Shown here: positions 1 to 64,000 of the stretch, piece after piece
Numbering within the stretch: the stretch's first letter is position 1
How the letters are laid out: every line of letters begins with the position of its first letter
DNA from: Fulvivirga maritima
GTDB lineage: Bacteria > Bacteroidota > Bacteroidia > Cytophagales > Cyclobacteriaceae
Direction: 5' to 3'
DNA: 64,000 bases
Assembly (NCBI RefSeq): GCF_021389955.1
Contig: NZ_CP089980.1
Location: 805,501 to 869,500, forward strand
Program-made: the position numbers and the translations under genes
Notes under the pieces: generated by a model
Seen by the model: only the letters and a program-made list of their open reading frames with translations
Told to the model about the DNA's origin: nothing
Database searches by the model: none

Positions 1-1933
1 TATATGATTTACCATAGCCGAATTCATACACAGGCTGTACGCCAAAAGTGTTAAAATAACGATAGCCTACATAAATACCTTCTTCATAAAATACTTCCTC
101 AGGGTCAGCAATCGGAGTACCTAACCAGTTGGCAGCAGAAGGATGATTATTATAATCTACCGGGAAAGTCATGGTTAGCTTACCAGAAGGGTTAACTTTT
201 CCTGAAAATACATCAGCCACAGAGTTACCACCTTCCTGGCCAGGTTGCCAAGCTAGCAATATGGCATCTACCTTATCTTTCCAGCTGGCAGTTTCTATAA
301 CACCACCAATATTCAGGATTACAATCACTTTCTTGTTTTCAGCATGAAAAGCTTCAGAAACCTTATTGATAAGTTTTATCTCGTCTTGTCCAAGATAGAA
401 ATCATCATTAATATGACGGTCTTCATTTTCTCCTGAATTGCGGCCAATGGTAATCACAGCTACTTCTGATGACTTAGCCTTTTGCTGCGCAAGATCATCT
501 TCTAAAGGCATCTCTATCAATCTCTGCGGAACCGCTAGCAACCCTCCATTTTCCTCTCTTCGCTTCATTTCTTTAGCTACTGCATCATCCACGAAAGGCA
601 CATATTGCTTCTTTAAATCTTCGTCAATTTGATATCCCGCTTTTTTCAGGCCTTCAATCAAAGAAACTGTATAAGCTTCATTCACATCTCCACTTCCTGT
701 ACCGCCTGCAATAAAATTGTAAGATGTATTACCAAACACAGCAACTGGCGTTGACTTTTCAGTATAAGGCAGAACATTGTCGTTATTTTTTAACAGCACC
801 ATACCTTCAGCTGCAGCTTGACGAGTTACTTCAGCATGAGCTTTTAAATCTGGCTTATTGCTATACTTGTACTTTTTAAATGTTGGCGAATTAAGTACCA
901 TATTTAAAATACGCTTCAGGCTCTTGTTTACAGCTTCTTCAGAAATCTTACCTTCTTTCAAGGCTTTTACTAATCTGGCATGCTGCGCTTCCATACCAGG
1001 CATAAGCAAGTCATTACCCGCTTCTATTTGCGCCACCACATCACTTTCTGCTCCTTCTGTCATAATAGATTGAAAACCAGCATAACCACCAAACCAGTCA
1101 GTCATAACAAAGCCTTCGTATCCCCATTCGTCTCTCAAAATAGTAGTAAGCATATCTTTATGAGAAGATGCATACTCACCATTTATTTTATTGTAAGCCG
1201 ACATAATAGTCCATGGCTGAGAATTTTTAATCGCGATTTCAAACCCTCTTAGATACAACTCTCTCATAGCACGCTCAGTGATATGCTCATTGATAGTCAA
1301 CCGATTGGTTTCCTGATTATTAGCAGCATAATGCTTTATAGAAGTACCTACTCCGTTAGACTGTATACCATTTACATAAGCAGCGGCGATTTCACCTGAT
1401 ACCAATGGGTCTTCTGAATAATATTCGAAGTTTCTTCCATTTAGAGGGTTTCTGTGAATATTTAAGGCCGGAGCCAAAAGCACATCAACACCATATTCTT
1501 TCACTTCTTCTCCCATGGCTTTACCCACTTCCTCTATCAGCTCAGTATTCCAGGTAGAAGCCAGTGCTGTACCTACAGGAAAAGCCGTAGCATAGTAAGT
1601 ATTATCATCACCTTTACGCTTAGGCTGAATTCTTAAGCCTGCTGGTCCATCTGCTACTACAGTTTCGGGTATTCCAAGTCTTGGAATGGCCCTGGTACCA
1701 CCAGCAGCACCTAACACACGTACATCTGGCTCACCCTCTAAAGGAACCAAACCAGCATAACCAGGCATTCCTGGTCCTATTAATAAGTCTGCCTTTTCTT
1801 CGGCAGTCATTGCATTTATTACTTCATCAATAGAAGCTTTGCCAAGCTGAGGTGCTTTTTGAGCCACACTCACGTGACTAAAAGTAACCAGCAACGATGC
1901 TCCTAAGGCAAGTTTTTTTAGTTTATCAATCAT
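1..1933 (-). CDS. GH3 family beta-glucosidase-like enzyme (3' end outside window)
   Basis: Exported glycoside hydrolase family 3 enzyme, expected to release terminal beta-linked sugars from oligosaccharides, probably in the periplasm. The start is the ATG at 1933-1931, followed by a signal peptide (MIDKLKKLALGASLLVTF, cleavage near VAQ). The GH3 N-terminal barrel is recognisable from the DGPAG, KHYAANNQE and RNFEYYSEDP motifs. The likely nucleophile Asp lies in VMTDWFGG, the usual GH3 S/TDW position. The second GH3 domain follows (LLKNNDNVLP, GTGSGDV). The reading frame runs off the left edge after YEFGYGKSY, which in GH3 precedes the C-terminal fibronectin-like domain, so that domain is not visible. 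It follows the esterase gene by 9 bp and is the last visible gene of the minus-strand operon. Substrate specificity cannot be read from the sequence; a beta-xylosidase is the main alternative. Confidence 0.9.
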   Translation of the reverse strand, partial: MIDKLKKLALGASLLVTFSHVSVAQKAPQLGKASIDEVINAMTAEEKADLLIGPGMPGYAGLVPLEGEPDVRVLGAAGGTRAIPRLGIPETVVADGPAGLRIQPKRKGDDNTYYATAFPVGTALASTWNTELIEEVGKAMGEEVKEYGVDVLLAPALNIHRNPLNGRNFEYYSEDPLVSGEIAAAYVNGIQSNGVGTSIKHYAANNQETNRLTINEHITERAMRELYLRGFEIAIKNSQPWTIMSAYNKINGEYASSHKDMLTTILRDEWGYEGFVMTDWFGGYAGFQSIMTEGAESDVVAQIEAGNDLLMPGMEAQHARLVKALKEGKISEEAVNKSLKRILNMVLNSPTFKKYKYSNKPDLKAHAEVTRQAAAEGMVLLKNNDNVLPYTEKSTPVAVFGNTSYNFIAGGTGSGDVNEAYTVSLIEGLKKAGYQIDEDLKKQYVPFVDDAVAKEMKRREENGGLLAVPQRLIEMPLEDDLAQQKAKSSEVAVITIGRNSGENEDRHINDDFYLGQDEIKLINKVSEAFHAENKKVIVILNIGGVIETASWKDKVDAILLAWQPGQEGGNSVADVFSGKVNPSGKLTMTFPVDYNNHPSAANWLGTPIADPEEVFYEEGIYVGYRYFNTFGVQPVYEFGYGKSY

Positions 1934-1942
1934 TTTATTAAG

Positions 1943-2833
1943 TTATTGTTTATTCAAAAATTCAAACTGTAAAAGCCAATCTTCAAAGCGCTTATACCAG
2001 GTATCTACTGGCAAGCCTTGAGTTCCCATACCAAAACCATGACCGCCATTAGCATACACATGCAACTCTACAGGGTAGCCTGAAGGCAGCCACTTATTAT
2101 ATAAATCTATGCTTCTGGGAGCCAATCCTAACTGGTCATCACTAGCAGCACTGATAAACAGCGGGATTTCGGAAGCTGGCATATCTGCTTCTAAAATATC
2201 ATTGCTAGGGCCTCCATAAATCGACGCGGCAAAATTTGGAAGTGTCTCTTCTTCACTATGGAAAACACTTTCTAATATTACACTTGCTCCAGCAGAAAAA
2301 CCTATTACTCCAAGCTTCTGAGGGTCAATTCCCAGCTCCTTAGCATGCTCTCTTATGTAAGAAATTGCCGTTTTTATATCATTGCCAGCCATCTCTTTAA
2401 TGGGAGCGGTTTTCTTATCAAACTGCTTACGATCTTTAAGGTTAGCCATCATTTCTCTGGCCGGATCGTTAGATTTGGTTTCTAGCAACCTGTATTTTAA
2501 CACAAAGGCAGTGATCCCTTTTTTAGCTAATTCTTTAGCCAAATCTTTCCCCTCACGGTTGATAGAAAGGCTTTGAAAACCTCCTCCAGGAGCGATAATT
2601 ATAGATGTTTTATTGGCCTTCCCTTTTGGCTTGTACAATAGTAAACTGGGGTCAGTCACATTATAGACCACCTGCGTTTTAAAAAGATCAGAATACATTT
2701 CTGCTTCTTTATGCTTCCAGCCCTCAGAGCCAGGCGCCGCTCCTTCATACAAAGAAATGGTCTTATCCTGAGCCTGTAACTGAACCCAGCATATTGCAAA
2801 GGAAAATATTAATATTGCTTTTAATTTATTCAT
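1943..2833 (-). CDS. Exported alpha/beta-hydrolase (carbohydrate esterase-like)
   Basis: Secreted serine esterase of the alpha/beta-hydrolase fold, 296 aa, with a signal peptide ending near LQAQ. The sequence shows an oxyanion-type PGGGF motif, a nucleophile elbow GFSAGA, an Asp candidate in AASDDQLG and a C-terminal His in NGGHGFG, which make up a complete catalytic triad. The architecture resembles Bacteroidota esterases of the Aes/acetylxylan-esterase type. Its start overlaps the stop of the upstream GH3 gene by 4 bp, indicating translational coupling, and another GH3 gene follows 9 bp downstream. Removal of acetyl or other acyl groups from the oligosaccharides handled by the two GH3 enzymes is inferred from this context. 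The exact ester is not known. Confidence 0.85.
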   Translation of the reverse strand: MNKLKAILIFSFAICWVQLQAQDKTISLYEGAAPGSEGWKHKEAEMYSDLFKTQVVYNVTDPSLLLYKPKGKANKTSIIIAPGGGFQSLSINREGKDLAKELAKKGITAFVLKYRLLETKSNDPAREMMANLKDRKQFDKKTAPIKEMAGNDIKTAISYIREHAKELGIDPQKLGVIGFSAGASVILESVFHSEEETLPNFAASIYGGPSNDILEADMPASEIPLFISAASDDQLGLAPRSIDLYNKWLPSGYPVELHVYANGGHGFGMGTQGLPVDTWYKRFEDWLLQFEFLNKQ

Positions 2834-5151
2834 GGTTTATAGCGTTTCGTTCTTTCATCATTAATTACACCGCTCCAGTTTAAGCCATAGCCAAAATCAT
2901 AAACATGACCTTCAGCATCTTCATATGCTTCCATATCAAAAGGAACATCTTCTTGCTGTAGCTCTACTGTTTTCATATTTGCTGGCATTTGTAAAGGCAA
3001 TAAACCAGAAGGCTCTGCTTTGCCTGAAATGATATCAAGCACAGCCTGGGTAGACACCCCAAAATTGAGCACTATCCCTTCCACCCTTTCTTCAAATTCA
3101 GAAAAAATCATGGGCTTATCTGCCGTAACTGAAACTATCACAGGCTTATCTTTCATCAGCATTTTGGTATCCCAAATGGTTTTGAGATCCATAATATTAG
3201 ATGCTGTAGCTGTTTTACCTTTATAACTTCTATTAATTATTTCGGGGTCTACTACGGGGTCTCCTGCTGCTATACTCTGCTCACGTCCGTACTCAGATGT
3301 GTAACTCTGGTATTGTAATGATATGGGCAGGTAGCCATTGCCTCCTAACTGACGGTCAGCCTCACTATATCCAGCCTCAGCACTTTGAGGATTCTTCACG
3401 AATACAATGGCAAAATCAGCCATTTTAGGATCATCAGTAACATTATAGTACTGACTTACCAAATCAATATTTACCGGATAATCAAAAGTAGCAGGAGTAG
3501 CATTACCCCACCAGTCTGTTTTTACCGGAGTATAAATTTTAGGGATATAAACCGTTTTCTTATCTGCAATAGGCAATACTGATGACTTGTTTTTAAGCAT
3601 TATCACCGATTTTAGCTGAGCCTGATAGCCAGCATCCATAAACTCAGGTTTACCAACTGTAGCTATAGTCTCATCGACATCAACATATGGGTTTTCGAAC
3701 AGGCCTACTCTAAAGATATTTTTAAGAAGCCTTACAGCTGAGCGCTCAAAACGCGCCCTCATGTATTCTTCTCCAAACTCCTTTACTCCCATCTGATAGG
3801 CCGCAAGTACAGGGGCTTTTTCATTATTGCCTCCAAACTGATCTACACCAGCTTTGAGTACTTTATAATGCCTTTCTTCTATACTTAAATCTTCTACACC
3901 CCAGGGTTTACCCGCGAAAGTTCCCGGTGTAGCTCCCTCATCAGAGGTGATCAGCCAATCTGTGCAGACTACGTCATCATAACCATATTTATCTCGAAGA
4001 AGCTCAGTAATCATATATTTACTAAAGCCATTGCCTACATTTTCATTGTAAACCTTATCCTGATCATAGCTAATGGTGTAGTAAGGCATTACGGCCGAAG
4101 CTGATTTAGTGCCTCCATCCAGCTTGAAAGCTCCTTCTGTGAACGGCTTTACATGATCATTAAAATTAGCTCCGGGATACACAGCAAACTTACCCATAGC
4201 CCAGTGGCCATCTCTACCGCCTTCTTCTGGCCCACCGCCAGGCCAGTGTTTCACCATAGCATTTACACTGTGGTATCCCCAACCCTTATTGATTTCAAAG
4301 GCCTTTTCTGAAGTCTGAAAACCTTCTACATATGCCTTACCCATATCTTTTACCAAGTCCGGACTTTCACTAAACACATAGGCAATACGATACCAGCGAG
4401 GCTCTGTTCCTAAATCTATCTGTGGAGAAAGTGCGGTAGAAATACCCAGCGCTCTATACTCTTGAGAGGCGATCTCTCCAAATCCTTTAACCAAATCAGG
4501 ATCAAAAGTAGCCCCCATAGCCAGGCCATCAGGCCATAAAGAAATATGCCCTCCTGCTCCGGCATTAAACTCAGAAGTAACGGTAGCGGTATTTCTAGGA
4601 TCAGAACTATTATTAGCAGGAATACCCAAACCAAGCCCTTCTACATAAGCCTGAAGGTTGTTATTCCACTTAGCAGCTACTTCAGGAGATTGCACGCTGG
4701 TAATCAGAACGTGGCGCATGTTATCTTCCTTCAAAAACTTCTTCTGCTGATCAGTTAATAAAGAAGGATCAATATTTCCTTCTTCAAACAGCTTACCATC
4801 ATAAGTACCCGGATAAGGTGAGTTTTTAGATGCCGGAATAGCCTGATGCTGACTATATAGCATCAGGCCGGCTATTTGTTCTACTGTCATTTTTGAAGCC
4901 AGGTCTTCTGCCCTTTTCTCCGGGGTCAGCCTCCAGTCTTCATAAGGATCGAGCTTACCATTTTTATTCAGGTCTTTAAACGCTTTACCTTTTACTTTTA
5001 TGATTTTAACACCTGAAGCCTGGCTAAAGCCTAGCACGGGGCCAGACTTCACTTTTACCGTCTTAATATCGCTGCTTTGGGCGTCAGCTTTTTGACTATT
5101 TAGTCCCAAGCAAACAGCTAAAATAGTCGTGCAAATATTTTGTATTTTCAT
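2830..5151 (-). CDS. GH3 family glycoside hydrolase
   Basis: Second exported GH3 enzyme of the operon, 773 aa with a signal peptide ending near ADAQ. It begins with an EF-hand-like stretch (DLNKNGKLDPYEDW), common in one Bacteroidota GH3 subgroup. The barrel domain has RAEDLASKMTVEQ, KHWPGGGPEEGGRD and VVCTDW; the Asp of CTDW is the likely nucleophile. The beta-sandwich domain follows (IMLKNKSSVLP) and the protein ends with DFGYGLNWSG, so there is little C-terminal extension. It overlaps the preceding 62-aa ORF and the following esterase by 4 bp each, so all three should be translationally coupled. Beta-glucosidase or beta-xylosidase activity is expected from the family. Why the operon carries two dissimilar GH3 enzymes is unknown. 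Confidence 0.9.
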   Translation of the reverse strand: MKIQNICTTILAVCLGLNSQKADAQSSDIKTVKVKSGPVLGFSQASGVKIIKVKGKAFKDLNKNGKLDPYEDWRLTPEKRAEDLASKMTVEQIAGLMLYSQHQAIPASKNSPYPGTYDGKLFEEGNIDPSLLTDQQKKFLKEDNMRHVLITSVQSPEVAAKWNNNLQAYVEGLGLGIPANNSSDPRNTATVTSEFNAGAGGHISLWPDGLAMGATFDPDLVKGFGEIASQEYRALGISTALSPQIDLGTEPRWYRIAYVFSESPDLVKDMGKAYVEGFQTSEKAFEINKGWGYHSVNAMVKHWPGGGPEEGGRDGHWAMGKFAVYPGANFNDHVKPFTEGAFKLDGGTKSASAVMPYYTISYDQDKVYNENVGNGFSKYMITELLRDKYGYDDVVCTDWLITSDEGATPGTFAGKPWGVEDLSIEERHYKVLKAGVDQFGGNNEKAPVLAAYQMGVKEFGEEYMRARFERSAVRLLKNIFRVGLFENPYVDVDETIATVGKPEFMDAGYQAQLKSVIMLKNKSSVLPIADKKTVYIPKIYTPVKTDWWGNATPATFDYPVNIDLVSQYYNVTDDPKMADFAIVFVKNPQSAEAGYSEADRQLGGNGYLPISLQYQSYTSEYGREQSIAAGDPVVDPEIINRSYKGKTATASNIMDLKTIWDTKMLMKDKPVIVSVTADKPMIFSEFEERVEGIVLNFGVSTQAVLDIISGKAEPSGLLPLQMPANMKTVELQQEDVPFDMEAYEDAEGHVYDFGYGLNWSGVINDERTKRYKP

Positions 5152-5336
5152 GAGTGGCTCTTTTGAATAAATATTGTATTAAAAGACTTAGGCTGTACTA
5201 CTCCCCGCACTTCATCTCCATTTACCTTCACCTTGAAATTTTTGTCTTGATCTCCAATAGCACCATCAGGATTTGTAAAACCACTTATTACGTATGCAAT
5301 TAAGAATAGCATAAATATGCTTTTGAGTCTATTCAT
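5148..5336 (-). CDS. Small exported protein, unknown function
   Basis: A 62-aa ORF beginning MNRLKSIFMLFLIAYVISGF, which reads as a signal peptide or one membrane segment. It is followed by about 40 polar residues (GDQDKNFKVKVNGDEVRGVV) and a basic tail. It lies 7 bp from the preceding gene's stop, and its own stop overlaps the GH3 start by 4 bp, so it is embedded in the operon. I do not recognise a family. It may be a genuine small secreted protein, or the remnant of a longer gene kept for translational coupling. Confidence 0.5.
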   Translation of the reverse strand: MNRLKSIFMLFLIAYVISGFTNPDGAIGDQDKNFKVKVNGDEVRGVVQPKSFNTIFIQKSHS

Positions 5337-5343
5337 AATTATA

Positions 5344-6369
5344 CTATTTCAGATTATATAATTGAAGCTTAGAGTAGAAATCAGAAAACATAAGTCTATT
5401 ATCTAATTGATTGTAAACTCTAATGAATCTACCCTTGTGATTCACTTCATATAAGCCCTCATCATTTACGTTAGGAGCTTGTTTCATCACAAAAAAACTA
5501 GATGAAGGATCAGCCTCAAAAGAGGACTGCAAGGCCGTAAGTAGCACTAAGGGATTATCTCCCATAATATAAGTTTCACCTATTCTTATATTGTATCTCT
5601 CCACCTTATCCATTAAAGCATAAATTTTATCAGCAAGATATTTACCAATTGGACCTTGTGTTTCCACTCTCAGCTTTAGTTCTGAATAAGACATTAAAGT
5701 TTGTCTATATGCATTTCTAGGCACCTGCCAAAGTGGTATATCTGATTGGTTGAAAATCACCTGTACGGCTTTCAGATCAATACCAGTATTGTATTCTAAT
5801 GTTGTATATCCTGGTGGAGAGGTAGCTAAATCAGCATATTCGCTACCTCCTATCCAAATTAAAGTGAGCCTTTCAGATATTCTAGGTTCCATTAAATATG
5901 CGCTTGCAATCTCGGTAAGCCCACCTCCACACACTACATATAGCGGAGTTTCTACATCTGACCTCATTGCCTCTTTCACTATGGCTTTAGCCGCCACTGA
6001 TTCAATAGGCTTCTTTGCGCTTGTAAGGGCCACATTACTTCCCTGATAAACAGCATATTTATCTTTCATCCCCATGAGCTGTAGAACCTCTTTTATATTA
6101 CTAACAGCATGGGTGGCTGTTTCATCAGAACTATCAAATCCATCTCCAGATCTCAAGTGCGAGCCTATTATTCCCCGTATTTCTACAGAGGGAGATAATA
6201 AATGATGTACTAACTGAAATAATCCATCAGGATCTCCTGCATAATCATTATCTAAAATCACCCTAGCTCTAGCAGACACATGTTCACTGTTATGTTGAGC
6301 ATGTGCTTTGGATATAATTGTAACCAAAACCATAATGCCTGCAATCAGTATTTTAATTCTTTTCGACAT
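5344..6369 (-). CDS. Exported nucleoside hydrolase-like protein
   Basis: Secreted protein of about 341 aa resembling the inosine/uridine-preferring nucleoside hydrolase fold. Near the N-terminus it has the motif DNDYAGDPDG, the family's ribose/calcium-binding Asp cluster (usually DxDxGxDD). Later motifs are VVCGGGLTEIA, IGGSEYAD and a GDNPLVLLTA segment. The ATG at 6369 (MSKRIKILIAGIMVL, signal peptide ending near AHAQ) is preferred over an upstream in-frame start at 6402 because it places the signal peptide at the N-terminus. In Bacteroidota such proteins occur in polysaccharide-utilisation loci, where they may act on glycosidic bonds to pentoses rather than nucleosides. That role is an inference here. 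Confidence 0.75.
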   Translation of the reverse strand: MSKRIKILIAGIMVLVTIISKAHAQHNSEHVSARARVILDNDYAGDPDGLFQLVHHLLSPSVEIRGIIGSHLRSGDGFDSSDETATHAVSNIKEVLQLMGMKDKYAVYQGSNVALTSAKKPIESVAAKAIVKEAMRSDVETPLYVVCGGGLTEIASAYLMEPRISERLTLIWIGGSEYADLATSPPGYTTLEYNTGIDLKAVQVIFNQSDIPLWQVPRNAYRQTLMSYSELKLRVETQGPIGKYLADKIYALMDKVERYNIRIGETYIMGDNPLVLLTALQSSFEADPSSSFFVMKQAPNVNDEGLYEVNHKGRFIRVYNQLDNRLMFSDFYSKLQLYNLK

Positions 6370-6410
6370 ACTAGTTTCTTTTTTAATTATAAATGAAGAC
6401 ATCAGCCAAT

Positions 6411-8654
6411 CTAGAAATGTATGTTCACAGAAGCCTGCACTGTAAATGGACGGATGTATGAGCTAGTTAGTAGCTGACCATAGTATTGACTCGGGTCAGT
6501 TATAAGCTCAGAGCCATTAATAGTTCCTTTGGCTCCACGCTGATTAAGGAAGTTTACTACAGTAGCCCCTACATCTATATGATCATTAACTTTATAATCT
6601 ATACCACCAAAATTTTCCCAACGTGCTTTGAAATAAAGAACATTTGTAAGGCTAGAATACTGCCTGCTAAAATATCTGAAGCTAGCCCAGATTCTCCAAT
6701 CACCGATAGTATAGCTAGGATCAATTTCCATAAGTGTTTTCGAGATTTCTAACACATTATTGTCGCTGTAATCATAGTCATTACCAAAGGCACCGAAGGT
6801 AAACTTCTTATAAACAGGATCTTGAAGAGTGATCAGATAGTGTAGCCTAAATCCCTTAAATGGGGTTAAAACCAAATCGGTAGTCCATCCGATAGTTTGA
6901 ATATCATAGTTAACTGAGCCGTTTTGAGACTCTGAGCTATTAGCAGGATTTACAAAATTATATCTTTGCAAATAATTGTTTTTATACAGATACGTAGCTT
7001 GAGAAACTAAACTTAACCACGGAGTATTCCAAAAGACTCCTAAAGCTCCAAGGGGTGTCTTTCTTGTTTTTAAGTTAGGAACAAAAGAAGTAGAAAAGTC
7101 ATTTAATCTTCCGTTCTCTTCAGTATATAAGAAGTTTCCTATCAACCCAAAATTCTTGGTAAGGTTGTAGTTAGCATTAATTTTTCCGCCAAGTTGTAGC
7201 CAACCTTCATTGAACGAAGCAGTTTGCTCACCATTCATTACTGTTGTAGAATTTGTAGCACTTGCTAAAAAGTCTCCTTTAATATTATGATATCGAATAT
7301 GAACACCATAATTCAGACTTAGTTTATCGTTCACCTCCCATTTATCAGTGCCGAAAAACGACAATTTATTTTCCGTACCTTTATAAAATTCACCTCCAGC
7401 ATTATAACCATAGAAGCCGTATTCATCTGTATTTGGACTTATTAATTTAGAAGGTTGGTCTTCTACCGTTTGGTAGAAAAAGGAACGGTTAGAATGATAA
7501 TCATCTATATGATAATATTGCTCTAAAACACCTAACTGGAGGGTATGATTCTTTATGGTTTTATTAAGAGAGAATCTTCCCATTAATGTTTTAGTGGGTA
7601 TATTAGGAGAGTTCATTGCTAATTGAGTTGCCACGTTTCCTGTATAAACATCTCCAGTATTAGCATAAGTATAGCCTGCCGAAGCGTCTACATTCTCCGT
7701 AATGCTCAGCGGAATTTGGTATAACAGGCTCGTTTTAGCACTATGATAACGTGTAGAATATTTAAAATTCCAGCCATTATTAAGCTGGTAATTACCAAAT
7801 ACATCTATTGTATGGCTTTCTGTAGTGGCTTGATTACCATCGATATCAGCAGAATAATATTCACCCGATATTAATTCTTTGAAGCGGTATGTACCGTCAT
7901 TTACGATAAATGAACCCTTTCCAAAAGTAAAGCCATCCAGCTCTTGCGCTTCGCCTCCCTCTTGGTATCTAAATAAAGCATAATTAGTTACAGAGTAAGA
8001 GTTTGCATATTTATAAGCAGCAGTAATCTTTCCTTTATCGTCTTTGAAATACTTAGTGATACCTGCTCTGAAAATTTTTGTTTCATCAGCATTTCTCACT
8101 GATTTGAGATCATACGTATCAGGATCATAATTTAAGAATGCACCAGCAGAATATGTCCATCCATTTTTAGTTAAAGGCCCTGAGACATTTACATCTCCCT
8201 GAATCCATCCATAATGACTTCCAGAGAACTTTCCTTTAAAATGAAAATCTTTAGTGCCTGTTTGCGTATAACTATTAACAGCAAACCCCAAATCTCCCAT
8301 AGAAGTAGCCAGTTCATCCATTTTTAGCAAACCTGTCTTTTCCAAGCTTACACTAGGCCTCCAGGATCTATTGGGAAGCTCAGGCCAAAAGTAATACACA
8401 GAAGGCAAATCATTTTCTAAAATAGTGATACCTCCCACTGATGGCGGAAGCCCAATATTAACATCACGTGGCCCAGTATTACTCGATGCATTTAACATCA
8501 CATTTCTATCTCCTCCTTCTTTAGGCTTATCCTTGGTTACCTCTTGATTCAATTTTACAGAATCAGGTGCTGATAATTCATTTTCCTGCGCCAATGATCT
8601 ATGGCCAGAAAGCCACAAAAAAGCGGCAATAATTAATAGTTGAAATTTATTCAT
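6411..8654 (-). CDS. TonB-dependent outer-membrane receptor
   Basis: Outer-membrane importer of about 747 aa. The signal peptide ends near SLAQ. A short plug-like region (SSNTGPRDVNIGLPPSVGG) is followed by many alternating beta-strands and an aromatic C-terminus (SYIRPFTVQASVNIHF) typical of a barrel's last strand. The N-terminal carboxypeptidase-like domain of SusC proteins is absent and no SusD gene is adjacent, so it belongs to a non-SusC class. The ATG at 8654 is chosen over an in-frame TTG three codons upstream. It lies between the sulfatase and the nucleoside-hydrolase-like gene. Uptake of the operon's oligosaccharide or sugar product with TonB energy is the likely role; the ligand is unknown. 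Confidence 0.85.
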   Translation of the reverse strand: MNKFQLLIIAAFLWLSGHRSLAQENELSAPDSVKLNQEVTKDKPKEGGDRNVMLNASSNTGPRDVNIGLPPSVGGITILENDLPSVYYFWPELPNRSWRPSVSLEKTGLLKMDELATSMGDLGFAVNSYTQTGTKDFHFKGKFSGSHYGWIQGDVNVSGPLTKNGWTYSAGAFLNYDPDTYDLKSVRNADETKIFRAGITKYFKDDKGKITAAYKYANSYSVTNYALFRYQEGGEAQELDGFTFGKGSFIVNDGTYRFKELISGEYYSADIDGNQATTESHTIDVFGNYQLNNGWNFKYSTRYHSAKTSLLYQIPLSITENVDASAGYTYANTGDVYTGNVATQLAMNSPNIPTKTLMGRFSLNKTIKNHTLQLGVLEQYYHIDDYHSNRSFFYQTVEDQPSKLISPNTDEYGFYGYNAGGEFYKGTENKLSFFGTDKWEVNDKLSLNYGVHIRYHNIKGDFLASATNSTTVMNGEQTASFNEGWLQLGGKINANYNLTKNFGLIGNFLYTEENGRLNDFSTSFVPNLKTRKTPLGALGVFWNTPWLSLVSQATYLYKNNYLQRYNFVNPANSSESQNGSVNYDIQTIGWTTDLVLTPFKGFRLHYLITLQDPVYKKFTFGAFGNDYDYSDNNVLEISKTLMEIDPSYTIGDWRIWASFRYFSRQYSSLTNVLYFKARWENFGGIDYKVNDHIDVGATVVNFLNQRGAKGTINGSELITDPSQYYGQLLTSSYIRPFTVQASVNIHF

Positions 8655-8755
8655 GATATTCAATTAACAGTATTACTTAATTCATAGTTTCCTTTTGAAG
8701 CATTGAGAAATTGTAAAAAAAGGGGGCTATGCACCCTCTATATTTATTTAATAAT

Positions 8756-10495
8756 TTATTTTGAATCTTTCACTTTTTCACCATTGAAAATAGCTTTATC
8801 ACCCCCATTAAGAATTACTTTATGTAGATAATCATCCGTATCATACATTCGCTGGAAGGTGTCATAAAACTTTTCTATCTTCTCAGGAGATGTTTTTTTC
8901 CACTCATTTTCAGGCACTTTATACTCTTGCATCAAAGCATTAAGCTTCTCATGGAGTCGTTTTTGAACTTCAGCATATTCAGGCTTATCATAAACATTCG
9001 CATGCTCTCTTGGATCCTTTTCAAGATCATACATTTCCCAATAATCATTGGCATCATAAAAATGCATGAGTTTATATCTACCATCAGAAACCCCATAATG
9101 ACGATCAACCATATGGAATGCCGGGAAGTCATAAAATTCATAGAATAATGCGTCTCTAAATTCTTCGTCTTTCACTTTACCATCCAACACCGGTTTGAAA
9201 GATTTGCCTTGCATATCAGCAGGTATTTCTACTCCAGCATAGTCAAGTAAAGTCTCAGCAAAATCAAGGTTTTGAGTTAAAGCATTAACCTCTTTTCCTG
9301 ACTCTATTTCTTTTGGATAACGAATTAAGAAGGGTTGTCTGAAAGATGTTTCATACATAAACCTTTTATCGAACCAACCATTTTCTCCCATCCAAAATCC
9401 CTGATCTGAGGTATAAACCACGATTGTATTTTCGGCTAAGCCATTAGCCTCTAAATAATCCAACACTTCCCCTACACCATCATCTACAGCTTTAATAGTA
9501 GAAAGGTACTCTTCCATGTATCGCTGATATTTCCAAAGGTGAAGATCCTTCCCTTTTAAGTTAGCTTGATGAAAAGCATCATTTTTAGGCTGGTAAGCCT
9601 TATTCCAGGCTGATCTTTGCTCGGGTGTCATCCTTTCAAACTCCACATGAAACGGATCTTGCGCCAAATCAGGACTTCCTTCCTTTTTAGTCATTTTAAG
9701 ATCATACCCTTCATACATATCTTTATAGATGGTCATGATCTGATTCTTAGCCGCTTTTTGCGAATCATCAAATTCACGGAAGTAATCACTAGGCACAGGA
9801 AACTCTACAGAATCATACACATTATAATATCGCGCTGGTGCCATCCAGTTTCTGTGGGGAGCTTTTTGATGAAGCATAAGAAAAAATGGCTTTCCACTAT
9901 CTTTTTGCTGCTCTATCCAACTGATTCCTTTATCTGTAACTATATCGGTAGCATAGCCTTGAACTACAGAAGTGTCTCCATCAGCTATGAAATCAGGATT
10001 GTAATAATTACCCTGTCCTTGAAAAATATCATAATGGTCAAACCCAGTAGGTTCGGTTCCCAAATGCCATTTACCTATTATGGCAGTACTATAATCTGCC
10101 TGACCGAGTAGCTTTGGTAAGGTAATTTGCGTGCCATCAAACTGATCTCCATTCATTCTGAATCCATTTAAATGACTGAATTTACCAGTAATGATAGTAG
10201 CTCTACTTGGTCCACAAAGTGAATTAGTATTATAATTTCTGGTGAAGATAGCGCCATCTTCTGCCAGACGGTCAATATTAGGGGTAGGAGCAAGCTTACC
10301 TACTTCTGAGCCATAAGCACTTATAGCATCAACCGCATGATCATCTGACATGATGAAGATAATATTAGGCCTGGGTTTAGCCTTCGTATCATGGCCTTCC
10401 TCCGCATTCTTATCTGAAGAGGTTCCTCCACAGCTTACTAGAAAAAAAACCGTTCCCAGTATGGTAAAAAACTCACCTATCTTTCGAGTATACAT
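8756..10495 (-). CDS. Sulfatase (arylsulfatase family S1), lipoprotein
   Basis: Sulfate ester hydrolase of 579 aa. A lipobox (FLVSC, Cys22) marks it as a lipoprotein. The metal site PNIIFIMSDDHAVD is followed by the sulfatase signature LCGPSRATIITG, in which Cys94 is the residue converted to formylglycine. Other family features are GKWHLG, HQKAPH and TSDQGFWMGENGW. The Cys-type signature fits maturation by the FGE-type protein encoded immediately upstream (21 bp gap), with which it appears co-transcribed. Desulfation of a carbohydrate taken up or processed by this operon is inferred. The sulfated substrate (for example algal or glycosaminoglycan material) cannot be named from sequence. Confidence 0.93.
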   Translation of the reverse strand: MYTRKIGEFFTILGTVFFLVSCGGTSSDKNAEEGHDTKAKPRPNIIFIMSDDHAVDAISAYGSEVGKLAPTPNIDRLAEDGAIFTRNYNTNSLCGPSRATIITGKFSHLNGFRMNGDQFDGTQITLPKLLGQADYSTAIIGKWHLGTEPTGFDHYDIFQGQGNYYNPDFIADGDTSVVQGYATDIVTDKGISWIEQQKDSGKPFFLMLHQKAPHRNWMAPARYYNVYDSVEFPVPSDYFREFDDSQKAAKNQIMTIYKDMYEGYDLKMTKKEGSPDLAQDPFHVEFERMTPEQRSAWNKAYQPKNDAFHQANLKGKDLHLWKYQRYMEEYLSTIKAVDDGVGEVLDYLEANGLAENTIVVYTSDQGFWMGENGWFDKRFMYETSFRQPFLIRYPKEIESGKEVNALTQNLDFAETLLDYAGVEIPADMQGKSFKPVLDGKVKDEEFRDALFYEFYDFPAFHMVDRHYGVSDGRYKLMHFYDANDYWEMYDLEKDPREHANVYDKPEYAEVQKRLHEKLNALMQEYKVPENEWKKTSPEKIEKFYDTFQRMYDTDDYLHKVILNGGDKAIFNGEKVKDSK

Positions 10496-10516
10496 ATTTA
10501 TGAGATTAATTTTAGT

Positions 10517-11665
10517 TTATTCTATATCACTTGTTACATCCATCACACACCTAAAACCGGTATGCTCAAAACCACTATCAGGTGAAGACATCATTCTGGA
10601 TGTTGTTCTATAACCTGAACAATACATTTCATTACACATGAAGGATCCTCCACGCGTTACTTTTACGGGTACTGTTGGCTGCCTGGGATCGAAACCTCTT
10701 TCTGGGCCCTGCGGATCTACAGCTAACTGTTGGGCCACTGTTTTATAGTAATCATGCCTATAGTTATCAGCACACCATTCCCAAACATTACCCGCCATAT
10801 CATATAGATTATACCCATTAGGCGGAAATGACTTAACAGGAGCCAGAGAGACAAACTGGTCTTGACCTGTATTTTTATAGGGAAATTTACCATCCCAGGT
10901 ATTGGCTTTGGGTTCGCCTTCATAAGGCTCTTCGTTTCCCCATGGATACAGCTTATCTTCCATACCGCCGCGGGCTGCAAACTCAAATTCAGCTTCAGTA
11001 GGTAAGCGTTTGCCTGCCCATTGAGCATAAGCGTTAGCATCATACCATGAAACATGTACTACGGGGTAATTCTCCTTTCCTTCTATATCACTATCTGGTC
11101 CGTGAGGGTGCCTCCAGTTAGCTCCAGAAGTCCAGCGCCACCAGAGAGCGGCATTGTCTAAAGGCACAGGACCGTCAGTGCCATGAAATACTAAAGATGC
11201 GGGTACTAGTAAAGAATCTGCTGGCTTTGGCGTGCCCGGAGGAAGTTGCTTTTTTAACTCCTCCCAATCTGGCGCCTGCTCGGCCGTAGTAATATAACCT
11301 GTAGCTTCTACAAATTCAGCAAACTGGGCATTAGTTACTGATGTTTGATCTATATAAAATGATGATACTTTTACCTGATGTTGAGGATACTCATCTGGCC
11401 TGCCTCTTTTATCTGAAGCTCCCATGGAGAATGTACTCCCCTTTACCAAAATCATTCCTTCGGTGCTTCTTTCTTTTCTGGGCTCTATCTGTTGTGAAGC
11501 GTCTGTATTAGAAAATCTGGAAGGTAAGTTATTGTGACAACTAGTCATAGCTGTGTCTTCAGCTACTTTTGCCTCATTACTCACTTCTTTCTGCTGTTGC
11601 TTACAAGAAAAAGCTATCAACAACCACACCCCTATAATTATTTTACTCCTCATTCTTCCTTGCAT
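10517..11665 (-). CDS. Formylglycine-generating enzyme-type sulfatase maturase, lipoprotein
   Basis: FGE/SUMF1-family protein, 382 aa, predicted to oxidise the active-site Cys of the neighbouring sulfatase to formylglycine. It has a signal peptide and lipobox (LLIAFSC), then the FGE-sulfatase fold: GMILVKGSTFSMGAS, HQVKVSSFYIDQTSVTNAQF, RLPTEAEFEFAARGG, YPWGNEEP, DMAGNVWEWC. The catalytic pair is visible as CNEMYC (Cys344 and Cys349), matching the Cys-x4-Cys of active FGEs, so it should be more than a structural FGE-like protein. It is the first gene of the minus-strand operon. The ATG at 11665 is used; an ATG four codons later (11653), preceded by AAGGAAG, is also possible. Confidence 0.9.
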   Translation of the reverse strand: MQGRMRSKIIIGVWLLIAFSCKQQQKEVSNEAKVAEDTAMTSCHNNLPSRFSNTDASQQIEPRKERSTEGMILVKGSTFSMGASDKRGRPDEYPQHQVKVSSFYIDQTSVTNAQFAEFVEATGYITTAEQAPDWEELKKQLPPGTPKPADSLLVPASLVFHGTDGPVPLDNAALWWRWTSGANWRHPHGPDSDIEGKENYPVVHVSWYDANAYAQWAGKRLPTEAEFEFAARGGMEDKLYPWGNEEPYEGEPKANTWDGKFPYKNTGQDQFVSLAPVKSFPPNGYNLYDMAGNVWEWCADNYRHDYYKTVAQQLAVDPQGPERGFDPRQPTVPVKVTRGGSFMCNEMYCSGYRTTSRMMSSPDSGFEHTGFRCVMDVTSDIE

Positions 11666-11720
11666 GTTAAAATTGAGTCTCCGCTTATTTCAATCGTTTT
11701 CTAAAAAAGACATGTTTAAA

Positions 11721-11735
11721 GCTTCATTATGAAGC
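11721..11735. promoter_or_regulatory. Perfect 15-bp palindrome, candidate operator
   Basis: GCTTCATTATGAAGC is a 7-bp inverted repeat around a single T. It lies between the start of the FGE gene and the other inverted repeats of this divergent intergenic region. A regulator-binding role is inferred only. Confidence 0.4.
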
Positions 11736-11741
11736 AATATA

Positions 11742-11761
11742 AAACAATTTTTTTATTGTTT
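11742..11761. promoter_or_regulatory. Inverted repeat AAACAAT-N6-ATTGTTT
   Basis: Two perfect 7-bp arms separated by six T. Read on the minus strand, a TTTG (from CACTTTGAAA) precedes it and TATATTGC follows it at roughly the spacing of a Bacteroidota -33/-7 pair. The repeat would therefore lie between the promoter boxes of the FGE-sulfatase operon, a typical repressor position. The -7 match is imperfect. Confidence 0.45.
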
Positions 11762-11772
11762 CAAAGTGAATC

Positions 11773-11805
11773 AATAAAAATCTGCAAACGTTTTAGATTT
11801 TTATT
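11773..11805. promoter_or_regulatory. 33-bp composite palindrome, candidate NUDIX-regulator operator
   Basis: Perfect 11-bp arms (AATAAAAATCT and AGATTTTTATT) flank an 11-bp spacer that contains its own palindrome AAACGTTT. The element lies 53 bp before the NUDIX-HTH regulator start, in the divergent region shared with the minus-strand operon. Autoregulation and operon control by the NUDIX protein is the simplest reading, but it is not demonstrated. Confidence 0.5.
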
Positions 11806-11858
11806 CATTATTACTTAGTTTGGAGCCTAGCTTCTGCTATCAGATTAATCGACCACCT

Positions 11859-12611
11859 ATGACTATTAAAATACATCAAAAACTTGTAGATGATTCCAAT
11901 AAGAACAAGGAGCTCTATCTACCCAGTGTATCAATAGATTGTACCGTATTTGGTTTTAGTGAGGGAATATTAAAGGTTTTGCTTATTAAGATAAAACAAG
12001 CAAAGCAATGGGGCCTACCTGGTGGATACCTTAAAAAGGATGAAGATCTGCACACTGCTACTCAGCGTATTTTAAAAGAGAGAACAGGCGCTGGAGAAAT
12101 TTTCCTTAATCATTTCAATACTTACGGCGATCCGTATCGATCTCAGGAATTTTTTAAAGACTACCCTGATGACCTATGGAATAAGCAGCGATTTATTTCC
12201 ATTGCTTATTATGCACTTATAGATTTTTCCACGCTTACACCCACTCCGGGAGAATATACTAAATCCGCCGAATGGGTAGACCTGAATGAGCTCCCTGAGC
12301 TGATGATGGACCATGGTCAGATATTACAAGATGCCCTGATCCACCTAAGAAGGGACTTGAATTATAAACCAATAGGCCTTAATCTATTACCACATAAGTT
12401 TACAATGCCTGAGCTGCAAAAACTATATGAGACTTTACTCGATAAAAAGCTCAACAGGGGTAACTTCTATAGAAAAATGATGCGATACGGCATACTAACC
12501 AAGCTAAATGAAACCCGCAAAGGAGGCGCTCACAAAGCTCCGGACCTATATACCTTCAATCAGGAAGTGTATGAAAAAACCCTTAAAGAAGGACTACAGG
12601 AAAGCTGGTAA
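11859..12611 (+). CDS. NUDIX-domain transcriptional regulator (NrtR/AraR type)
   Basis: Cytosolic regulator of about 250 aa. The N-terminal NUDIX-like domain (VSIDCTVFGF, LLIKIKQAKQWGLPGGYLKKDEDL) is followed by a winged-helix region near residues 165-250 (LPHKFTMPELQKLYETLLDKK, NFYRKMMRYGILTKLNETRKGGAHKAPDLY). The catalytic NUDIX box (GX5EX7REUXEEXGU) is degenerate: ATQRILKERTGAGE keeps only part of it, fitting a ligand-sensing rather than hydrolytic domain. In Bacteroides a member of this family (AraR, BT0354) represses arabinose genes and responds to L-arabinose. The gene is transcribed divergently from the FGE/sulfatase/GH3 operon and likely controls it. The ATG at 11859 (MTIKIHQ) is preferred over an in-frame TTG at 11820. 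Confidence 0.85.
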   Translation: MTIKIHQKLVDDSNKNKELYLPSVSIDCTVFGFSEGILKVLLIKIKQAKQWGLPGGYLKKDEDLHTATQRILKERTGAGEIFLNHFNTYGDPYRSQEFFKDYPDDLWNKQRFISIAYYALIDFSTLTPTPGEYTKSAEWVDLNELPELMMDHGQILQDALIHLRRDLNYKPIGLNLLPHKFTMPELQKLYETLLDKKLNRGNFYRKMMRYGILTKLNETRKGGAHKAPDLYTFNQEVYEKTLKEGLQESW

Positions 12612-12734
12612 ACATAATGCCCTAGCTCGTTTGAAAAAATTAATTCCAGATGTAAGTTATTACACAAATTCAAGAAATTATATACATCTGCAAGCCTTAC
12701 CTTTACCCTGATTTTTTAATATTACAATAAGGTT

Positions 12735-15380
12735 ATGGTTTGGAACTTTAATTTTTTAACGAAGAGTAAAATTATTCTCTTCATTTTGTTCTTTACGTTT
12801 CTCACAGCAGAGGCACAGATTGAAGATTATTCTTTTTCCGTTGGTGATGAATTTTTATTACGAAATAGTGATCGCTCTTTTTTTACAGAAGGAGCCCCTT
12901 GGCGAATTTTTATTGATGAAGTAACAGATATTGAGGAAAATGCTGTTACTGGAGTGGGGTATGATATAGGTTTCCCCTTCTATTTCAGTGGCAACTACTT
13001 TGATCGCTTCGCACTTTCTTCGAACGGTTATATTAAACTAGGAACTTCTCAAGAGCCCTTTAGCATCCCAACATCATTTGATAGCGTATTTTCTTCTAAT
13101 TCATCATCCTTATTTGACAATATGATCGCTCTTGGAAGAATCAGCACTAGTTATTATCCCGATTACAATTCTATTTCAATTAGTACTTTTGGGTTTCCTG
13201 GAGAAAAAACATCTATTATAGGGATAGGATATCAAGACGGAGCTTCCCTAAAAGGTATTTCCTGCCAAATTGAACTTTCTGAAATTGATCAATCCTTTAG
13301 ATTAGCATATTCAGCTCTTCAACGATATGGTATATTGACTGAAATTCAGTTCCTTACGATAGGGTTTAGAGGAGATACGGTTAACAAAGTCTCATTACTG
13401 AAAATTCAAGAAGACACTAACACTTGGGCCACTCCTCAAATTGTAGATGATTTAAATGCCGTCTGTGAGCTCAATGAAAATGTGTTCATTTTACCAAACG
13501 ACAATGAGATTACAGGATGGTCATACAACTTCACACCTCCATCTGGCATTATCCCTCCTTGTAGCAAACCTTTTTATCTAATCACTTACAAAGGATTTCC
13601 TGAAGCCCAGTCAACTCGATTTTTAGATGATCCAAATCAAATTGGTTACTTCAACCTGCTTGATGGATTTGCTCAGGCTCCCACCACTAACTTAACAGTA
13701 GCTTGGGCTGAAGCCTCTGAGCATGATGCGACCTATGATATCCTTTTAGGTGTATCGGGGCAGGCTCCTGATACCTTATCTCTCAATCTTGCGTCAAGAG
13801 AAATCAATTTGCCGCAACTTCTTCCGGATACAGAATACACTATTGAAAGAATAGCTAAAGACAGTGATGGAAACGTTCTTTACTCTTGTCAGGCTTCTTT
13901 TTCGACTCAACTTTATCAAGACTATTGTCAACCTAGACCTTTAATAGGGGGCAACGAATATATCAATCATATTAGAATCAATACATTAGAATACAATCGA
14001 AATGCTGAAGATGAAATTCTGACACTTTTACCAGAAGAGCGGTACACTACTACCTTAAAAGCCAATGAAACCTATACCTTCAACTTCACAAATAGTGTTC
14101 TCAATGGCAACCTGTACAAGTATAATGTATGGGTCCACATTGATCTTAATAGAGATGGCAACTGGGACCACGAAACAGAATCTTTCCTGATGGGAACCAC
14201 TGCATACAACGACAGAAGCTTAAGCAATACCATTACCATCCCTGAAAATGTAATACCAGGAAAGACCAGAATGAGAATAAAACTCACTAACTCAGCATCT
14301 ACTACTCCTGGAGCAAATGAAGCCTGCGGCAATGATCTTTTTGGAGGAGGCAGACAAGACTACATCATAACGCTGGAAGCTCCTGAATCTTGCAATGGAC
14401 TAGCGGTAAGTAACACCTCTCAAAATGCTAGTTGTATTAATGCCAGTAATGGCTCTATCACATTAAACCCTACAGGTGGATCCGGAGACTTTAGTTATTC
14501 ATGGACAAGAAATGGTACTTCCTTCAATGCTAATACGCAGCAAATCTCTAATCTTGAACCAGGTAATTATCAGGCATGGGTTGAAGATGTAAACACTGGT
14601 TGTCAGGTGCAAACAGCGTTAATTGGCATAACACAGCCTTATCCATTATCTTTTTCAAGCCAAATCATATCTCCGCAATGCGCTGACTCTGAGACAGGAT
14701 CTATCCAGATTTACCCTACTGGTGGTACTACCCCCTACTCGCTTTCTATCATCCAAAATGGTCAGTTATTATACCAGGTAAATAGTTATGACACATTATC
14801 TCAGGATCAGCTTTTAGCTGGCTCCTACGAATTAATTCTTACTGATGCCAATGATTGTGAAATTTCACAAACCATTATGATAGAAGACCAGCTTCAACCA
14901 CTACAATGTAGCTACACTATAGAAGACGCCGATGGGCAAACAAAAAGAATATTCATCAACTGTGAGGGCGGAACCCCTCCATACCAATTTGAGTGGGAAG
15001 ATCCTGCTATTCTTGGACAAGAAGTAATATTAACACCAGGCAGCTATAATGTCAATATAGCTGATAGTCAGGGTTGTAATACTACCATTGAAAACATAGA
15101 AATACCAACCATCACCAGCACCGAAAACCCCGTTTTATCAGACCTTCAAATCTATCCGAACCCTACTGAAAACAACCTTTGGATTAAAAGTAATGAAGAT
15201 AAAAGCATGAACATTTCTATCATGAGCAGCACTGGTAAAACTATATCAGAACACCACCTGGAGTTAAAAGCTCATGAGCCTTATCTACTAGATGTATCTG
15301 GACTGGAAAGTGGGGTGTATGTGATAAAGATTTTAGATAATGAAAAAAATCAAATAGTCAAAATGATGAAATCCCTATAA
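12735..15380 (+). CDS. T9SS-secreted protein with GEVED and SprB-like repeats
   Basis: Large exported protein, 881 aa. A signal peptide (FILFFTFLTAEAQ) precedes an N-terminal beta-rich region (YDIGFPFYFSGNYF, SSNGYIKLG). A fibronectin-like segment follows (VAWAEASEHDATYDILLG, PDTEYT). Near residues 465-550 is a GEVED-type domain (VHIDLNRDGNWDHETE, GKTRMRIKLT, DYIITLE). Next come SprB-like repeats (ASCINASNGSITLNPTGGSGDFSYSW; PQCADSETGSIQIYPTGGTTPYSL; a third starting near YTIEDADG). It ends with a T9SS type A sorting domain (LQIYPNPTENNLW ... GVYVIKILDN). Such proteins are surface adhesins or matrix proteins. It is followed 41 bp later by another T9SS protein, probably in one transcript. The precise ligand is unknown. 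Confidence 0.85.
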   Translation: MVWNFNFLTKSKIILFILFFTFLTAEAQIEDYSFSVGDEFLLRNSDRSFFTEGAPWRIFIDEVTDIEENAVTGVGYDIGFPFYFSGNYFDRFALSSNGYIKLGTSQEPFSIPTSFDSVFSSNSSSLFDNMIALGRISTSYYPDYNSISISTFGFPGEKTSIIGIGYQDGASLKGISCQIELSEIDQSFRLAYSALQRYGILTEIQFLTIGFRGDTVNKVSLLKIQEDTNTWATPQIVDDLNAVCELNENVFILPNDNEITGWSYNFTPPSGIIPPCSKPFYLITYKGFPEAQSTRFLDDPNQIGYFNLLDGFAQAPTTNLTVAWAEASEHDATYDILLGVSGQAPDTLSLNLASREINLPQLLPDTEYTIERIAKDSDGNVLYSCQASFSTQLYQDYCQPRPLIGGNEYINHIRINTLEYNRNAEDEILTLLPEERYTTTLKANETYTFNFTNSVLNGNLYKYNVWVHIDLNRDGNWDHETESFLMGTTAYNDRSLSNTITIPENVIPGKTRMRIKLTNSASTTPGANEACGNDLFGGGRQDYIITLEAPESCNGLAVSNTSQNASCINASNGSITLNPTGGSGDFSYSWTRNGTSFNANTQQISNLEPGNYQAWVEDVNTGCQVQTALIGITQPYPLSFSSQIISPQCADSETGSIQIYPTGGTTPYSLSIIQNGQLLYQVNSYDTLSQDQLLAGSYELILTDANDCEISQTIMIEDQLQPLQCSYTIEDADGQTKRIFINCEGGTPPYQFEWEDPAILGQEVILTPGSYNVNIADSQGCNTTIENIEIPTITSTENPVLSDLQIYPNPTENNLWIKSNEDKSMNISIMSSTGKTISEHHLELKAHEPYLLDVSGLESGVYVIKILDNEKNQIVKMMKSL

Positions 15381-15421
15381 AGACACTTTAAACAGCATCT
15401 ATCAACTTAAACTAATATTCT

Positions 15422-17656
15422 ATGAAAATTTCAAAATTGTTTTTTTTATTCTTTTTATTATGCTTCTCTAGCATAAAGGCTCAGGAGATACAAAAGAAAA
15501 ATGGTAACTTATATAGTCCAATTGATAACTATGACGTAGTTGACTTTAATTCTTCTAATACAGAATATCGACTTAGTAACCCTGATGAGAAACCCATTGA
15601 AGACATCCGTTGGTATACCAGAGGAGACCTGAAGATTGTAGGAAATAATAATGGATTCACTGTTCAAGTAGAATCCAGAAACGTCAAGGAACCATCAAAA
15701 CCTGGGTATGGTAAAGGAAGATTGTATGTTAGCTATGAGGTGGATGGTGCTGAAAAAGTCTGCGGTACTAGAACGGTCAGTGTAGATATATACAAATCTT
15801 TCGGAGAACAGTCAAATGTTCGTATTGTTGGTGGCTCATGCATACTCACTGGAGATACTGTTACCTACTCCATAGATCCTTTAGTTAGTGTAAATATTAA
15901 TGATCAAATAGGCATAGACTTATACGAATGGGATGTCCCCAACAACTGGGATGTACTTTTTTATAGTGGAGACAGTAGCTCTATTACTTTTAAAGTAGGA
16001 CAATTAACTGGTAATGACATTTTAAAAGCTGATATAGGAATTGCCAATTTCAATGATAGTTTCTCATACGAACTTCCTATGGCACAAGGTCCTGCAGCCC
16101 CCACATTTAGTGTAGCTCCACCTGAATGTTTATCTTTAGATGATTCTCAGTTCACAGTTTCCCTCAATGCCATTGAAGGTGAAGAATATGAATGGGGTTT
16201 TGGTATTGGCTCTAGCTGGACTTTTGCTGATGGTTCTAGCCCTAATGACCCCTCAATAACAGTAAATACTGATAACAGACAAGGAGAACTTACACTTAAA
16301 ATAACTGGAAGCTGTAATCAACCCTTAGACACTGCCTTTGTCATAAACAGGTCTTTTGGAAGCAATAATGAAATAACTGGAGAAGAATGTGTGGAAGCAG
16401 GAAGCTATGTTACCTACTCAGTTACTAATTCAAACACTAACGTAATCTGGGATTTGCCAGAAGGCTGGAGTAAAGCTGATGCAAACACAACCTTGTCTAC
16501 CATTACTTTAATCGCAGGAGAGACAGGCGGTGTAATAACTGCTCAATCTGCTAATTGTGGTAATGACGCTTTAACCTTTGATGTAACTATTAAACCAAAC
16601 ACTCCTGCTACAATCGATGGACCTACATGCTTAGAATTTGGCTTTGATGAAGAAGTAACATACAGCGTACCTGCTGTTGATAATGCTACCGGATACCAGT
16701 GGACTTTCCCTAGTAGCTTCTCTCCCAGCTCATTAACCACTACGTCACCATCTGCAACCACCACTGCTGGCTTCTTTAATGGGAACAGCTCAGTTTCTGT
16801 AATAGCCCTTGGTTGTGAGAATAGCGAATCAAGCTCATTAACAATTGCTTATGCTCCTGAAACGCCTGTTATCTCTGGACCTTCATGCTTAACCGAAACA
16901 GACCTGAATGCAAGTCTTACCTACAGTGTAGCAGCTCAACAAGGAGTTTCCTTTAACTGGTCTCTCCCTTCAGGATGGACATTCGTATCTAACAATACCC
17001 ATCTTAATTCTATAACTGTAGCGCCTAATGGCAATGCTGTAGGAACTGTGAGCGTGTCAGCCGTAGGGTGTACAACCACCGCACCAAGTACCTTAGACGT
17101 ATCTACAGCGGGTGACGGAGGCTATGAGTTTATAATCACACAGCCGTTTGGAGCTGGAATATATCAAATCACCACCACTTCTGGCGGGTATAATTTCAGT
17201 ACTTATAATCAACTTATATGGTATTTAAATGGAAACGTTGTAAGCTCTAATACCATCATTTATGCTCCTGGTAATTGTGCTGAAGGAGAATTATCAGTAG
17301 AAATTATTGATAACACTGAGTGTATCAATACCACAACTTCAATTATAAATGAATGCTCTAATGGTTCTTCTGCGGCCAGAACCACGAACAACCTTACCGA
17401 AGAAGAAAAAATTGCGAACAAAATGCAATTTAAGGTTTCTCCTAACCCTGTTAGCAATAAGCTAAAAATAGCTTTACCAGAAACCGCTTCTCAATTCACT
17501 ATTAGAGTTATAGACCTTAATGGTAAAACAATAATTACTGAGCAAACGAAAAATGAAAGTGCCACACTTAAACTGGGAGGTTTAGAAAGAGGAACTTATA
17601 TCATATTAGCTGAAGACGGGGATCAACAGTATATAGAAAAAATCATTAAAGAATAA
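15422..17656 (+). CDS. T9SS-secreted protein with PKD-like repeats
   Basis: Exported protein of 744 aa: signal peptide (LFFLFFLLCFSSIKAQ), a unique N-terminal part, then about five PKD-like Ig repeats. Each repeat shows a Cys-containing start (GGSCILTGDTVTYSI, GEECVEAGSYVTYSV, GPTCLEFGFDEEVTYSV, GPSCLTETDLNASLTYSV) and a core Trp motif (YEWDVPNNWDVLF, VIWDLPEGWS, YQWTFPSSF, FNWSLPSGWTF). The last ~80 residues form a T9SS sorting domain (FKVSPNPVSNKLKIALPE ... YIILAEDGDQQYIEKIIKE). Together with the preceding gene it likely forms a two-gene unit for surface-exposed adhesin-like proteins, and it is followed by a clear terminator. No enzyme domain is visible. Confidence 0.85.
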   Translation: MKISKLFFLFFLLCFSSIKAQEIQKKNGNLYSPIDNYDVVDFNSSNTEYRLSNPDEKPIEDIRWYTRGDLKIVGNNNGFTVQVESRNVKEPSKPGYGKGRLYVSYEVDGAEKVCGTRTVSVDIYKSFGEQSNVRIVGGSCILTGDTVTYSIDPLVSVNINDQIGIDLYEWDVPNNWDVLFYSGDSSSITFKVGQLTGNDILKADIGIANFNDSFSYELPMAQGPAAPTFSVAPPECLSLDDSQFTVSLNAIEGEEYEWGFGIGSSWTFADGSSPNDPSITVNTDNRQGELTLKITGSCNQPLDTAFVINRSFGSNNEITGEECVEAGSYVTYSVTNSNTNVIWDLPEGWSKADANTTLSTITLIAGETGGVITAQSANCGNDALTFDVTIKPNTPATIDGPTCLEFGFDEEVTYSVPAVDNATGYQWTFPSSFSPSSLTTTSPSATTTAGFFNGNSSVSVIALGCENSESSSLTIAYAPETPVISGPSCLTETDLNASLTYSVAAQQGVSFNWSLPSGWTFVSNNTHLNSITVAPNGNAVGTVSVSAVGCTTTAPSTLDVSTAGDGGYEFIITQPFGAGIYQITTTSGGYNFSTYNQLIWYLNGNVVSSNTIIYAPGNCAEGELSVEIIDNTECINTTTSIINECSNGSSAARTTNNLTEEEKIANKMQFKVSPNPVSNKLKIALPETASQFTIRVIDLNGKTIITEQTKNESATLKLGGLERGTYIILAEDGDQQYIEKIIKE

Positions 17657-17680
17657 ATCTATCCAAATAACAAAACCAAA

Positions 17681-17713
17681 AAAAGCTCGGAATTATAGAA
17701 ATTCCGAGCTTTT
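17681..17713 (+). terminator. Rho-independent terminator
   Basis: Stem AAAGCTCGGAAT / ATTCCGAGCTTT with a short loop, flanked by an A-run and a T-run, 25 bp after the stop of the PKD-repeat gene. The A-run also allows function on the opposite strand. Confidence 0.85.
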
Positions 17714-17847
17714 ATGCTCTAAGCCGTGTGGCAGATTATGATTTTCACAAAAAACACCCCAACAGGGGCACTTGGATTTCAAATTCATTAACGATTGTAG
17801 CTGAAAATAAAAATATACACAAAAAATTAGTCAATAAATTGATAAAA

Positions 17848-17878
17848 TTTGAACAAAAAACATCTTTTATTAACTTTG
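17848..17878 (+). promoter_or_regulatory. Bacteroidota-type promoter (TTTG-N19-TAACTTTG)
   Basis: TTTG at 17848-17851 and TAACTTTG at 17871-17878, separated by exactly 19 bp, match the Bacteroidota housekeeping sigma consensus (-33 TTTG, -7 TAnnTTTG). The expected start of transcription is around 17885, about 20 bp before the tRNA-like RNA. Confidence 0.75.
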
Positions 17879-17906
17879 AAATATCAATTAACGAATTGAT
17901 CTACAC

Positions 17907-18040
17907 TGTAGGGTGATGAAACAGGCAGACATGCCCTCCGGTCTCGGGGGTGGAGGTCACGGGATAAACTCTTTCAGGTATCCAATAACACTTAAAAGCA
18001 CTAACCGCTCCGTGGAGGTTCGAATCCTCCCTCTACAGCA
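17907..18040 (+). ncRNA. tRNA-like RNA, class II body with a ~63-nt variable region
   Basis: A cloverleaf can be drawn. The acceptor stem TGTAGGG (17907-17913) pairs with CTCTACA (18031-18037, one G-T). T8-G9 are followed by a Leu-like D arm ATG...CAT containing AAACAGGCAGA. The anticodon stem CCCTC/GGGGG encloses loop CGGTCTC, and the T arm GGAGG-TTCGAAT-CCTCC is perfect. The loop reads GTC at the anticodon position, but position 33 is G instead of the nearly invariant U. The variable region (17951-18013) is about three times longer than in ordinary Leu/Ser tRNAs; within it TCACGG can pair with CCGTGG, and GGATA with TATCC. The discriminator is G and the 3' end reads GCA. The element sits between a consensus promoter and a small terminator, so it is probably transcribed. 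Whether it acts in translation is doubtful. Confidence 0.6.
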
Positions 18041-18058
18041 AAGGCAATAGCCTTTTTT
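18040..18058 (+). terminator. Small terminator after the tRNA-like RNA
   Basis: Stem AAAGGC/GCCTTT with loop AATA and a run of six T, starting at the 3' end of the tRNA-like sequence. Confidence 0.65.
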
Positions 18059-18091
18059 CAAATAGTGAGAATTCCTTGTATTGCACAGAAT

Positions 18092-18141
18092 GTTTAAACA
18101 GCTACCTGACGCTTTCCTAATCATCAGGTAGTTTGTTTAAC
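18092..18141 (-). terminator. Hairpin terminator for the minus-strand gene 18145-19722
   Basis: Long imperfect inverted repeat: GTTTAAACAGCTACCTGA (18092-18109) with TCAGGTAGTTTGTTTAAC (18124-18141), 16 of 18 positions pairing. It lies just past the stop of the minus-strand gene and could also block transcription from the tRNA-like unit. Confidence 0.6.
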
Positions 18142-18144
18142 TTC

Positions 18145-19722
18145 TTATTTTATTACTTCAGGGTCTAACTCCAGCTTGTAAAGCATATCTCGTTTATTTC
18201 CTATATAAGCTTCAAAATAGAACTTCAGATGTTTACCTATCAAAACATCATCGATATGGAACTGCTTCAAGTCATTTCCAGCTACATTACGAAGGTCGAA
18301 TAATATATAATGTTCCTTTTCTCCTGTTATGTCGTTGATGGTATAAACTGAAATAAATCCACCAGCTCCTCCTCTATGAATATCCGGCCTGTCATTATCT
18401 GCAATATTGGCATTCTTAATATGATCAGGCATCATAAAGTAGTGAGTTTTATTCTTATCATAATAAGTGTAAAGAGCCCCTATATTCTGGTATGAGTGTG
18501 TGTTATCAGCACCCCCAATATGGTGTTTGTTTATATTCTTAGCCCACAAGACTTCACCTGCTGCATTTATTTTCATACCAACTACATCCTCTAAATGCAA
18601 GATATCTCTGGTTCTTCCCATATCATATTCACTCAAAATATAGCTAACCTCGCCCCATAACATCCAACTACCATCTTTCCTAGGCTCAACTTCTTTCAGC
18701 ACCAAATTTCTTATTCCTAGATCGTAATCTTTCTCAATAAATTCAACTGAATCCCTTTTAGGCATCACATCATACAACAATTGCTTCGGGAAAAGCACTT
18801 TCTTCTCATCTAGAATTTTTCCTTCCTTTGTAATCTGAGCCATATACACTCCCTTAGCACTCACTTCATTATCTATTTTAGCCAAGCTGTGCCTTTTTTC
18901 AATATGATCACCAAAATAGCCTATCATCATAAAGTTACCGGTAGTGTCTTCTCTGAGAGTAACATCATTCATATAAGCCAGTTCTTCAGATTCCAGAAGA
19001 TTTAAACTCACCTCACCGTCCATAAATTTAATGAAGTGATATTTTTCTTCTGCTCTTATTAAGCCATAGATAGTACCATCATTTGCTAATTCAATATCTA
19101 AATACTCTACCTCATCTCTTTGATATGGAAAGTCTAACACTCCACGAGTCAACTCATTTAGGTTATCATCAAAAACATAAGCCAAGACTTTTTCATCTTG
19201 ATCATTAACACTGTTTTTAATACGATAACAAAATAGCAGTTTTGATTTATCCTGAGAAAGGTAAGGGTGAAAGAGAGGTCTTTTGAAAGCATACTTTAGT
19301 CCCTTTGCCACTGAAAATAACAATTTATATTCTTTAAGCCGCAAACTTTCCAAATCAACTTCACTAATGTACAAATCCCAATCAGCCAGCAAGTTCTTTT
19401 GATCTGTAAAAAATAAATATACCTTGCCTTGTTTTTTTAATAGCGCTTGTGGAACGTAGCGCTTAGACATACTTTCGTCTGTATTCTGCTTAATTTGATA
19501 CAAGTGCTGTGCATCAAATTCCTGAAAGACAACCCCTTTCTTCTGAAATTTGACACTTAAAATTTGTGTACTATCATTTATAAATGTGAAAATCTCTTCA
19601 TAATTGTCTTCAACGTTATAGAAATTGCCCCATTCTAGTTTATATCCGTCCGACAGCTGCTGACCACTGACCGTAAAAAAAGATGAAAAAATGAAAATGA
19701 TTAAAAAATATAAGTGCTTCAT
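18145..19722 (-). CDS. Secreted protein of unknown function (beta-propeller-like)
   Basis: Exported 525-aa protein with a signal peptide (FLIIFIFSSFFTVSGQ). The mature part is rich in beta-strand-like, repeated segments (FTFINDSTQILSVKF, YLFFTDQKNLLADWDLYISEVD, KLLFCYRIKN, VWLD-like turns) reminiscent of a propeller, but no defined family is recognised. There is no T9SS sorting domain and no lipobox, so a periplasmic location is likely. It stands alone between the tRNA-like unit and the divergent phosphoenolpyruvate carboxylase gene. No catalytic motif is visible. Confidence 0.7.
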   Translation of the reverse strand: MKHLYFLIIFIFSSFFTVSGQQLSDGYKLEWGNFYNVEDNYEEIFTFINDSTQILSVKFQKKGVVFQEFDAQHLYQIKQNTDESMSKRYVPQALLKKQGKVYLFFTDQKNLLADWDLYISEVDLESLRLKEYKLLFSVAKGLKYAFKRPLFHPYLSQDKSKLLFCYRIKNSVNDQDEKVLAYVFDDNLNELTRGVLDFPYQRDEVEYLDIELANDGTIYGLIRAEEKYHFIKFMDGEVSLNLLESEELAYMNDVTLREDTTGNFMMIGYFGDHIEKRHSLAKIDNEVSAKGVYMAQITKEGKILDEKKVLFPKQLLYDVMPKRDSVEFIEKDYDLGIRNLVLKEVEPRKDGSWMLWGEVSYILSEYDMGRTRDILHLEDVVGMKINAAGEVLWAKNINKHHIGGADNTHSYQNIGALYTYYDKNKTHYFMMPDHIKNANIADNDRPDIHRGGAGGFISVYTINDITGEKEHYILFDLRNVAGNDLKQFHIDDVLIGKHLKFYFEAYIGNKRDMLYKLELDPEVIK

Positions 19723-20030
19723 ATTGTGAAATTTGGCACTAATTTAAAAAATTGATCCTTTTGCTACTCACCAAATGATATATCTTATAAAATTTATGTC
19801 TTTTAAATATTTCACAAAATATATAGCCATAACTGAATCATTTTTCATTGAATCATAAAAAATGAAGTATAAAATTCTGATTCTTCAAATTTAATGACCA
19901 AAATGAGAGCTCTGTTTACTGATGTTAAATAAACTACGCATTTTTGTTAAACATAATTTCCTTTTATTTGTCAATGTAAAGGGCCTGTGCCTAAGAGAAA
20001 AACTCTCTAAATAATGGAAAAATAGATTCT
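19723..20030. other. AT-rich divergent intergenic region
   Basis: 308 bp between the secreted unknown (minus) and ppc (plus). It is very AT-rich. A TTTG (19943-19946) and TTTATTTG (19963-19970) occur upstream of ppc, but their 16-bp spacing departs from the expected 19, so no promoter is assigned. No ORF or repeat is seen. Confidence 0.5.
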
Positions 20031-22601
20031 ATGAATGCTATAAACAAAATTCAAAATTACAATAAGCAGGTAGGCTTGAAATTTCAGCTCTACAATAGCT
20101 TATTTACCAACCTTCCTTTTCACCGTGTAGAAAAAACGGGCATATTGCTATCTACCTTTCTACTACACTGTGAAGATGGATTCAAAAAAAACCAAAGCCC
20201 AGTTGAAATCATTGACTCCTTTTTTAAACAAAGCACTTCTTACGACGATCCCCAGGAGCAATTAGACCTACTTTTCAGATTTATTCAATACACTGAAAGA
20301 CAAATAGTACTTTTTGATGCTGTAGAAGAGGCCGCTTTTAGTGAAATATATGATCTAAAAGGTGTAGGTACCTTAAAGCACTTGGAATCTGAGGTGGTAC
20401 AGTCTAAAAAACAAGATGAACTGGCTAAAAAACTAAAAGACTTTTCTGTAAGACTAGTCCTTACTGCTCACCCTACGCAGTTTTACCCTAGTGAAGTTCT
20501 GGGTATAATCAATGACCTATCAAGAGCAGTAGCTGAAGATAATACAAGTGAGGTGAATAGCTTATTACAACAGCTGGGAAAAACGCCTTTCTTTAAAAAA
20601 GAAAAACCAACCCCGTATGACGAAGCCGTAAACCTTATATGGTTTTTAAGACATAGGTTCTACAAAGCGGCTGGTAAAATTATGTCTGAGTTTAAATCTC
20701 AGTTTCCTGATGAAGTAAACGAGACTAACTCACTTATACGCATGGGCTTTTGGCCTGGCGGCGATAGAGACGGAAACCCTTTTGTAAAAGTAAACACCAC
20801 TAAAAAAGTGGCTGCTGAACTAAGAGCAGGTCTTCTCAAAGCTTATTATGAAGATGTTCATATGCTAAGAAGAAGGTTGACTTTTAAAGGTGTAGATAGT
20901 GTATTGGCTAATCTGGAAGAGAAGATTTACCTTAATTTATCTGCCCCTGAAAAGCACAGTGACCTCTCTAAAGATGAAATGATCAGCACGCTGAAAGGAA
21001 TTCAAAAAACATTATGGGAGAAGCACAATGGCCTTTTCTCTGAAATGGTTGAAGATCTACTCAGAAAAGTGGAGCTTTTCGGTCTTTATTTTGCCTCTCT
21101 GGATATCCGTCAGGATAGTTCAGTACATACAGACCTCATGGCTGAAGTAGCTAAAAAGACCTCTGCTCTTCCTGATAACTACACTCAACTGTCTGACGAA
21201 GAAAAAATTGAAGCGATACTCAATATCAATGAGGTAATAGATCCTTCCATTTTTGAAGACGAGCTTTTTAGAGATACATTAGAAACTATCGCTTCTGTGA
21301 AAATGATTCAGAAGCAAAATGGAGAAGAAGGTTGCCATCGCTACATCATTAGCCACAGCACCAGTGCGCTGGATGTTATGAATGTATTTGGCTTATTTAA
21401 ACTTTCCGGCTGGGACGCCAATGACCTTAAAGTAGATATAGTGCCGCTGTTTGAGTCTGTAGAAGATTTGAATAACGCCTCTGAGGTAATGAATTCATTA
21501 TATAAGAATGAAGTGTACCGCAAGCACCTGACCAACAGAAAAGATATCCAAACCATTATGGTAGGCTTCTCTGATGGTACCAAGGATGGTGGGTATTTAA
21601 TGGCGAACTTCGGTATTTATAAAGCCAAAGAAGAGTTAACCAAAACATCTAAAGCTAATGATATTCAGGTAGTGTTCTTTGACGGACGTGGTGGACCTCC
21701 TGCCAGAGGTGGAGGTAGAACCCACCAGTTCTACGCATCACTGGGTAGCAATATTGCCAATAAAGAAATACAGCTTACTATACAAGGCCAAACCATTAGC
21801 TCTAATTTTGGTACTGTAGAAAGTGCTCGTTTTAATCTGGAGCAGCTTATGCACGCCGGCATTAGTAATGAACTGTTTTATGCCGGACAGGTTACTCAAA
21901 CTAAAGAAGGTGATGATTTACTCCTTCAGTTATCTCAGAAGAGTTATCAGGCATATGAAGACCTTAAGAATCACCCTGCCTTCTTAGAGTATCTGAATGA
22001 GGTGAGCCCACTAAAATACTACGGACAAGCTAACATAGGTAGTCGTCCTTCCAAGCGTAAGCCTGGCAAGCTCAATCTGGATGATCTGCGAGCTGTACCT
22101 TATGTAGGTTCATGGAGCCAATTGAAGCAAAACTTACCAGGATATTATGGTGTAGGTTATGCCCTTGAACAAATGGAAGCAGAAGGAAAATGGAATGAAG
22201 TATGTAAGTTATACAAAGACTCACTGTTCTTCAAAACCCTACTTGATAACTGCGAAATGGCGATGTGCAAATGTTTCTTCCCATTAACAGCTTATCTGGC
22301 AGAGCACCCTGTATATGGTGAACTTTGGACTTTAATTCACGAAGAGTTTAAAAGAACCAAGGCCTATATGCTAAAATTAACCGGTACTTCTGAGTTGATG
22401 GGAGATAAGCCTATAAACAGAGTGTCTATCCAAATGAGACAGCGCATTGAGCTACCTCTACTTACTATTCAGCAATATGCTCTTAATAGAATAAGAGAAA
22501 TACAAGCAGCTGAAGGAGAAGCTGCCAACATAGATGTATATGAAAAAATGGTTGTAAGATGCTCTTTCGGTATTATTAATGCCGGTAGAAATTCTGCTTA
22601 A
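20031..22601 (+). CDS. ppc: Phosphoenolpyruvate carboxylase
   Basis: Cytosolic enzyme adding bicarbonate to phosphoenolpyruvate to give oxaloacetate, an anaplerotic step feeding the citrate cycle. At 856 aa it is close to the usual bacterial length. Hallmark motifs are present: LTAHPTQ (catalytic His147), GFWPGGDRDGNPFV, SLDIRQDS, GFSDGTKDGGYLMANF and the glycine-rich loop FFDGRGGPPARGGGRTH. In the E. coli enzyme this last motif begins FHGRGG; here Asp (about residue 551) takes the place of His, which I believe is common in Bacteroidota. The C-terminus reads GIINAGRNSA. The gene is monocistronic, with a strong terminator 21 bp downstream. Confidence 0.95.
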   Translation: MNAINKIQNYNKQVGLKFQLYNSLFTNLPFHRVEKTGILLSTFLLHCEDGFKKNQSPVEIIDSFFKQSTSYDDPQEQLDLLFRFIQYTERQIVLFDAVEEAAFSEIYDLKGVGTLKHLESEVVQSKKQDELAKKLKDFSVRLVLTAHPTQFYPSEVLGIINDLSRAVAEDNTSEVNSLLQQLGKTPFFKKEKPTPYDEAVNLIWFLRHRFYKAAGKIMSEFKSQFPDEVNETNSLIRMGFWPGGDRDGNPFVKVNTTKKVAAELRAGLLKAYYEDVHMLRRRLTFKGVDSVLANLEEKIYLNLSAPEKHSDLSKDEMISTLKGIQKTLWEKHNGLFSEMVEDLLRKVELFGLYFASLDIRQDSSVHTDLMAEVAKKTSALPDNYTQLSDEEKIEAILNINEVIDPSIFEDELFRDTLETIASVKMIQKQNGEEGCHRYIISHSTSALDVMNVFGLFKLSGWDANDLKVDIVPLFESVEDLNNASEVMNSLYKNEVYRKHLTNRKDIQTIMVGFSDGTKDGGYLMANFGIYKAKEELTKTSKANDIQVVFFDGRGGPPARGGGRTHQFYASLGSNIANKEIQLTIQGQTISSNFGTVESARFNLEQLMHAGISNELFYAGQVTQTKEGDDLLLQLSQKSYQAYEDLKNHPAFLEYLNEVSPLKYYGQANIGSRPSKRKPGKLNLDDLRAVPYVGSWSQLKQNLPGYYGVGYALEQMEAEGKWNEVCKLYKDSLFFKTLLDNCEMAMCKCFFPLTAYLAEHPVYGELWTLIHEEFKRTKAYMLKLTGTSELMGDKPINRVSIQMRQRIELPLLTIQQYALNRIREIQAAEGEAANIDVYEKMVVRCSFGIINAGRNSA

Positions 22602-22622
22602 AGCGTAAAAAATAACATTCTA

Positions 22623-22657
22623 AAAAAGCTCAATTCTAGCATAGAATTGAGCTTTTT
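22623..22657 (+). terminator. Rho-independent terminator of ppc
   Basis: Perfect 16-bp stem AAAAAGCTCAATTCTA / TAGAATTGAGCTTTTT with loop GCA, ending in a T-run. Likely bidirectional. Confidence 0.92.
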
Positions 22658-22881
22658 CTATTCTTAGCCCTTCTTATTTCTTCTTTAACCTACAGAAAAC
22701 TCCTAAACTTTCTGATGTATGTTATATTAATATTTTATAAGTATAGTTAGATTTTTTTTACTTAAATTCTATTTAAATAAACCTAAACTCTATGCTACTA
22801 TATAAATCTACATGCGCACTTACCTATGACAGTCCACCTCATCTCAACAGTAAGACTACCTGTTCTTTTCTGTTGTGAATA

Positions 22882-23011
22882 GGGTCTGTTTCAAAAGTAA
22901 CTCTTAAGTCAGAATCAGGCACTCGAAATCTTTCGTAATAGGGAATAGGAAGATGTTTCCAGTACCTATGTGACATTCACTAACCAAGTAACCACTTTTG
23001 AGACAGTCCCC
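22882..23011. repeat. 130-bp element with terminal inverted repeats (MITE-like remnant)
   Basis: The left end GGGTCTGTTTCAAAAGTAAC and the right end, read in reverse complement as GGGGACTGTCTCAAAAGTGG, are imperfect inverted repeats. Ends of the GGG(A)CTGTCTCAAAAGT type are typical of IS termini and of the small non-coding elements derived from them. The interior has no ORF, and a clean target duplication is not evident. The remainder of the 22658-23088 gap is AT-rich with no other feature seen. Confidence 0.5.
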
Positions 23012-23091
23012 TGAAATTGGTGGCTTTATTTCTTTATTGAAAACCTACCTATGTAGCTGGTAGAGTAGAAGGCAACTGAAAAAGGAGAGTG

Positions 23092-26000
23092 ATGAGACTT
23101 GTACCAATCATAATCATACTGTGTGTAGCAGTTAATATGGCTATTGGCCAGACCTCGCAAGAGGACTTTCGTATTTATTCTAAAAAAGACGGACTATCAG
23201 GAAACAATGTAACCTCATTTGCACAAACCCCTGATGGCTACCTTTGGCTGGGTACTACTGATGGTCTCAATAGATATGATGGCTATTCTTTTAAAGTTTT
23301 TAAGCATCATGAAAATGATACCTCCTCTATCTCTGATAATTACATTACCGCTCTTTATGTAGATCATACCGGAGCTTTATGGATAGGCACTAAAACCAAA
23401 GGCCTGAATAGGTATAGACCAGCCGATGAAACCTTCGAACACTTTTTACATAATAACTACAACCCCACTTCCATTACTGATCCTTTTATCACTTGCATTA
23501 CTGAAGATGCTAACAACCAGCTCTGGATAGGCACCAGCATGGGGCTTAACCTTTATAACAAGAAAACCAACACATTCAAACGCTATTTTCATGAAACTGA
23601 AGTACTTATAGATAATAGTAGCATTCAAAAGTTAAAAGAAGAAGATACTCCAGTAAGTATTATCAGCAAACTCAAACCAATCAAGAATATCATTTTCCCT
23701 AATGTATCTCAATTTTCATTAGCTCTAGAAAAACAACTCGGCACTGCACCCACAAAAAAGTATACAGAAACAATACTGAAACATGTAAAAACAAAAATGC
23801 ATGGAGATCATATTCAAACCCTGGAGCCCGATAGAGATGGTAATATTTGGGTAGGATATATGAACAGAGGGCTCTATCATTTTAATCCTCACAGCAATTT
23901 TCTTGAAAAAATAGACTCTAAAGAAGGAGACAAAATCAATAACATCAACTCATTATTAATAGATGGAAGTCAATTATGGATAGGTGAAACCAATGGCAAT
24001 CTCAAGTTGATGGATCTGCAAACCAACAAAATCACACATGCCACTTTTGAGCAGGCTCCGGGCAGTATAGAAGCACTATATAAAGAGCAGGATGGCACCT
24101 TATGGGCAGGCACTGATATTGGTATTTTCAGCACTCGCAATAACGACACCTTTCTGCATAAAAAATTCAAAAACACCGCCTCAGCCTATTACACGGGTAA
24201 ATGTATATATCAAGACAATGAAAAAAACATATGGATAGCCCTGGATCAGCGAGGAGTTAAAATAATTCCATATCAAAAAACAGCTCCTATCACCACTCAT
24301 TTCAAAACTCAAGATTCATTGTCGTTAGAGAGTATTTCTTCCGTAATGCAGGACCATCAGCAAAACCTTTGGATTGGTTATTATTCAGGTGGTATTTCTT
24401 TATGGAACAGCCAAAAACAGGAGATCACTTATTTTGAACCACAAAAAGGCAGCGGTTTAGGCAAGGGGTCTGTTTACACTATATTCGAAGATAACAAACA
24501 TAATATATGGATAGGCACCTATGACGGCGGACTGCAGAAATATCAAGCCGAGGAAAAATCATTTGTGAAAATTCCTATTGAAGATTCCCTTGACAAGGAA
24601 GATAGATTAGATATAAGAGATATAAAACAAGATCATAAAGGCAATTTATGGATGGCTTCTCATGGTCATGGGCTCATTAAATACAATCCAAATACCGAAG
24701 AGGTAAAAGTGATTAAGGCCAATTATCTGAAATGGGAGCACAGCCTAGCTAACGACTGGCTGTACACGCTGGCTATAGACGCCAAAAATCAAATATGGAT
24801 CGGCAGTGTAGCCGGAGTAACCTTATACAATACCCAAAAGCAATCTTTTAAAACCTTTAATGATAAAAACAGCAATATATCTCACAACCAGGTCCGTAGC
24901 CTTTTTATTGATGACAAGCAACGTGTTTGGGTGGGCACCGAAGATGGCCTCAACCTAACAGACACAGCCTTTAGCGGCACTTTTAAAACCTACTCATCGT
25001 CTGCCGGACTCACAGAACCCAACATTACAGCCATTACAGAAGATCCATTCGGCACCATCTGGACAGCCACTAAAAATGGCATTTACACCTATGACAAACT
25101 CTCCGACAGGTTCGTATCAGTAAGAAACAATGACAATTTTGATCATAATGAGCTTTTTCATGGCTCATACACTATTGGCGATGATGGAAAGATTCATTTC
25201 GGAGGGAATCAGGGGCTAATCACGATTAATCCATCTCCAGAGATCAGTGACACCCCCAAAATACCACTGTTTTTCACTCAAATGATTAATTTCAATGAAG
25301 CTGATAGTAGTAAAATGCTACTATCACCAAAGCAATCTGGCTCCATAAAAATCCCTTACAATAGAAATAACTTTGTACTTCACTACGTAGGCATCAACCT
25401 TAGCAACCCAGCTCAGACGCAATACAGCTATAAATTAGAAGGTAAGGAAAAGCAATGGACCCAAGGAGGCAAAGATTTGAAAGTAATTTATCATGATTTA
25501 CCTCCAGGCAAATACACTTTCATGCTTAAAGCTACCAACAAAAATGGCCTTTGGAGGCAAGAACCCGTTACCTTAACCATAGTAGTAAGTCGTCCTTTTT
25601 GGATGGCATGGAGCACTTATCTGATTGTCCTTATCATAATTGCAGGCTCAGGATTCTACCTGAAAAAGAAAAAAATTAAAACTGTAGCTCCTCATTATGC
25701 ATTCACACCTGATTTCAACTTTCCTTTTGTTTATACGAAAAACCTACAGTTTATTGACTACTTAAAAAGTGATAAAGAGGCCTTTTCCCAAATTCGCTTC
25801 CAGTTGCTGAATTATATATCTCCCTTCAACACCAGCCTGAAGACAAAAACTCTACCTCTAATCTTAATTCTGGACAATGAAAATTTTGCTGCCTATGAAA
25901 AAAAGCTCTCCCATGATTTTGATATCGAGAAGGCCTATAGCGAAAAAGAAGCCTTTCTTATTGCCATGAATAACCAGCCTGACATCATTATTTCTAAAAC

Positions 26001-26607
26001 CATAAATGATAAAATGGATGGCATTAGACTCTGTCATAAAATTAAATCTGATCCAAGAACGGCTTTTATTCCGGTAATACTTACCACCCATAAAATATCT
26101 GAAGAAGAAATGCTTCAAAGCATGTCTGCCGGGGCTGAAGATTATCTGCCCTACTCATCAAAAATGCTTTTCTTAAAAACTAAACTTACCAACCTAATCC
26201 GGCTTAAGCGAAATATTACAGAGCATACTCTTTTCACTTACGGCTCTCAAGAGAGTCAGGAAGATTATAATAACATCCACTCTACTGACTTTCTCAGCTC
26301 AGTTCAAAAAATCATTCATGAACATATCAGTGATGATTCCTTTGGCCCCAATCATTTGGCTTCTAAACTCAATATGAGCAGGTCTCAACTTTACAAAAAA
26401 GTAAAAAAAGAATTTGGTCAATCGGTAAGCATTCTTATCAGAAATATGAGGCTGCAAAAAGCACTTGACCTACTCAAAAGCTCCCAGATGAATATAGCAG
26501 AAATAGCCTATAAAGTAGGGTTTACAGACCCGGGTTATTTTACCAGATGCTTCAAAAACTATTATGGCAAATCTCCCTCTGAGTATTTACAAGCAGAGCA
26601 AAAGTAA
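23092..26607 (+). CDS. HTCS-like transmembrane regulator lacking the kinase: propellers, Y_Y_Y, TM, pseudo-receiver, AraC HTH
   Basis: About 1171 aa. Start ATG 23092, preceded by AAAGGAG; the signal peptide ends near AIGQ. Two sensor propellers of the Reg_prop type follow (repeats such as GYLWLGTTDGLNRY, GALWIGTKTKGLNRY, HNIWIGTYDGGLQKY), interrupted around residues 170-245 by an insert without propeller motifs. A Y_Y_Y domain (YSYKLEGKEKQW, LPPGKYTFMLKATN) leads to a membrane segment near 839-861. No HisKA or ATPase domain follows. Instead a receiver-like domain starts near residue 920 (ILILDNENF), but the phosphoacceptor Asp is Lys969 (PDIIISK instead of PDIIISD) and the conserved KP Lys position is Tyr1021 (DYLPY). 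An AraC HTH ends the protein (LASKLNMSRSQLYKKV, IAEIAYKVGFTDPGYFTRCFKNYYG). It likely activates the adjacent GH5/GH48 genes on sensing oligosaccharide. Confidence 0.9.
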   Translation: MRLVPIIIILCVAVNMAIGQTSQEDFRIYSKKDGLSGNNVTSFAQTPDGYLWLGTTDGLNRYDGYSFKVFKHHENDTSSISDNYITALYVDHTGALWIGTKTKGLNRYRPADETFEHFLHNNYNPTSITDPFITCITEDANNQLWIGTSMGLNLYNKKTNTFKRYFHETEVLIDNSSIQKLKEEDTPVSIISKLKPIKNIIFPNVSQFSLALEKQLGTAPTKKYTETILKHVKTKMHGDHIQTLEPDRDGNIWVGYMNRGLYHFNPHSNFLEKIDSKEGDKINNINSLLIDGSQLWIGETNGNLKLMDLQTNKITHATFEQAPGSIEALYKEQDGTLWAGTDIGIFSTRNNDTFLHKKFKNTASAYYTGKCIYQDNEKNIWIALDQRGVKIIPYQKTAPITTHFKTQDSLSLESISSVMQDHQQNLWIGYYSGGISLWNSQKQEITYFEPQKGSGLGKGSVYTIFEDNKHNIWIGTYDGGLQKYQAEEKSFVKIPIEDSLDKEDRLDIRDIKQDHKGNLWMASHGHGLIKYNPNTEEVKVIKANYLKWEHSLANDWLYTLAIDAKNQIWIGSVAGVTLYNTQKQSFKTFNDKNSNISHNQVRSLFIDDKQRVWVGTEDGLNLTDTAFSGTFKTYSSSAGLTEPNITAITEDPFGTIWTATKNGIYTYDKLSDRFVSVRNNDNFDHNELFHGSYTIGDDGKIHFGGNQGLITINPSPEISDTPKIPLFFTQMINFNEADSSKMLLSPKQSGSIKIPYNRNNFVLHYVGINLSNPAQTQYSYKLEGKEKQWTQGGKDLKVIYHDLPPGKYTFMLKATNKNGLWRQEPVTLTIVVSRPFWMAWSTYLIVLIIIAGSGFYLKKKKIKTVAPHYAFTPDFNFPFVYTKNLQFIDYLKSDKEAFSQIRFQLLNYISPFNTSLKTKTLPLILILDNENFAAYEKKLSHDFDIEKAYSEKEAFLIAMNNQPDIIISKTINDKMDGIRLCHKIKSDPRTAFIPVILTTHKISEEEMLQSMSAGAEDYLPYSSKMLFLKTKLTNLIRLKRNITEHTLFTYGSQESQEDYNNIHSTDFLSSVQKIIHEHISDDSFGPNHLASKLNMSRSQLYKKVKKEFGQSVSILIRNMRLQKALDLLKSSQMNIAEIAYKVGFTDPGYFTRCFKNYYGKSPSEYLQAEQK

Positions 26608-26641
26608 CACCCTCCAAATCCGCCCCAAAAGGCCATTTGAG

Positions 26642-26708
26642 ACAATAGTACAAGGTGTGGACAATAGTCCTACTGTGAAACAATAGTTTAATTGATTGAT
26701 AAAATAGT
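26642..26708 (+). promoter_or_regulatory. Direct repeats ACAATAGT with 19-bp period, candidate AraC-type operator
   Basis: ACAATAGT occurs exactly at 26642-26649, 26661-26668 and 26680-26687, with start-to-start spacing of 19 bp each time. A related AAAATAGT is at 26701-26708. Phased direct repeats upstream of the regulated gene are the usual binding arrangement of AraC-family activators, and the adjacent upstream gene encodes one. The repeats lie 60-126 bp before the GH5 start. Confidence 0.6.
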
Positions 26709-26741
26709 GACTATGTTCATTGAATAAAGGAGGTAACTTCA

Positions 26742-26771
26742 ATGAACAAACCTAAAACCACGTGGATATGA
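26742..26771 (+). CDS. Nine-codon leader ORF translationally coupled to GH5
   Basis: ATG at 26742 encodes MNKPKTTWI and stops at TGA 26769-26771. It has a perfect Shine-Dalgarno sequence AAGGAGGT (26727-26734) 7 nt upstream. Its stop overlaps the GH5 start as ATGA (26768-26771). GH5 has no comparable ribosome-binding site of its own, so ribosomes probably reach it through this leader. An alternative is that the Shine-Dalgarno simply serves GH5 at long range. Confidence 0.55.
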   Translation: MNKPKTTWI

Positions 26772-29014
26772 AAAAACTCTACTACACTACTAAGAATTTA
26801 CTAAACCACCTCACCCTAACCTTTGTCTTACTCGTACTAGTTCCATCCCCAGGTCTCCCTCAAAACTTCCTCAGTACTGAGGGAGACCACCTTATAGATG
26901 CCAATGGCAATGAGGTGCGCCTCACAGGGGTAAACTGGTTTGGCTTTGAGACCAATGAACTGGTTCCTCACGGGCTGTGGGCCAGAGACCTTGAAAGCAT
27001 GCTTATTCAGATAAAAGATCAGGGATTTAACTGCATCCGTATCCCTTGGTGTAATGCCATGCTGGCGCCGGGAGCTACTGCCTCTGTCAACTCCTTTGGC
27101 ACAGATCCTTACACAGGTGTTAGCCCTATGAATGCTGAAGCAGCCACCAAATCACAGCCTATAGAAATTATGGATATCATTGTAGAATGGTGTCAGGAAA
27201 ATGATATGAAAATCATATTAGACAACCATTCTCGTGCCCCCGGCGCTTACATGGAAGAAGACCTGTGGTACACCAGTGCCGTGCCTGAAAGCCAATGGAT
27301 AGATGATTGGGTATTTATGACTAATAGATACAAAAATTATGATGCCGTAATAGGCATGGATCTTAATAATGAGCCGCATGATCGTGCTACCTGGGGCAAC
27401 TCTAACCCCGCGACTGACTGGAACAAAGCCGCAGAAAGATGCGGAAATGCGATCTTAGCTGTTAACCCCAATGTACTCATATTAGTGGAAGGCACAGAAG
27501 AGCACCTTGGCGATGTGTACTGGTGGGGCGGTAACCTTATAGGAGCGGCTCAATATCCTGTACAATTGAACGTGCCCAATAAGCTCATGTACTCACCACA
27601 TGAGTATGGCCCAACGGTATTCCCTCAAGACTGGTTTACAGATCCTGCTTTCCCTAGCAACATGCCTGGAATTTGGGATGAGCACTTCGGATACTTATAT
27701 AATCAGGACATTTCTCCACTACTTATAGGCGAATTTGGAATAAGAGATTCTGAAGGAGCGGATGAAATTTGGTTCGATTCCTTTTTGGAATACATGGGCA
27801 ATGACTATTCATGGACTTTCTGGTGTTGGAATCCTAACTCAGGAGATACAGGAGGTCTTTTAGACTACTCATGGGTAAATATAGTAGACTGGAAAATGGA
27901 GAAGCTTACCCCCTACTTAGCTCCTATGATTCCCAATGGCAATGTAGGTCCGCCTGCCGATGAACTCATTACCTCCACTAGCTCAATCAGCTTTAGTGCT
28001 TCTTCAGCAAGTTCAGAAATTTCTATCCAATCAAATATTTCATGGACAGCCAGCACCTCCACATCTTGGATATCTCTATCTCCCACCAGCGGCTCTGGAA
28101 ATGGCACATTGACAGTATCAGTAACAGAAAATACCGATTCAACTGCAAGGAGTGGAAATATTACCCTTACCGGCAACGACATAGTAAGAACTATTGAAGT
28201 ATCACAAAATGCCAGCAGCTCAGATAGCTTATTCTTAACCTTATCACCTCAGTCATTGGAGTTTGAGGCAGGTTCAGCTACAGCTTCCTTAAGCATATCA
28301 TCTAACATCAGCTGGGCTGCAAGCACTACTGTCAGCTGGATAACCATCAGCCCTGCAACAGGCAGCGGCTCAGGAAACATAGACATTTCAGTAAGCGCTA
28401 ATACCTCCTCAGAAAGAAGTGCTGAGGTCATAGTTAGCGGTGAAGGAATCTCTGCTTCGGTAACTATAAGCCAGGCAGAAGCAGATAATGAAGGCCCCTG
28501 TTCAAATGCCACAGAAATTTCCCTTCCTTTCACCCATGAAGGATCGGGCAATTTCTGCTGGATAACCTCTGACAACATAAGCTATGTCAACTCATGGAAT
28601 ATGGAGCAGGTAGAAATCAATGGCTCAGACTATACCAACACCTGGTCTAACACCATGCCCACTAGAATAAACGGCAGCTATTACATTCATTATGTAGCCA
28701 ATTTCGCTTATTCTCATTTGGAAATCAATGCTAACACCAGCAATGCCAGGTTAGCATCAGATCAGATTAAGGATACTTCTTTGAAAATCTACCCTAACCC
28801 TACTGCAGGAGCTATTACCATTCAAACGGATAAGTATGAAAGCCTGCAGGTTATCATTTATGATACTCAGGGCAGGTTAACTTACGAAGAAACCTTAAAT
28901 AACGTAGCTAATATACATACCATAGAGCCGAAGATTGCCCCCGGGTTATACACACTTCAGGTGCTCAATAACAGCGAGATTATTCACTCAGAACAAGTAA
29001 TCTTCAAAGACTAA
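26768..29014 (+). CDS. GH5 endoglucanase with two BACON domains and T9SS sorting domain
   Basis: Secreted cellulase-type enzyme, 748 aa. ATG 26768 is preferred over an in-frame GTG two codons upstream. The GH5 barrel spans about residues 35-380: LTGVNWFGFET, FNCIRIPWCNAML, KIILDNHSR, acid/base Glu202 in DLNNEPH, YSPHEYGP and nucleophile Glu322 in LIGEFG. Two BACON-like Ig domains follow (SISFSASSASSEISIQSNISWTAS and LEFEAGSATASLSISSNISWAAS). Next is an unassigned 77-residue module (578-654) shared with the GH48 neighbour, then a T9SS sorting domain (LKIYPNPTAGAITIQ). Extracellular endo-cleavage of cellulose or another beta-1,4-glucan is expected. It is the first enzyme gene after the regulator, and GH48 follows 115 bp later. 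Confidence 0.93.
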   Translation: MKKLYYTTKNLLNHLTLTFVLLVLVPSPGLPQNFLSTEGDHLIDANGNEVRLTGVNWFGFETNELVPHGLWARDLESMLIQIKDQGFNCIRIPWCNAMLAPGATASVNSFGTDPYTGVSPMNAEAATKSQPIEIMDIIVEWCQENDMKIILDNHSRAPGAYMEEDLWYTSAVPESQWIDDWVFMTNRYKNYDAVIGMDLNNEPHDRATWGNSNPATDWNKAAERCGNAILAVNPNVLILVEGTEEHLGDVYWWGGNLIGAAQYPVQLNVPNKLMYSPHEYGPTVFPQDWFTDPAFPSNMPGIWDEHFGYLYNQDISPLLIGEFGIRDSEGADEIWFDSFLEYMGNDYSWTFWCWNPNSGDTGGLLDYSWVNIVDWKMEKLTPYLAPMIPNGNVGPPADELITSTSSISFSASSASSEISIQSNISWTASTSTSWISLSPTSGSGNGTLTVSVTENTDSTARSGNITLTGNDIVRTIEVSQNASSSDSLFLTLSPQSLEFEAGSATASLSISSNISWAASTTVSWITISPATGSGSGNIDISVSANTSSERSAEVIVSGEGISASVTISQAEADNEGPCSNATEISLPFTHEGSGNFCWITSDNISYVNSWNMEQVEINGSDYTNTWSNTMPTRINGSYYIHYVANFAYSHLEINANTSNARLASDQIKDTSLKIYPNPTAGAITIQTDKYESLQVIIYDTQGRLTYEETLNNVANIHTIEPKIAPGLYTLQVLNNSEIIHSEQVIFKD
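28499..28729 (+). other. 77-residue C-terminal module shared by GH5 and GH48
   Basis: Residues 578-654 of the GH5 protein start at Cys (CSNATEISLPF) and end at HLEIN. They align without gaps to residues 843-919 of the GH48 protein, with 42 of 77 identities by hand count. Conserved are two Cys, FCW/YCW, SYxNSWN, [12 protein letters not shown], MP, and INGxYYIH. The many exposed-type aromatics and the position between catalytic/Ig domains and the sorting domain suggest a carbohydrate-binding module; that is inference. Confidence 0.6.
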
Positions 29015-29041
29015 AACACAAAATACCTCAAGAGCCTGATA

Positions 29042-29060
29042 GCTGCTTTTCAAAAGCAGC
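29042..29060 (+). other. Hairpin between GH5 and GH48
   Basis: Perfect 9-bp inverted repeat GCTGCTTTT-C-AAAAGCAGC with no following T-run. It could protect or partly terminate the GH5 transcript, or shape a GH5-GH48 message by processing. The remaining gap up to 29129 shows nothing else. Confidence 0.4.
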
Positions 29061-29129
29061 CTGGCCTTGTATTGCCTTAATCCTTTTAAATCGAAAACCA
29101 ACTTTTAATCATAATAAACGATAACACTT

Positions 29130-32100
29130 ATGAAAAAACCATTAATCATCTATTCATTATGCATGGTGTGCTTTATCATGAGCATCCACTCGGCCGTGGG
29201 CCAAACCAACGAATATTTAGAGCGGTTTTTACAGCTTAGAGAAAAGGTAAACAACCCAGCCAATGGCTATTTTAGCCCTGATGGAGTTCCTTATCACTCT
29301 GTAGAGACGCTCATTGTAGAAGCACCAGACTATGGACATGAGACTGTAAGTGAAACCTACTCTTATTGGCTATGGATGGAAGCCCTTTATGGCAAAATAG
29401 AAGGCGACTGGCAACCTCTGAATGCTGCATGGCAAAATATGGATGACAACATCATCCCTACTACTGAGCTACAGCCTACAGCCGGAAACTATAACCCGAA
29501 TTCACCTGCCACTTATGCTGCAGAATTCCCTCTTCCTTCATACTACCCATCTCCTTTGCAGCCAGGCATTCCTGTAGGTCAGGATCCTATTTCTTCTGAG
29601 CTGACTGCAGCTTACGGAGATAGAGTTTATGGTATGCACTGGCTATTAGATAGTGATAACTTCTATGGCTATGGAAACCAAGGTGATGGTGTAAGCACTC
29701 CTTCTTACATTAACACCTTCCAAAGAGGTGAAGAAGAATCAGTATGGGAAACTATACCACAGCCCTCTTGGGATGAGTTTAACTTCGGAGGTCAGTACGG
29801 CTACCTGGATTTATTTACTGAGGAAGCACAAGCACCTGCTGCTCAGTGGAAATATACTAATGCTCCTGATGCTGATGCCAGAGCGGTACAAGTAATGTAT
29901 TGGGCATACCTTTGGGCTGAAGAACAAGGTTTAGACCCTGAAAGTACGCTACCTGTAGCTGAAGCCAGTAAAATGGGTGACTTTTTAAGGTTAGCTATGT
30001 TTGATAAATATTTTAAACCGATGGGGGTTCAAAGTGCTTCTGCTCCAGGGGCCACTGGTTATGAAAGCGCTCACTATCTAATGTCATGGTATTATGCATG
30101 GGGTGGCCCTACCTCTACTTCTCAAAATTGGGCTTGGAGAATTGGCTGTAGCCATAACCACTTTGGATACCAAAACCCTGTGGCAGCTTATGCTTTAAGT
30201 GAGTTTGACCCTTTAAAGCCTGTCACTCCTAATGGAGCCAGAGACTGGGGCACCAGTCTTGAGCGACAGTTAGAATTTTACCAGTGGTTACAGTCAGACG
30301 AAGGTGCCATAGCTGGTGGAGCTACTAACAGCTGGAATGGAGACTACAGTGCTTACCCTGCCGGAACTCCTACATTTTATGACATGGCATATACTGAAAG
30401 TCCTGTTTACAATGATCCGGGTAGTAACACCTGGTTTGGATGGCAAGCATGGTCTATGGAGCGTATGGCTGAGTATTATTACATAGTAGATGATCCTCGT
30501 GCTGCAGAAGTAATGGATAAATGGGTTGACTGGGTGATCTCTGCTGTTAACCTTACTGGCGGAACTTACCAACTGCCCTCTACTCTAGAGTGGACAGGAG
30601 CTCCTAACACTTGGAATGCTGCCAACCCAATGCCTAACACAGGTCTGCATGTTGCTGTATTGGATTACAGTCAGGATGTAGGTGTAGCTGGTTGCTTGGC
30701 CAGAACACTTACTTACTATGCTGCCGCTACTGAAAAATGGGGTACATTAGATACTGATGCTCAAAACCTGGCTAAAGAGCTTTTGGATAGAGTATGGGAT
30801 AACTACTGGGATGAAAACGGCATAGGTGTTTCTAACCCTGAGACCCGTGGTGATTATGATCGATTCTTCGAGCAAGAGGTGTATGTGCCTGCTGGCTGGA
30901 GTGGTGAAATGCCTAATGGCGATGACATTGAGCCTGGTATCACTTTCTTAGACATCCGCTCAGACTACAGAAACGACCCTGACTTTCCAGCTCTGGAAGC
31001 AGCCTACAATTCAGGAACTGATTACACTACCTACTACCACAGATATTGGGCTCAGGCCGATGTGGCTATTGCCAATGCTATCTATGGTATGTTCTTCGGA
31101 GAAGGCTCAGATGTCAATCATGCTCCTGATGCCGTAGCTACTGCAGATGTACTTTCAGGAGACGCACCACTACTAGTAAGTTTTGATGGTTCTGAATCAA
31201 GCGATCCTGATGGAGATCCTATTACTTTCGCTTGGGATTTTGCAGATGGAAGTGTAGCCACAGGCGCTACTGCCACTCATGAATTCACAACACCAGGATC
31301 ATATGATGTAACCCTTACAGTAACTGACAGCGCAGGACTTTCTAATGAGGCTACAATAACCATAGAAGTGGGTTCTCCTGGCAATGACGCTCCTACTGCT
31401 GCCTTTACTGCTACTCCTACTTCAGGAGAAGCCCCTTTAACCGTATCAGTAGATGCTAGTGCTTCATCAGATCCAGATTCAGATCCGCTGACTTACAGCT
31501 GGGATTTTGGAGATGGCACATCTGGAAGTGGCGTAACTGCTTCAAAAACATATTCAACATCAGGAAGTTACACCATTACCCTGACCGTTTCAGATGGTGA
31601 GTTTACTGATACGGCTACAGAAGAAATAGAAGTAGAAGAAGAACCAGATTTGGCTTGTGATTCTCCTACTCCTATAACCATGCCTTTTAGTTTTGATGGT
31701 GCAGGAGAATATTGCTGGGTAGTAAGTGGTAATGTAAGCTACATTAACTCTTGGAACACTACTTCCATCACTATTAACGGTGTGGACTATACTAATACTT
31801 GGTCTAACAGTATGCCTGCTCCCATAAATGGAAACTATTATATTCATTTTGAATCTTCAGTAGCATGGGCCCACTTTGAAATAAACGGAACCAGTTCTTC
31901 TGCCAGAATAGGAAATTCTGAAGAAAAACTTCCTATGGAAGAAATTTCATTGTTCCCTAATCCTGCCAAAGACAGATTTTATCTGAAAGGAACTAATCCT
32001 GATGCCGAAATCATGATAATGGACCTTTCTGGTAAAGTGGCTGCTGAGTTTATCAGCAAAGGTGAAAACAGACTTGAAATACCTACCAGCGGATTCCACA

Positions 32101-32168
32101 AAGGAATGTACCTGGTAAGAATAATAGATAGCGGTGAAGTAACTACATTATCCATTGTTGTAGAGTAA
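29130..32168 (+). CDS. GH48 cellobiohydrolase with PKD domains and T9SS sorting domain
   Basis: Secreted 1012-aa enzyme; the signal peptide ends near AVGQ. The ~640-residue GH48 catalytic domain begins with [20 protein letters not shown]. It carries the family motif [18 protein letters not shown], in which Glu71 corresponds to the proton donor of CelS/Cel48F, and [20 protein letters not shown] and [10 protein letters not shown]-type segments. Two PKD domains follow ([47 protein letters not shown]). Then comes the 77-residue module shared with GH5, and a T9SS sorting domain ([16 protein letters not shown]). GH48 enzymes are inverting processive cellobiohydrolases, known mainly from Firmicutes and Actinobacteria. 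Here it should act with GH5 outside the cell. No dockerin is present, so it is not cellulosomal. Confidence 0.93.
31656..31886 (+). other. 77-residue module in the GH48 protein (homologous to the GH5 module)
   Basis: Residues 843-919 ([11 protein letters not shown] to HFEIN), same length and 55% identical to the GH5 module by manual alignment. It lies between the second PKD domain and the sorting domain. It is followed, as in GH5, by a short Ser-rich linker containing SARI. Confidence 0.6.
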
Positions 32169-32180
32169 TTCACTATGATT

Positions 32181-32241
32181 AAGGGGCTGTCTCCACTGTA
32201 GTTACTAGAATAGTAAATGCTACATTGAGACAGCCCCTTTT
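32181..32241. terminator. Bidirectional hairpin between convergent GH48 and GH74 genes
   Basis: Arms AAGGGGCTGTCTC (32181-32193) and GAGACAGCCCCTTTT (32227-32241) pair. Pairing extends inward (CACTGTAG with CTACATT) with one bulge, and T/A runs flank both sides. It ends transcription from both genes. The GGGGCTGTCTC ends resemble those of the 130-bp element at 22882, so it may have begun as a small mobile element. Confidence 0.75.
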
Positions 32242-32266
32242 ATTTTTCAATTTACCTATTTGAAAT

Positions 32267-35200
32267 CTATGGCTTCACAAAGCTCTTGGTTTCTATCCTC
32301 TTTCCTTCCCTTACCTGAAGCAGATAAAATCCCTTATTTAAACTACTCAGTGATAGCTCAGCCTGAATAACTCCCTGACCACTGGCATCATATACCTCAC
32401 TAAACACCACTTGTCCGGAAGAATTCAAAATCGTAAATAAAACCTCTTGAGATTCATCGTGTATAGGATAATTCACTTGCAACAATTCACCTTGCAATGG
32501 ATTAGGGTAAACTTTCCATCCTTCTTTTTGAGATGGTGTTACACTTGCTAAACGAGCAGATGAAGAAGAACAAGAAGGCGGCGTAGCACTATCACTGAAG
32601 TAAATAGCAAAATCGCCACTTTGAGATACCATAACAAAATTATCTCCATCTATTGCCACATAATAAGCTCCATCCAAGCCAGCAAATCCTGAGTTTTGAA
32701 AAGTAATAGAAGGAGAAGTTGTAACAAATGATATGGTAGATACGGTTCTTAAATCATTCCACCAGCTGGGAGATCCATTATTGGTAGACATAGAGAACTG
32801 CCAGACAGAATTATGCTGAAGACTCCAGTTAATACCCATATTACTAACATTACTTAGGTTAGGTCCTCCAGTACCCAGCACATGAACATAATCATAAGTA
32901 TTATTTATTGAAGGCAAAGCGGCCGATAATGGCGTTCCAAACTCACAATCTCCACCGCCGGTAGTAGGTGCTGTTACTGTAATTTCTATACTATCACTAT
33001 CAGAGCCACCCTGGCCATCATCTACTGTAAGCACCACATTATACACTCCTTCTGATAAAAAAGTATGGGTTGCTAATACTCCTGAAGCCAGGCTTCCATC
33101 ACCAAAATCCCAGCTGTAAGTCAGTGGATCAGCGTCAGCATCTGAAGAGGAGGAAGCATCAAAAGTAATAGCTAATGGCAGCTCACCTGCTGTAGCTGAA
33201 GCCGAAATTACTGCCACTGGAGCAGAGTTAGAAACGGTATCGACTGAATTAACCGTGATGTCCAGGCTATAATCATCAGTGGCCTGTCCATCTGAAACTG
33301 TTAAAGTTGCAGTATAACTGCCGGGTGCCATATAAGTATGAGAAATCATCTCTCCCGAGCCACTATTGCTATCACCAAAGTCCCAAGAATAGGTCAAAGG
33401 GTCATTATCCGCATCGAAAGATGCACTACCGTCAAACTCTACCAACAAAGGATCAGAGCCAGAAACAGGATCGGCTGTAAACAAGGCTGTAGGTGCTGTA
33501 TTGACTGGCTGCCCTCCAGAAGGCTCTCCATATACAATACCACGGCCTGCTGTACTCATGTATACTCTCCCGAAAACATTTAAATCACCTTGCACAAACT
33601 CTCCATTGGCCAGACCTCCATATTCATGCTCATCATCATTTACCCGTACCCAGCTAGCTCCCTGATTAGTAGACATAAATACGCCGGTAACATCACTCAC
33701 CGTTCCAAATATGAACACCGTAGGGTAGCTGGCTCCGGGAGCTGCTTTACCCAGGCCTACCGCTTCACAATAAGAAACCGACGATATAGCAGTAAAAGAC
33801 TGCCCACTGTTAGTAGTTCTGGTAAGGCCATTCTCGGTTAAAGGCACCCACACATGTCCTTCCTGACCTAGCACCGCCCTCACCGTTTCAAAAGAGCCGG
33901 TAGACAAGGTAGCGGTTTGAGTGAAAGACACCCCTTTATCAGTACTTACATAAAAGGCTCCATCCGCTGGGTTAAACGCATAAAACTTGTTAGCATTTAC
34001 CTTATCAGCTTCAGGCCTTCCTCCCGAAAAAGATAAGCCACTTACTGTGGTCCAGGCTGAGCTTTCATATCTATACATAGATGTACTCTGCTCTGGCGCC
34101 CATAAGGTAACTGCTCCATCAGTAGAAATAGCTACTTTACCTCCGCTCAGCGAAGCCGGCGGACTGGAAATATAAGTCTGCGTACTCCAGGTAAGGCCAC
34201 CATCTTCTGACCACTGCACAGGCCCTATAGGAATAGTACTGTATTGCGTAATCACTTCTCTGGTTCTGGCAGCCTTCACCAGCACTTCACCCTCAACGGC
34301 ATAATCCAGGCCTGTAGTAGACCCCAGCGCATATAAAGAACCTGATACATTGGTTTTATGACGGCCATTGACAGGTGAAATCTCTAGATTATTGTGCACA
34401 AAACCATCATAATCAAGAATTACTGAAACTGTAGGGCCTCCTGGGATAGTTACAACATCCGAAGGAACTGTTTCTTCAATACCATGAGCCTGAAATTGCC
34501 AGGTAGACTTTCCATGCCATACAGAATCCTGAGAATTATCTCTCCACTCTACGGTAACATAAGAGTCGCTTAAATTCTCAGTAGCCCACATGCCATTACC
34601 CGCAGTAACAAAAGCCCTTTCTGCATTAAAGGGATCAATAACAGCAGCTCCATTCCAGTGAATATTACTACCTCTTATCCAGGGAATGCCATTATCATCT
34701 AGTATATCATAATCAGGAGTTGATCCTCCTTCTTGCCAATAATATCGAAACATTTCTCTCCATGACTGCCCTCCATCTTCACTTAAATAAATATTATCTC
34801 CCCATGAATCCTGATAAGTACCATTATTATTCCAATATTGAGGGCCTCTATAGCTGTTTATAGAGGTAGCCAAAATTCGATCTTCATCATTAGGGTCAAT
34901 AGAAATACCGCTGAAGGCTCCATAATGCACCTGATCTTCGCCTTCCGTCACTTTATCAAGATCAAGCATAAAATTCTCAGGAGAGATGTTCGTCCAGACT
35001 CCAGAAGTCACATTGAGCTTATAGATGGCCCCTCGATTATAGTACTCCGTAACACCATCCCACAACATGGCATGTGGCCCTCCTCCATTTCCGTAAGTAA
35101 CATAAAGTTCTTCTCCATCGCTGGAAAGCGCCATTCTCTGAGGCATAATATCTCCTTGTGTAGGCCTGTCTGCTACCAGCTGCCAGGTGCTTCCGGCATC

Positions 35201-35929
35201 ATGGCTTACATATAGATTATCATCAGGGCGAGACACACCAGCGTAAATAGTTTGGCTCACACCTGCAGAACCACTAGACGCATCAAAAGTAACGATAGCC
35301 ACTCCACTTCCATTCGGCGTAGTAGTTACTGGCAAAGAGGTTACTCGTGACCAGGAGCTACCCCGGTTAGTACTTTTCCAAAGGCCATTGAAGCGGGTGC
35401 CACAAAAAATAACATTGCTGTTATTAGGGTCTACAGCCAGCCGCTCTCCATTGGCACGCCCCATGCCATTACCATGAGCAGTAAATTGATTGGTAACATT
35501 AATCTTGTCCCAGGTATTACCATAATCATCAGACCGCAAAAACATGGTCTTGCCGTCGTTCCAATAGGATGTACCTGCCAGCATATACACCCTGCCGGGC
35601 TCATTAGGATCAATAGCGATTCCATCTACCCCTAGCAGCCCCCTTTCATCGCTAGAAACCCAATCTAGCAAGGGCACCCAGCTAGCTGAGGCTTCATCCC
35701 ACCGGTAAGCACCGCCCACATCAGTACGTGCATAAAAGACATTAGGATCATTTGGTGCTGCTATTACAGCCGAGACAAATCCACCACCGCCCATGGCGAC
35801 ATTATCCCAGGTATGCTGCCCGTAAGTAAAGGATGTGCTAATAAAACAGAGAAAAATAAAGACATAGATGTTTCTCAAACAGGTGGAGGATGCCGCACGG
35901 GCTCCTGCACCATCATAATGGTTTTCCAT
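32267..35929 (-). CDS. GH74 xyloglucanase with PKD domains and T9SS sorting domain
   Basis: Secreted 1220-aa enzyme. The signal-type segment (NIYVFIFLCFISTSFTYGQ) follows an unusual 19-residue N-terminal extension; no other Met is available as start. The catalytic part comprises two propellers with repeated D-D/N-GxTW-type turns (SDDYGNTWDKI, SHDAGSTWQLV, SEDGGQSWREM). It opens with VIAAPNDPNVFYARTDVGGAYRW, in which Asp70 matches a catalytic Asp of GH74. Two PKD domains follow ([45 protein letters not shown]). Next is a ~126-residue unassigned domain, then the sorting domain (WKVYPNPLQGELLQV). Endo-cleavage of xyloglucan outside the cell is expected. It is convergent to GH48 and has its own promoter region. 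Confidence 0.92.
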   Translation of the reverse strand: MENHYDGAGARAASSTCLRNIYVFIFLCFISTSFTYGQHTWDNVAMGGGGFVSAVIAAPNDPNVFYARTDVGGAYRWDEASASWVPLLDWVSSDERGLLGVDGIAIDPNEPGRVYMLAGTSYWNDGKTMFLRSDDYGNTWDKINVTNQFTAHGNGMGRANGERLAVDPNNSNVIFCGTRFNGLWKSTNRGSSWSRVTSLPVTTTPNGSGVAIVTFDASSGSAGVSQTIYAGVSRPDDNLYVSHDAGSTWQLVADRPTQGDIMPQRMALSSDGEELYVTYGNGGGPHAMLWDGVTEYYNRGAIYKLNVTSGVWTNISPENFMLDLDKVTEGEDQVHYGAFSGISIDPNDEDRILATSINSYRGPQYWNNNGTYQDSWGDNIYLSEDGGQSWREMFRYYWQEGGSTPDYDILDDNGIPWIRGSNIHWNGAAVIDPFNAERAFVTAGNGMWATENLSDSYVTVEWRDNSQDSVWHGKSTWQFQAHGIEETVPSDVVTIPGGPTVSVILDYDGFVHNNLEISPVNGRHKTNVSGSLYALGSTTGLDYAVEGEVLVKAARTREVITQYSTIPIGPVQWSEDGGLTWSTQTYISSPPASLSGGKVAISTDGAVTLWAPEQSTSMYRYESSAWTTVSGLSFSGGRPEADKVNANKFYAFNPADGAFYVSTDKGVSFTQTATLSTGSFETVRAVLGQEGHVWVPLTENGLTRTTNSGQSFTAISSVSYCEAVGLGKAAPGASYPTVFIFGTVSDVTGVFMSTNQGASWVRVNDDEHEYGGLANGEFVQGDLNVFGRVYMSTAGRGIVYGEPSGGQPVNTAPTALFTADPVSGSDPLLVEFDGSASFDADNDPLTYSWDFGDSNSGSGEMISHTYMAPGSYTATLTVSDGQATDDYSLDITVNSVDTVSNSAPVAVISASATAGELPLAITFDASSSSDADADPLTYSWDFGDGSLASGVLATHTFLSEGVYNVVLTVDDGQGGSDSDSIEITVTAPTTGGGDCEFGTPLSAALPSINNTYDYVHVLGTGGPNLSNVSNMGINWSLQHNSVWQFSMSTNNGSPSWWNDLRTVSTISFVTTSPSITFQNSGFAGLDGAYYVAIDGDNFVMVSQSGDFAIYFSDSATPPSCSSSSARLASVTPSQKEGWKVYPNPLQGELLQVNYPIHDESQEVLFTILNSSGQVVFSEVYDASGQGVIQAELSLSSLNKGFYLLQVREGKRIETKSFVKP
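32570..32947 (-). other. ~126-residue unassigned module in the GH74 protein
   Basis: The segment from CEFGTPLSAALPS to PPSC lies between the second PKD domain and the sorting domain. It is rich in Trp and Tyr (INWSLQHNSVWQFSMS, SPSWWNDLR, GLDGAYYVAIDGDNF). Its position and its GxYY strand recall the shorter GH5/GH48 module, but no gap-free alignment is possible. A carbohydrate-binding role is inferred from context. Confidence 0.45.
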
Positions 35930-36439
35930 AACAGTAATAGGTTTAGTTTATAAATTGTATTTATTGAATTGAGGGAATTCAAGAGAATAATAGTTTTTAG
36001 CGCGTTGTCATTCAGTAGCTTATATAATTTACCTAATTAATTTCAGCGTAAGGAATCAATTCCTGCATAATTATTTTACATGTAGGGTTCTGATTAAAAG
36101 CGTAAGTTTTACTGATATTTTAGAGGGCTATTAACGACTACAAAAGCAGGTCATCTACGCCTCTTTTTTTGAGTAAAAATCAGTAAGGTTCCAACCTGTT
36201 ACTCATGACCATTTTTAGAGCAAATCAGACGTGACCAGCCCGCAAATCAGAAGTTTAACTTTTATTAACAATTGAGCTGAGCAGGACCTCCTTCCGCTAA
36301 AAAAGTGGCCGCAAGACCTATAAAATGTCTTTTTACTATTGATTTCAGAATGAAAAGTATCTTTTCCAAACTTTCCTCCTCTTGTGGGCAGGGGCACTCT
36401 CTTGACTGGCATATAGCCTTTCTGTATGTTTGAAGTCTG
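35930..36439. other. Non-coding region upstream of GH74
   Basis: 510 bp between the GH74 start (minus) and a small plus-strand gene. It should contain the GH74 promoter. A single AATAGT-type sequence (around 35987) is seen, but no array like that before GH5. Short overlapping ORFs here have no recognisable features. No IS end or hairpin of note is seen. Confidence 0.4.
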
Positions 36440-36856
36440 ATGAAAAAGTGGATAGTTAGATTTTTCCTTTTCTTAAGCTTTTCCCTTATAAGCGAAAACA
36501 CCCTGATGAGCCTGGCTCAGGAGCAGGGACAAGCTAACTATGCCTGCACACGTAAACAACTTCAGCAACCCTCCCCAAAAGATAACTTTAGTGGTAAAAT
36601 CAATACCATACAAAAAGATAAAAGCGGACAGCAACAAGGGGAGCATATCATTGAGATTACTGAAAATGAAGTAGAAGAAAATGAATTGCTTTTCGGGAAA
36701 AAACACCTGGAAATAACACACTACTTTAGCATACTTTTTCATGAGCAGCTGGCTGAATTTTTTGAGTCTAGCAATAGGCAGGTTCCATTTTGGAAGCACT
36801 TCACGTATGATTCTTCATTCAAGTGGTTTCTCCTGCTGAGAGTTATCAGACTCTGA
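36440..36856 (+). CDS. Small exported protein, unknown function
   Basis: 138 aa, start ATG 36440. The signal peptide or membrane anchor MKKWIVRFFLFLSFSLI is followed by a polar, Gln/Lys-rich middle (RKQLQQPSPKDNFSG, QKDKSGQQQG) and a C-terminal aromatic region (ITHYFSILFHEQLAEFF, FWKHFTYDSSFKWFLLLRVIRL). I recognise no family. It lies 174 bp before the RND adaptor gene on the same strand; a functional link is unproven. Confidence 0.5.
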   Translation: MKKWIVRFFLFLSFSLISENTLMSLAQEQGQANYACTRKQLQQPSPKDNFSGKINTIQKDKSGQQQGEHIIEITENEVEENELLFGKKHLEITHYFSILFHEQLAEFFESSNRQVPFWKHFTYDSSFKWFLLLRVIRL

Positions 36857-36919
36857 TATAAATACTGATTAGGCGGCACCCTCTGTCGCTGAAATCCCAA
36901 GAATACAATTTTTCAATTA

Positions 36920-36944
36920 AGGCCTTTTCAAATCCAAAAGGCCT
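36920..36944. other. Inverted repeat upstream of the RND operon
   Basis: AGGCCTTTT (36920-36928) and AAAAGGCCT (36936-36944) form a perfect 9-bp inverted repeat with a 7-nt spacer. It has no T-run on either side, so an operator for the efflux operon is as likely as a weak terminator of the preceding gene. Confidence 0.4.
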
Positions 36945-37030
36945 CGAGGTATCATGTATAATCATGCCTCAAAATCAATTTGCAATACAACCTTATCATT
37001 TAAACAGCAATTTTTAAAAGCGGAATTATT

Positions 37031-38113
37031 ATGAACAAAATTCTTATGCTTATGGGCTTGTGTGCCTTATTGTGTTTCACAAGTTGCCACTCAGAGAAAG
37101 AAAAAACGGAGGAAGAAGTAAAATTTTCTGTGACCAGTCCTATTCGGATGGACACCTCTCTAACTAAAGAGTATGTGTGCCAAATAAAATCAATCCGTCA
37201 TATAGAGCTTAGAGCACAGGAAAAGGGTTATCTGGATGACATTTATGTAGATGAAGGTCAAAATGTAAAAAAAGGGCAACTATTATTTCAGATTATGCCC
37301 AAACTATATGAAGCCGAAAAGCTTAAGGCTAAGGCTGAAGCTAAAGCAGCAGAAATAGAGCTTAGAAATACACAATCATTAGCAGACAGCAACATTGTTT
37401 CTCCTAATGAACTTGCTTTGGCTCAAGCCAAATTTGAACAAGCGAATGCAGAACTGAAATTGGCCGATGTACACTTAGGGTTCACTCAAATAAGAGCTCC
37501 TTTTGATGGTATTATTGACCGTTTCCATGTAAGACCAGGTAGTTTAATTAATGAAGAAGACCTGCTTACCAACCTTTCTGATAACAGTGAAATGTGGGTG
37601 TACTTTAACGTACCAGAGGCAGAATACCTTGATTATAAAACTAAAGTAAAAGGAGACAGCACCATGAATGTGAAGCTCCTTATGGCTAATAATAAGATTT
37701 TTGGCTACCCTGGAGAGGTTAAAACTATTGAAGCTGACTTTAATAACGAAACAGGTAACATCCCTTTCAGAGCTACCTTCCCTAACCCCGATAGACTCCT
37801 GAGACACGGAGAAACAGGTAGTATTTTAATGACTAAAGAACTTAAAAATGCCTTATTAATCCCTCAGAAAGCCACTTTTGAGGTGTTAGAGAAGAAATAT
37901 GTTTTTGTAATTACTGATGAGAATGTAGTGAAGGCAAGACCTATCACTATAAAAGCAGAAATGCCTCACCTATATGCCATACAAGATGGCCTAAAAGAAG
38001 GCGACAAAATACTTTTAGAAGGCCTTCGCCTGGTAGAAGATGGAGACGAAATCGAATATGATTTTGTGAAACCACAAACAGCTATTAATAGCCTGGATCT
38101 CTACGCCGAGTAA
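37031..38113 (+). CDS. RND efflux periplasmic adaptor (membrane fusion protein)
   Basis: AcrA/MexA-type adaptor, 360 aa, lipoprotein by its lipobox (CFTSCHS). It shows the paired lipoyl half-motifs (LRAQEKGYLDDIYVDEGQNVKKGQLLFQI and LGFTQIRAPFDGIIDRFHVRPGSLI) flanking a helical hairpin rich in Ala/Glu, followed by the beta-barrel and membrane-proximal domains. It bridges the inner-membrane pump encoded 28 bp downstream to the outer-membrane channel encoded third. The three genes form a complete tripartite efflux operon. Exported compounds are unknown, and no regulator gene is adjacent. Confidence 0.93.
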   Translation: MNKILMLMGLCALLCFTSCHSEKEKTEEEVKFSVTSPIRMDTSLTKEYVCQIKSIRHIELRAQEKGYLDDIYVDEGQNVKKGQLLFQIMPKLYEAEKLKAKAEAKAAEIELRNTQSLADSNIVSPNELALAQAKFEQANAELKLADVHLGFTQIRAPFDGIIDRFHVRPGSLINEEDLLTNLSDNSEMWVYFNVPEAEYLDYKTKVKGDSTMNVKLLMANNKIFGYPGEVKTIEADFNNETGNIPFRATFPNPDRLLRHGETGSILMTKELKNALLIPQKATFEVLEKKYVFVITDENVVKARPITIKAEMPHLYAIQDGLKEGDKILLEGLRLVEDGDEIEYDFVKPQTAINSLDLYAE

Positions 38114-38141
38114 TCAAGTATTACAATAAAGACACGATTTT

Positions 38142-41100
38142 ATGTTTAAAAAGATAATACACCGGCCGGTATTTGCCATAGTCATATCGGTCATAATAGT
38201 TTTTATAGGTACGCTGGCTATCAATCAGCTGCCTATTTCGCAATATCCACAGATAGCCCCAACCACCGTAAACGTAGCCATAGCCTACCCTGGTGCCAGT
38301 GCTGATGTGCTAGTAAAATCTACCCTGATCACCCTGGAGAATTCCATTAACGGCACACAGGGCATGAGATATATGGCCACCGATGCCACCAGTGCTGGTG
38401 AGGCCACTTTAAGGTTAATTTTTGAACCAGGCACAGACCCTAACCAGGCCGTAATACGGGTAAAAACCCGGGTAGACCGCGTAATGCCACTACTACCTGA
38501 ACTGGTACAGCGAGAAGGTGTGGTTATTACCCCAATACAGCCTAGTATGTTGATGTATGTTAACATCTATGGTAAGGATAAAAGCATGGATGAGAAGTTT
38601 CTCTACAACTATGCTAACGTGCAAATGGTGCCGGAGCTTAACCGAACAAAAGGGGTAGCAAACTCTCAGATACTTGGTAGCCGTAGGTACGCCATGCGGG
38701 TATGGCTTAACCCTGACAGAATGAGGGCTTATAACATTTCTGTAGATGAAGTGATGGAAGCCATGGCAGAGCAAAGTATAGTAGGTAGACCTGGTAGGCT
38801 GGGTCGTAGTTCAGGTATTGAATCTCAGTCATTAGAATATGTGCTGACCTATAAAGGCCGTTTGAGCGACCCTAAAGAATATGAAGATATCATAATAAGA
38901 GCGAATGCTGAGGGTGAAAGTATACACCTGAGAGATGTAGCTAAAGTAGAGCTAGGAAGTGAGTTTTTTGATATTTATTCTAACCTTGACGGACACCCTT
39001 CGGCATCTATTGTATTAAAGCAAAACTACGGTAGTAACGCCAGCGAAGTAATCTCCTCAGTGAAAGAAAAGCTGAAAGAAATGGAGAAGAACTTCCCTCC
39101 AGGACTTGAGTATAAAATCACTTATGACGTATCTAAATTCCTGGATGCTTCCATAGAACAAGTAATTCATACCTTACGAGATGCCTTCATTCTTGTAGCC
39201 ATCGTAGTGTTTATATTCCTAGGCGACTGGAGATCTACCCTGATCCCGATTCTGGCAGTGCCGGTATCATTAGTAGGAGCCTTTTTCGTAATACAGTTTT
39301 TCGGGCTTTCCATTAACCTGGTTACGCTTTTTGCTCTGGTACTCGCTATTGGTATAGTGGTAGATGATGCCATTGTGGTAGTAGAAGCGGTACACGCCAA
39401 AATGGAAGAAAAGCATCTCAATCCGTATAAAGCGGTAAAAGAGGTAATGGGAGAAATCAGTGGTGCTATCATAGCTATTACTGCAGTAATGGTATCTGTG
39501 TTCTTACCTATATCATTTATGTCTGGCCCAGTAGGTACATTCTACCGTCAGTTCTCTATCACTATGGCCAGTTCTATAGTTATCTCAGCACTCATAGCTT
39601 TAACGCTTACGCCGGTACTTTGTGCCATGCTATTGAAAAACAATCATGGTAAAGAAAGGAAGAGAAATATCCTTAACCGCGGGCTGGATAGCTTTAACAG
39701 AGGCTTTGAGAAGCTTACAGGTAGGTATGCGAATTTATTGAAGAAGATTGTTAACCGAAAAGCCGTAACCTGGGGAGTACTTTTATTATTCTGTGCGGGT
39801 ATATTCTTTGTTAACAAAATATTACCTGGCGGATTTATTCCTAGTGAAGACCAGGGAACTATCTATGCCATTATACAAACACCTCCGGGAGCTACACTAG
39901 AAAGAACCAATGAGGTTTCTCGAAACTTACAGAAGATATGTGAAGAAATAGACGGAGTAGAATCTGTAACCTCACTAGCTGGTTATGAGATCATGACTGA
40001 AGGACGTGGTTCTAACGCAGGTACTTGTCTTATCAACTTAAAAGGTTGGTCAGAAAGAGAGCATTCTGTTACCGAGATCATGGAAGAGCTGGAAGAAAAA
40101 TCAAAAGGACTAGGCGCTGTCATAGAATTTTTCGAACCACCAGCTATTCCTGGTTTCGGCTCTTCAGGTGGTTTTTCTATGCGTTTGCTAGACAAAACAA
40201 CTGACACTGATTATCAGGATTTCGATAAAATCAATAAAGACTTCATCGCTAATCTTAAAAAGAGAAAAGAGCTTACCGGTGTATTCACCTTCTTCGCGGC
40301 TAACTATCCTCAGTATGAATTAGAGATAGACAACAAAGCAGCCATGCAAAAAGGCGTTTCTATAGGCGATGCTATGGAGAACCTTGACATTCTGATAGGT
40401 AGTACCTACGAGCAGGGTTTCATTAAATTCGGCCGATTCTTTAAGGTATACGTACAGTCAGATCCTAAATTCAGAAGACTGCCTTCTGATGTTTTGAACC
40501 TGTTCATTAAAAACGATCATGGTGAAATGGTACCTTACTCTGCCTTCATGAAATTGAAGAAAAGCCAGGGACCGAATGAAATCACTCGTTATAACATGTA
40601 CAATTCTGCCTCCATCAGAGGGCTTCCTGCAAAAGGTTATACTACTGCTGATGCCATAGAGGCTATCAAAGAAGTAGCTGCTAACACCTTGCCTAGAGGT
40701 TATGACATAGCCTGGGAAGGGTTGTCTTATGACGAAGCACAGAGAGGAAATGAGTCATTATACATATTCATAATCGTATCTGTATTTGTGTACCTGGTTC
40801 TGGCTGCTCAGTATGAAAGTTTCATATTACCACTGGCCGTACTATTGTCTCTGCCTATGGGTATTTTCGGTTCATTCCTATTACTCAAAGCTATGGGGCT
40901 GGCCAATGACATTTACGCCCAGGTAGGTCTGATCATGCTGGTAGGATTATTAGGTAAAAACGCCGTGCTTATTGTAGAGTTCGCGGTACAGAAATACAGA
41001 GAAGGCTTCTCCATACCCGATGCTGCCATTGAAGGTGCCAGGGTACGTTTCAGACCTATCCTCATGACATCATTTGCCTTTATCGCAGGACTTATTCCTT

Positions 41101-41303
41101 TGATATTAGCTCACGGAGCAGGAGCCATTGGTAACCACACTATCGGTTCATCAGCCCTGGGAGGTATGCTTTTCGGAACCATATTCGGGGTAATAATAAT
41201 ACCCGGCCTATATGTAATATTCGGAAAAATAGCCTCTGGTCGTAAGCTGATAAAAGATGAAGATGATAATCCATTAACAGAAGACTATGTACACCATAAA
41301 TAA
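38142..41303 (+). CDS. RND multidrug efflux permease (AcrB/HAE1 type)
   Basis: Inner-membrane proton-driven pump, 1053 aa, the standard length for the HAE1 subfamily. The start MFKKIIHRPVFAIVISVIIVF is the first membrane helix. Two large periplasmic loops and 12 membrane segments are expected. TM4 holds the proton-relay pair in ALVLAIGIVVDDAIVVVEAV. Other signatures are YPQIAPTTVNVAIAYPGASADV and GVPAKGYT-like GLPAKGYTTADA near the docking region. The gene follows the adaptor by 28 bp and overlaps the outer-membrane factor by 17 bp. Substrates are likely hydrophobic toxic compounds. Confidence 0.95.
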   Translation: MFKKIIHRPVFAIVISVIIVFIGTLAINQLPISQYPQIAPTTVNVAIAYPGASADVLVKSTLITLENSINGTQGMRYMATDATSAGEATLRLIFEPGTDPNQAVIRVKTRVDRVMPLLPELVQREGVVITPIQPSMLMYVNIYGKDKSMDEKFLYNYANVQMVPELNRTKGVANSQILGSRRYAMRVWLNPDRMRAYNISVDEVMEAMAEQSIVGRPGRLGRSSGIESQSLEYVLTYKGRLSDPKEYEDIIIRANAEGESIHLRDVAKVELGSEFFDIYSNLDGHPSASIVLKQNYGSNASEVISSVKEKLKEMEKNFPPGLEYKITYDVSKFLDASIEQVIHTLRDAFILVAIVVFIFLGDWRSTLIPILAVPVSLVGAFFVIQFFGLSINLVTLFALVLAIGIVVDDAIVVVEAVHAKMEEKHLNPYKAVKEVMGEISGAIIAITAVMVSVFLPISFMSGPVGTFYRQFSITMASSIVISALIALTLTPVLCAMLLKNNHGKERKRNILNRGLDSFNRGFEKLTGRYANLLKKIVNRKAVTWGVLLLFCAGIFFVNKILPGGFIPSEDQGTIYAIIQTPPGATLERTNEVSRNLQKICEEIDGVESVTSLAGYEIMTEGRGSNAGTCLINLKGWSEREHSVTEIMEELEEKSKGLGAVIEFFEPPAIPGFGSSGGFSMRLLDKTTDTDYQDFDKINKDFIANLKKRKELTGVFTFFAANYPQYELEIDNKAAMQKGVSIGDAMENLDILIGSTYEQGFIKFGRFFKVYVQSDPKFRRLPSDVLNLFIKNDHGEMVPYSAFMKLKKSQGPNEITRYNMYNSASIRGLPAKGYTTADAIEAIKEVAANTLPRGYDIAWEGLSYDEAQRGNESLYIFIIVSVFVYLVLAAQYESFILPLAVLLSLPMGIFGSFLLLKAMGLANDIYAQVGLIMLVGLLGKNAVLIVEFAVQKYREGFSIPDAAIEGARVRFRPILMTSFAFIAGLIPLILAHGAGAIGNHTIGSSALGGMLFGTIFGVIIIPGLYVIFGKIASGRKLIKDEDDNPLTEDYVHHK

Positions 41304-42735
41304 GAAAAGAATATATAAATACATAGGAGTTACGTGCATAGCACTTTCGTTTGCGGCATGTAAAACTCCCACGGCAATAGAGAAAACGGCCAATATGGAA
41401 CCCCCTGCGAGTTATAATGACTCGCAAGATTCTACTAACGTGGCCTCCATAGAATGGGAAGAATACTTCTCTGATCCTTACTTAAAAGCACTTATTGACT
41501 CGGCTTTAAGTAATAATCAGGAGCTCAACATCACTTTACAGGAAATTAATATTGCTAAAAATGAAGTGAGAGCCAGAAAAGGAGAATACTTACCCTTTTT
41601 AGGCGTAAGAGCAGGAGCTGAACTAGAAAAAGTAGGTAGATACACCAGCCAAGGAGCTAATGATGCTACTACTGACATAAAACCAGGAGTAGAAACACCT
41701 GACCCTCTAGGAGATTTAGCCATAGAGGCTGTGGCTAACTGGGAGGTCGACATCTGGAAGAAGCTTCGCAATGCCAAGAAATCTGCACTTATGCGCTACT
41801 TATCTAGCATAGAAGGTAAAAACTTTATGGTGACTAACCTTATTGCAGAAATAGCCAACTCTTACTATGAACTGCTGGCGCTAGATAATCAGTTAGCCAT
41901 AGTACAGAGGAATATTAATATCCAGAGCAATGCACTGGGCATAGTAAAAATGCAAAAAAAGGCAGGTAGAGCTACCGAGCTGGCCGTAAGAAAGTTTGAA
42001 GCAGAAGTATTTCATACCAGAAGCCTTCAGTATGATATTCAGCAAAAAATAGTAGAAGCTGAAAACAAGATCAACTTCCTGGTAGGCCGCTACCCGCAGC
42101 ATGTAGAGCGTGATTATGAAGTGTTTAGTAATGATGATTTCATAAGAGAAAACATTGCCGCTGGTTTACCTGCTCAGCTATTAGCCAACAGGCCGGATAT
42201 CAGAGAAGCGGAAAAAGAGCTTGCAGCTTCTAAGCTAGATGTAAAAGTGGCTAAAGCCAGATTTTATCCTTCCTTAGGCATCAGCGCTGGCGTGGGATAT
42301 AATGCCTTCAATGCTAAGTATTTACTTACCACACCTGAGTCTTTAATATACTCTGTAGCTGGTGATCTTATGGCTCCTTTGATTAACAGAAATGAGATCA
42401 AAGCCACTTATAACAGTGCTAATGCCAAACAAGTACAGGCAGTATATAACTATGAGCAAACTATTTTAAATGCCTATATAGAAGTAGCTAATCAAATGGC
42501 GAAAATTGACAACTTGGCAAAAAGTTACGATCTAAAATCTAAGGAAGTAGATGCGCTTACCAGCTCTATTACCATCTCTAACAACCTGTTTAAATCGGCT
42601 CGTGCTGATTATATGGAGGTTTTAATGACACAAAGAGATGCGTTAGAATCAAAATTTGAATTGGTAGAAACCAAAATGCAGCAAAAGAATGCGGTAGTTA
42701 ATATCTACCGTGCGTTAGGCGGCGGATGGAAATGA
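41287..42735 (+). CDS. Outer-membrane efflux channel lipoprotein (OprM/NodT type)
   Basis: TolC-family channel, 482 aa, lipoprotein (lipobox FAACKTP). Two repeats of the outer-membrane efflux protein domain are seen, including LKALIDSALSNNQELNITLQEINIAKNEV and LPAQLLANRPDIREAEKELAASKLDVKVAKARFYPSLGI, the latter a hallmark of the NodT lipoprotein group. The gene overlaps the end of the pump gene by 17 bp and is followed by a terminator, closing the three-gene operon. Confidence 0.94.
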   Translation: MYTINKKRIYKYIGVTCIALSFAACKTPTAIEKTANMEPPASYNDSQDSTNVASIEWEEYFSDPYLKALIDSALSNNQELNITLQEINIAKNEVRARKGEYLPFLGVRAGAELEKVGRYTSQGANDATTDIKPGVETPDPLGDLAIEAVANWEVDIWKKLRNAKKSALMRYLSSIEGKNFMVTNLIAEIANSYYELLALDNQLAIVQRNINIQSNALGIVKMQKKAGRATELAVRKFEAEVFHTRSLQYDIQQKIVEAENKINFLVGRYPQHVERDYEVFSNDDFIRENIAAGLPAQLLANRPDIREAEKELAASKLDVKVAKARFYPSLGISAGVGYNAFNAKYLLTTPESLIYSVAGDLMAPLINRNEIKATYNSANAKQVQAVYNYEQTILNAYIEVANQMAKIDNLAKSYDLKSKEVDALTSSITISNNLFKSARADYMEVLMTQRDALESKFELVETKMQQKNAVVNIYRALGGGWK

Positions 42736-42777
42736 TTTAGTGCCCCGATAATCAAAAGCTGTCCCGCTTTAGTTGGA

Positions 42778-42816
42778 AGCCCTCGGAGTTCTTAGGAACT
42801 TTGAGGGCTTTTTTTG
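42778..42816 (+). terminator. Rho-independent terminator of the RND operon
   Basis: Stem AGCCCTCGGAGTTC / GAACTTTGAGGGCT with loop TTAG and a T-run, 42 bp after the channel gene. Confidence 0.88.
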
Positions 42817-42993
42817 TTTTACGCTCATAACTGAAGTATACTTCCCAAAACATGTTCGATTCTGACCAAAAGTGTTTGCAATCGAGCACCTCTAATTTCA
42901 CAATCCAATAAAAATAAATCCACATATAACTGATTATCAATCAGTTAAATTAATGACATATGTATTGACTAAGTATTTTGAAATTCCGCCACT

Positions 42994-45423
42994 ATGCTAA
43001 AAAACTACTTCAAGATTGCACTTAGAAACATGGTAAGAAATAAGCTTTTTACCACCATTAACATTTTAGGTCTATCAGTCAGTATAGCCTGTTGCCTACT
43101 TCTATTCCTTTATGTTTCTGAACAGTTAGGTTATGACCAACAGCATGGTGAAAACGTATATCGTATTACCTCTGAAATAACCCAAACAGGAGGTAATAAG
43201 CTACAATTAGCTACCAGCTCTGTGCCTGTAGCCCCAGCAATTCAGCAAGAAATACCTGAAATAGAAGTAGCCTCAAGAGTAATTAACACCGAATCATTCG
43301 GCAAAGACATCATTTATGTAGGCACTGATTCTTATTACATTAAAGGAGGGGCAGCAGCAGACTCATCTATTTTTAAAGTATTACACTATGATATTATTGC
43401 CGGCAATTCTGATATGCCACTGCCTCATGGAAATGCCGTAGTGCTAGAAAAGGAATGGTCTAATAAACTTTTTGGTGAAAATAATGCTATTGGTAAATCT
43501 GTGAAGATCAGCACTGGCATGGGAGTTTCAGAGTTTGAAGTGACCGGAGTATATGACAAAAGCAGCTTTAATACACACCTATCCCCCTCCTTCATCATAT
43601 CGCTATCTAACACTGATTGGAAAAACTTCATCACCTACCTCTCTCCTCAGTGGGTCACTAATAACCTCACCTCAACCTATATTAAACTACAACCAGGTGC
43701 TTCTACTATGCCTGTAGAAGAAAAAATAGATCAAATATTTAGAAGAAATGGAGCTGAAGACATGAAGGCGTATGGAATAGCAAAAGAAATGGCCTTACAG
43801 CCCGTAAAAGATATTCATACCAGTGACCTCACTTTTAATAGCGGTGAAGAAACAGGCATAAGCCTCACTTTCATTAATGTTTTAATAGGTATAGGCATCC
43901 TCATTCTGGTGCTGGCCTGTATTAATTACATCAACCTTTCTACTGCTCAAGCCAGTAAACGTGCCCTTGAAGTAGGCGTAAGAAAAGTAATGGGGATATC
44001 AACCAAAGGCCTAATTTCACAATTTTTAGGTGAATCGTTTATGGTGGTTTTGGTCTCTTTAATAGTTAGCTTTTGCCTGGCCAGCTTAACCCTGCCTGTC
44101 TTTAATCAGCTGGTAGATCAGCCTATTACGCTCAACGCTAAAAACATGCCACTGATAATAGAATACATGGCTATATTTCTTTTTATTACAGCATTTTTAG
44201 CTGGTATTTATCCGGCCATCTACCTGTCTTCTTTTAAGGCAACATCCGTATTGAAAGGCAAAAACAAAGATAAAGGCGGGGCAGCGCTGCTTCGAAAAAT
44301 ATTGGTTGTCGGTCAATTTGTGATATCTATAGCTCTCATCAGTGCCATATTAGTCATATCAGATCAGGTTGCGTTTATAAAGAATAAAGATTTAGGATTT
44401 CAGCCTACCTCTAAAGTGGTTATTCCACTAGCAAACGACCTCAATAAGGAAGCTCCCGTGCTTAAAGAACAATTCAAAAAACTGGCTCAAGTCTCAGAAG
44501 TAGGCGGCGGAGATAACATACCCGGAGAGTTCATTTTCAGTGATCTGTTTTTGCACAAAAGCGGTGAAACCATGGACGAGGCGATTCATATATACCAAAA
44601 CGAAGTAGATGATGACTACATTAAAGCTTTGCACATGAAATTAATAGCTGGAAGGCATTTTAGAGAAAACATAAAAGATGATTCGCTTACTACCCGTATC
44701 ATACTCAACCGAGAAGCAGTGAACCAGTTTGGTTTCACCCCTGAGGAAGTGATAGATCAGGATTTATACAGCAAATGGAACAACATAGAGTACACTTATC
44801 ATGTAGTAGGTGTGGTAGATGATATTAATCAAAATTCTCTTCATGAAACCATAAAGCCTACCATGCTAGTATACCGAAATGGTGAAGTGGCACAGCTTAT
44901 TGTAAAAACAGATGTAAATAACTACTCAGAGACCATGGCCAGCTTGCAGGCTATCTGGAAAACGGTAATCCCAGACAGCCCTTTTGAAGCCTTTACCTTA
45001 AACGACCACCTGATAAAACAGTATCAAAGTGATTTTAAGACTTTCAATCTGATTAAATATTTTGCCTTTATTTCAATATTTATCAGCTGCATGGGGCTTT
45101 ATGCACTCTCTGTGTTTATTGCCGAACGCAGATTCAAAGAAATAGGAGTAAGAAAAGTACTAGGTGCCGACATAAAAGACATTTTACTGCTAGTATCTAA
45201 AGACCTTTCACTACTAGTTGTTATCGCTTTTGTTCTCTCCGTGCCCATTTCTATTTATGCTATGAATATCTGGTTATCAGGATTTGCCTATAAAGTAGAA
45301 CAGCACCCTATTACCTATTTCATAGCAGGCTGCGCCACAGTATGTATTGCTTGGCTTACCATCGGGTATCAATCAATAAAAGCTGCCAGAACTAATCCTG
45401 TAGATGTACTTGTGGATGAGTAG
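42994..45423 (+). CDS. FtsX/MacB-type ABC transporter permease
   Basis: Membrane protein of 809 aa typical of large Bacteroidota permeases with two FtsX domains. The N-terminus LKNYFKIALRNMVRNKLFTTINILGLSVSIACCLLLFLYV is the standard start, followed by a MacB-type periplasmic domain. Two blocks of membrane helices occur (ISLTFINVLIGIGILILVLACINYINLSTA with the AxxRALEVGVRKVMG motif; and YFAFISIFISCMGLYALSVFIAERRFKEIGVRKVLGA). No ATP-binding subunit gene is adjacent. Export of a peptide, lipid or antibiotic, or mechanotransmission, is possible. The gene stands alone on the plus strand. Confidence 0.9.
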   Translation: MLKNYFKIALRNMVRNKLFTTINILGLSVSIACCLLLFLYVSEQLGYDQQHGENVYRITSEITQTGGNKLQLATSSVPVAPAIQQEIPEIEVASRVINTESFGKDIIYVGTDSYYIKGGAAADSSIFKVLHYDIIAGNSDMPLPHGNAVVLEKEWSNKLFGENNAIGKSVKISTGMGVSEFEVTGVYDKSSFNTHLSPSFIISLSNTDWKNFITYLSPQWVTNNLTSTYIKLQPGASTMPVEEKIDQIFRRNGAEDMKAYGIAKEMALQPVKDIHTSDLTFNSGEETGISLTFINVLIGIGILILVLACINYINLSTAQASKRALEVGVRKVMGISTKGLISQFLGESFMVVLVSLIVSFCLASLTLPVFNQLVDQPITLNAKNMPLIIEYMAIFLFITAFLAGIYPAIYLSSFKATSVLKGKNKDKGGAALLRKILVVGQFVISIALISAILVISDQVAFIKNKDLGFQPTSKVVIPLANDLNKEAPVLKEQFKKLAQVSEVGGGDNIPGEFIFSDLFLHKSGETMDEAIHIYQNEVDDDYIKALHMKLIAGRHFRENIKDDSLTTRIILNREAVNQFGFTPEEVIDQDLYSKWNNIEYTYHVVGVVDDINQNSLHETIKPTMLVYRNGEVAQLIVKTDVNNYSETMASLQAIWKTVIPDSPFEAFTLNDHLIKQYQSDFKTFNLIKYFAFISIFISCMGLYALSVFIAERRFKEIGVRKVLGADIKDILLLVSKDLSLLVVIAFVLSVPISIYAMNIWLSGFAYKVEQHPITYFIAGCATVCIAWLTIGYQSIKAARTNPVDVLVDE

Positions 45424-45541
45424 GGGTTTATGGTTGAGTAAATGAAATATGGAAATCGTATTGAAAGTTTTTAAAAGGTCCCTTTATATTTAGCCAAACT
45501 GAGTCATTCATAGCCAACTTAGCTCATGGCAATAGTTTCTT

Positions 45542-45850
45542 TCATTCAAGGAATCCGATTGTAAATAAAACAATATCCATAATTATCATCCAAACAAAGA
45601 AGATAAATGTCCAAAATTTAAGAACAATTGCATTCCAGAAGTAGGTCAGAATATCATCATTAGGGTCCTTTCGAAATTCATCCCGAAGCTTGACTGGTTT
45701 GAAAAAATAAAATATTCCCACAAATGTGGATAGAGAACCTACCACCACTAACAACTGAAGATATTTAGAAACGGTAAGCCCCAATATATATCCTACTGTA
45801 AAAATCAAGATACCATAACCAATCAATCTATTAATTGTCTTTCTTTCCAT
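45542..45850 (-). CDS. Small membrane protein, unknown function
   Basis: 102 aa with three hydrophobic segments (IGYGILIFTVGYILGL, LLVVVGSLSTFVGIFYFF and the C-terminal WTFIFFVWMIIMDIVLFTIGF). A charged stretch KLRDEFRKDPNDD lies between the second and third. No family is recognised. It is isolated on the minus strand, convergent to the permease gene. Confidence 0.6.
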   Translation of the reverse strand: MERKTINRLIGYGILIFTVGYILGLTVSKYLQLLVVVGSLSTFVGIFYFFKPVKLRDEFRKDPNDDILTYFWNAIVLKFWTFIFFVWMIIMDIVLFTIGFLE

Positions 45851-46332
45851 AAAATATTATTAAAATTAGTCTTAGCACACAGACGCAATTATAGAAAGTC
45901 CTTCAAAGAAAATTGTAATTACAGATGTAATTCTTAAAACGCTGTTAATTTTTTCTTATTCAATTTTTGATAAGATCGGAGCAGCCAATACAACTTGAAA
46001 CTCACTGGTAATCAGATTTTATTAAATGAAATCTTTATCGATCCATAAGCTCGTGAATATAATAAGTAAGAGACTCACCTTCAAACATGTCGACCCGCAA
46101 TCCATTTTATCTAGCCGTTTATAATCAGAAAACATTCTAGTTTTAGTCTTCATACTGTTTCCCAGAATTGATATAAATTGCAAGATCAGATAGCCCCATT
46201 GTTGATCTTCAACTATCTACAATTGTGGAATCTTCAAGGGGATAAATTTGAAATTGTCCATAGAATCCTCTCACACAGAATATCGTCTAAGTCACAAACA
46301 CAATTTCAATATTGTAGATTGCCTGACCTGGC
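45851..46332. other. 482-bp intergenic region without recognised feature
   Basis: AT-rich sequence between two minus-strand genes. No convincing ORF, repeat, RNA or terminator is seen. A short ORF beginning at 46248 is antisense to the end of the LRR gene and is not supported. Confidence 0.4.
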
Positions 46333-47499
46333 TCAATAATCCCTCACTTCATCAAACCATCCCATTGCTTTTTTGGCATCTATTTCAAGGCTTGGCACTT
46401 GCCTTAATTGGTTTATTGCTTCTGCTATATCTTCTCTTTCAGAGGTTTCTATTTGAGGCAATTCATTAAAGGTTTTTGCGAATTCAATTAACAAAGTCTT
46501 TACCTCCTCCACCACTTTAGCCTTTCCTAACTTCTTCACTGTCGACTTATAGACCTTTACAGCTAATTTGGCATTTTTACCCTCCCAGGCAGTAAACGGG
46601 ATCCCATATTCTGTGGTAAACCATATTTGCTTTCTTAGCTGAGATACGCTCGAATATTGCATTTCTCTTTCCTTAGACAATTTATTGAGTTCCTTTCTTA
46701 GCACTTTCCCTCTACCTTCTTCAATATTCCAGCCAATGAAGCTTTTCAAAAACTTCCAGGTATTTAACTCCGGCAGATCACTTAAATCAGGAACATAGCG
46801 GAGTGATAAACTTTCCAGATTAGGCAACTTGCTAAGCACATGTAGATTGGTCATGTTTCCTGATAAACTCAAACTCTTCAGGTACTCAAACTGTAATAGT
46901 TGCTCACAATCAAAAGATTGACCTACTGGTTTTACTGTTACATGAATGGATGACGACTTTTTGAAAGCCGGAAACTCAGGCAAACGATAACTCGCGTCGC
47001 TTTCTTCAATAGCTGGATTGAAATGTATATTTTCAAGCGAACCTGCCTTTTCAATGTCAAGGTTTTTCAGATTACCATCAAGCACTAATGTGGTTATTCC
47101 ACTGCCAATTTTCAACTTTATTGGGTGCTCCTCCGCTATAATGGTAAGCTGATTAATATTGGAATTTTCAAAGTCAACCGAAACCTGCTTAAAAGGTTTC
47201 CATGTAAAATATTCTATCTTCCTTTTTTCGGACCAGAAGCTAAAACCAGAATCATTTCCATAATAATAAAACCATCGGGGCCAGTCTCCATTAGGATACA
47301 GATGAGCATTTTGCTGGCCGTGCGGCGTGTATAAATTATTAAAGCAATCCCAGTTGATATTTTGATGCTCACCAACTATAACATCAAAGTCTAATTTATC
47401 TTTAAGATGCTCAGGTCCCAACGACAAGCTCCCTTGGCCCGCCTCCCTTTTTATAGCATGACTGTCTTTATCCGTTAAAGAAATTATTAGTTCTTCCAT
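46333..47499 (-). CDS. Leucine-rich-repeat-like protein, unknown function
   Basis: Cytosolic-looking protein of 388 aa without signal peptide. The middle has leucine-rich-repeat-like segments (LEYLKSLSLSGNMTNLHVLSKLPNLESLSLRYVPDLSDLPELNTWKFL is the clearest stretch, in pieces). The N-terminal half has aromatic, globular character (WPRWFYYYGNDSGFSFWSEKR) and the C-terminal part is helical and charged. No specific family is recognised. It lies 53 bp upstream of the serine hydrolase gene's stop, on the same strand. Protein-protein interaction is the only role that can be suggested. Confidence 0.65.
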   Translation of the reverse strand: MEELIISLTDKDSHAIKREAGQGSLSLGPEHLKDKLDFDVIVGEHQNINWDCFNNLYTPHGQQNAHLYPNGDWPRWFYYYGNDSGFSFWSEKRKIEYFTWKPFKQVSVDFENSNINQLTIIAEEHPIKLKIGSGITTLVLDGNLKNLDIEKAGSLENIHFNPAIEESDASYRLPEFPAFKKSSSIHVTVKPVGQSFDCEQLLQFEYLKSLSLSGNMTNLHVLSKLPNLESLSLRYVPDLSDLPELNTWKFLKSFIGWNIEEGRGKVLRKELNKLSKEREMQYSSVSQLRKQIWFTTEYGIPFTAWEGKNAKLAVKVYKSTVKKLGKAKVVEEVKTLLIEFAKTFNELPQIETSEREDIAEAINQLRQVPSLEIDAKKAMGWFDEVRDY

Positions 47500-47552
47500 T
47501 TTTTAAGAATGCTGTCTGTTATAAGAAAATCAATTAACTGCCTCTATCCATT

Positions 47553-49001
47553 TTACCACCCAAAGGCAGAAATTTGATTACTCTCATTGAATTGCAAATC
47601 AAAACACGGAGTTAAATCAACCACCTCACCACTTTTCGATTGTAAAATAATATCATAACTCATGTCTCCATATTCCAAAATATGCTTCAATTGATATCCG
47701 GGAAACTCATGTTTCATATCTTTTACCCACATTTTAAACCGTCGTTCTCTTTCTTTACTGGCAAGATGCTGGGTGATAAAAGCATCAATATCTTCATCAT
47801 CAGCCAAAACCAGTTTTACGAAATGCTGTATGATTTCCAGCTGTTTATGGGCGGTATCAGCATTGCTATGTTTAATACTTTTCATTTTGGGCACTATGGG
47901 GGTATAGTTTTCATTAAATAGTAATTGTTCTATTTCCCATGCCACCATTTGAGTATCATACCTTAACTCATTCGTCATGTATATAATTACTGCATTCTCT
48001 TCCGGCATTTGTATAAAATCAGCATAAAAAACGCCATTTGATCCGTTATGAGCTATGATTTTTGTATTCCTATCACTATTTAATATATTCCATCCATAAG
48101 CATAATGAGAATCGCCAGCTTCATTTTCTTTAACATGAGGAAAAGTGAGTTGCTCAAATGATTTTTGAGAAATGATTTTATATTCTACGAGTGCCTTATA
48201 CCATTTATACAAATCAGAAGGGTTAGAAAGAATACCCCCATTTCCTTTTAAATGCCAAGATATTTGACTTGAATCGGCCTTCCATTTTATAAGGTGAGTA
48301 CCCCAATCTTCTCCACATTTATAGCCATGGGCTATTTGGGTAGAATCCCAATTCGGAATAAGATACCCTGTACTTTTCATTCCTGCCTTTTGAAAAAGAT
48401 TTTTCTGCAAATAGGCTTCATAATCCATTTGAGTTACCGCTTCAATAATCATAGCCAAAAGGCTGTAACCCACATTAGAATAGCTGTACTGACTGCCCGG
48501 GATAAAGTCTAACGGTGATGCATAAACCTGACCTAAAAACTCCGCTTTTGAAATAGGCACAAAATCCACTCCATACCCAAGATTCCCGACGATGCCTGAC
48601 GTATGAGTCAATAATTGATGAATAGTAATGCTCTGTTTATCCGCTGGTGTATCAGAGAAAAACTTAGAAATAGAATCACTTACCGACAATTTACCTTCTT
48701 CCTGCAAGCTTAGTACAGCAGCGGCTGTAAACTGCTTGGTTAATGATCCTGTTGTGAAAATGGTTTTTTCAGTTACAGGAAGTTTCTCTGTCTTGTCTCT
48801 TAATCCAACACCGCCAGAGTATAACACCTGATCATCTTTAGCTACTAAAATGCTTGCCGAAGGTCCATTATCATCACAGTCAGTAATATATGCTTTGAGC
48901 CGTTCACCCAAGGAATTTTCCTTTGCTATTGGCTTGGTTTTATTTTTACACGAAAGACAAACCGTTAAAATGATTGCTATTATAGAAATGTAATTTTTCA
49001 T
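47553..49001 (-). CDS. Serine hydrolase lipoprotein (class C beta-lactamase family)
   Basis: Penicillin-binding-protein/beta-lactamase-fold hydrolase, about 482 aa. The ATG at 49001 is chosen because it directly precedes a signal peptide with lipobox (VCLSCKN). Catalytic motifs are visible: Ser86-x-x-Lys in TGSLTKQF, the Tyr-x-Asn motif in YSYSNVGYS, and HNGSNG for the third motif. A ~120-residue C-terminal extension lacks recognisable motifs. Such proteins in Bacteroidota are often D-aminopeptidases, esterases or peptidoglycan hydrolases rather than resistance enzymes. No operon partner gives a further hint. Confidence 0.88.
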   Translation of the reverse strand: MKNYISIIAIILTVCLSCKNKTKPIAKENSLGERLKAYITDCDDNGPSASILVAKDDQVLYSGGVGLRDKTEKLPVTEKTIFTTGSLTKQFTAAAVLSLQEEGKLSVSDSISKFFSDTPADKQSITIHQLLTHTSGIVGNLGYGVDFVPISKAEFLGQVYASPLDFIPGSQYSYSNVGYSLLAMIIEAVTQMDYEAYLQKNLFQKAGMKSTGYLIPNWDSTQIAHGYKCGEDWGTHLIKWKADSSQISWHLKGNGGILSNPSDLYKWYKALVEYKIISQKSFEQLTFPHVKENEAGDSHYAYGWNILNSDRNTKIIAHNGSNGVFYADFIQMPEENAVIIYMTNELRYDTQMVAWEIEQLLFNENYTPIVPKMKSIKHSNADTAHKQLEIIQHFVKLVLADDEDIDAFITQHLASKERERRFKMWVKDMKHEFPGYQLKHILEYGDMSYDIILQSKSGEVVDLTPCFDLQFNESNQISAFGW

Positions 49002-49194
49002 TGCTGGTTTATACTGTGATGCTTTGATTAACGTCAACACCTAATCACCACAGTAAATGGCGCTTTAAATACAGTTTTTCAAGCTAAACTACTGAATTTT
49101 ACTTTTAGAGCTGTCATTGCTAAGAGGACGTAATTGATTTTCTTTTTCTTAAGACCTCAATCTATCAAATCAAATAATCTAATAGGTATCCATA

Positions 49195-52100
49195 TTATTC
49201 AACGATAAACTTCAATACACTTTCTGCTTTCCCATTAACAGTAAGCTTAGCGTAATAAATGCCTGCAGGGGTTTGTTCTGCACCTTTCCATTCATACCTG
49301 CTGGTGTCTGTCTCCACCTTAATGGTTCCGCACTTCTTACCGTGAGTGTTGTATACTTCTATTATTCCGTCATTGAAGTGTGCATCAGAAAGCATAAATG
49401 TGACACTAGTAGATGAAGGGTTGGGATACACCGTCAAAAGCTGTACCGCATCTCTTCCTTCTACACCAGTAATATGATAAGCCTGATAGTCTTCATTACT
49501 TAAATTGGCAGTAAGCTGCTCATAAGTCCTACTTGTTGGCTCAAAGCTAAATCCATCTAATTCAGGAGTTAAAGTACCATTCCAATCATAAGGTACTTCT
49601 ACGGAATAATAGCCGACATCATCGGTATAAATTTCATTAGTGAAGCCATTAATTAACACTTCTCCTAAACCAGATTCGGCAGTAGATATAACACCCGAAA
49701 TAGTATAACTGCCAATATACTCCGCTTGATAATCCTGATCCTGTAGTGATGACTGAAGGTTATTATATTCTTGTGACTCTGGAGAGAAAAGGTAATCTTC
49801 TTTAACAGGTATAACTTCGCCACTCCAACCCTCTAAAACATGTGCTTCATAATACCCGGCAGCCGAAGTAAACACTGGCTCATCAAACCCTTGCAGTTCT
49901 ACATTCTCTAAAGGCTGATCAGCTACATCAGTAATCATTCCTGATATCGCTATACCTTCTTTGATAATGTAATTGACAGTTGTGGAACTGCTTCGATTAT
50001 AGTTAGTTTTTTCGTATACATAAACTTCTAACTGAGCAGTGTAAGAACTGTCCTCATACATAGGCTGAACTTCCAGCAGGCTATCGGATAAATTAACCTT
50101 CAATACATTTGAGCGACTAATTTGCCAGGTTAATAAATTATTACTCAAATAATCATCCGAACTATATTCACTTAAATTTAATGTGGAAAATGATCTGGCT
50201 CCTCTACTTATCAACTGATCTGTTATATCCTCTATTTCTGGATTTCTATTGGGAGGGTTAATTTCTCCCATCAGAGTCACTGACTTTTGAATAACTCCTC
50301 CCTCTGGATCCATCACTTGTAGGGTTATGGTTACGCTGGTATCCTGATTAGCTAAAACATTAGCATCAAGTGTAATTCCGTCAGGGCGAATAATCGGCTG
50401 GACATATACTTTGCCTGGTATTACTTCTCCATTTAGCGAATCTGCCTCCAATACTCTATAAGTTAATCGGTCGTAATCTGTAAAATCATCGGTAACAAAA
50501 TATTTCAAATACGTAATACTGGTAAAATAATAAAATGCATTACAACCGGTAGTTCCAGGCGTACAAGGAGGTTCTGCATCTTGGGCAAGATTCATATAAA
50601 TTGTATCCATACTTACCTCTGGATTAGCATTTTCATCAGATAACATTTCAATAGTGAGTTGAGCAATAGCCACATTTCCTCCTTCATCTTCAACCTCCAC
50701 AGTGAGCGTATCTTTTCCATAACCATTTACGGTTTTAGGTAAAACAAATTTGGCATAACTACGACTGTATAAAGTGTCTGGTTTAAGTATAAAATGCTCA
50801 GTTTCTTCTGGAAAGCGAAACTCCAATTCATTGATAGGAGTGAAATCATCCTTTGCGGCAATATTCAGATAGGCTCTTCCTCCCTCCCTAAATATCAGAT
50901 CTTGATAAGTTAATTCTGGAGCATTATCATTTCCTAATACCCTTACTACATTGCTCCTCAAGCTTAAATTAGGTAAAGAAGGGTTCTTAATAATGCAGTA
51001 ATAAATGCCAGCGTGGGCAGAAGCATCATAACTAGAGATATGTATACTGTCTTCAGTAGAATATTTTGTTGCTCCTGTCAGAGCAATATTATCAGCTCTA
51101 TACCACTGATAAGTATTTCCTGATGCGGGTATATAATTATCAATAAAAACATCCAACACCTCTCCTGCTCTGGGTTCTAAGGTTCTATAGGTGCCAATAT
51201 ATTGTTGTGGTTGAAACTCAATGTAAGAAGGGTTAAACTGTCCGTAAAAATTTATAATATCTCGAAAGGTGTATCGATTATTAGTAATTAAAAGACGCTC
51301 GGTGATATTATTATCTATTACCTCCAGCTCCCCGGAAAGATTATTATCACTTACATCTAAACGTAGTCTGTTTATTCTAAAAACATCTTCCGGAATTTCT
51401 CCCTCCATTTGATTCTTATTCGCTGTAATCTGTCTAAGACCTCGCAGCCCAACGATGCTTTCCGGAAATTCGGTAAGTTTATTTTCAGAAATATCTATCT
51501 GAATTAGATTGGTTAAATTTGACATATCCGCAGGAAGAGCAGAAAGTTGATTTCTGTTTACATCTAATCGCTCAAGCTTTGTGAGATTATTGATAGATGA
51601 AGGCAAGTCTGTAAGTTGATTATTGGATAATACCAATTGATCTAAATTTGATAAGTTACCTACAGATTCAGGCAATGAAATTAGTCCATTAGCCTGTAAA
51701 TATAACTTTTGTAACTGTTGTAATTCATCGATTGAAGAAGGGAGTCCCGTAATGGAATTGTAAGATAGACGCAAATCAATTAATGATTCTAATTCTAATA
51801 TAGATGCTGGAAATTGCTCTAAATGAATATTTTGGCTAAGACTTAATACCTTCAGATTGATCAAATCTGAGAGATCTGGAAGATCAGCAAATTCATTATT
51901 ACCAAGTAATAGTATCTCTAATTGTTCTAACTCATTAATAAAATCTGGCAAAGTTTCAATGCTATTATAACCAAGACTCAAACTTTTCAGATCCTCTAGG
52001 TCAGTCATCTCTTCGGGTAAATATTTTAGATTAAAATGGGAAACACCTAAACTTACCAACGAATCCATAGCGCTCAAAACTTGTATGGCGGCAGGAAGAC

Positions 52101-52359
52101 TATCTGTTGTAAAGTGAGGATTAAACCAGTCACCTGAAAGTGTAACCCCATATACCTTCCCAGAATTATAATCATATGAAACTCCGGTCCACTCTCGAAC
52201 ATTTTTTGTGGTATTCCAAAAAGCCGGCCATCCCGAATCCATCATTTGCTGATGAAAATTGAGTAATACTAAGCTATCTGGCTTATAAGCAGGAGTTTGT
52301 GCTTCTGCCGCTTTCAAAAATAGCCCACAGAAGCAAAGGGTTAAAAAATACTTTACCAT
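49195..52359 (-). CDS. Large T9SS-secreted leucine-rich-repeat protein
   Basis: Exported protein of about 1054 aa; ATG 52359 is preferred over the GTG one codon upstream. The signal peptide ends near AEAQ. Residues ~100-370 hold about ten leucine-rich repeats of the LxxLxxLxLxxNxLxxLP type. An Ig-like domain follows (NTYQWYRADNIALTG, HAGIYYCIIKNPSL), then cadherin-like segments. Two similar ~70-residue transthyretin-like repeats come next (GMITDVADQPLENVELQGF and GVISTAESGLGEVLINGF, each ending in LQSSLQDQDYQAEY or LTANLSNEDYQAYH). A T9SS sorting domain closes it (LTVYPNPSSTSVTF). A surface adhesion or recognition role is likely. It is monocistronic. Confidence 0.87.
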   Translation of the reverse strand: MVKYFLTLCFCGLFLKAAEAQTPAYKPDSLVLLNFHQQMMDSGWPAFWNTTKNVREWTGVSYDYNSGKVYGVTLSGDWFNPHFTTDSLPAAIQVLSAMDSLVSLGVSHFNLKYLPEEMTDLEDLKSLSLGYNSIETLPDFINELEQLEILLLGNNEFADLPDLSDLINLKVLSLSQNIHLEQFPASILELESLIDLRLSYNSITGLPSSIDELQQLQKLYLQANGLISLPESVGNLSNLDQLVLSNNQLTDLPSSINNLTKLERLDVNRNQLSALPADMSNLTNLIQIDISENKLTEFPESIVGLRGLRQITANKNQMEGEIPEDVFRINRLRLDVSDNNLSGELEVIDNNITERLLITNNRYTFRDIINFYGQFNPSYIEFQPQQYIGTYRTLEPRAGEVLDVFIDNYIPASGNTYQWYRADNIALTGATKYSTEDSIHISSYDASAHAGIYYCIIKNPSLPNLSLRSNVVRVLGNDNAPELTYQDLIFREGGRAYLNIAAKDDFTPINELEFRFPEETEHFILKPDTLYSRSYAKFVLPKTVNGYGKDTLTVEVEDEGGNVAIAQLTIEMLSDENANPEVSMDTIYMNLAQDAEPPCTPGTTGCNAFYYFTSITYLKYFVTDDFTDYDRLTYRVLEADSLNGEVIPGKVYVQPIIRPDGITLDANVLANQDTSVTITLQVMDPEGGVIQKSVTLMGEINPPNRNPEIEDITDQLISRGARSFSTLNLSEYSSDDYLSNNLLTWQISRSNVLKVNLSDSLLEVQPMYEDSSYTAQLEVYVYEKTNYNRSSSTTVNYIIKEGIAISGMITDVADQPLENVELQGFDEPVFTSAAGYYEAHVLEGWSGEVIPVKEDYLFSPESQEYNNLQSSLQDQDYQAEYIGSYTISGVISTAESGLGEVLINGFTNEIYTDDVGYYSVEVPYDWNGTLTPELDGFSFEPTSRTYEQLTANLSNEDYQAYHITGVEGRDAVQLLTVYPNPSSTSVTFMLSDAHFNDGIIEVYNTHGKKCGTIKVETDTSRYEWKGAEQTPAGIYYAKLTVNGKAESVLKFIVE

Positions 52360-52483
52360 CACCTTAAAGCAAGTAATTAAAAAATTATTGCTTTAAGTAA
52401 GTATAAATGACTCAAAACTCAAAATATATATACAATATATTTATTTAACCCTATTAAAATTAGTTCAAGTATTTCATACAAGG

Positions 52484-53038
52484 CTACAACTCCCTCACCA
52501 CTTTACAAGGCGAGCCCACCGCCAAGGTATTAGCAGGTATACTCTTGGCTACCAGGCTGCCAGCGCCTATGGTGCAGCCATCACCTATGGAAACACCGGG
52601 TAGCAGAATACAATTACCGCCAATCCAAACATCATTGCCAATGGTGATAGGCTTAGCAAAGCCAATATGCTTTTTACGCTCCTCTGTATCTATGGGGTGG
52701 CACGCTGTATATATTTGTACGTTGGGAGCTATAAACACATTATCTCCTATAGTTACAGGGCAGCAATCTAAAAGTGTGAAATTATAATTGATAAAAACAT
52801 TATCTCCTAACACTGTATTTACACCGTAATCTATGCGCATAGGTTTCTCTATATGCACCCCCTGCCCCATTACACCAAAAATCTGACGCTGAACATTTTC
52901 CTTCTCCTCCACAGCTCTGGGAGCCAAACCATTAAAAACATCTACCAACTCTCTGGTTCTATACCTTATCTCCACCAGCTCAGGATCGTTTATGAAGTAC
53001 TTTTCTCCGGCCAGCATTTTCTCTCTTTCAGTTTTCAT
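52484..53038 (-). CDS. Maltose/sugar O-acetyltransferase (left-handed beta-helix)
   Basis: Acetyl-CoA-dependent O-acetyltransferase, 184 aa, close to the usual Maa/LacA length. The N-terminal mac domain (MKTEREKMLAGEKYFINDPELVEIR) is followed by hexapeptide repeats (VHIEKPMRIDYGVN, DNVFINYNFTLLDCCPVTIGDNVFIAPNVQIYTA). The catalytic His is in TACHPID, and the family C-terminal coil is IGNDVWIGGNCILLPGVSIGDG. Start ATG 53038 is used rather than an in-frame TTG. It acetylates maltose, galactosides or related sugars in the cytosol. It is divergent from the cupin genes. Confidence 0.92.
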   Translation of the reverse strand: MKTEREKMLAGEKYFINDPELVEIRYRTRELVDVFNGLAPRAVEEKENVQRQIFGVMGQGVHIEKPMRIDYGVNTVLGDNVFINYNFTLLDCCPVTIGDNVFIAPNVQIYTACHPIDTEERKKHIGFAKPITIGNDVWIGGNCILLPGVSIGDGCTIGAGSLVAKSIPANTLAVGSPCKVVREL

Positions 53039-53327
53039 CTGCAAAATATTATAAGTGTAGTGATTACATTTATAAATGTATCCAAAACCATTTAATCTTA
53101 CAGCCTTCCTTCCCGATTTTTAGTATCTCAGTTTATTAAGAATACATAAACTTAATCCTTCATGCCAGAAAATCAGTAGATTACACCCCTACGCATCAAA
53201 AGTAAAGTTCTACCGCCAAGGGTTTGAATTCTGTAATTATTGGTTTGAAAGTCATACTAACCGATGCTCCCTCTAAGCGTTTCATTAATATAGGTTTCAT
53301 AAGGCAAATCCATTTTAACCTTTAATT

Positions 53328-53858
53328 ATGATTACGAAAAAACTTACATTACTAGTTGTTGTTCTGGCTTTTGGCCTACACTCATGCACTCCAAGCCAGC
53401 CTGAGTCTGACAGCTCCGCCCAGACAGAACTTACCGAAGCAGAAGCGAGTGCAGACAATAAAGAATTAGACTTTATCTTCCCGAAAGGGCAAAAAGGACC
53501 TGATAAAAACTTTACAGGCAATGCCTATAACTACGGTCTTGTGTCTATGGATTCTACTTACACTACACTAGTAGGTAATGTATACTTTGAGCCAGGGGCA
53601 AGAAGTAACTGGCACACCCACCCAGGCGGACAAATACTTATCATTACTGACGGCCAGGGATATCATCAGATAGAAGGTGAACCTATTCAGATTTTAAAGA
53701 AAGGTGATGTTGCCAAGTGCCCTCCTAACACCAGACACTGGCATGGAGCCAGCCCTGAAGTAGGCATGCAGCAAATGTATATTGTTCCTAACACAGAAAA
53801 AGGAGTAGTAGACTGGATGGAAGCCGTTACTGACGAGCAATACAACAGCAAAAAATAA
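53328..53858 (+). CDS. Cupin-domain lipoprotein
   Basis: 176 aa, lipoprotein by signal peptide and lipobox (LHSCTPS, Cys20), with a Ser/Glu-rich linker before a cupin barrel. Metal-binding motifs are NWHTHPGGQILIITDG (two His plus a Gln at the usual Glu site) and NTRHWHGASP. The cupin is clearly homologous to that of the next gene (FEPGARSNWHTHPGGQ versus [28 protein letters not shown] versus [12 protein letters not shown]). The pair therefore arose by duplication, with this copy exported and the other cytosolic. Function is unknown; decarboxylase- or quercetinase-like chemistry is possible. Confidence 0.8.
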   Translation: MITKKLTLLVVVLAFGLHSCTPSQPESDSSAQTELTEAEASADNKELDFIFPKGQKGPDKNFTGNAYNYGLVSMDSTYTTLVGNVYFEPGARSNWHTHPGGQILIITDGQGYHQIEGEPIQILKKGDVAKCPPNTRHWHGASPEVGMQQMYIVPNTEKGVVDWMEAVTDEQYNSKK

Positions 53859-53931
53859 GAATTACAAGATATCACTGTCGCCTGCCCCGCTAGTGGCAGT
53901 GATTTTATTATAGATTTAAAATAATACAAAT

Positions 53932-54330
53932 ATGGAAATCACTAAAAACGGAAGCCAAAAATCTGTACAAGGCCCAGAAGACTGGTTTACAGGTAGCGTG
54001 AGAATTGACCCTTTATTTGGTCAAAAAGAAAATGTAACTAAAGGTGCTGCTTCATTAGTAACCTTTGAGCCAGGAGCAAGAACAGCATGGCATACTCACC
54101 CTGCTGGTCAAACGCTTATAGTAGAATCTGGCTTAGGCTGGGTACAGAAAGAAGGCGGACCGATAGAAGAAATTCGTCCGGGAGACATTGTATGGTTTGC
54201 ACCTAATGAAAAGCACTGGCATGGAGCCTCTCCTGAGAAAGCTATGAGCCACATAGCTGTGCAGGAAGAAGTAGATGGTGAAGTAGTTACCTGGATGGAA
54301 AAAGTATCTGACGAACAATATTCAAAATAA
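53932..54330 (+). CDS. Cytosolic cupin protein
   Basis: 132 aa without signal peptide: a single cupin barrel with [16 protein letters not shown] and KHWHGASP metal-site motifs. It is a paralogue of the lipoprotein cupin 73 bp upstream. Proteins of this kind are often annotated as carboxymuconolactone-decarboxylase-associated or (R)-mandelonitrile-lyase-like cupins. The next gene, a tautomerase, starts 4 bp after its stop, so the two are translated together. A shared small-molecule pathway is inferred. Confidence 0.85.
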
Positions 54331-54334
54331 CAAA

Positions 54335-54562
54335 ATGCCGCATATTCAAGTAAAAGTGTTGGAAGGAAAAACCGAGGAAGAGAAGAATAAGCTGGCTCAG
54401 GAGCTGGTAAAAGCAGCTCAAAAGGTAATAGACCTGGGAGATGATTCTTTCTCTGTTTCCATTGAAGATTTCACATCTGATGAATGGAAAAACGAGGTTT
54501 ATCCTAACCACATCATGAAAAGAAAAGACATTCTCTACAAAGAACCAGGTTACGAAATGTAA
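54335..54562 (+). CDS. 4-oxalocrotonate tautomerase family protein
   Basis: 75 aa, the usual size of 4-OT enzymes. After Met removal the catalytic Pro1 is exposed (MPHIQVKVLEGKTEEEKNKLAQELVKA). The C-terminal part (SFSVSIEDFTSDEWKNEVY) resembles the family core but is longer and ends in KEPGYEM. It probably catalyses keto-enol tautomerisation or a related reaction in the cytosol. It is the last gene of the cupin-cupin-tautomerase operon, followed by a strong terminator. Confidence 0.88.
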   Translation: MPHIQVKVLEGKTEEEKNKLAQELVKAAQKVIDLGDDSFSVSIEDFTSDEWKNEVYPNHIMKRKDILYKEPGYEM

Positions 54563-54592
54563 TCTCTTTCTTAGTACAGAATATATAAATCC

Positions 54593-54638
54593 AAATAAAT
54601 AAGCCAGAACAGCATTATGCGTTCTGGCTTATTTATTT
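54593..54638 (+). terminator. Rho-independent terminator of the cupin/tautomerase operon
   Basis: Perfect arms AAATAAATAAGCCAGAAC / GTTCTGGCTTATTTATTT around a 10-nt loop, T-rich at the end. Likely bidirectional. Confidence 0.88.
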
Positions 54639-54841
54639 TATCTGTGAGCCATTTGAGTAAAATCAACCGTCTCCAAAATAAGGAAAAAAGAGGTTACTGT
54701 TTATCTTTAATTTCTAACTGTCGAGTAAACAGAAAATCCTTCTAACTAAAAGGCTCTCTTGTTGCTTTCAGTTCCTACTGCTTTGATAGCTAAAATACCA
54801 ATTAGATTTTCAGCTGCAAGCAGAGCTATTTTTATGATAAT

Positions 54842-55423
54842 TTAATTACAATTGAGATCATAATAATCAAGAGCATCTTCTATCTCATGATCCCTTTTTA
54901 TACGATTTTGAGTGTTAACATAGGCAGCAAACATCTGACACTCCTCAGCAAGTTCTTTAATCCCCCTTTTTCTATCTAAGAATTTAAGCTTACCTCCCTC
55001 CTCTATGAAATAAGAGACTGAGGCTACTTTATTAGCAGAACTCTGTGGTCCATTCATTCCATATATCATAGTTCTACTGTATGTATATGATTTAAAAAAA
55101 CTCTTTTTCCCTTTAGTAAGATAGAAGCCGATATAATATGAATTGTTATTATTCAACACCACATACTTTGATCCATCTCTTAAATAAATTTTCCTAACCT
55201 CCGACTTAGGCAGTTTTGTTTTCACTCCATTTAGCCTACCTTTTATAAAAGGCTTGTCATCAGAAGGAAAAATATTTTGACCACGATATAACCGCAGGGT
55301 GGTTACAAATTCAATAGTGTCACCAGAGGTTTTAATAATTTTTACCGGTTCGGTACTTTGACAAAAGACTCGCGAAGAGCCAATGCAAATGAGAGCTAAT
55401 AATAAGGTTAATTTTTGATGCAT
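54842..55423 (-). CDS. Secreted protein of unknown function
   Basis: About 193 aa. ATG 55423 (MHQKLTLLLALICIGSSRVFCQ) gives an N-terminal signal peptide and is preferred to an upstream in-frame start at 55459. The mature part begins with VKIIKTSGDTIEFVTTLRLYRG, has a SEVRKIYLRDGSKYVVL beta-hairpin-like segment and ends in a charged helix with a terminal YYDLNC. No catalytic motif or family is recognised. The gene stands alone between the tautomerase terminator and the nested IS elements. Confidence 0.6.
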   Translation of the reverse strand: MHQKLTLLLALICIGSSRVFCQSTEPVKIIKTSGDTIEFVTTLRLYRGQNIFPSDDKPFIKGRLNGVKTKLPKSEVRKIYLRDGSKYVVLNNNNSYYIGFYLTKGKKSFFKSYTYSRTMIYGMNGPQSSANKVASVSYFIEEGGKLKFLDRKRGIKELAEECQMFAAYVNTQNRIKRDHEIEDALDYYDLNCN

Positions 55424-56605
55424 GTCTATAACTGTTAAAAGTGAACATATAAACAGCACATTCCCTATAATTCTATTTTACTCCTGCTTGCACAAAACAA
55501 GAATAAATAGCTATCAATCTAAATTACACAACAATATAACTATTATATATTATTTATTTTATATATTAAAGTGATTATATCTTAATTAATAAACACTAGT
55601 GTCCGAGAAAAAGATAGGGGCCTCTGAATAATTTCAAGAGTGCCCCATAATGTGTATTTTCGGTTTACCACAACAAAAAATCACACATGAGTAAAAATAC
55701 ATATTTCTACGGACAGCCAATCTTTTCTCAACTATTATCGCTGATAGATAAATCGGTGTTAAATCAAATAATATCAAAATACCAATCTGACAGATATTAC
55801 AAGAAATTGAATACTTGGCATCACCTAGTAAGCATGTTATACTGCTGTTTCAGTGGGGCAAGTGCTCTCAGAGAGCTTACTACGGGGCTTTTGGCCTGCC
55901 AAAACAAGCTGATCCACTTAGGTATTCAATTTATACCCAGACGTTCCACTTTATCAGATAGCAACAAAAAACGCAGTAGTATAGTCTTTGCAGACATTTA
56001 CATGAAATTGTTTAAAAAGTATCGGCACCTTTTGCCGGACAGCCGCTTGAGAATGGAAGTTCTCAATAAACTTTATATTGTTGATTCAACGATTATTAGT
56101 CTGTTTAAAGATATTCTCAAGGTAGCAGGACGCCCTAGAAAAGATGGCAAAAGCAAGGGAGGCATTAAAGCTCATGTAATGATTCATGCGGCAGAATTAA
56201 TGCCATGTTTAGTACGGTTGACCAAGGGAAGTCAGCATGATCATACATTTTTAAAGCAATTACAACTCCCAGAAGGATCCTATGTGGTGATGGATAAAGG
56301 GTATATCGATTATAGACAATACACACAGTGGAGTCATCAAGGGATATTTTACATTACCAGAATGAAGGAAAATGCCAGATATCAATCAATAGATGAGCTA
56401 GAATTGCCTGAAGATAAAGACTTTTGTGTACTTAAGGATGAAAAAGTTGTTATCAGTTTCAAGACTGATGGACAAGTGCAAGAGCTTCAAAATAGAAGAA
56501 TAGCCTATTATGATGACCTCAATAATAAATTATTAGTGTTTATGACCAATAATATGGAGTTGGAAGCAGCCACAATAGCGGGAGTGTTAGCTCATCTCTG
56601 TCTGC

Positions 56606-56650
56606 TTCCCTCCCAGGGGCTAGCCCCTGGGAGGGAATTTTTTATTTTTT
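56606..56650 (+). terminator. Inward-facing terminator at the IS256 left end
   Basis: A near-perfect hairpin with arms TTCCCTCCCAGGGGC and GCCCCTGGGAGGGAA and a TA loop is followed on the plus strand by two T-runs. It would stop transcription entering from the IS4 side, opposite to the transposase gene. A role as a shield against impinging transcription is an inference. Confidence 0.75.
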
Positions 56651-57880
56651 GGTTTGACTGGTTTTTAGTTCCAGTTCCAATCTTCCCTCAAATCTAATGG
56701 CTAATTGCTGCACCGTCAAACCCCAATTCCGCAAAGGTGAAGTCCATTTTTTCTCAATACGTCTGCAAACTAAGTAAACTAATTTCATCAAGGCCATATC
56801 ACTGGTAAATGCTCCCTTACTCTTGGTAACTTTTCTTACTTGTCTATGAAAGCCCTCCACTGGATTTGTAGTGTATATTAACTTTCTTATGGGTTTACTG
56901 TAATCGAAATAAGTGCTAAGTAGTTCCCAGTTATCATTCCAAGATCGTATCACCACAGGATATTTCTTTCCCCATTTTTCTTCCAGTTCTAATAAAGCAG
57001 TCTCTGCCTGATCTTTTGTGTCTGCTTGATAAACTAATTTAAGATCTTGTATAAACACTTTCTGTTCTTTACTGGCTACATATTTCAAGCTATTTCGAAT
57101 CTGATGAACTACACAAAGTTGAACATCTGTTTGTGGGTAGATGGAGTGTATCGCTTCACTAAAACCTTTCAAGTTATCAGTGCAGGCTATCAAAATATCT
57201 TTCAAGCCTCTATTTTGTAGCTCAGTAAGTATCTGAAGCCAAAAATTAGCTCCTTCGCTTTCTGATAGGTACATGCCCAATATCTCCTTGTTGCCCTGCT
57301 TATTGATCCCTAAAATATTATAAAGGGCTTTATGCTTCACCTTACCTTCATCTCGCACCTTGAAATGCATGGCATCTAGCCAAACAATACAATAGACCGA
57401 TTCTAATGGCCTATTTTGCCACTCCTTTACTTTAGGGATCACTCGGTCTGTGATATCACTTAACACCTCTGTTGATATATTTGTGTCATACATCTCCTTG
57501 ATGTGCTCTTGAATATCTCTCAAACTATTACCTAGCCCATACATGGCTATTATTTGCTTCTCAAGATTGTCTGCCAGTATACGCTGGCGTTTCTCTACTA
57601 TTCTTGGCTCAAAGCTGCTATGACGATCTTGAGGAGTATTTATCTCAACGTCTCCTAAACTACTCTTAACTGTTTTCTGGCCTTTGCCATTGCGCTTATT
57701 GCCATGAGAGCGTCCTTTTTCTTCACTGGATAGGTGATCCTCCATTTCTGCTTCCAGAGCTTCTTCTAAGAACTCCTTCAACATGGGGCTGAAAGCCCCA
57801 TCCTTACCAAATAGAGATTCTCCTTTTAAAAATTGTTTAAGTGCTTTTTCCTTTAATTCTTCTTTCTCTTGTTTGTTCAT
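56642..57880 (-). CDS. IS256/mutator-family transposase
   Basis: 412 aa, the usual length of IS256 transposases and apparently intact. Recognisable features are the N-terminal EEALEAEMEDHLSSEEKGRSHGNKRNGKG, the RNGKG/KTVKSSLGDVEINTPQDRHSSFEP block, and the DDE residues: first Asp in VWLDAMHFKVRDEG, second in IACTDNLKGFSEAI, Glu in the NPVEGFHRQVRKVTKSKGAF region. The CVVHQIRNSLKYV motif is also typical. It is transcribed opposite to the IS4-type transposase it interrupts. Confidence 0.95.
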   Translation of the reverse strand: MNKQEKEELKEKALKQFLKGESLFGKDGAFSPMLKEFLEEALEAEMEDHLSSEEKGRSHGNKRNGKGQKTVKSSLGDVEINTPQDRHSSFEPRIVEKRQRILADNLEKQIIAMYGLGNSLRDIQEHIKEMYDTNISTEVLSDITDRVIPKVKEWQNRPLESVYCIVWLDAMHFKVRDEGKVKHKALYNILGINKQGNKEILGMYLSESEGANFWLQILTELQNRGLKDILIACTDNLKGFSEAIHSIYPQTDVQLCVVHQIRNSLKYVASKEQKVFIQDLKLVYQADTKDQAETALLELEEKWGKKYPVVIRSWNDNWELLSTYFDYSKPIRKLIYTTNPVEGFHRQVRKVTKSKGAFTSDMALMKLVYLVCRRIEKKWTSPLRNWGLTVQQLAIRFEGRLELELKTSQTKK

Positions 57881-58367
57881 TGCTCTTTAGTCTAAACATT
57901 ATTTCTTTATATCCAAAGTTTAGACAGAGATGAATTGACAGTCTCACAATAGCGGCCATTTATAAATACCGATGGCAGATAGAGCTTTTATTTAAAAAGC
58001 TGAAGCAGAACTTTCCTCTCAAATATTTTCTGGGGGACAACCAAAATGCTATTGAGATCCAAATTTGGAGTGCCCTGATCTGTCTATTATTGATGGAAGT
58101 AGTCCGAAAACAGATCAAAAAAAGATGGGCCTTCTCTAATATGGTCTCATTGGTAAGGTTTCACTTGATGGCCTATGTTCACCTTACCCGCTTTCTAAAC
58201 AATCCAGACCTAGAACTTCAAAAAACAATATATAAAACCAATCAATACCCTTTATTTAGTCCATAGAGGGCTCACTTTTCCAGATTAGAAGAAAACCACT
58301 TTATTTTTGCTTAGAATCGCTAAAATTTCTTAGACCAGAGTTTAGTCGGACACTAGTGATTAATAAA

Positions 58368-58531
58368 TATAAAACCCTAATCACCACCCTGCCAAGCTCT
58401 TCTTCATTACCGAATTTCCTTTCAAGTTCACTTTTTTTTTCAAAAGTGTAGGATAAAGACAACCTCATATACCGACTAATATCACTGTCAGTATAGACTT
58501 GTTTCACGCCTTTAACTGATAGACATGAAGG
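58368..58531 (-). pseudogene. C-terminal relic of an outer-membrane beta-barrel gene
   Basis: An open stretch on the minus strand encodes VYTDSDISRYMRLSLSYTF, then EKKSELERKFGNEEELGRV. This closely resembles the final strand and charged tail of TonB-receptor-like outer-membrane beta-barrel proteins of Bacteroidota. The frame is closed by a stop at 58532-58534 and nothing upstream continues it, so only the 3' end remains. The IS4-type element inserted just past it, within 10 bp of the TSD. Confidence 0.45.
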
Positions 58532-58589
58532 TTATTCAACAGTATTCAAAACCTGATTTTTTTACTAAAAAATACTAAATTGCCTCCGC

Positions 58590-59507
58590 ATGAGTGAGTG
58601 GAAGAGCAATAACATAAAGGAGTACCAGTTCAATGAGATGCAGCAAATGCGTGGTAAAAAGCCTTCAACAAAAGGCTTACACATTTTGCAGGAGCATAAT
58701 AAAAAGGGAGAAGATGCTGGCTTTATGTTTCCATTTCGCACTGATCACCATGTGGTAATACTGCTACTAAGCGGCAAAGTAAAAGTACAGCTTAACCTTA
58801 CCACCTTCCTCTTAGAACCACACGATTTGATATTAATATCCGGAAGAATGGTTACTCAATCCATAGATTTTTTGGAAGATGCCACGGCTATAATTATTGC
58901 CTTCACTAAAGAATACGCCCTGGAAAATGCTCAGAAAACACAAGCTTTAGAGTCTTTCCAGCTGCTCAGAACTACGATTAGTAAAAAAGTATCTTTAGAT
59001 GCTCGTGAGCTGGAAAACTTTATGGCCCTGACTACCTATCTCAATAACAAAATACAAAATGAACAGGAAGAGCATATAGATGCTAAGATGGTACACGCCT
59101 TCAACCTGCTTTCTTTTGAGCTGAGCGGATTATACGAAAAACACCATCCCTCCATTTCCATTGACTTATCTAGGAAGGAAGAGCTATCGGCCAGTTTTAT
59201 AAAATTATTAGGCAAACACTTTAGAGAAGAGCGAAGTGTGAGCTTTTATGCCAACGCCCTGCATGTTACTTCCGGCCATTTGACTAAAACACTAAAGCAG
59301 GTCTCTGGTAAATCTACCCGGCAGCTTATAGATGAAGCAGTGATACTAGATGCCAAAATACTACTGGCCAAAAGGGCTCTCACAGTGGCTCAAATATCTG
59401 CCGCCCTCAACTTTAACGATCAGTCGTTTTTCGGTAAATTTTTTAAAAAGGAAACCGGCCTCTCACCTTCTGCCTACAGGCAATTGCTCAGTCAATCAGA
59501 AGCTTAA
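58590..59507 (+). CDS. AraC-family transcriptional regulator
   Basis: 305 aa: an N-terminal AraC-type sensor domain (cupin-like; FRTDHHVVILLLSGKVKVQLNLTTFLLEPHDLILISG) and a C-terminal pair of HTH motifs (VSFYANALHVTSGHLTKTLKQVSGKSTRQLI, LTVAQISAALNFNDQSFFGKFFKKETGLSPSAYRQLL). It lies upstream of and in the same direction as an RND adaptor/pump pair (297 bp gap), and is a good candidate for their regulator. No operator was identified in the gap. Confidence 0.92.
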   Translation: MSEWKSNNIKEYQFNEMQQMRGKKPSTKGLHILQEHNKKGEDAGFMFPFRTDHHVVILLLSGKVKVQLNLTTFLLEPHDLILISGRMVTQSIDFLEDATAIIIAFTKEYALENAQKTQALESFQLLRTTISKKVSLDARELENFMALTTYLNNKIQNEQEEHIDAKMVHAFNLLSFELSGLYEKHHPSISIDLSRKEELSASFIKLLGKHFREERSVSFYANALHVTSGHLTKTLKQVSGKSTRQLIDEAVILDAKILLAKRALTVAQISAALNFNDQSFFGKFFKKETGLSPSAYRQLLSQSEA

Positions 59508-59804
59508 GCCCAATACCTTATTTTCACCAAACCTTAGTTATTGAAAATATGAGACAAAACTGCCCTCAATAAAATTAAAAATCTGACTACCAATTACTTA
59601 ACTAAGTAATAAGGCAAGATAACGACAATACCACATTTTCACTCATTAAAGAATAATGCCTGTTTTTCACCAATAGTTGCCTGAATCCAACCTCACTAGA
59701 GAATCGAAATCTACCCACCTTTGCACATTAAATGTTACGAATAAACCGTCTTTAACGGCTGATAGAGTAACTATAACAGGTAATCATAATTAACATTTTC
59801 AAGG

Positions 59805-60869
59805 ATGAAGCTTCAATATTTTTTGAGGAAAAACAACACATTGCGCTATGTGCTTAGCATGGCGACTACCGCATGCTTATTATCATTATGGAGCTGCGGC
59901 AGCGAGCAGGAAAAAGATCAACAAGAAAGTAGCGCCTACAAGGTTTCTGTAGAGAAAGTAACCGGAAGCACTGGCGCTGAAGAGTACGACTACAGCGGCA
60001 ACTTGGAAGCTGACAATAAAGTAGATTTATCTTTCAGCGTAAGCGGGCGTGTAGTTTCAGTAAATGTAGAAGAAGGTCAGCATGTAAAAAAAGGCAGCTT
60101 ATTGGCCTCTATTGAGCAAACCAGGTATAGAAGTGCTTTTGAAATTGCTGAAGCCAACTACACTAAAGCAGCTGATAATTTTAAAAGAAACGAAGAATTA
60201 CACAAAAAAGGAAGCTTACCAGAAAGAGACTTTATAGCCTCTCAGGCTGACCTGGCTCAGGCCAAAGCTAACAAAGACTTAGCAGCAAAAGACCTGGCTG
60301 ACACCAGACTAGTAGCCCCTTTTACAGGTGTAATCACTAATAAAATAACAGAAAAAGGCGCTATTATGGCCCCCGGAAGCCCAGCTTTCACCTTAACAAA
60401 AACAGATGTTATGTACGCCACTGCATCTATTGCAGAAGGAGACATTGCTCATGTATCTACTGGTGATTCTGTAGAAGTAACAATACCCGCTTTAAATGCA
60501 AAAATAGCAGGCACAGTTAATATCATTAACCCGCAAGCCGATAATTACTCAAGAACATTTGAAGTAAAAGTAAGACTGGCTAATGAAGATGGAGCCATCC
60601 TTCCCGGAATGCTAGCTCAGCTACACATTAATACCGGAGTAAAACAAAACCGAATTACTATACCTACTACCTGCATTCTTAAAGACACTGACAATATCGC
60701 ATATGTGTTTTTAGCGCAGCCAGACCATACTGCTATTAAAAAGAGAATCAACATCTCAAGAGCAACAGGATTGAACAAGGTAATCATATCCTCAGGTCTT
60801 AATGAAGGTGATCTGCTTATAGTAGAAGGCCAATCTAAACTAGTTGATGGAAGCCCCATCCAATATTAA
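59805..60869 (+). CDS. RND efflux periplasmic adaptor (second system)
   Basis: 354 aa, lipoprotein (lipobox LWSCGS). MFP features: split lipoyl motif (VDLSFSVSGRVVSVNVEEGQHVKKGSLLASI and TRLVAPFTGVITNKITEKGAIMAPG), helical hairpin rich in Ala (AEANYTKAADNFKRNEELHKKGSLPERDFIASQADLAQ in pieces), and beta-barrel DSVEVTIPALNAKIAG. It is followed 37 bp later by its pump gene and differs clearly from the adaptor at 37031. It connects the pump to a TolC-type channel, which is not in the visible window. Confidence 0.93.
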   Translation: MKLQYFLRKNNTLRYVLSMATTACLLSLWSCGSEQEKDQQESSAYKVSVEKVTGSTGAEEYDYSGNLEADNKVDLSFSVSGRVVSVNVEEGQHVKKGSLLASIEQTRYRSAFEIAEANYTKAADNFKRNEELHKKGSLPERDFIASQADLAQAKANKDLAAKDLADTRLVAPFTGVITNKITEKGAIMAPGSPAFTLTKTDVMYATASIAEGDIAHVSTGDSVEVTIPALNAKIAGTVNIINPQADNYSRTFEVKVRLANEDGAILPGMLAQLHINTGVKQNRITIPTTCILKDTDNIAYVFLAQPDHTAIKKRINISRATGLNKVIISSGLNEGDLLIVEGQSKLVDGSPIQY

Positions 60870-60906
60870 TGCATTGAAATTTTAAAAATTCTAACTGGAA
60901 TTTGAT

Positions 60907-63900
60907 ATGACAAAAAGAAGAAATATGCATTACCTGGAAGCGGCTATGAAGCACAACCAGGTAGTGAAAGTAGTAACGGCACTGCTACTAATATTTGGCA
61001 TCTACTCTCTGCTCAATATGCCGAGGAGTGAAGACCCGGATATAGTAATGCCAACAGCCATGATATATGCTTTTTACCCCGGCGCAGATGAGCATCAGGT
61101 AGAAAAAGAAGTAACGGATAAGATAGAAGAATACCTGTTTTCATTTGAAGAGGTAAAAAAGGCCAAAACAAAATCTGAGACAAGAGAAGGCCAGACTTTC
61201 GTAACAGTAGAAATATATTCTTCAGTAAAAAACAGAAAGCAGTTTTGGCACACCTTGCAGCTGGACATGAACGCCAACTTACTACCTAACTTACCTCAAG
61301 GAGTAATTGGACCGTTTGTTAACAGTAACTTTAGTGATGTTACAGCCATGATACTTTCCGTTTCATCATCTGAACGTTCTTATTCTGAAATTGAGGACTA
61401 TGTAGACAAATTAGATGATGGCTTAAAAGTAATCCCCACTGTATCTAAGATCAACCGAAGCGGTGAGCAGCAGCGACAGGTTTACATCAGTGTAAATGAT
61501 GAAAAGCTGCGCCAATATGGTTTTGACATGGGTCTTGTTATCAATAAACTACAAGAGGCCAATGTAACGCAGTACACCGGAGAGCTTAACATGGGCTCCA
61601 ATGCGCTTATCCCTGTTTATAGCTCTGGCCGTTTTCAGTCTGAGCAAGAAATTGCCAACCAGATTATATACACTACTCCGGAAGGTGTGGTAGTACGCCT
61701 AAAAGATGTGGCTACTATAGAGCGTCGTTTTGAAGAAAAAGAGGCTTATGTACGTGTAGGCGAAGAGCAAGCGATGGTACTATCCATTAACATGCTTCCG
61801 GGCAATAATATTGTAGCTTTTGGAGAAACGGTACAAGAGAAAGTAGAAGAAATTCAGGCCAGCTTCCCGCCTGACATTCATATTAAAACCATTGTAAATC
61901 AGCCTGAGATAGTAGATGAAAGTATCGCTCACTTCATGCTTGAGTTCGGTATGGCCATTGCCTCAGTTATTATTGTGGTAATGCTATTATTACCTTTCCG
62001 TGTAGCAGCAGTAGCCTCTATTACAGCACCTATCTCTATTATAGTCACTTTTGGACTTATGAACATGGTAGGCCTTTACCTGCACCAGGTTACGCTTTCC
62101 GGTTTAATTATAGTACTGGGTATGGTGGTAGATGATGCCATAGTAGTAGTAGATAATTATATAGAAAAACTAGATGAAGGAGTACGCCCATGGACTGCCG
62201 CCTGGACTTCGGCCAAGCAGCTTTCAATACCTATTTTCACCGCAACTATTGCTATTATCTTCGCCTTCGCACCTTTAGCCATTTTCATGGATGGAGTAGC
62301 TCAGGATTTCATGTCTTCATTACCCGTAGCTATTGGGTTAGCACTATGCACATCTCTGATTGTAGCGCTGTTTTTCACTCCATTTACTTGCTATGTCTTC
62401 ATAAAAACAGGCCTTAAGCATAAAATGAAAGAGCGTAAGAAAAGAAGAAAGAGCCTGCTGGATCATATGCAACAGCTGTTTGATAAATGTATAGAGCTAG
62501 CATTTCGTTGGCCTAAAGTAACACTAGGATTCGGCGTTTTGTCTATCATCTGCGCCTTTATGGTGGCAGGTAATGTTCAGGAAAAATTCTTCCCTAAAAG
62601 TGAAAGAAACCAGTTTAACCTGGAGGTTCGTTTACCGGTAGGTGCCACCCTTGCTCGCACCGAAGAAGCGGTAAAGGAATTAGAAGCCATCCTAAAGAAA
62701 GAAGAAAGGATTACTGATATCACCAGCTTTGTAGGTATGAGTTCGCCTCGTTTTCACACGGCCTATGCTCCTGAGACGCCACGAAGAAACTATGCTCAGA
62801 TTTTCATTACCACCATCAGCAATGATGCTGCCGATGACCTGGCTAATGAATACCTTGAAAAGTTCAAGCACTTTTTGCCCGACGGAGACATTCAGGTGAA
62901 ACAGCTCAGTCTGCAAGAAGGTGCTCCTATTGCCGTTCGTGTATTTGGTGAAGATGATAATGATCTGAAAAAAGTAGCCTTAAAGGTGAAAGATATTCTG
63001 GAAAACACGGAAGGCACTAATTATATCCGTCTGGATGCAGAAAATGATTATCTGGGCGTGAAGCTAAATATAGATGAAGACAGAGCGGCTCGCCTTGGCG
63101 TTAGTAATGCGGCCATTACCCAGGCCTTAGGTGCTGGACTAAAAGGTTATGCAGTATCTACCATGTGGGAAGCGGATAAGCCTGTCGATATTTTTGTGCG
63201 TTATGACTCGGTAAGCCGTAAAGATTTCGATGCCCTGGCCAACCTGCATATTTCTTCTGCCTATGGACAAAAAGTGCCATTGAAAGATGTTGCCAGCCTG
63301 GATATGTCATGGCACACCGGCATGATAGCCCACAGAAACGGATTAAAAGCACTATCTGTACTATCAGAAGCGCAGTTAGAAAGAACACCGGCCAGTATAC
63401 TTAGAGACATCACTCCTAAAATTGATGCCTTAGAATTGCCAGCAGGAGTGCACATTGAGTACGGTGGTGATGCAGAATCTACCAGAGACAACCAACCTAA
63501 TATGATGACTTCATTAGGTGTGAGTTTAATACTTATTTTCCTGACATTACTATTCCAGTTTAAGAACCTGGGTAAAAGCTTGATTGTGCTCAGCACCTTC
63601 CCGCTTAGCCTTTTAGGAGCCTTCACCGGATTATACATTACAGGAAATCCTTTAGGAATGACAGCTTTCATGGGTATTATCAGTCTTATTGGTATAGTGG
63701 TGAGAAACGGAATTATACTGGTAGATTATACTGATGAGCTAATCCTTGATCATGGATATAAGATTAAAGCTGCAGCATTGGCCGCTTCAAAACGTAGGAT
63801 GAGACCTATATTCCTTACCTCCGGAGCAGCAGCCGTGGGGGTAATACCTATGATACTGAGCAAATCTCCTATGTGGGCTCCACTAGGTAGTGTGCTAGCT

Positions 63901-64000
63901 TTTGGCTTATTAGTTTCTATGGTGCTCACCTTGTTTGTAGTACCTGTTCTTTACAGTCTTTTCATTAAGCCTTCAAAACCAGCTGAATTTGATCAGCCTG
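60907..64000 (+). CDS. RND efflux permease (3' end outside window)
   Basis: Inner-membrane RND pump, at least 1031 residues visible and open at the right edge. The start ATG 60907 begins MTKRRNMHYLEAAMKHNQVVKVVTALLLIF. Signatures are NMPRSEDPDIVMPTAMIYAFYPGA, TM4 with the proton-relay pair in IIVLGMVVDDAIVVVDNYIEK, and the late motif MGIISLIGIVVRNGIILVDYTDEL. It belongs to a group distinct from the AcrB-like pump at 38142 (its substrate loop lacks the AcrB YPQIAP start). It forms a unit with the AraC gene and adaptor. Substrate unknown. Confidence 0.95.
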   Translation, partial: MTKRRNMHYLEAAMKHNQVVKVVTALLLIFGIYSLLNMPRSEDPDIVMPTAMIYAFYPGADEHQVEKEVTDKIEEYLFSFEEVKKAKTKSETREGQTFVTVEIYSSVKNRKQFWHTLQLDMNANLLPNLPQGVIGPFVNSNFSDVTAMILSVSSSERSYSEIEDYVDKLDDGLKVIPTVSKINRSGEQQRQVYISVNDEKLRQYGFDMGLVINKLQEANVTQYTGELNMGSNALIPVYSSGRFQSEQEIANQIIYTTPEGVVVRLKDVATIERRFEEKEAYVRVGEEQAMVLSINMLPGNNIVAFGETVQEKVEEIQASFPPDIHIKTIVNQPEIVDESIAHFMLEFGMAIASVIIVVMLLLPFRVAAVASITAPISIIVTFGLMNMVGLYLHQVTLSGLIIVLGMVVDDAIVVVDNYIEKLDEGVRPWTAAWTSAKQLSIPIFTATIAIIFAFAPLAIFMDGVAQDFMSSLPVAIGLALCTSLIVALFFTPFTCYVFIKTGLKHKMKERKKRRKSLLDHMQQLFDKCIELAFRWPKVTLGFGVLSIICAFMVAGNVQEKFFPKSERNQFNLEVRLPVGATLARTEEAVKELEAILKKEERITDITSFVGMSSPRFHTAYAPETPRRNYAQIFITTISNDAADDLANEYLEKFKHFLPDGDIQVKQLSLQEGAPIAVRVFGEDDNDLKKVALKVKDILENTEGTNYIRLDAENDYLGVKLNIDEDRAARLGVSNAAITQALGAGLKGYAVSTMWEADKPVDIFVRYDSVSRKDFDALANLHISSAYGQKVPLKDVASLDMSWHTGMIAHRNGLKALSVLSEAQLERTPASILRDITPKIDALELPAGVHIEYGGDAESTRDNQPNMMTSLGVSLILIFLTLLFQFKNLGKSLIVLSTFPLSLLGAFTGLYITGNPLGMTAFMGIISLIGIVVRNGIILVDYTDELILDHGYKIKAAALAASKRRMRPIFLTSGAAAVGVIPMILSKSPMWAPLGSVLAFGLLVSMVLTLFVVPVLYSLFIKPSKPAEFDQP

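Follow-up and report, generated by a model that had tools for sequence, protein, structure and literature searches.

The window analysed here, a stretch of 64 000 nucleotides from Fulvivirga maritima, encodes a protein that probably regulates cellulase genes as a one-component transmembrane protein. It stems from a hybrid two-component system (HTCS) that lost the whole kinase, its receiver cannot be phosphorylated and its switching would be conformational. Its descent from a true HTCS and the loss of the phosphorelay, both proposed in the initial annotation of this DNA, are well supported, because profile searches, the loss common to the three orthologues and the tree, in which these are nested among complete HTCSs, all agree. 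The genes that it controls are probably switched on by a change of shape alone. The features of the locus are summarized in Table 1.

Table 1. Features of the regulator locus (window coordinates).
Feature	Position	Strand	Basis or remark
Kinase-less HTCS-derived regulator	23092..26607	+	1171 aa, stop included in coordinates; intact ORF
Periplasmic β-propeller region, ~residues 21–760	23152..25371	+	Pfam Reg_prop, 9 stretches
Y_Y_Y domain, residues 771–832	25402..25587	+	Pfam
Single membrane helix, ~residues 839–858	25606..25665	+	Hydropathy
Linker, ~63 residues, at the HisKA/HATPase_c place of HTCSs	25666..25854	+	pLDDT mostly <50; weak conservation
Pseudo-receiver, ~residues 922–1045	25855..26226	+	Pfam Response_reg, alignment and model
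Lys969 codon, phosphoacceptor Asp position	25996..25998	+	Alignment
Tyr1021 codon, conserved receiver Lys position	26152..26154	+	Alignment
AraC-type HTH (HTH_18), residues 1089–1167	26356..26592	+	Pfam
Probable operator: ACAATAGT at 26642, 26661 and 26680; AAAATAGT at 26701	26642..26708	+	Repeat and conservation
GH5 cellulase with CBM64 and type IX secretion tail; probable target	26762..29014	+	Pfam/domain search
GH48 cellulase with PKD, CBM64 and type IX secretion tail; probable target	29130..32168	+	Pfam/domain search

The regulator gene starts with ATG, with a GTG one codon upstream. Pfam and hydropathy reproduced the propellers, Y_Y_Y domain, single membrane helix, receiver and AraC HTH that had been read from the sequence. 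The propeller region is related to the solved structures 4a2l and 3v9f. A signal peptide (residues 1–20) and one more hydrophobic stretch (about residues 836–858) were called from hydropathy alone, and the Response_reg match is weak (residues 940–1020; 35.8 bits against a Pfam cut-off of 30.2). The HisKA/ATPase part is missing, as had been claimed: Pfam reported neither HisKA nor HATPase_c in the protein up to E = 1, and a profile based on the kinase domains of nine related HTCSs reached at best −1.0 bits in the six frames of positions 22602–26761, compared with 131.9 bits for the dead kinase of a relative (G013, below). The linker thus contains no remnant of a kinase. The protein has the periplasmic sensor, membrane helix and AraC-type DNA-binding domain of HTCSs and shares common descent with complete members, but it lacks HisKA and HATPase_c as well as the receiver phosphoacceptor Asp. 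It should not be classed as an HTCS, since neither of these two defining features was found when tested. By sequence only, it is a transmembrane one-component protein, with sensor and DNA-binding domain on one membrane-spanning chain and no phosphorelay; the OmpR-type winged helix of the ToxR-like family is absent, the regulator having HTH_18.

Lys969 at the acceptor position and Tyr1021 at that of the conserved Lys were both confirmed. Among the 15 Fulvivirga genomes and 38 relatives searched, full-length kinase-less orthologues were found in F. sediminis (G006; 82% identity) and G004 (57%), and the acceptor is replaced in both. The pair is Lys/Tyr in F. sediminis and Arg/Thr in G004, so that conservation of Lys969, raised in the initial annotation, holds in the former but not in the latter. 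The regulator retains a receiver fold without the acceptor Asp, which are the features of an aspartate-less receiver; the VIA-align matches listed were receivers only, and the DNA-binding part was scarcely tested. The pseudo-receiver would serve as a spacer, perhaps as a dimerisation module, and not as a phosphorylation switch. According to the available part of one report, the receiver of an HTCS keeps the DNA-binding domain inactive through the S/CHIP-DK contact, and mutants of this contact bind DNA unphosphorylated (PMC11253607). In an alignment of 57 rows, some genes being present twice, Phe takes the place of the S/CHIP His in each of the three kinase-less orthologues and nowhere else. 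The latch Asp is Ser, Thr or Glu in these three, Glu being seen in other rows too, and the recognition-helix Lys of the latch is retained. With this His replaced in all three, the pseudo-receiver probably makes a weaker inhibitory contact with the DNA-binding domain.

A receiver that cannot take phosphate also bears on the notion that the regulator acts in a heterodimer, its partner being a complete HTCS from the same cell that would bring the kinase signal. Complete propeller HTCSs do exist in the genome, but no kinase gene adjoins the regulator in any of the three genomes. A search for a kinase relocated elsewhere in the genome found none, the closest kinases (~40%) being parts of other HTCSs, and we regard such a partnership as quite improbable.

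F. maritima (G000), F. sediminis and G004, all of them marine Fulvivirga, share the architecture at full length and without stops. A frameshift or misassembly, which the initial annotation had named as a possible refutation, is therefore out as far as sequence can tell. Strong purifying selection acts on the sensor (Ka/Ks of 0.06 for the propellers and 0.09 for the Y_Y_Y domain, rough values owing to synonymous sites near saturation). A decaying pseudogene or an assembly artefact, for which the absence of an entire domain might speak, is a negligible prospect given the open frame in three species, the low Ka/Ks and the same neighbours. The same selection weighs against an uncoupled regulator, in which the AraC domain would be always on, the sensor would exert no control and cellulase expression would be constitutive. 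The loss of kinase and latch His, the flexible linker in the model and the DNA binding of unlatched, unphosphorylated HTCS parts (PMC11253607, in the portion available) all fit such a protein; its sensor, however, would hardly be expected to stay full length in three species under this constraint, and we consider constitutive activity unlikely.

Complete proteins with HisKA, HATPase_c, receiver and AraC domain occur at 33–36% identity (G008, G014, G001, G012 and G016). Orthologues with an intact Asp and kinase had also been named as a potential refutation; such proteins exist one step further out, in G008, G014 and G001, but they show the ancestral state, and the claim for the three close orthologues stands. 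The orthologue in G013 (L067 8367–12278; 41% identity in the sensor) presents the opposite dismantling of the phosphorelay, with a dead kinase kept and the receiver lost. The phosphoacceptor His of its kinase-like region is Lys and the ATP-site motifs are gone; HisKA scored 17.4 bits, under the cut-off of 26.9, HATPase_c was not reported and six frames contained no receiver or remnant of one. Its model (mean pLDDT of 71) shows DHp-like helices, an α/β kinase-like part and an AraC domain with a disordered joining stretch, and no receiver. In the sensor tree the three kinase-less proteins group with G013 (support 100/100) and these four with G008, G014 and G001 (98/98); the tree of the DNA-binding part has the same branching with lower support (82/85). 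The simplest reading would be one inactivation before the split from G013, followed by two different deletions, although two separate losses may have occurred instead.

A junction search with residues 745–1045 gave spanning matches only in F. maritima, F. sediminis and G004 (390 genomes of the order, six candidates scored per genome, among the matches listed). The same three alone were returned from 196 genomes of the family with 12 scored per genome; distant kinase-less proteins could escape both searches. Two short-looking candidates, L055 (Bacteroidales) and L057, proved to be propeller kinases without AraC.

In all three kinase-less genomes the regulator is followed by the GH5 and GH48 genes. 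Downstream of the relatives lie GH9 and GH5 genes (G013), a GH9 gene (G008, G014 and G001) or GH9 and GH48 genes after a 2 kb gap (G012), and no cellulase follows in G016. Between regulator and cellulase, seven genomes (the three kinase-less ones, G013, G008, G014 and G001) contain a direct repeat of ACAATAGT, or a one-mismatch form of it, every 19–20 bp. In G008, G014 and G001 the copies are ACAATAGT and ACAATAAT, 20 bp apart, and in G013 they are ACAATATT and ACAATAAT, 19 bp apart; such a pair arose in 1–2 of 5000 shuffles per gap. Across the three kinase-less species every repeat column is invariant (32/32, versus 59/122 for the other columns of the gap). In the 6.39-Mb genome of F. maritima, exact ACAATAGT pairs are confined to a single place, and a reversed control gave none. 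With a looser pattern in 16 genomes, half of the 20 matches fell in regulator–cellulase gaps and the other ten, against seven for the reversed control, are background. The pattern was not found beside the G012 and G016 orthologues, the G016 stretch containing Ns, and no ACAATAGT copy with up to one mismatch is present among the conserved sites that precede the regulator or separate GH5 from GH48. From their place and co-conservation we infer that the regulator binds the repeats. The phosphorelay has been lost, and the probable target and operator have been retained.

Three ACAATAGT repeats, 20–21 bp apart, also lie upstream of a carbonic anhydrase gene (7653–8417, minus strand) in another genome (G009:C96; L127 8827–8875), where the search turned up no close relative orthologous to the regulator. 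Two further genes of the window deserve mention. A divergent phosphoenolpyruvate carboxylase (window 20031–22601; 497 bits against an NCBIfam cut-off of 815) adjoins it in all three kinase-less genomes. The product of window 32267–35929 (minus strand) is large and secreted; it combines Sortilin/BNR-type repeats with PKD domains and a type IX secretion tail, may be a glycoside hydrolase and is 79% identical to an F. sediminis protein over its C-terminal 900 residues.

With a sensor under selection and neither kinase nor acceptor, conformational control of AraC-domain pairing on the repeats is the likeliest mechanism. A glucan-derived oligosaccharide would bind the propeller/Y_Y_Y sensor, the altered dimer geometry would be transmitted via the membrane helix, two AraC domains would come to align on the ACAATAGT repeats, and GH5 and GH48 would be transcribed more strongly. 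The four repeats here, compared with two clear ones at the kinase-bearing relatives, may offset the lost phospho-activation. DNA binding by a tethered protein is feasible, since intact membrane-bound HTCSs bind DNA in the cell (PMC3404733, from the part available). The inducer is uncertain because three cultured Fulvivirga strains that carry GH5, GH9 and GH48 genes showed no cellulose degradation, as stated in the accessible portion of PMC10113389. Several observations count against this model: the linker is disordered in the model, so that no rigid signal-carrying helix is predicted, the membrane helix and linker are weakly conserved between F. maritima and G004 (18% and 22%, respectively), and no repeat was found at G012 and G016. 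The signal would pass directly from ligand to HTH, and regulation would be by activation rather than repression. A repressor would instead shut the GH5 promoter by unlatched DNA binding until ligand releases it; the last repeat lies near what may be a promoter, and repression of its own locus is reported for the HTCS BT2391, whose latch is non-consensus (PMC11253607, as far as the available text goes). The repeat array and its place are, however, kept from kinase-bearing relatives that would be expected to be activators, which makes repression improbable.

The initial annotation did not recognise the arrangement from other proteins, but it is not unique. An independent family in Prevotella/Prevotellaceae (L058 1159–4935, L059 10001–13783 and L060 10001–13780) has Reg_prop, Y_Y_Y, receiver and AraC domains without HATPase_c, HisKA scoring at most 10.8 bits, and a DHp-like helical stretch lacking the His. 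Within the genus, 59 of 150 genomes have matches to its cytoplasmic part, and a search of the phylum with the Prevotella query matched one of 395 genomes at E ≤ 1e-30 (three candidates scored per genome). The acceptor is Lys in 25/25 rows (23 distinct genes); in every row the receiver's own Lys is retained and the kinase His position is Asp or Glu. At the three loci examined, the gene sits between genes for a SIS-CBS sugar-phosphate isomerase and a PLD-family synthase. A shared origin of the Fulvivirga and Prevotella forms was rejected (joint clade, p-AU of 2.65e-10). That the same architecture twice acquired a basic acceptor is noteworthy: according to the available part of PMC4395418, the Asp is missing from about 4% of receivers, and Arg, Lys and His combined account for 4% of the substitutions. 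A literature search, mostly short of full text, recognised no description of a kinase-less HTCS. It is an evenly balanced proposition that HTCSs repeatedly become AraC regulators of a kinase-free, transmembrane one-component type, by independent events in Fulvivirga and Prevotella and with a basic acceptor (Lys or Arg) both times. The Fulvivirga steps would run from a complete HTCS to either a dead kinase without receiver or a dead receiver without kinase. The operator type would stay the same throughout, growing from two repeats to four as phosphorylation was lost.

Bacteroidota sense glycans mainly through HTCSs, in which the passage of a conformational change from sensor to DNA-binding domain is difficult to disentangle from phosphotransfer. 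In this case phosphotransfer has been removed naturally, with sensor, DNA-binding domain, operator and target kept and close relatives at each stage. The Fulvivirga series, the value of which lies in these relatives, is a natural set in which to test the mechanical share of HTCS signalling, and it illustrates that annotation by the word 'two-component' can mislead.

The regulator resembles Bacteroidota HTCSs (BT4663, BT1754 and BT4124) in its Reg_prop/Y_Y_Y sensor (BT4663 type), membrane helix, receiver fold, AraC HTH and glycan-gene neighbourhood, and differs in lacking HisKA, HATPase_c, the acceptor Asp and the conserved receiver Lys and in having Phe for the latch His. Like ToxR/CadC-type regulators, it joins a periplasmic sensor, one membrane helix and a cytoplasmic DNA-binding domain in a single chain. 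Those proteins have a winged-helix domain and the inverse topology, whereas here the sensor is N-terminal, the DNA-binding domain is of AraC type and a pseudo-receiver lies between. Propeller-Y_Y_Y proteins ending in LuxR HTHs likewise combine the same sensor with an HTH and no kinase, but have no receiver, in contrast to the AraC HTH and pseudo-receiver found here. RitR, ChxR and HP1043 are soluble regulators. The regulator shares with such aspartate-less receivers a receiver fold without phosphoacceptor; basic substitutions are rare there (4%; PMC4395418, available part), whereas all three Fulvivirga proteins have Lys or Arg, have also lost the β5 Lys and are membrane-tethered. HTCSs of the BT4236 type, with Gln at the kinase His, are similar in their non-consensus latch and in the phosphorylation-independent mode of action proposed for them; BT4236 is described, in the accessible sections of PMC11253607, with only the His replaced, whereas the Fulvivirga regulator has lost the whole kinase and the receiver Asp.
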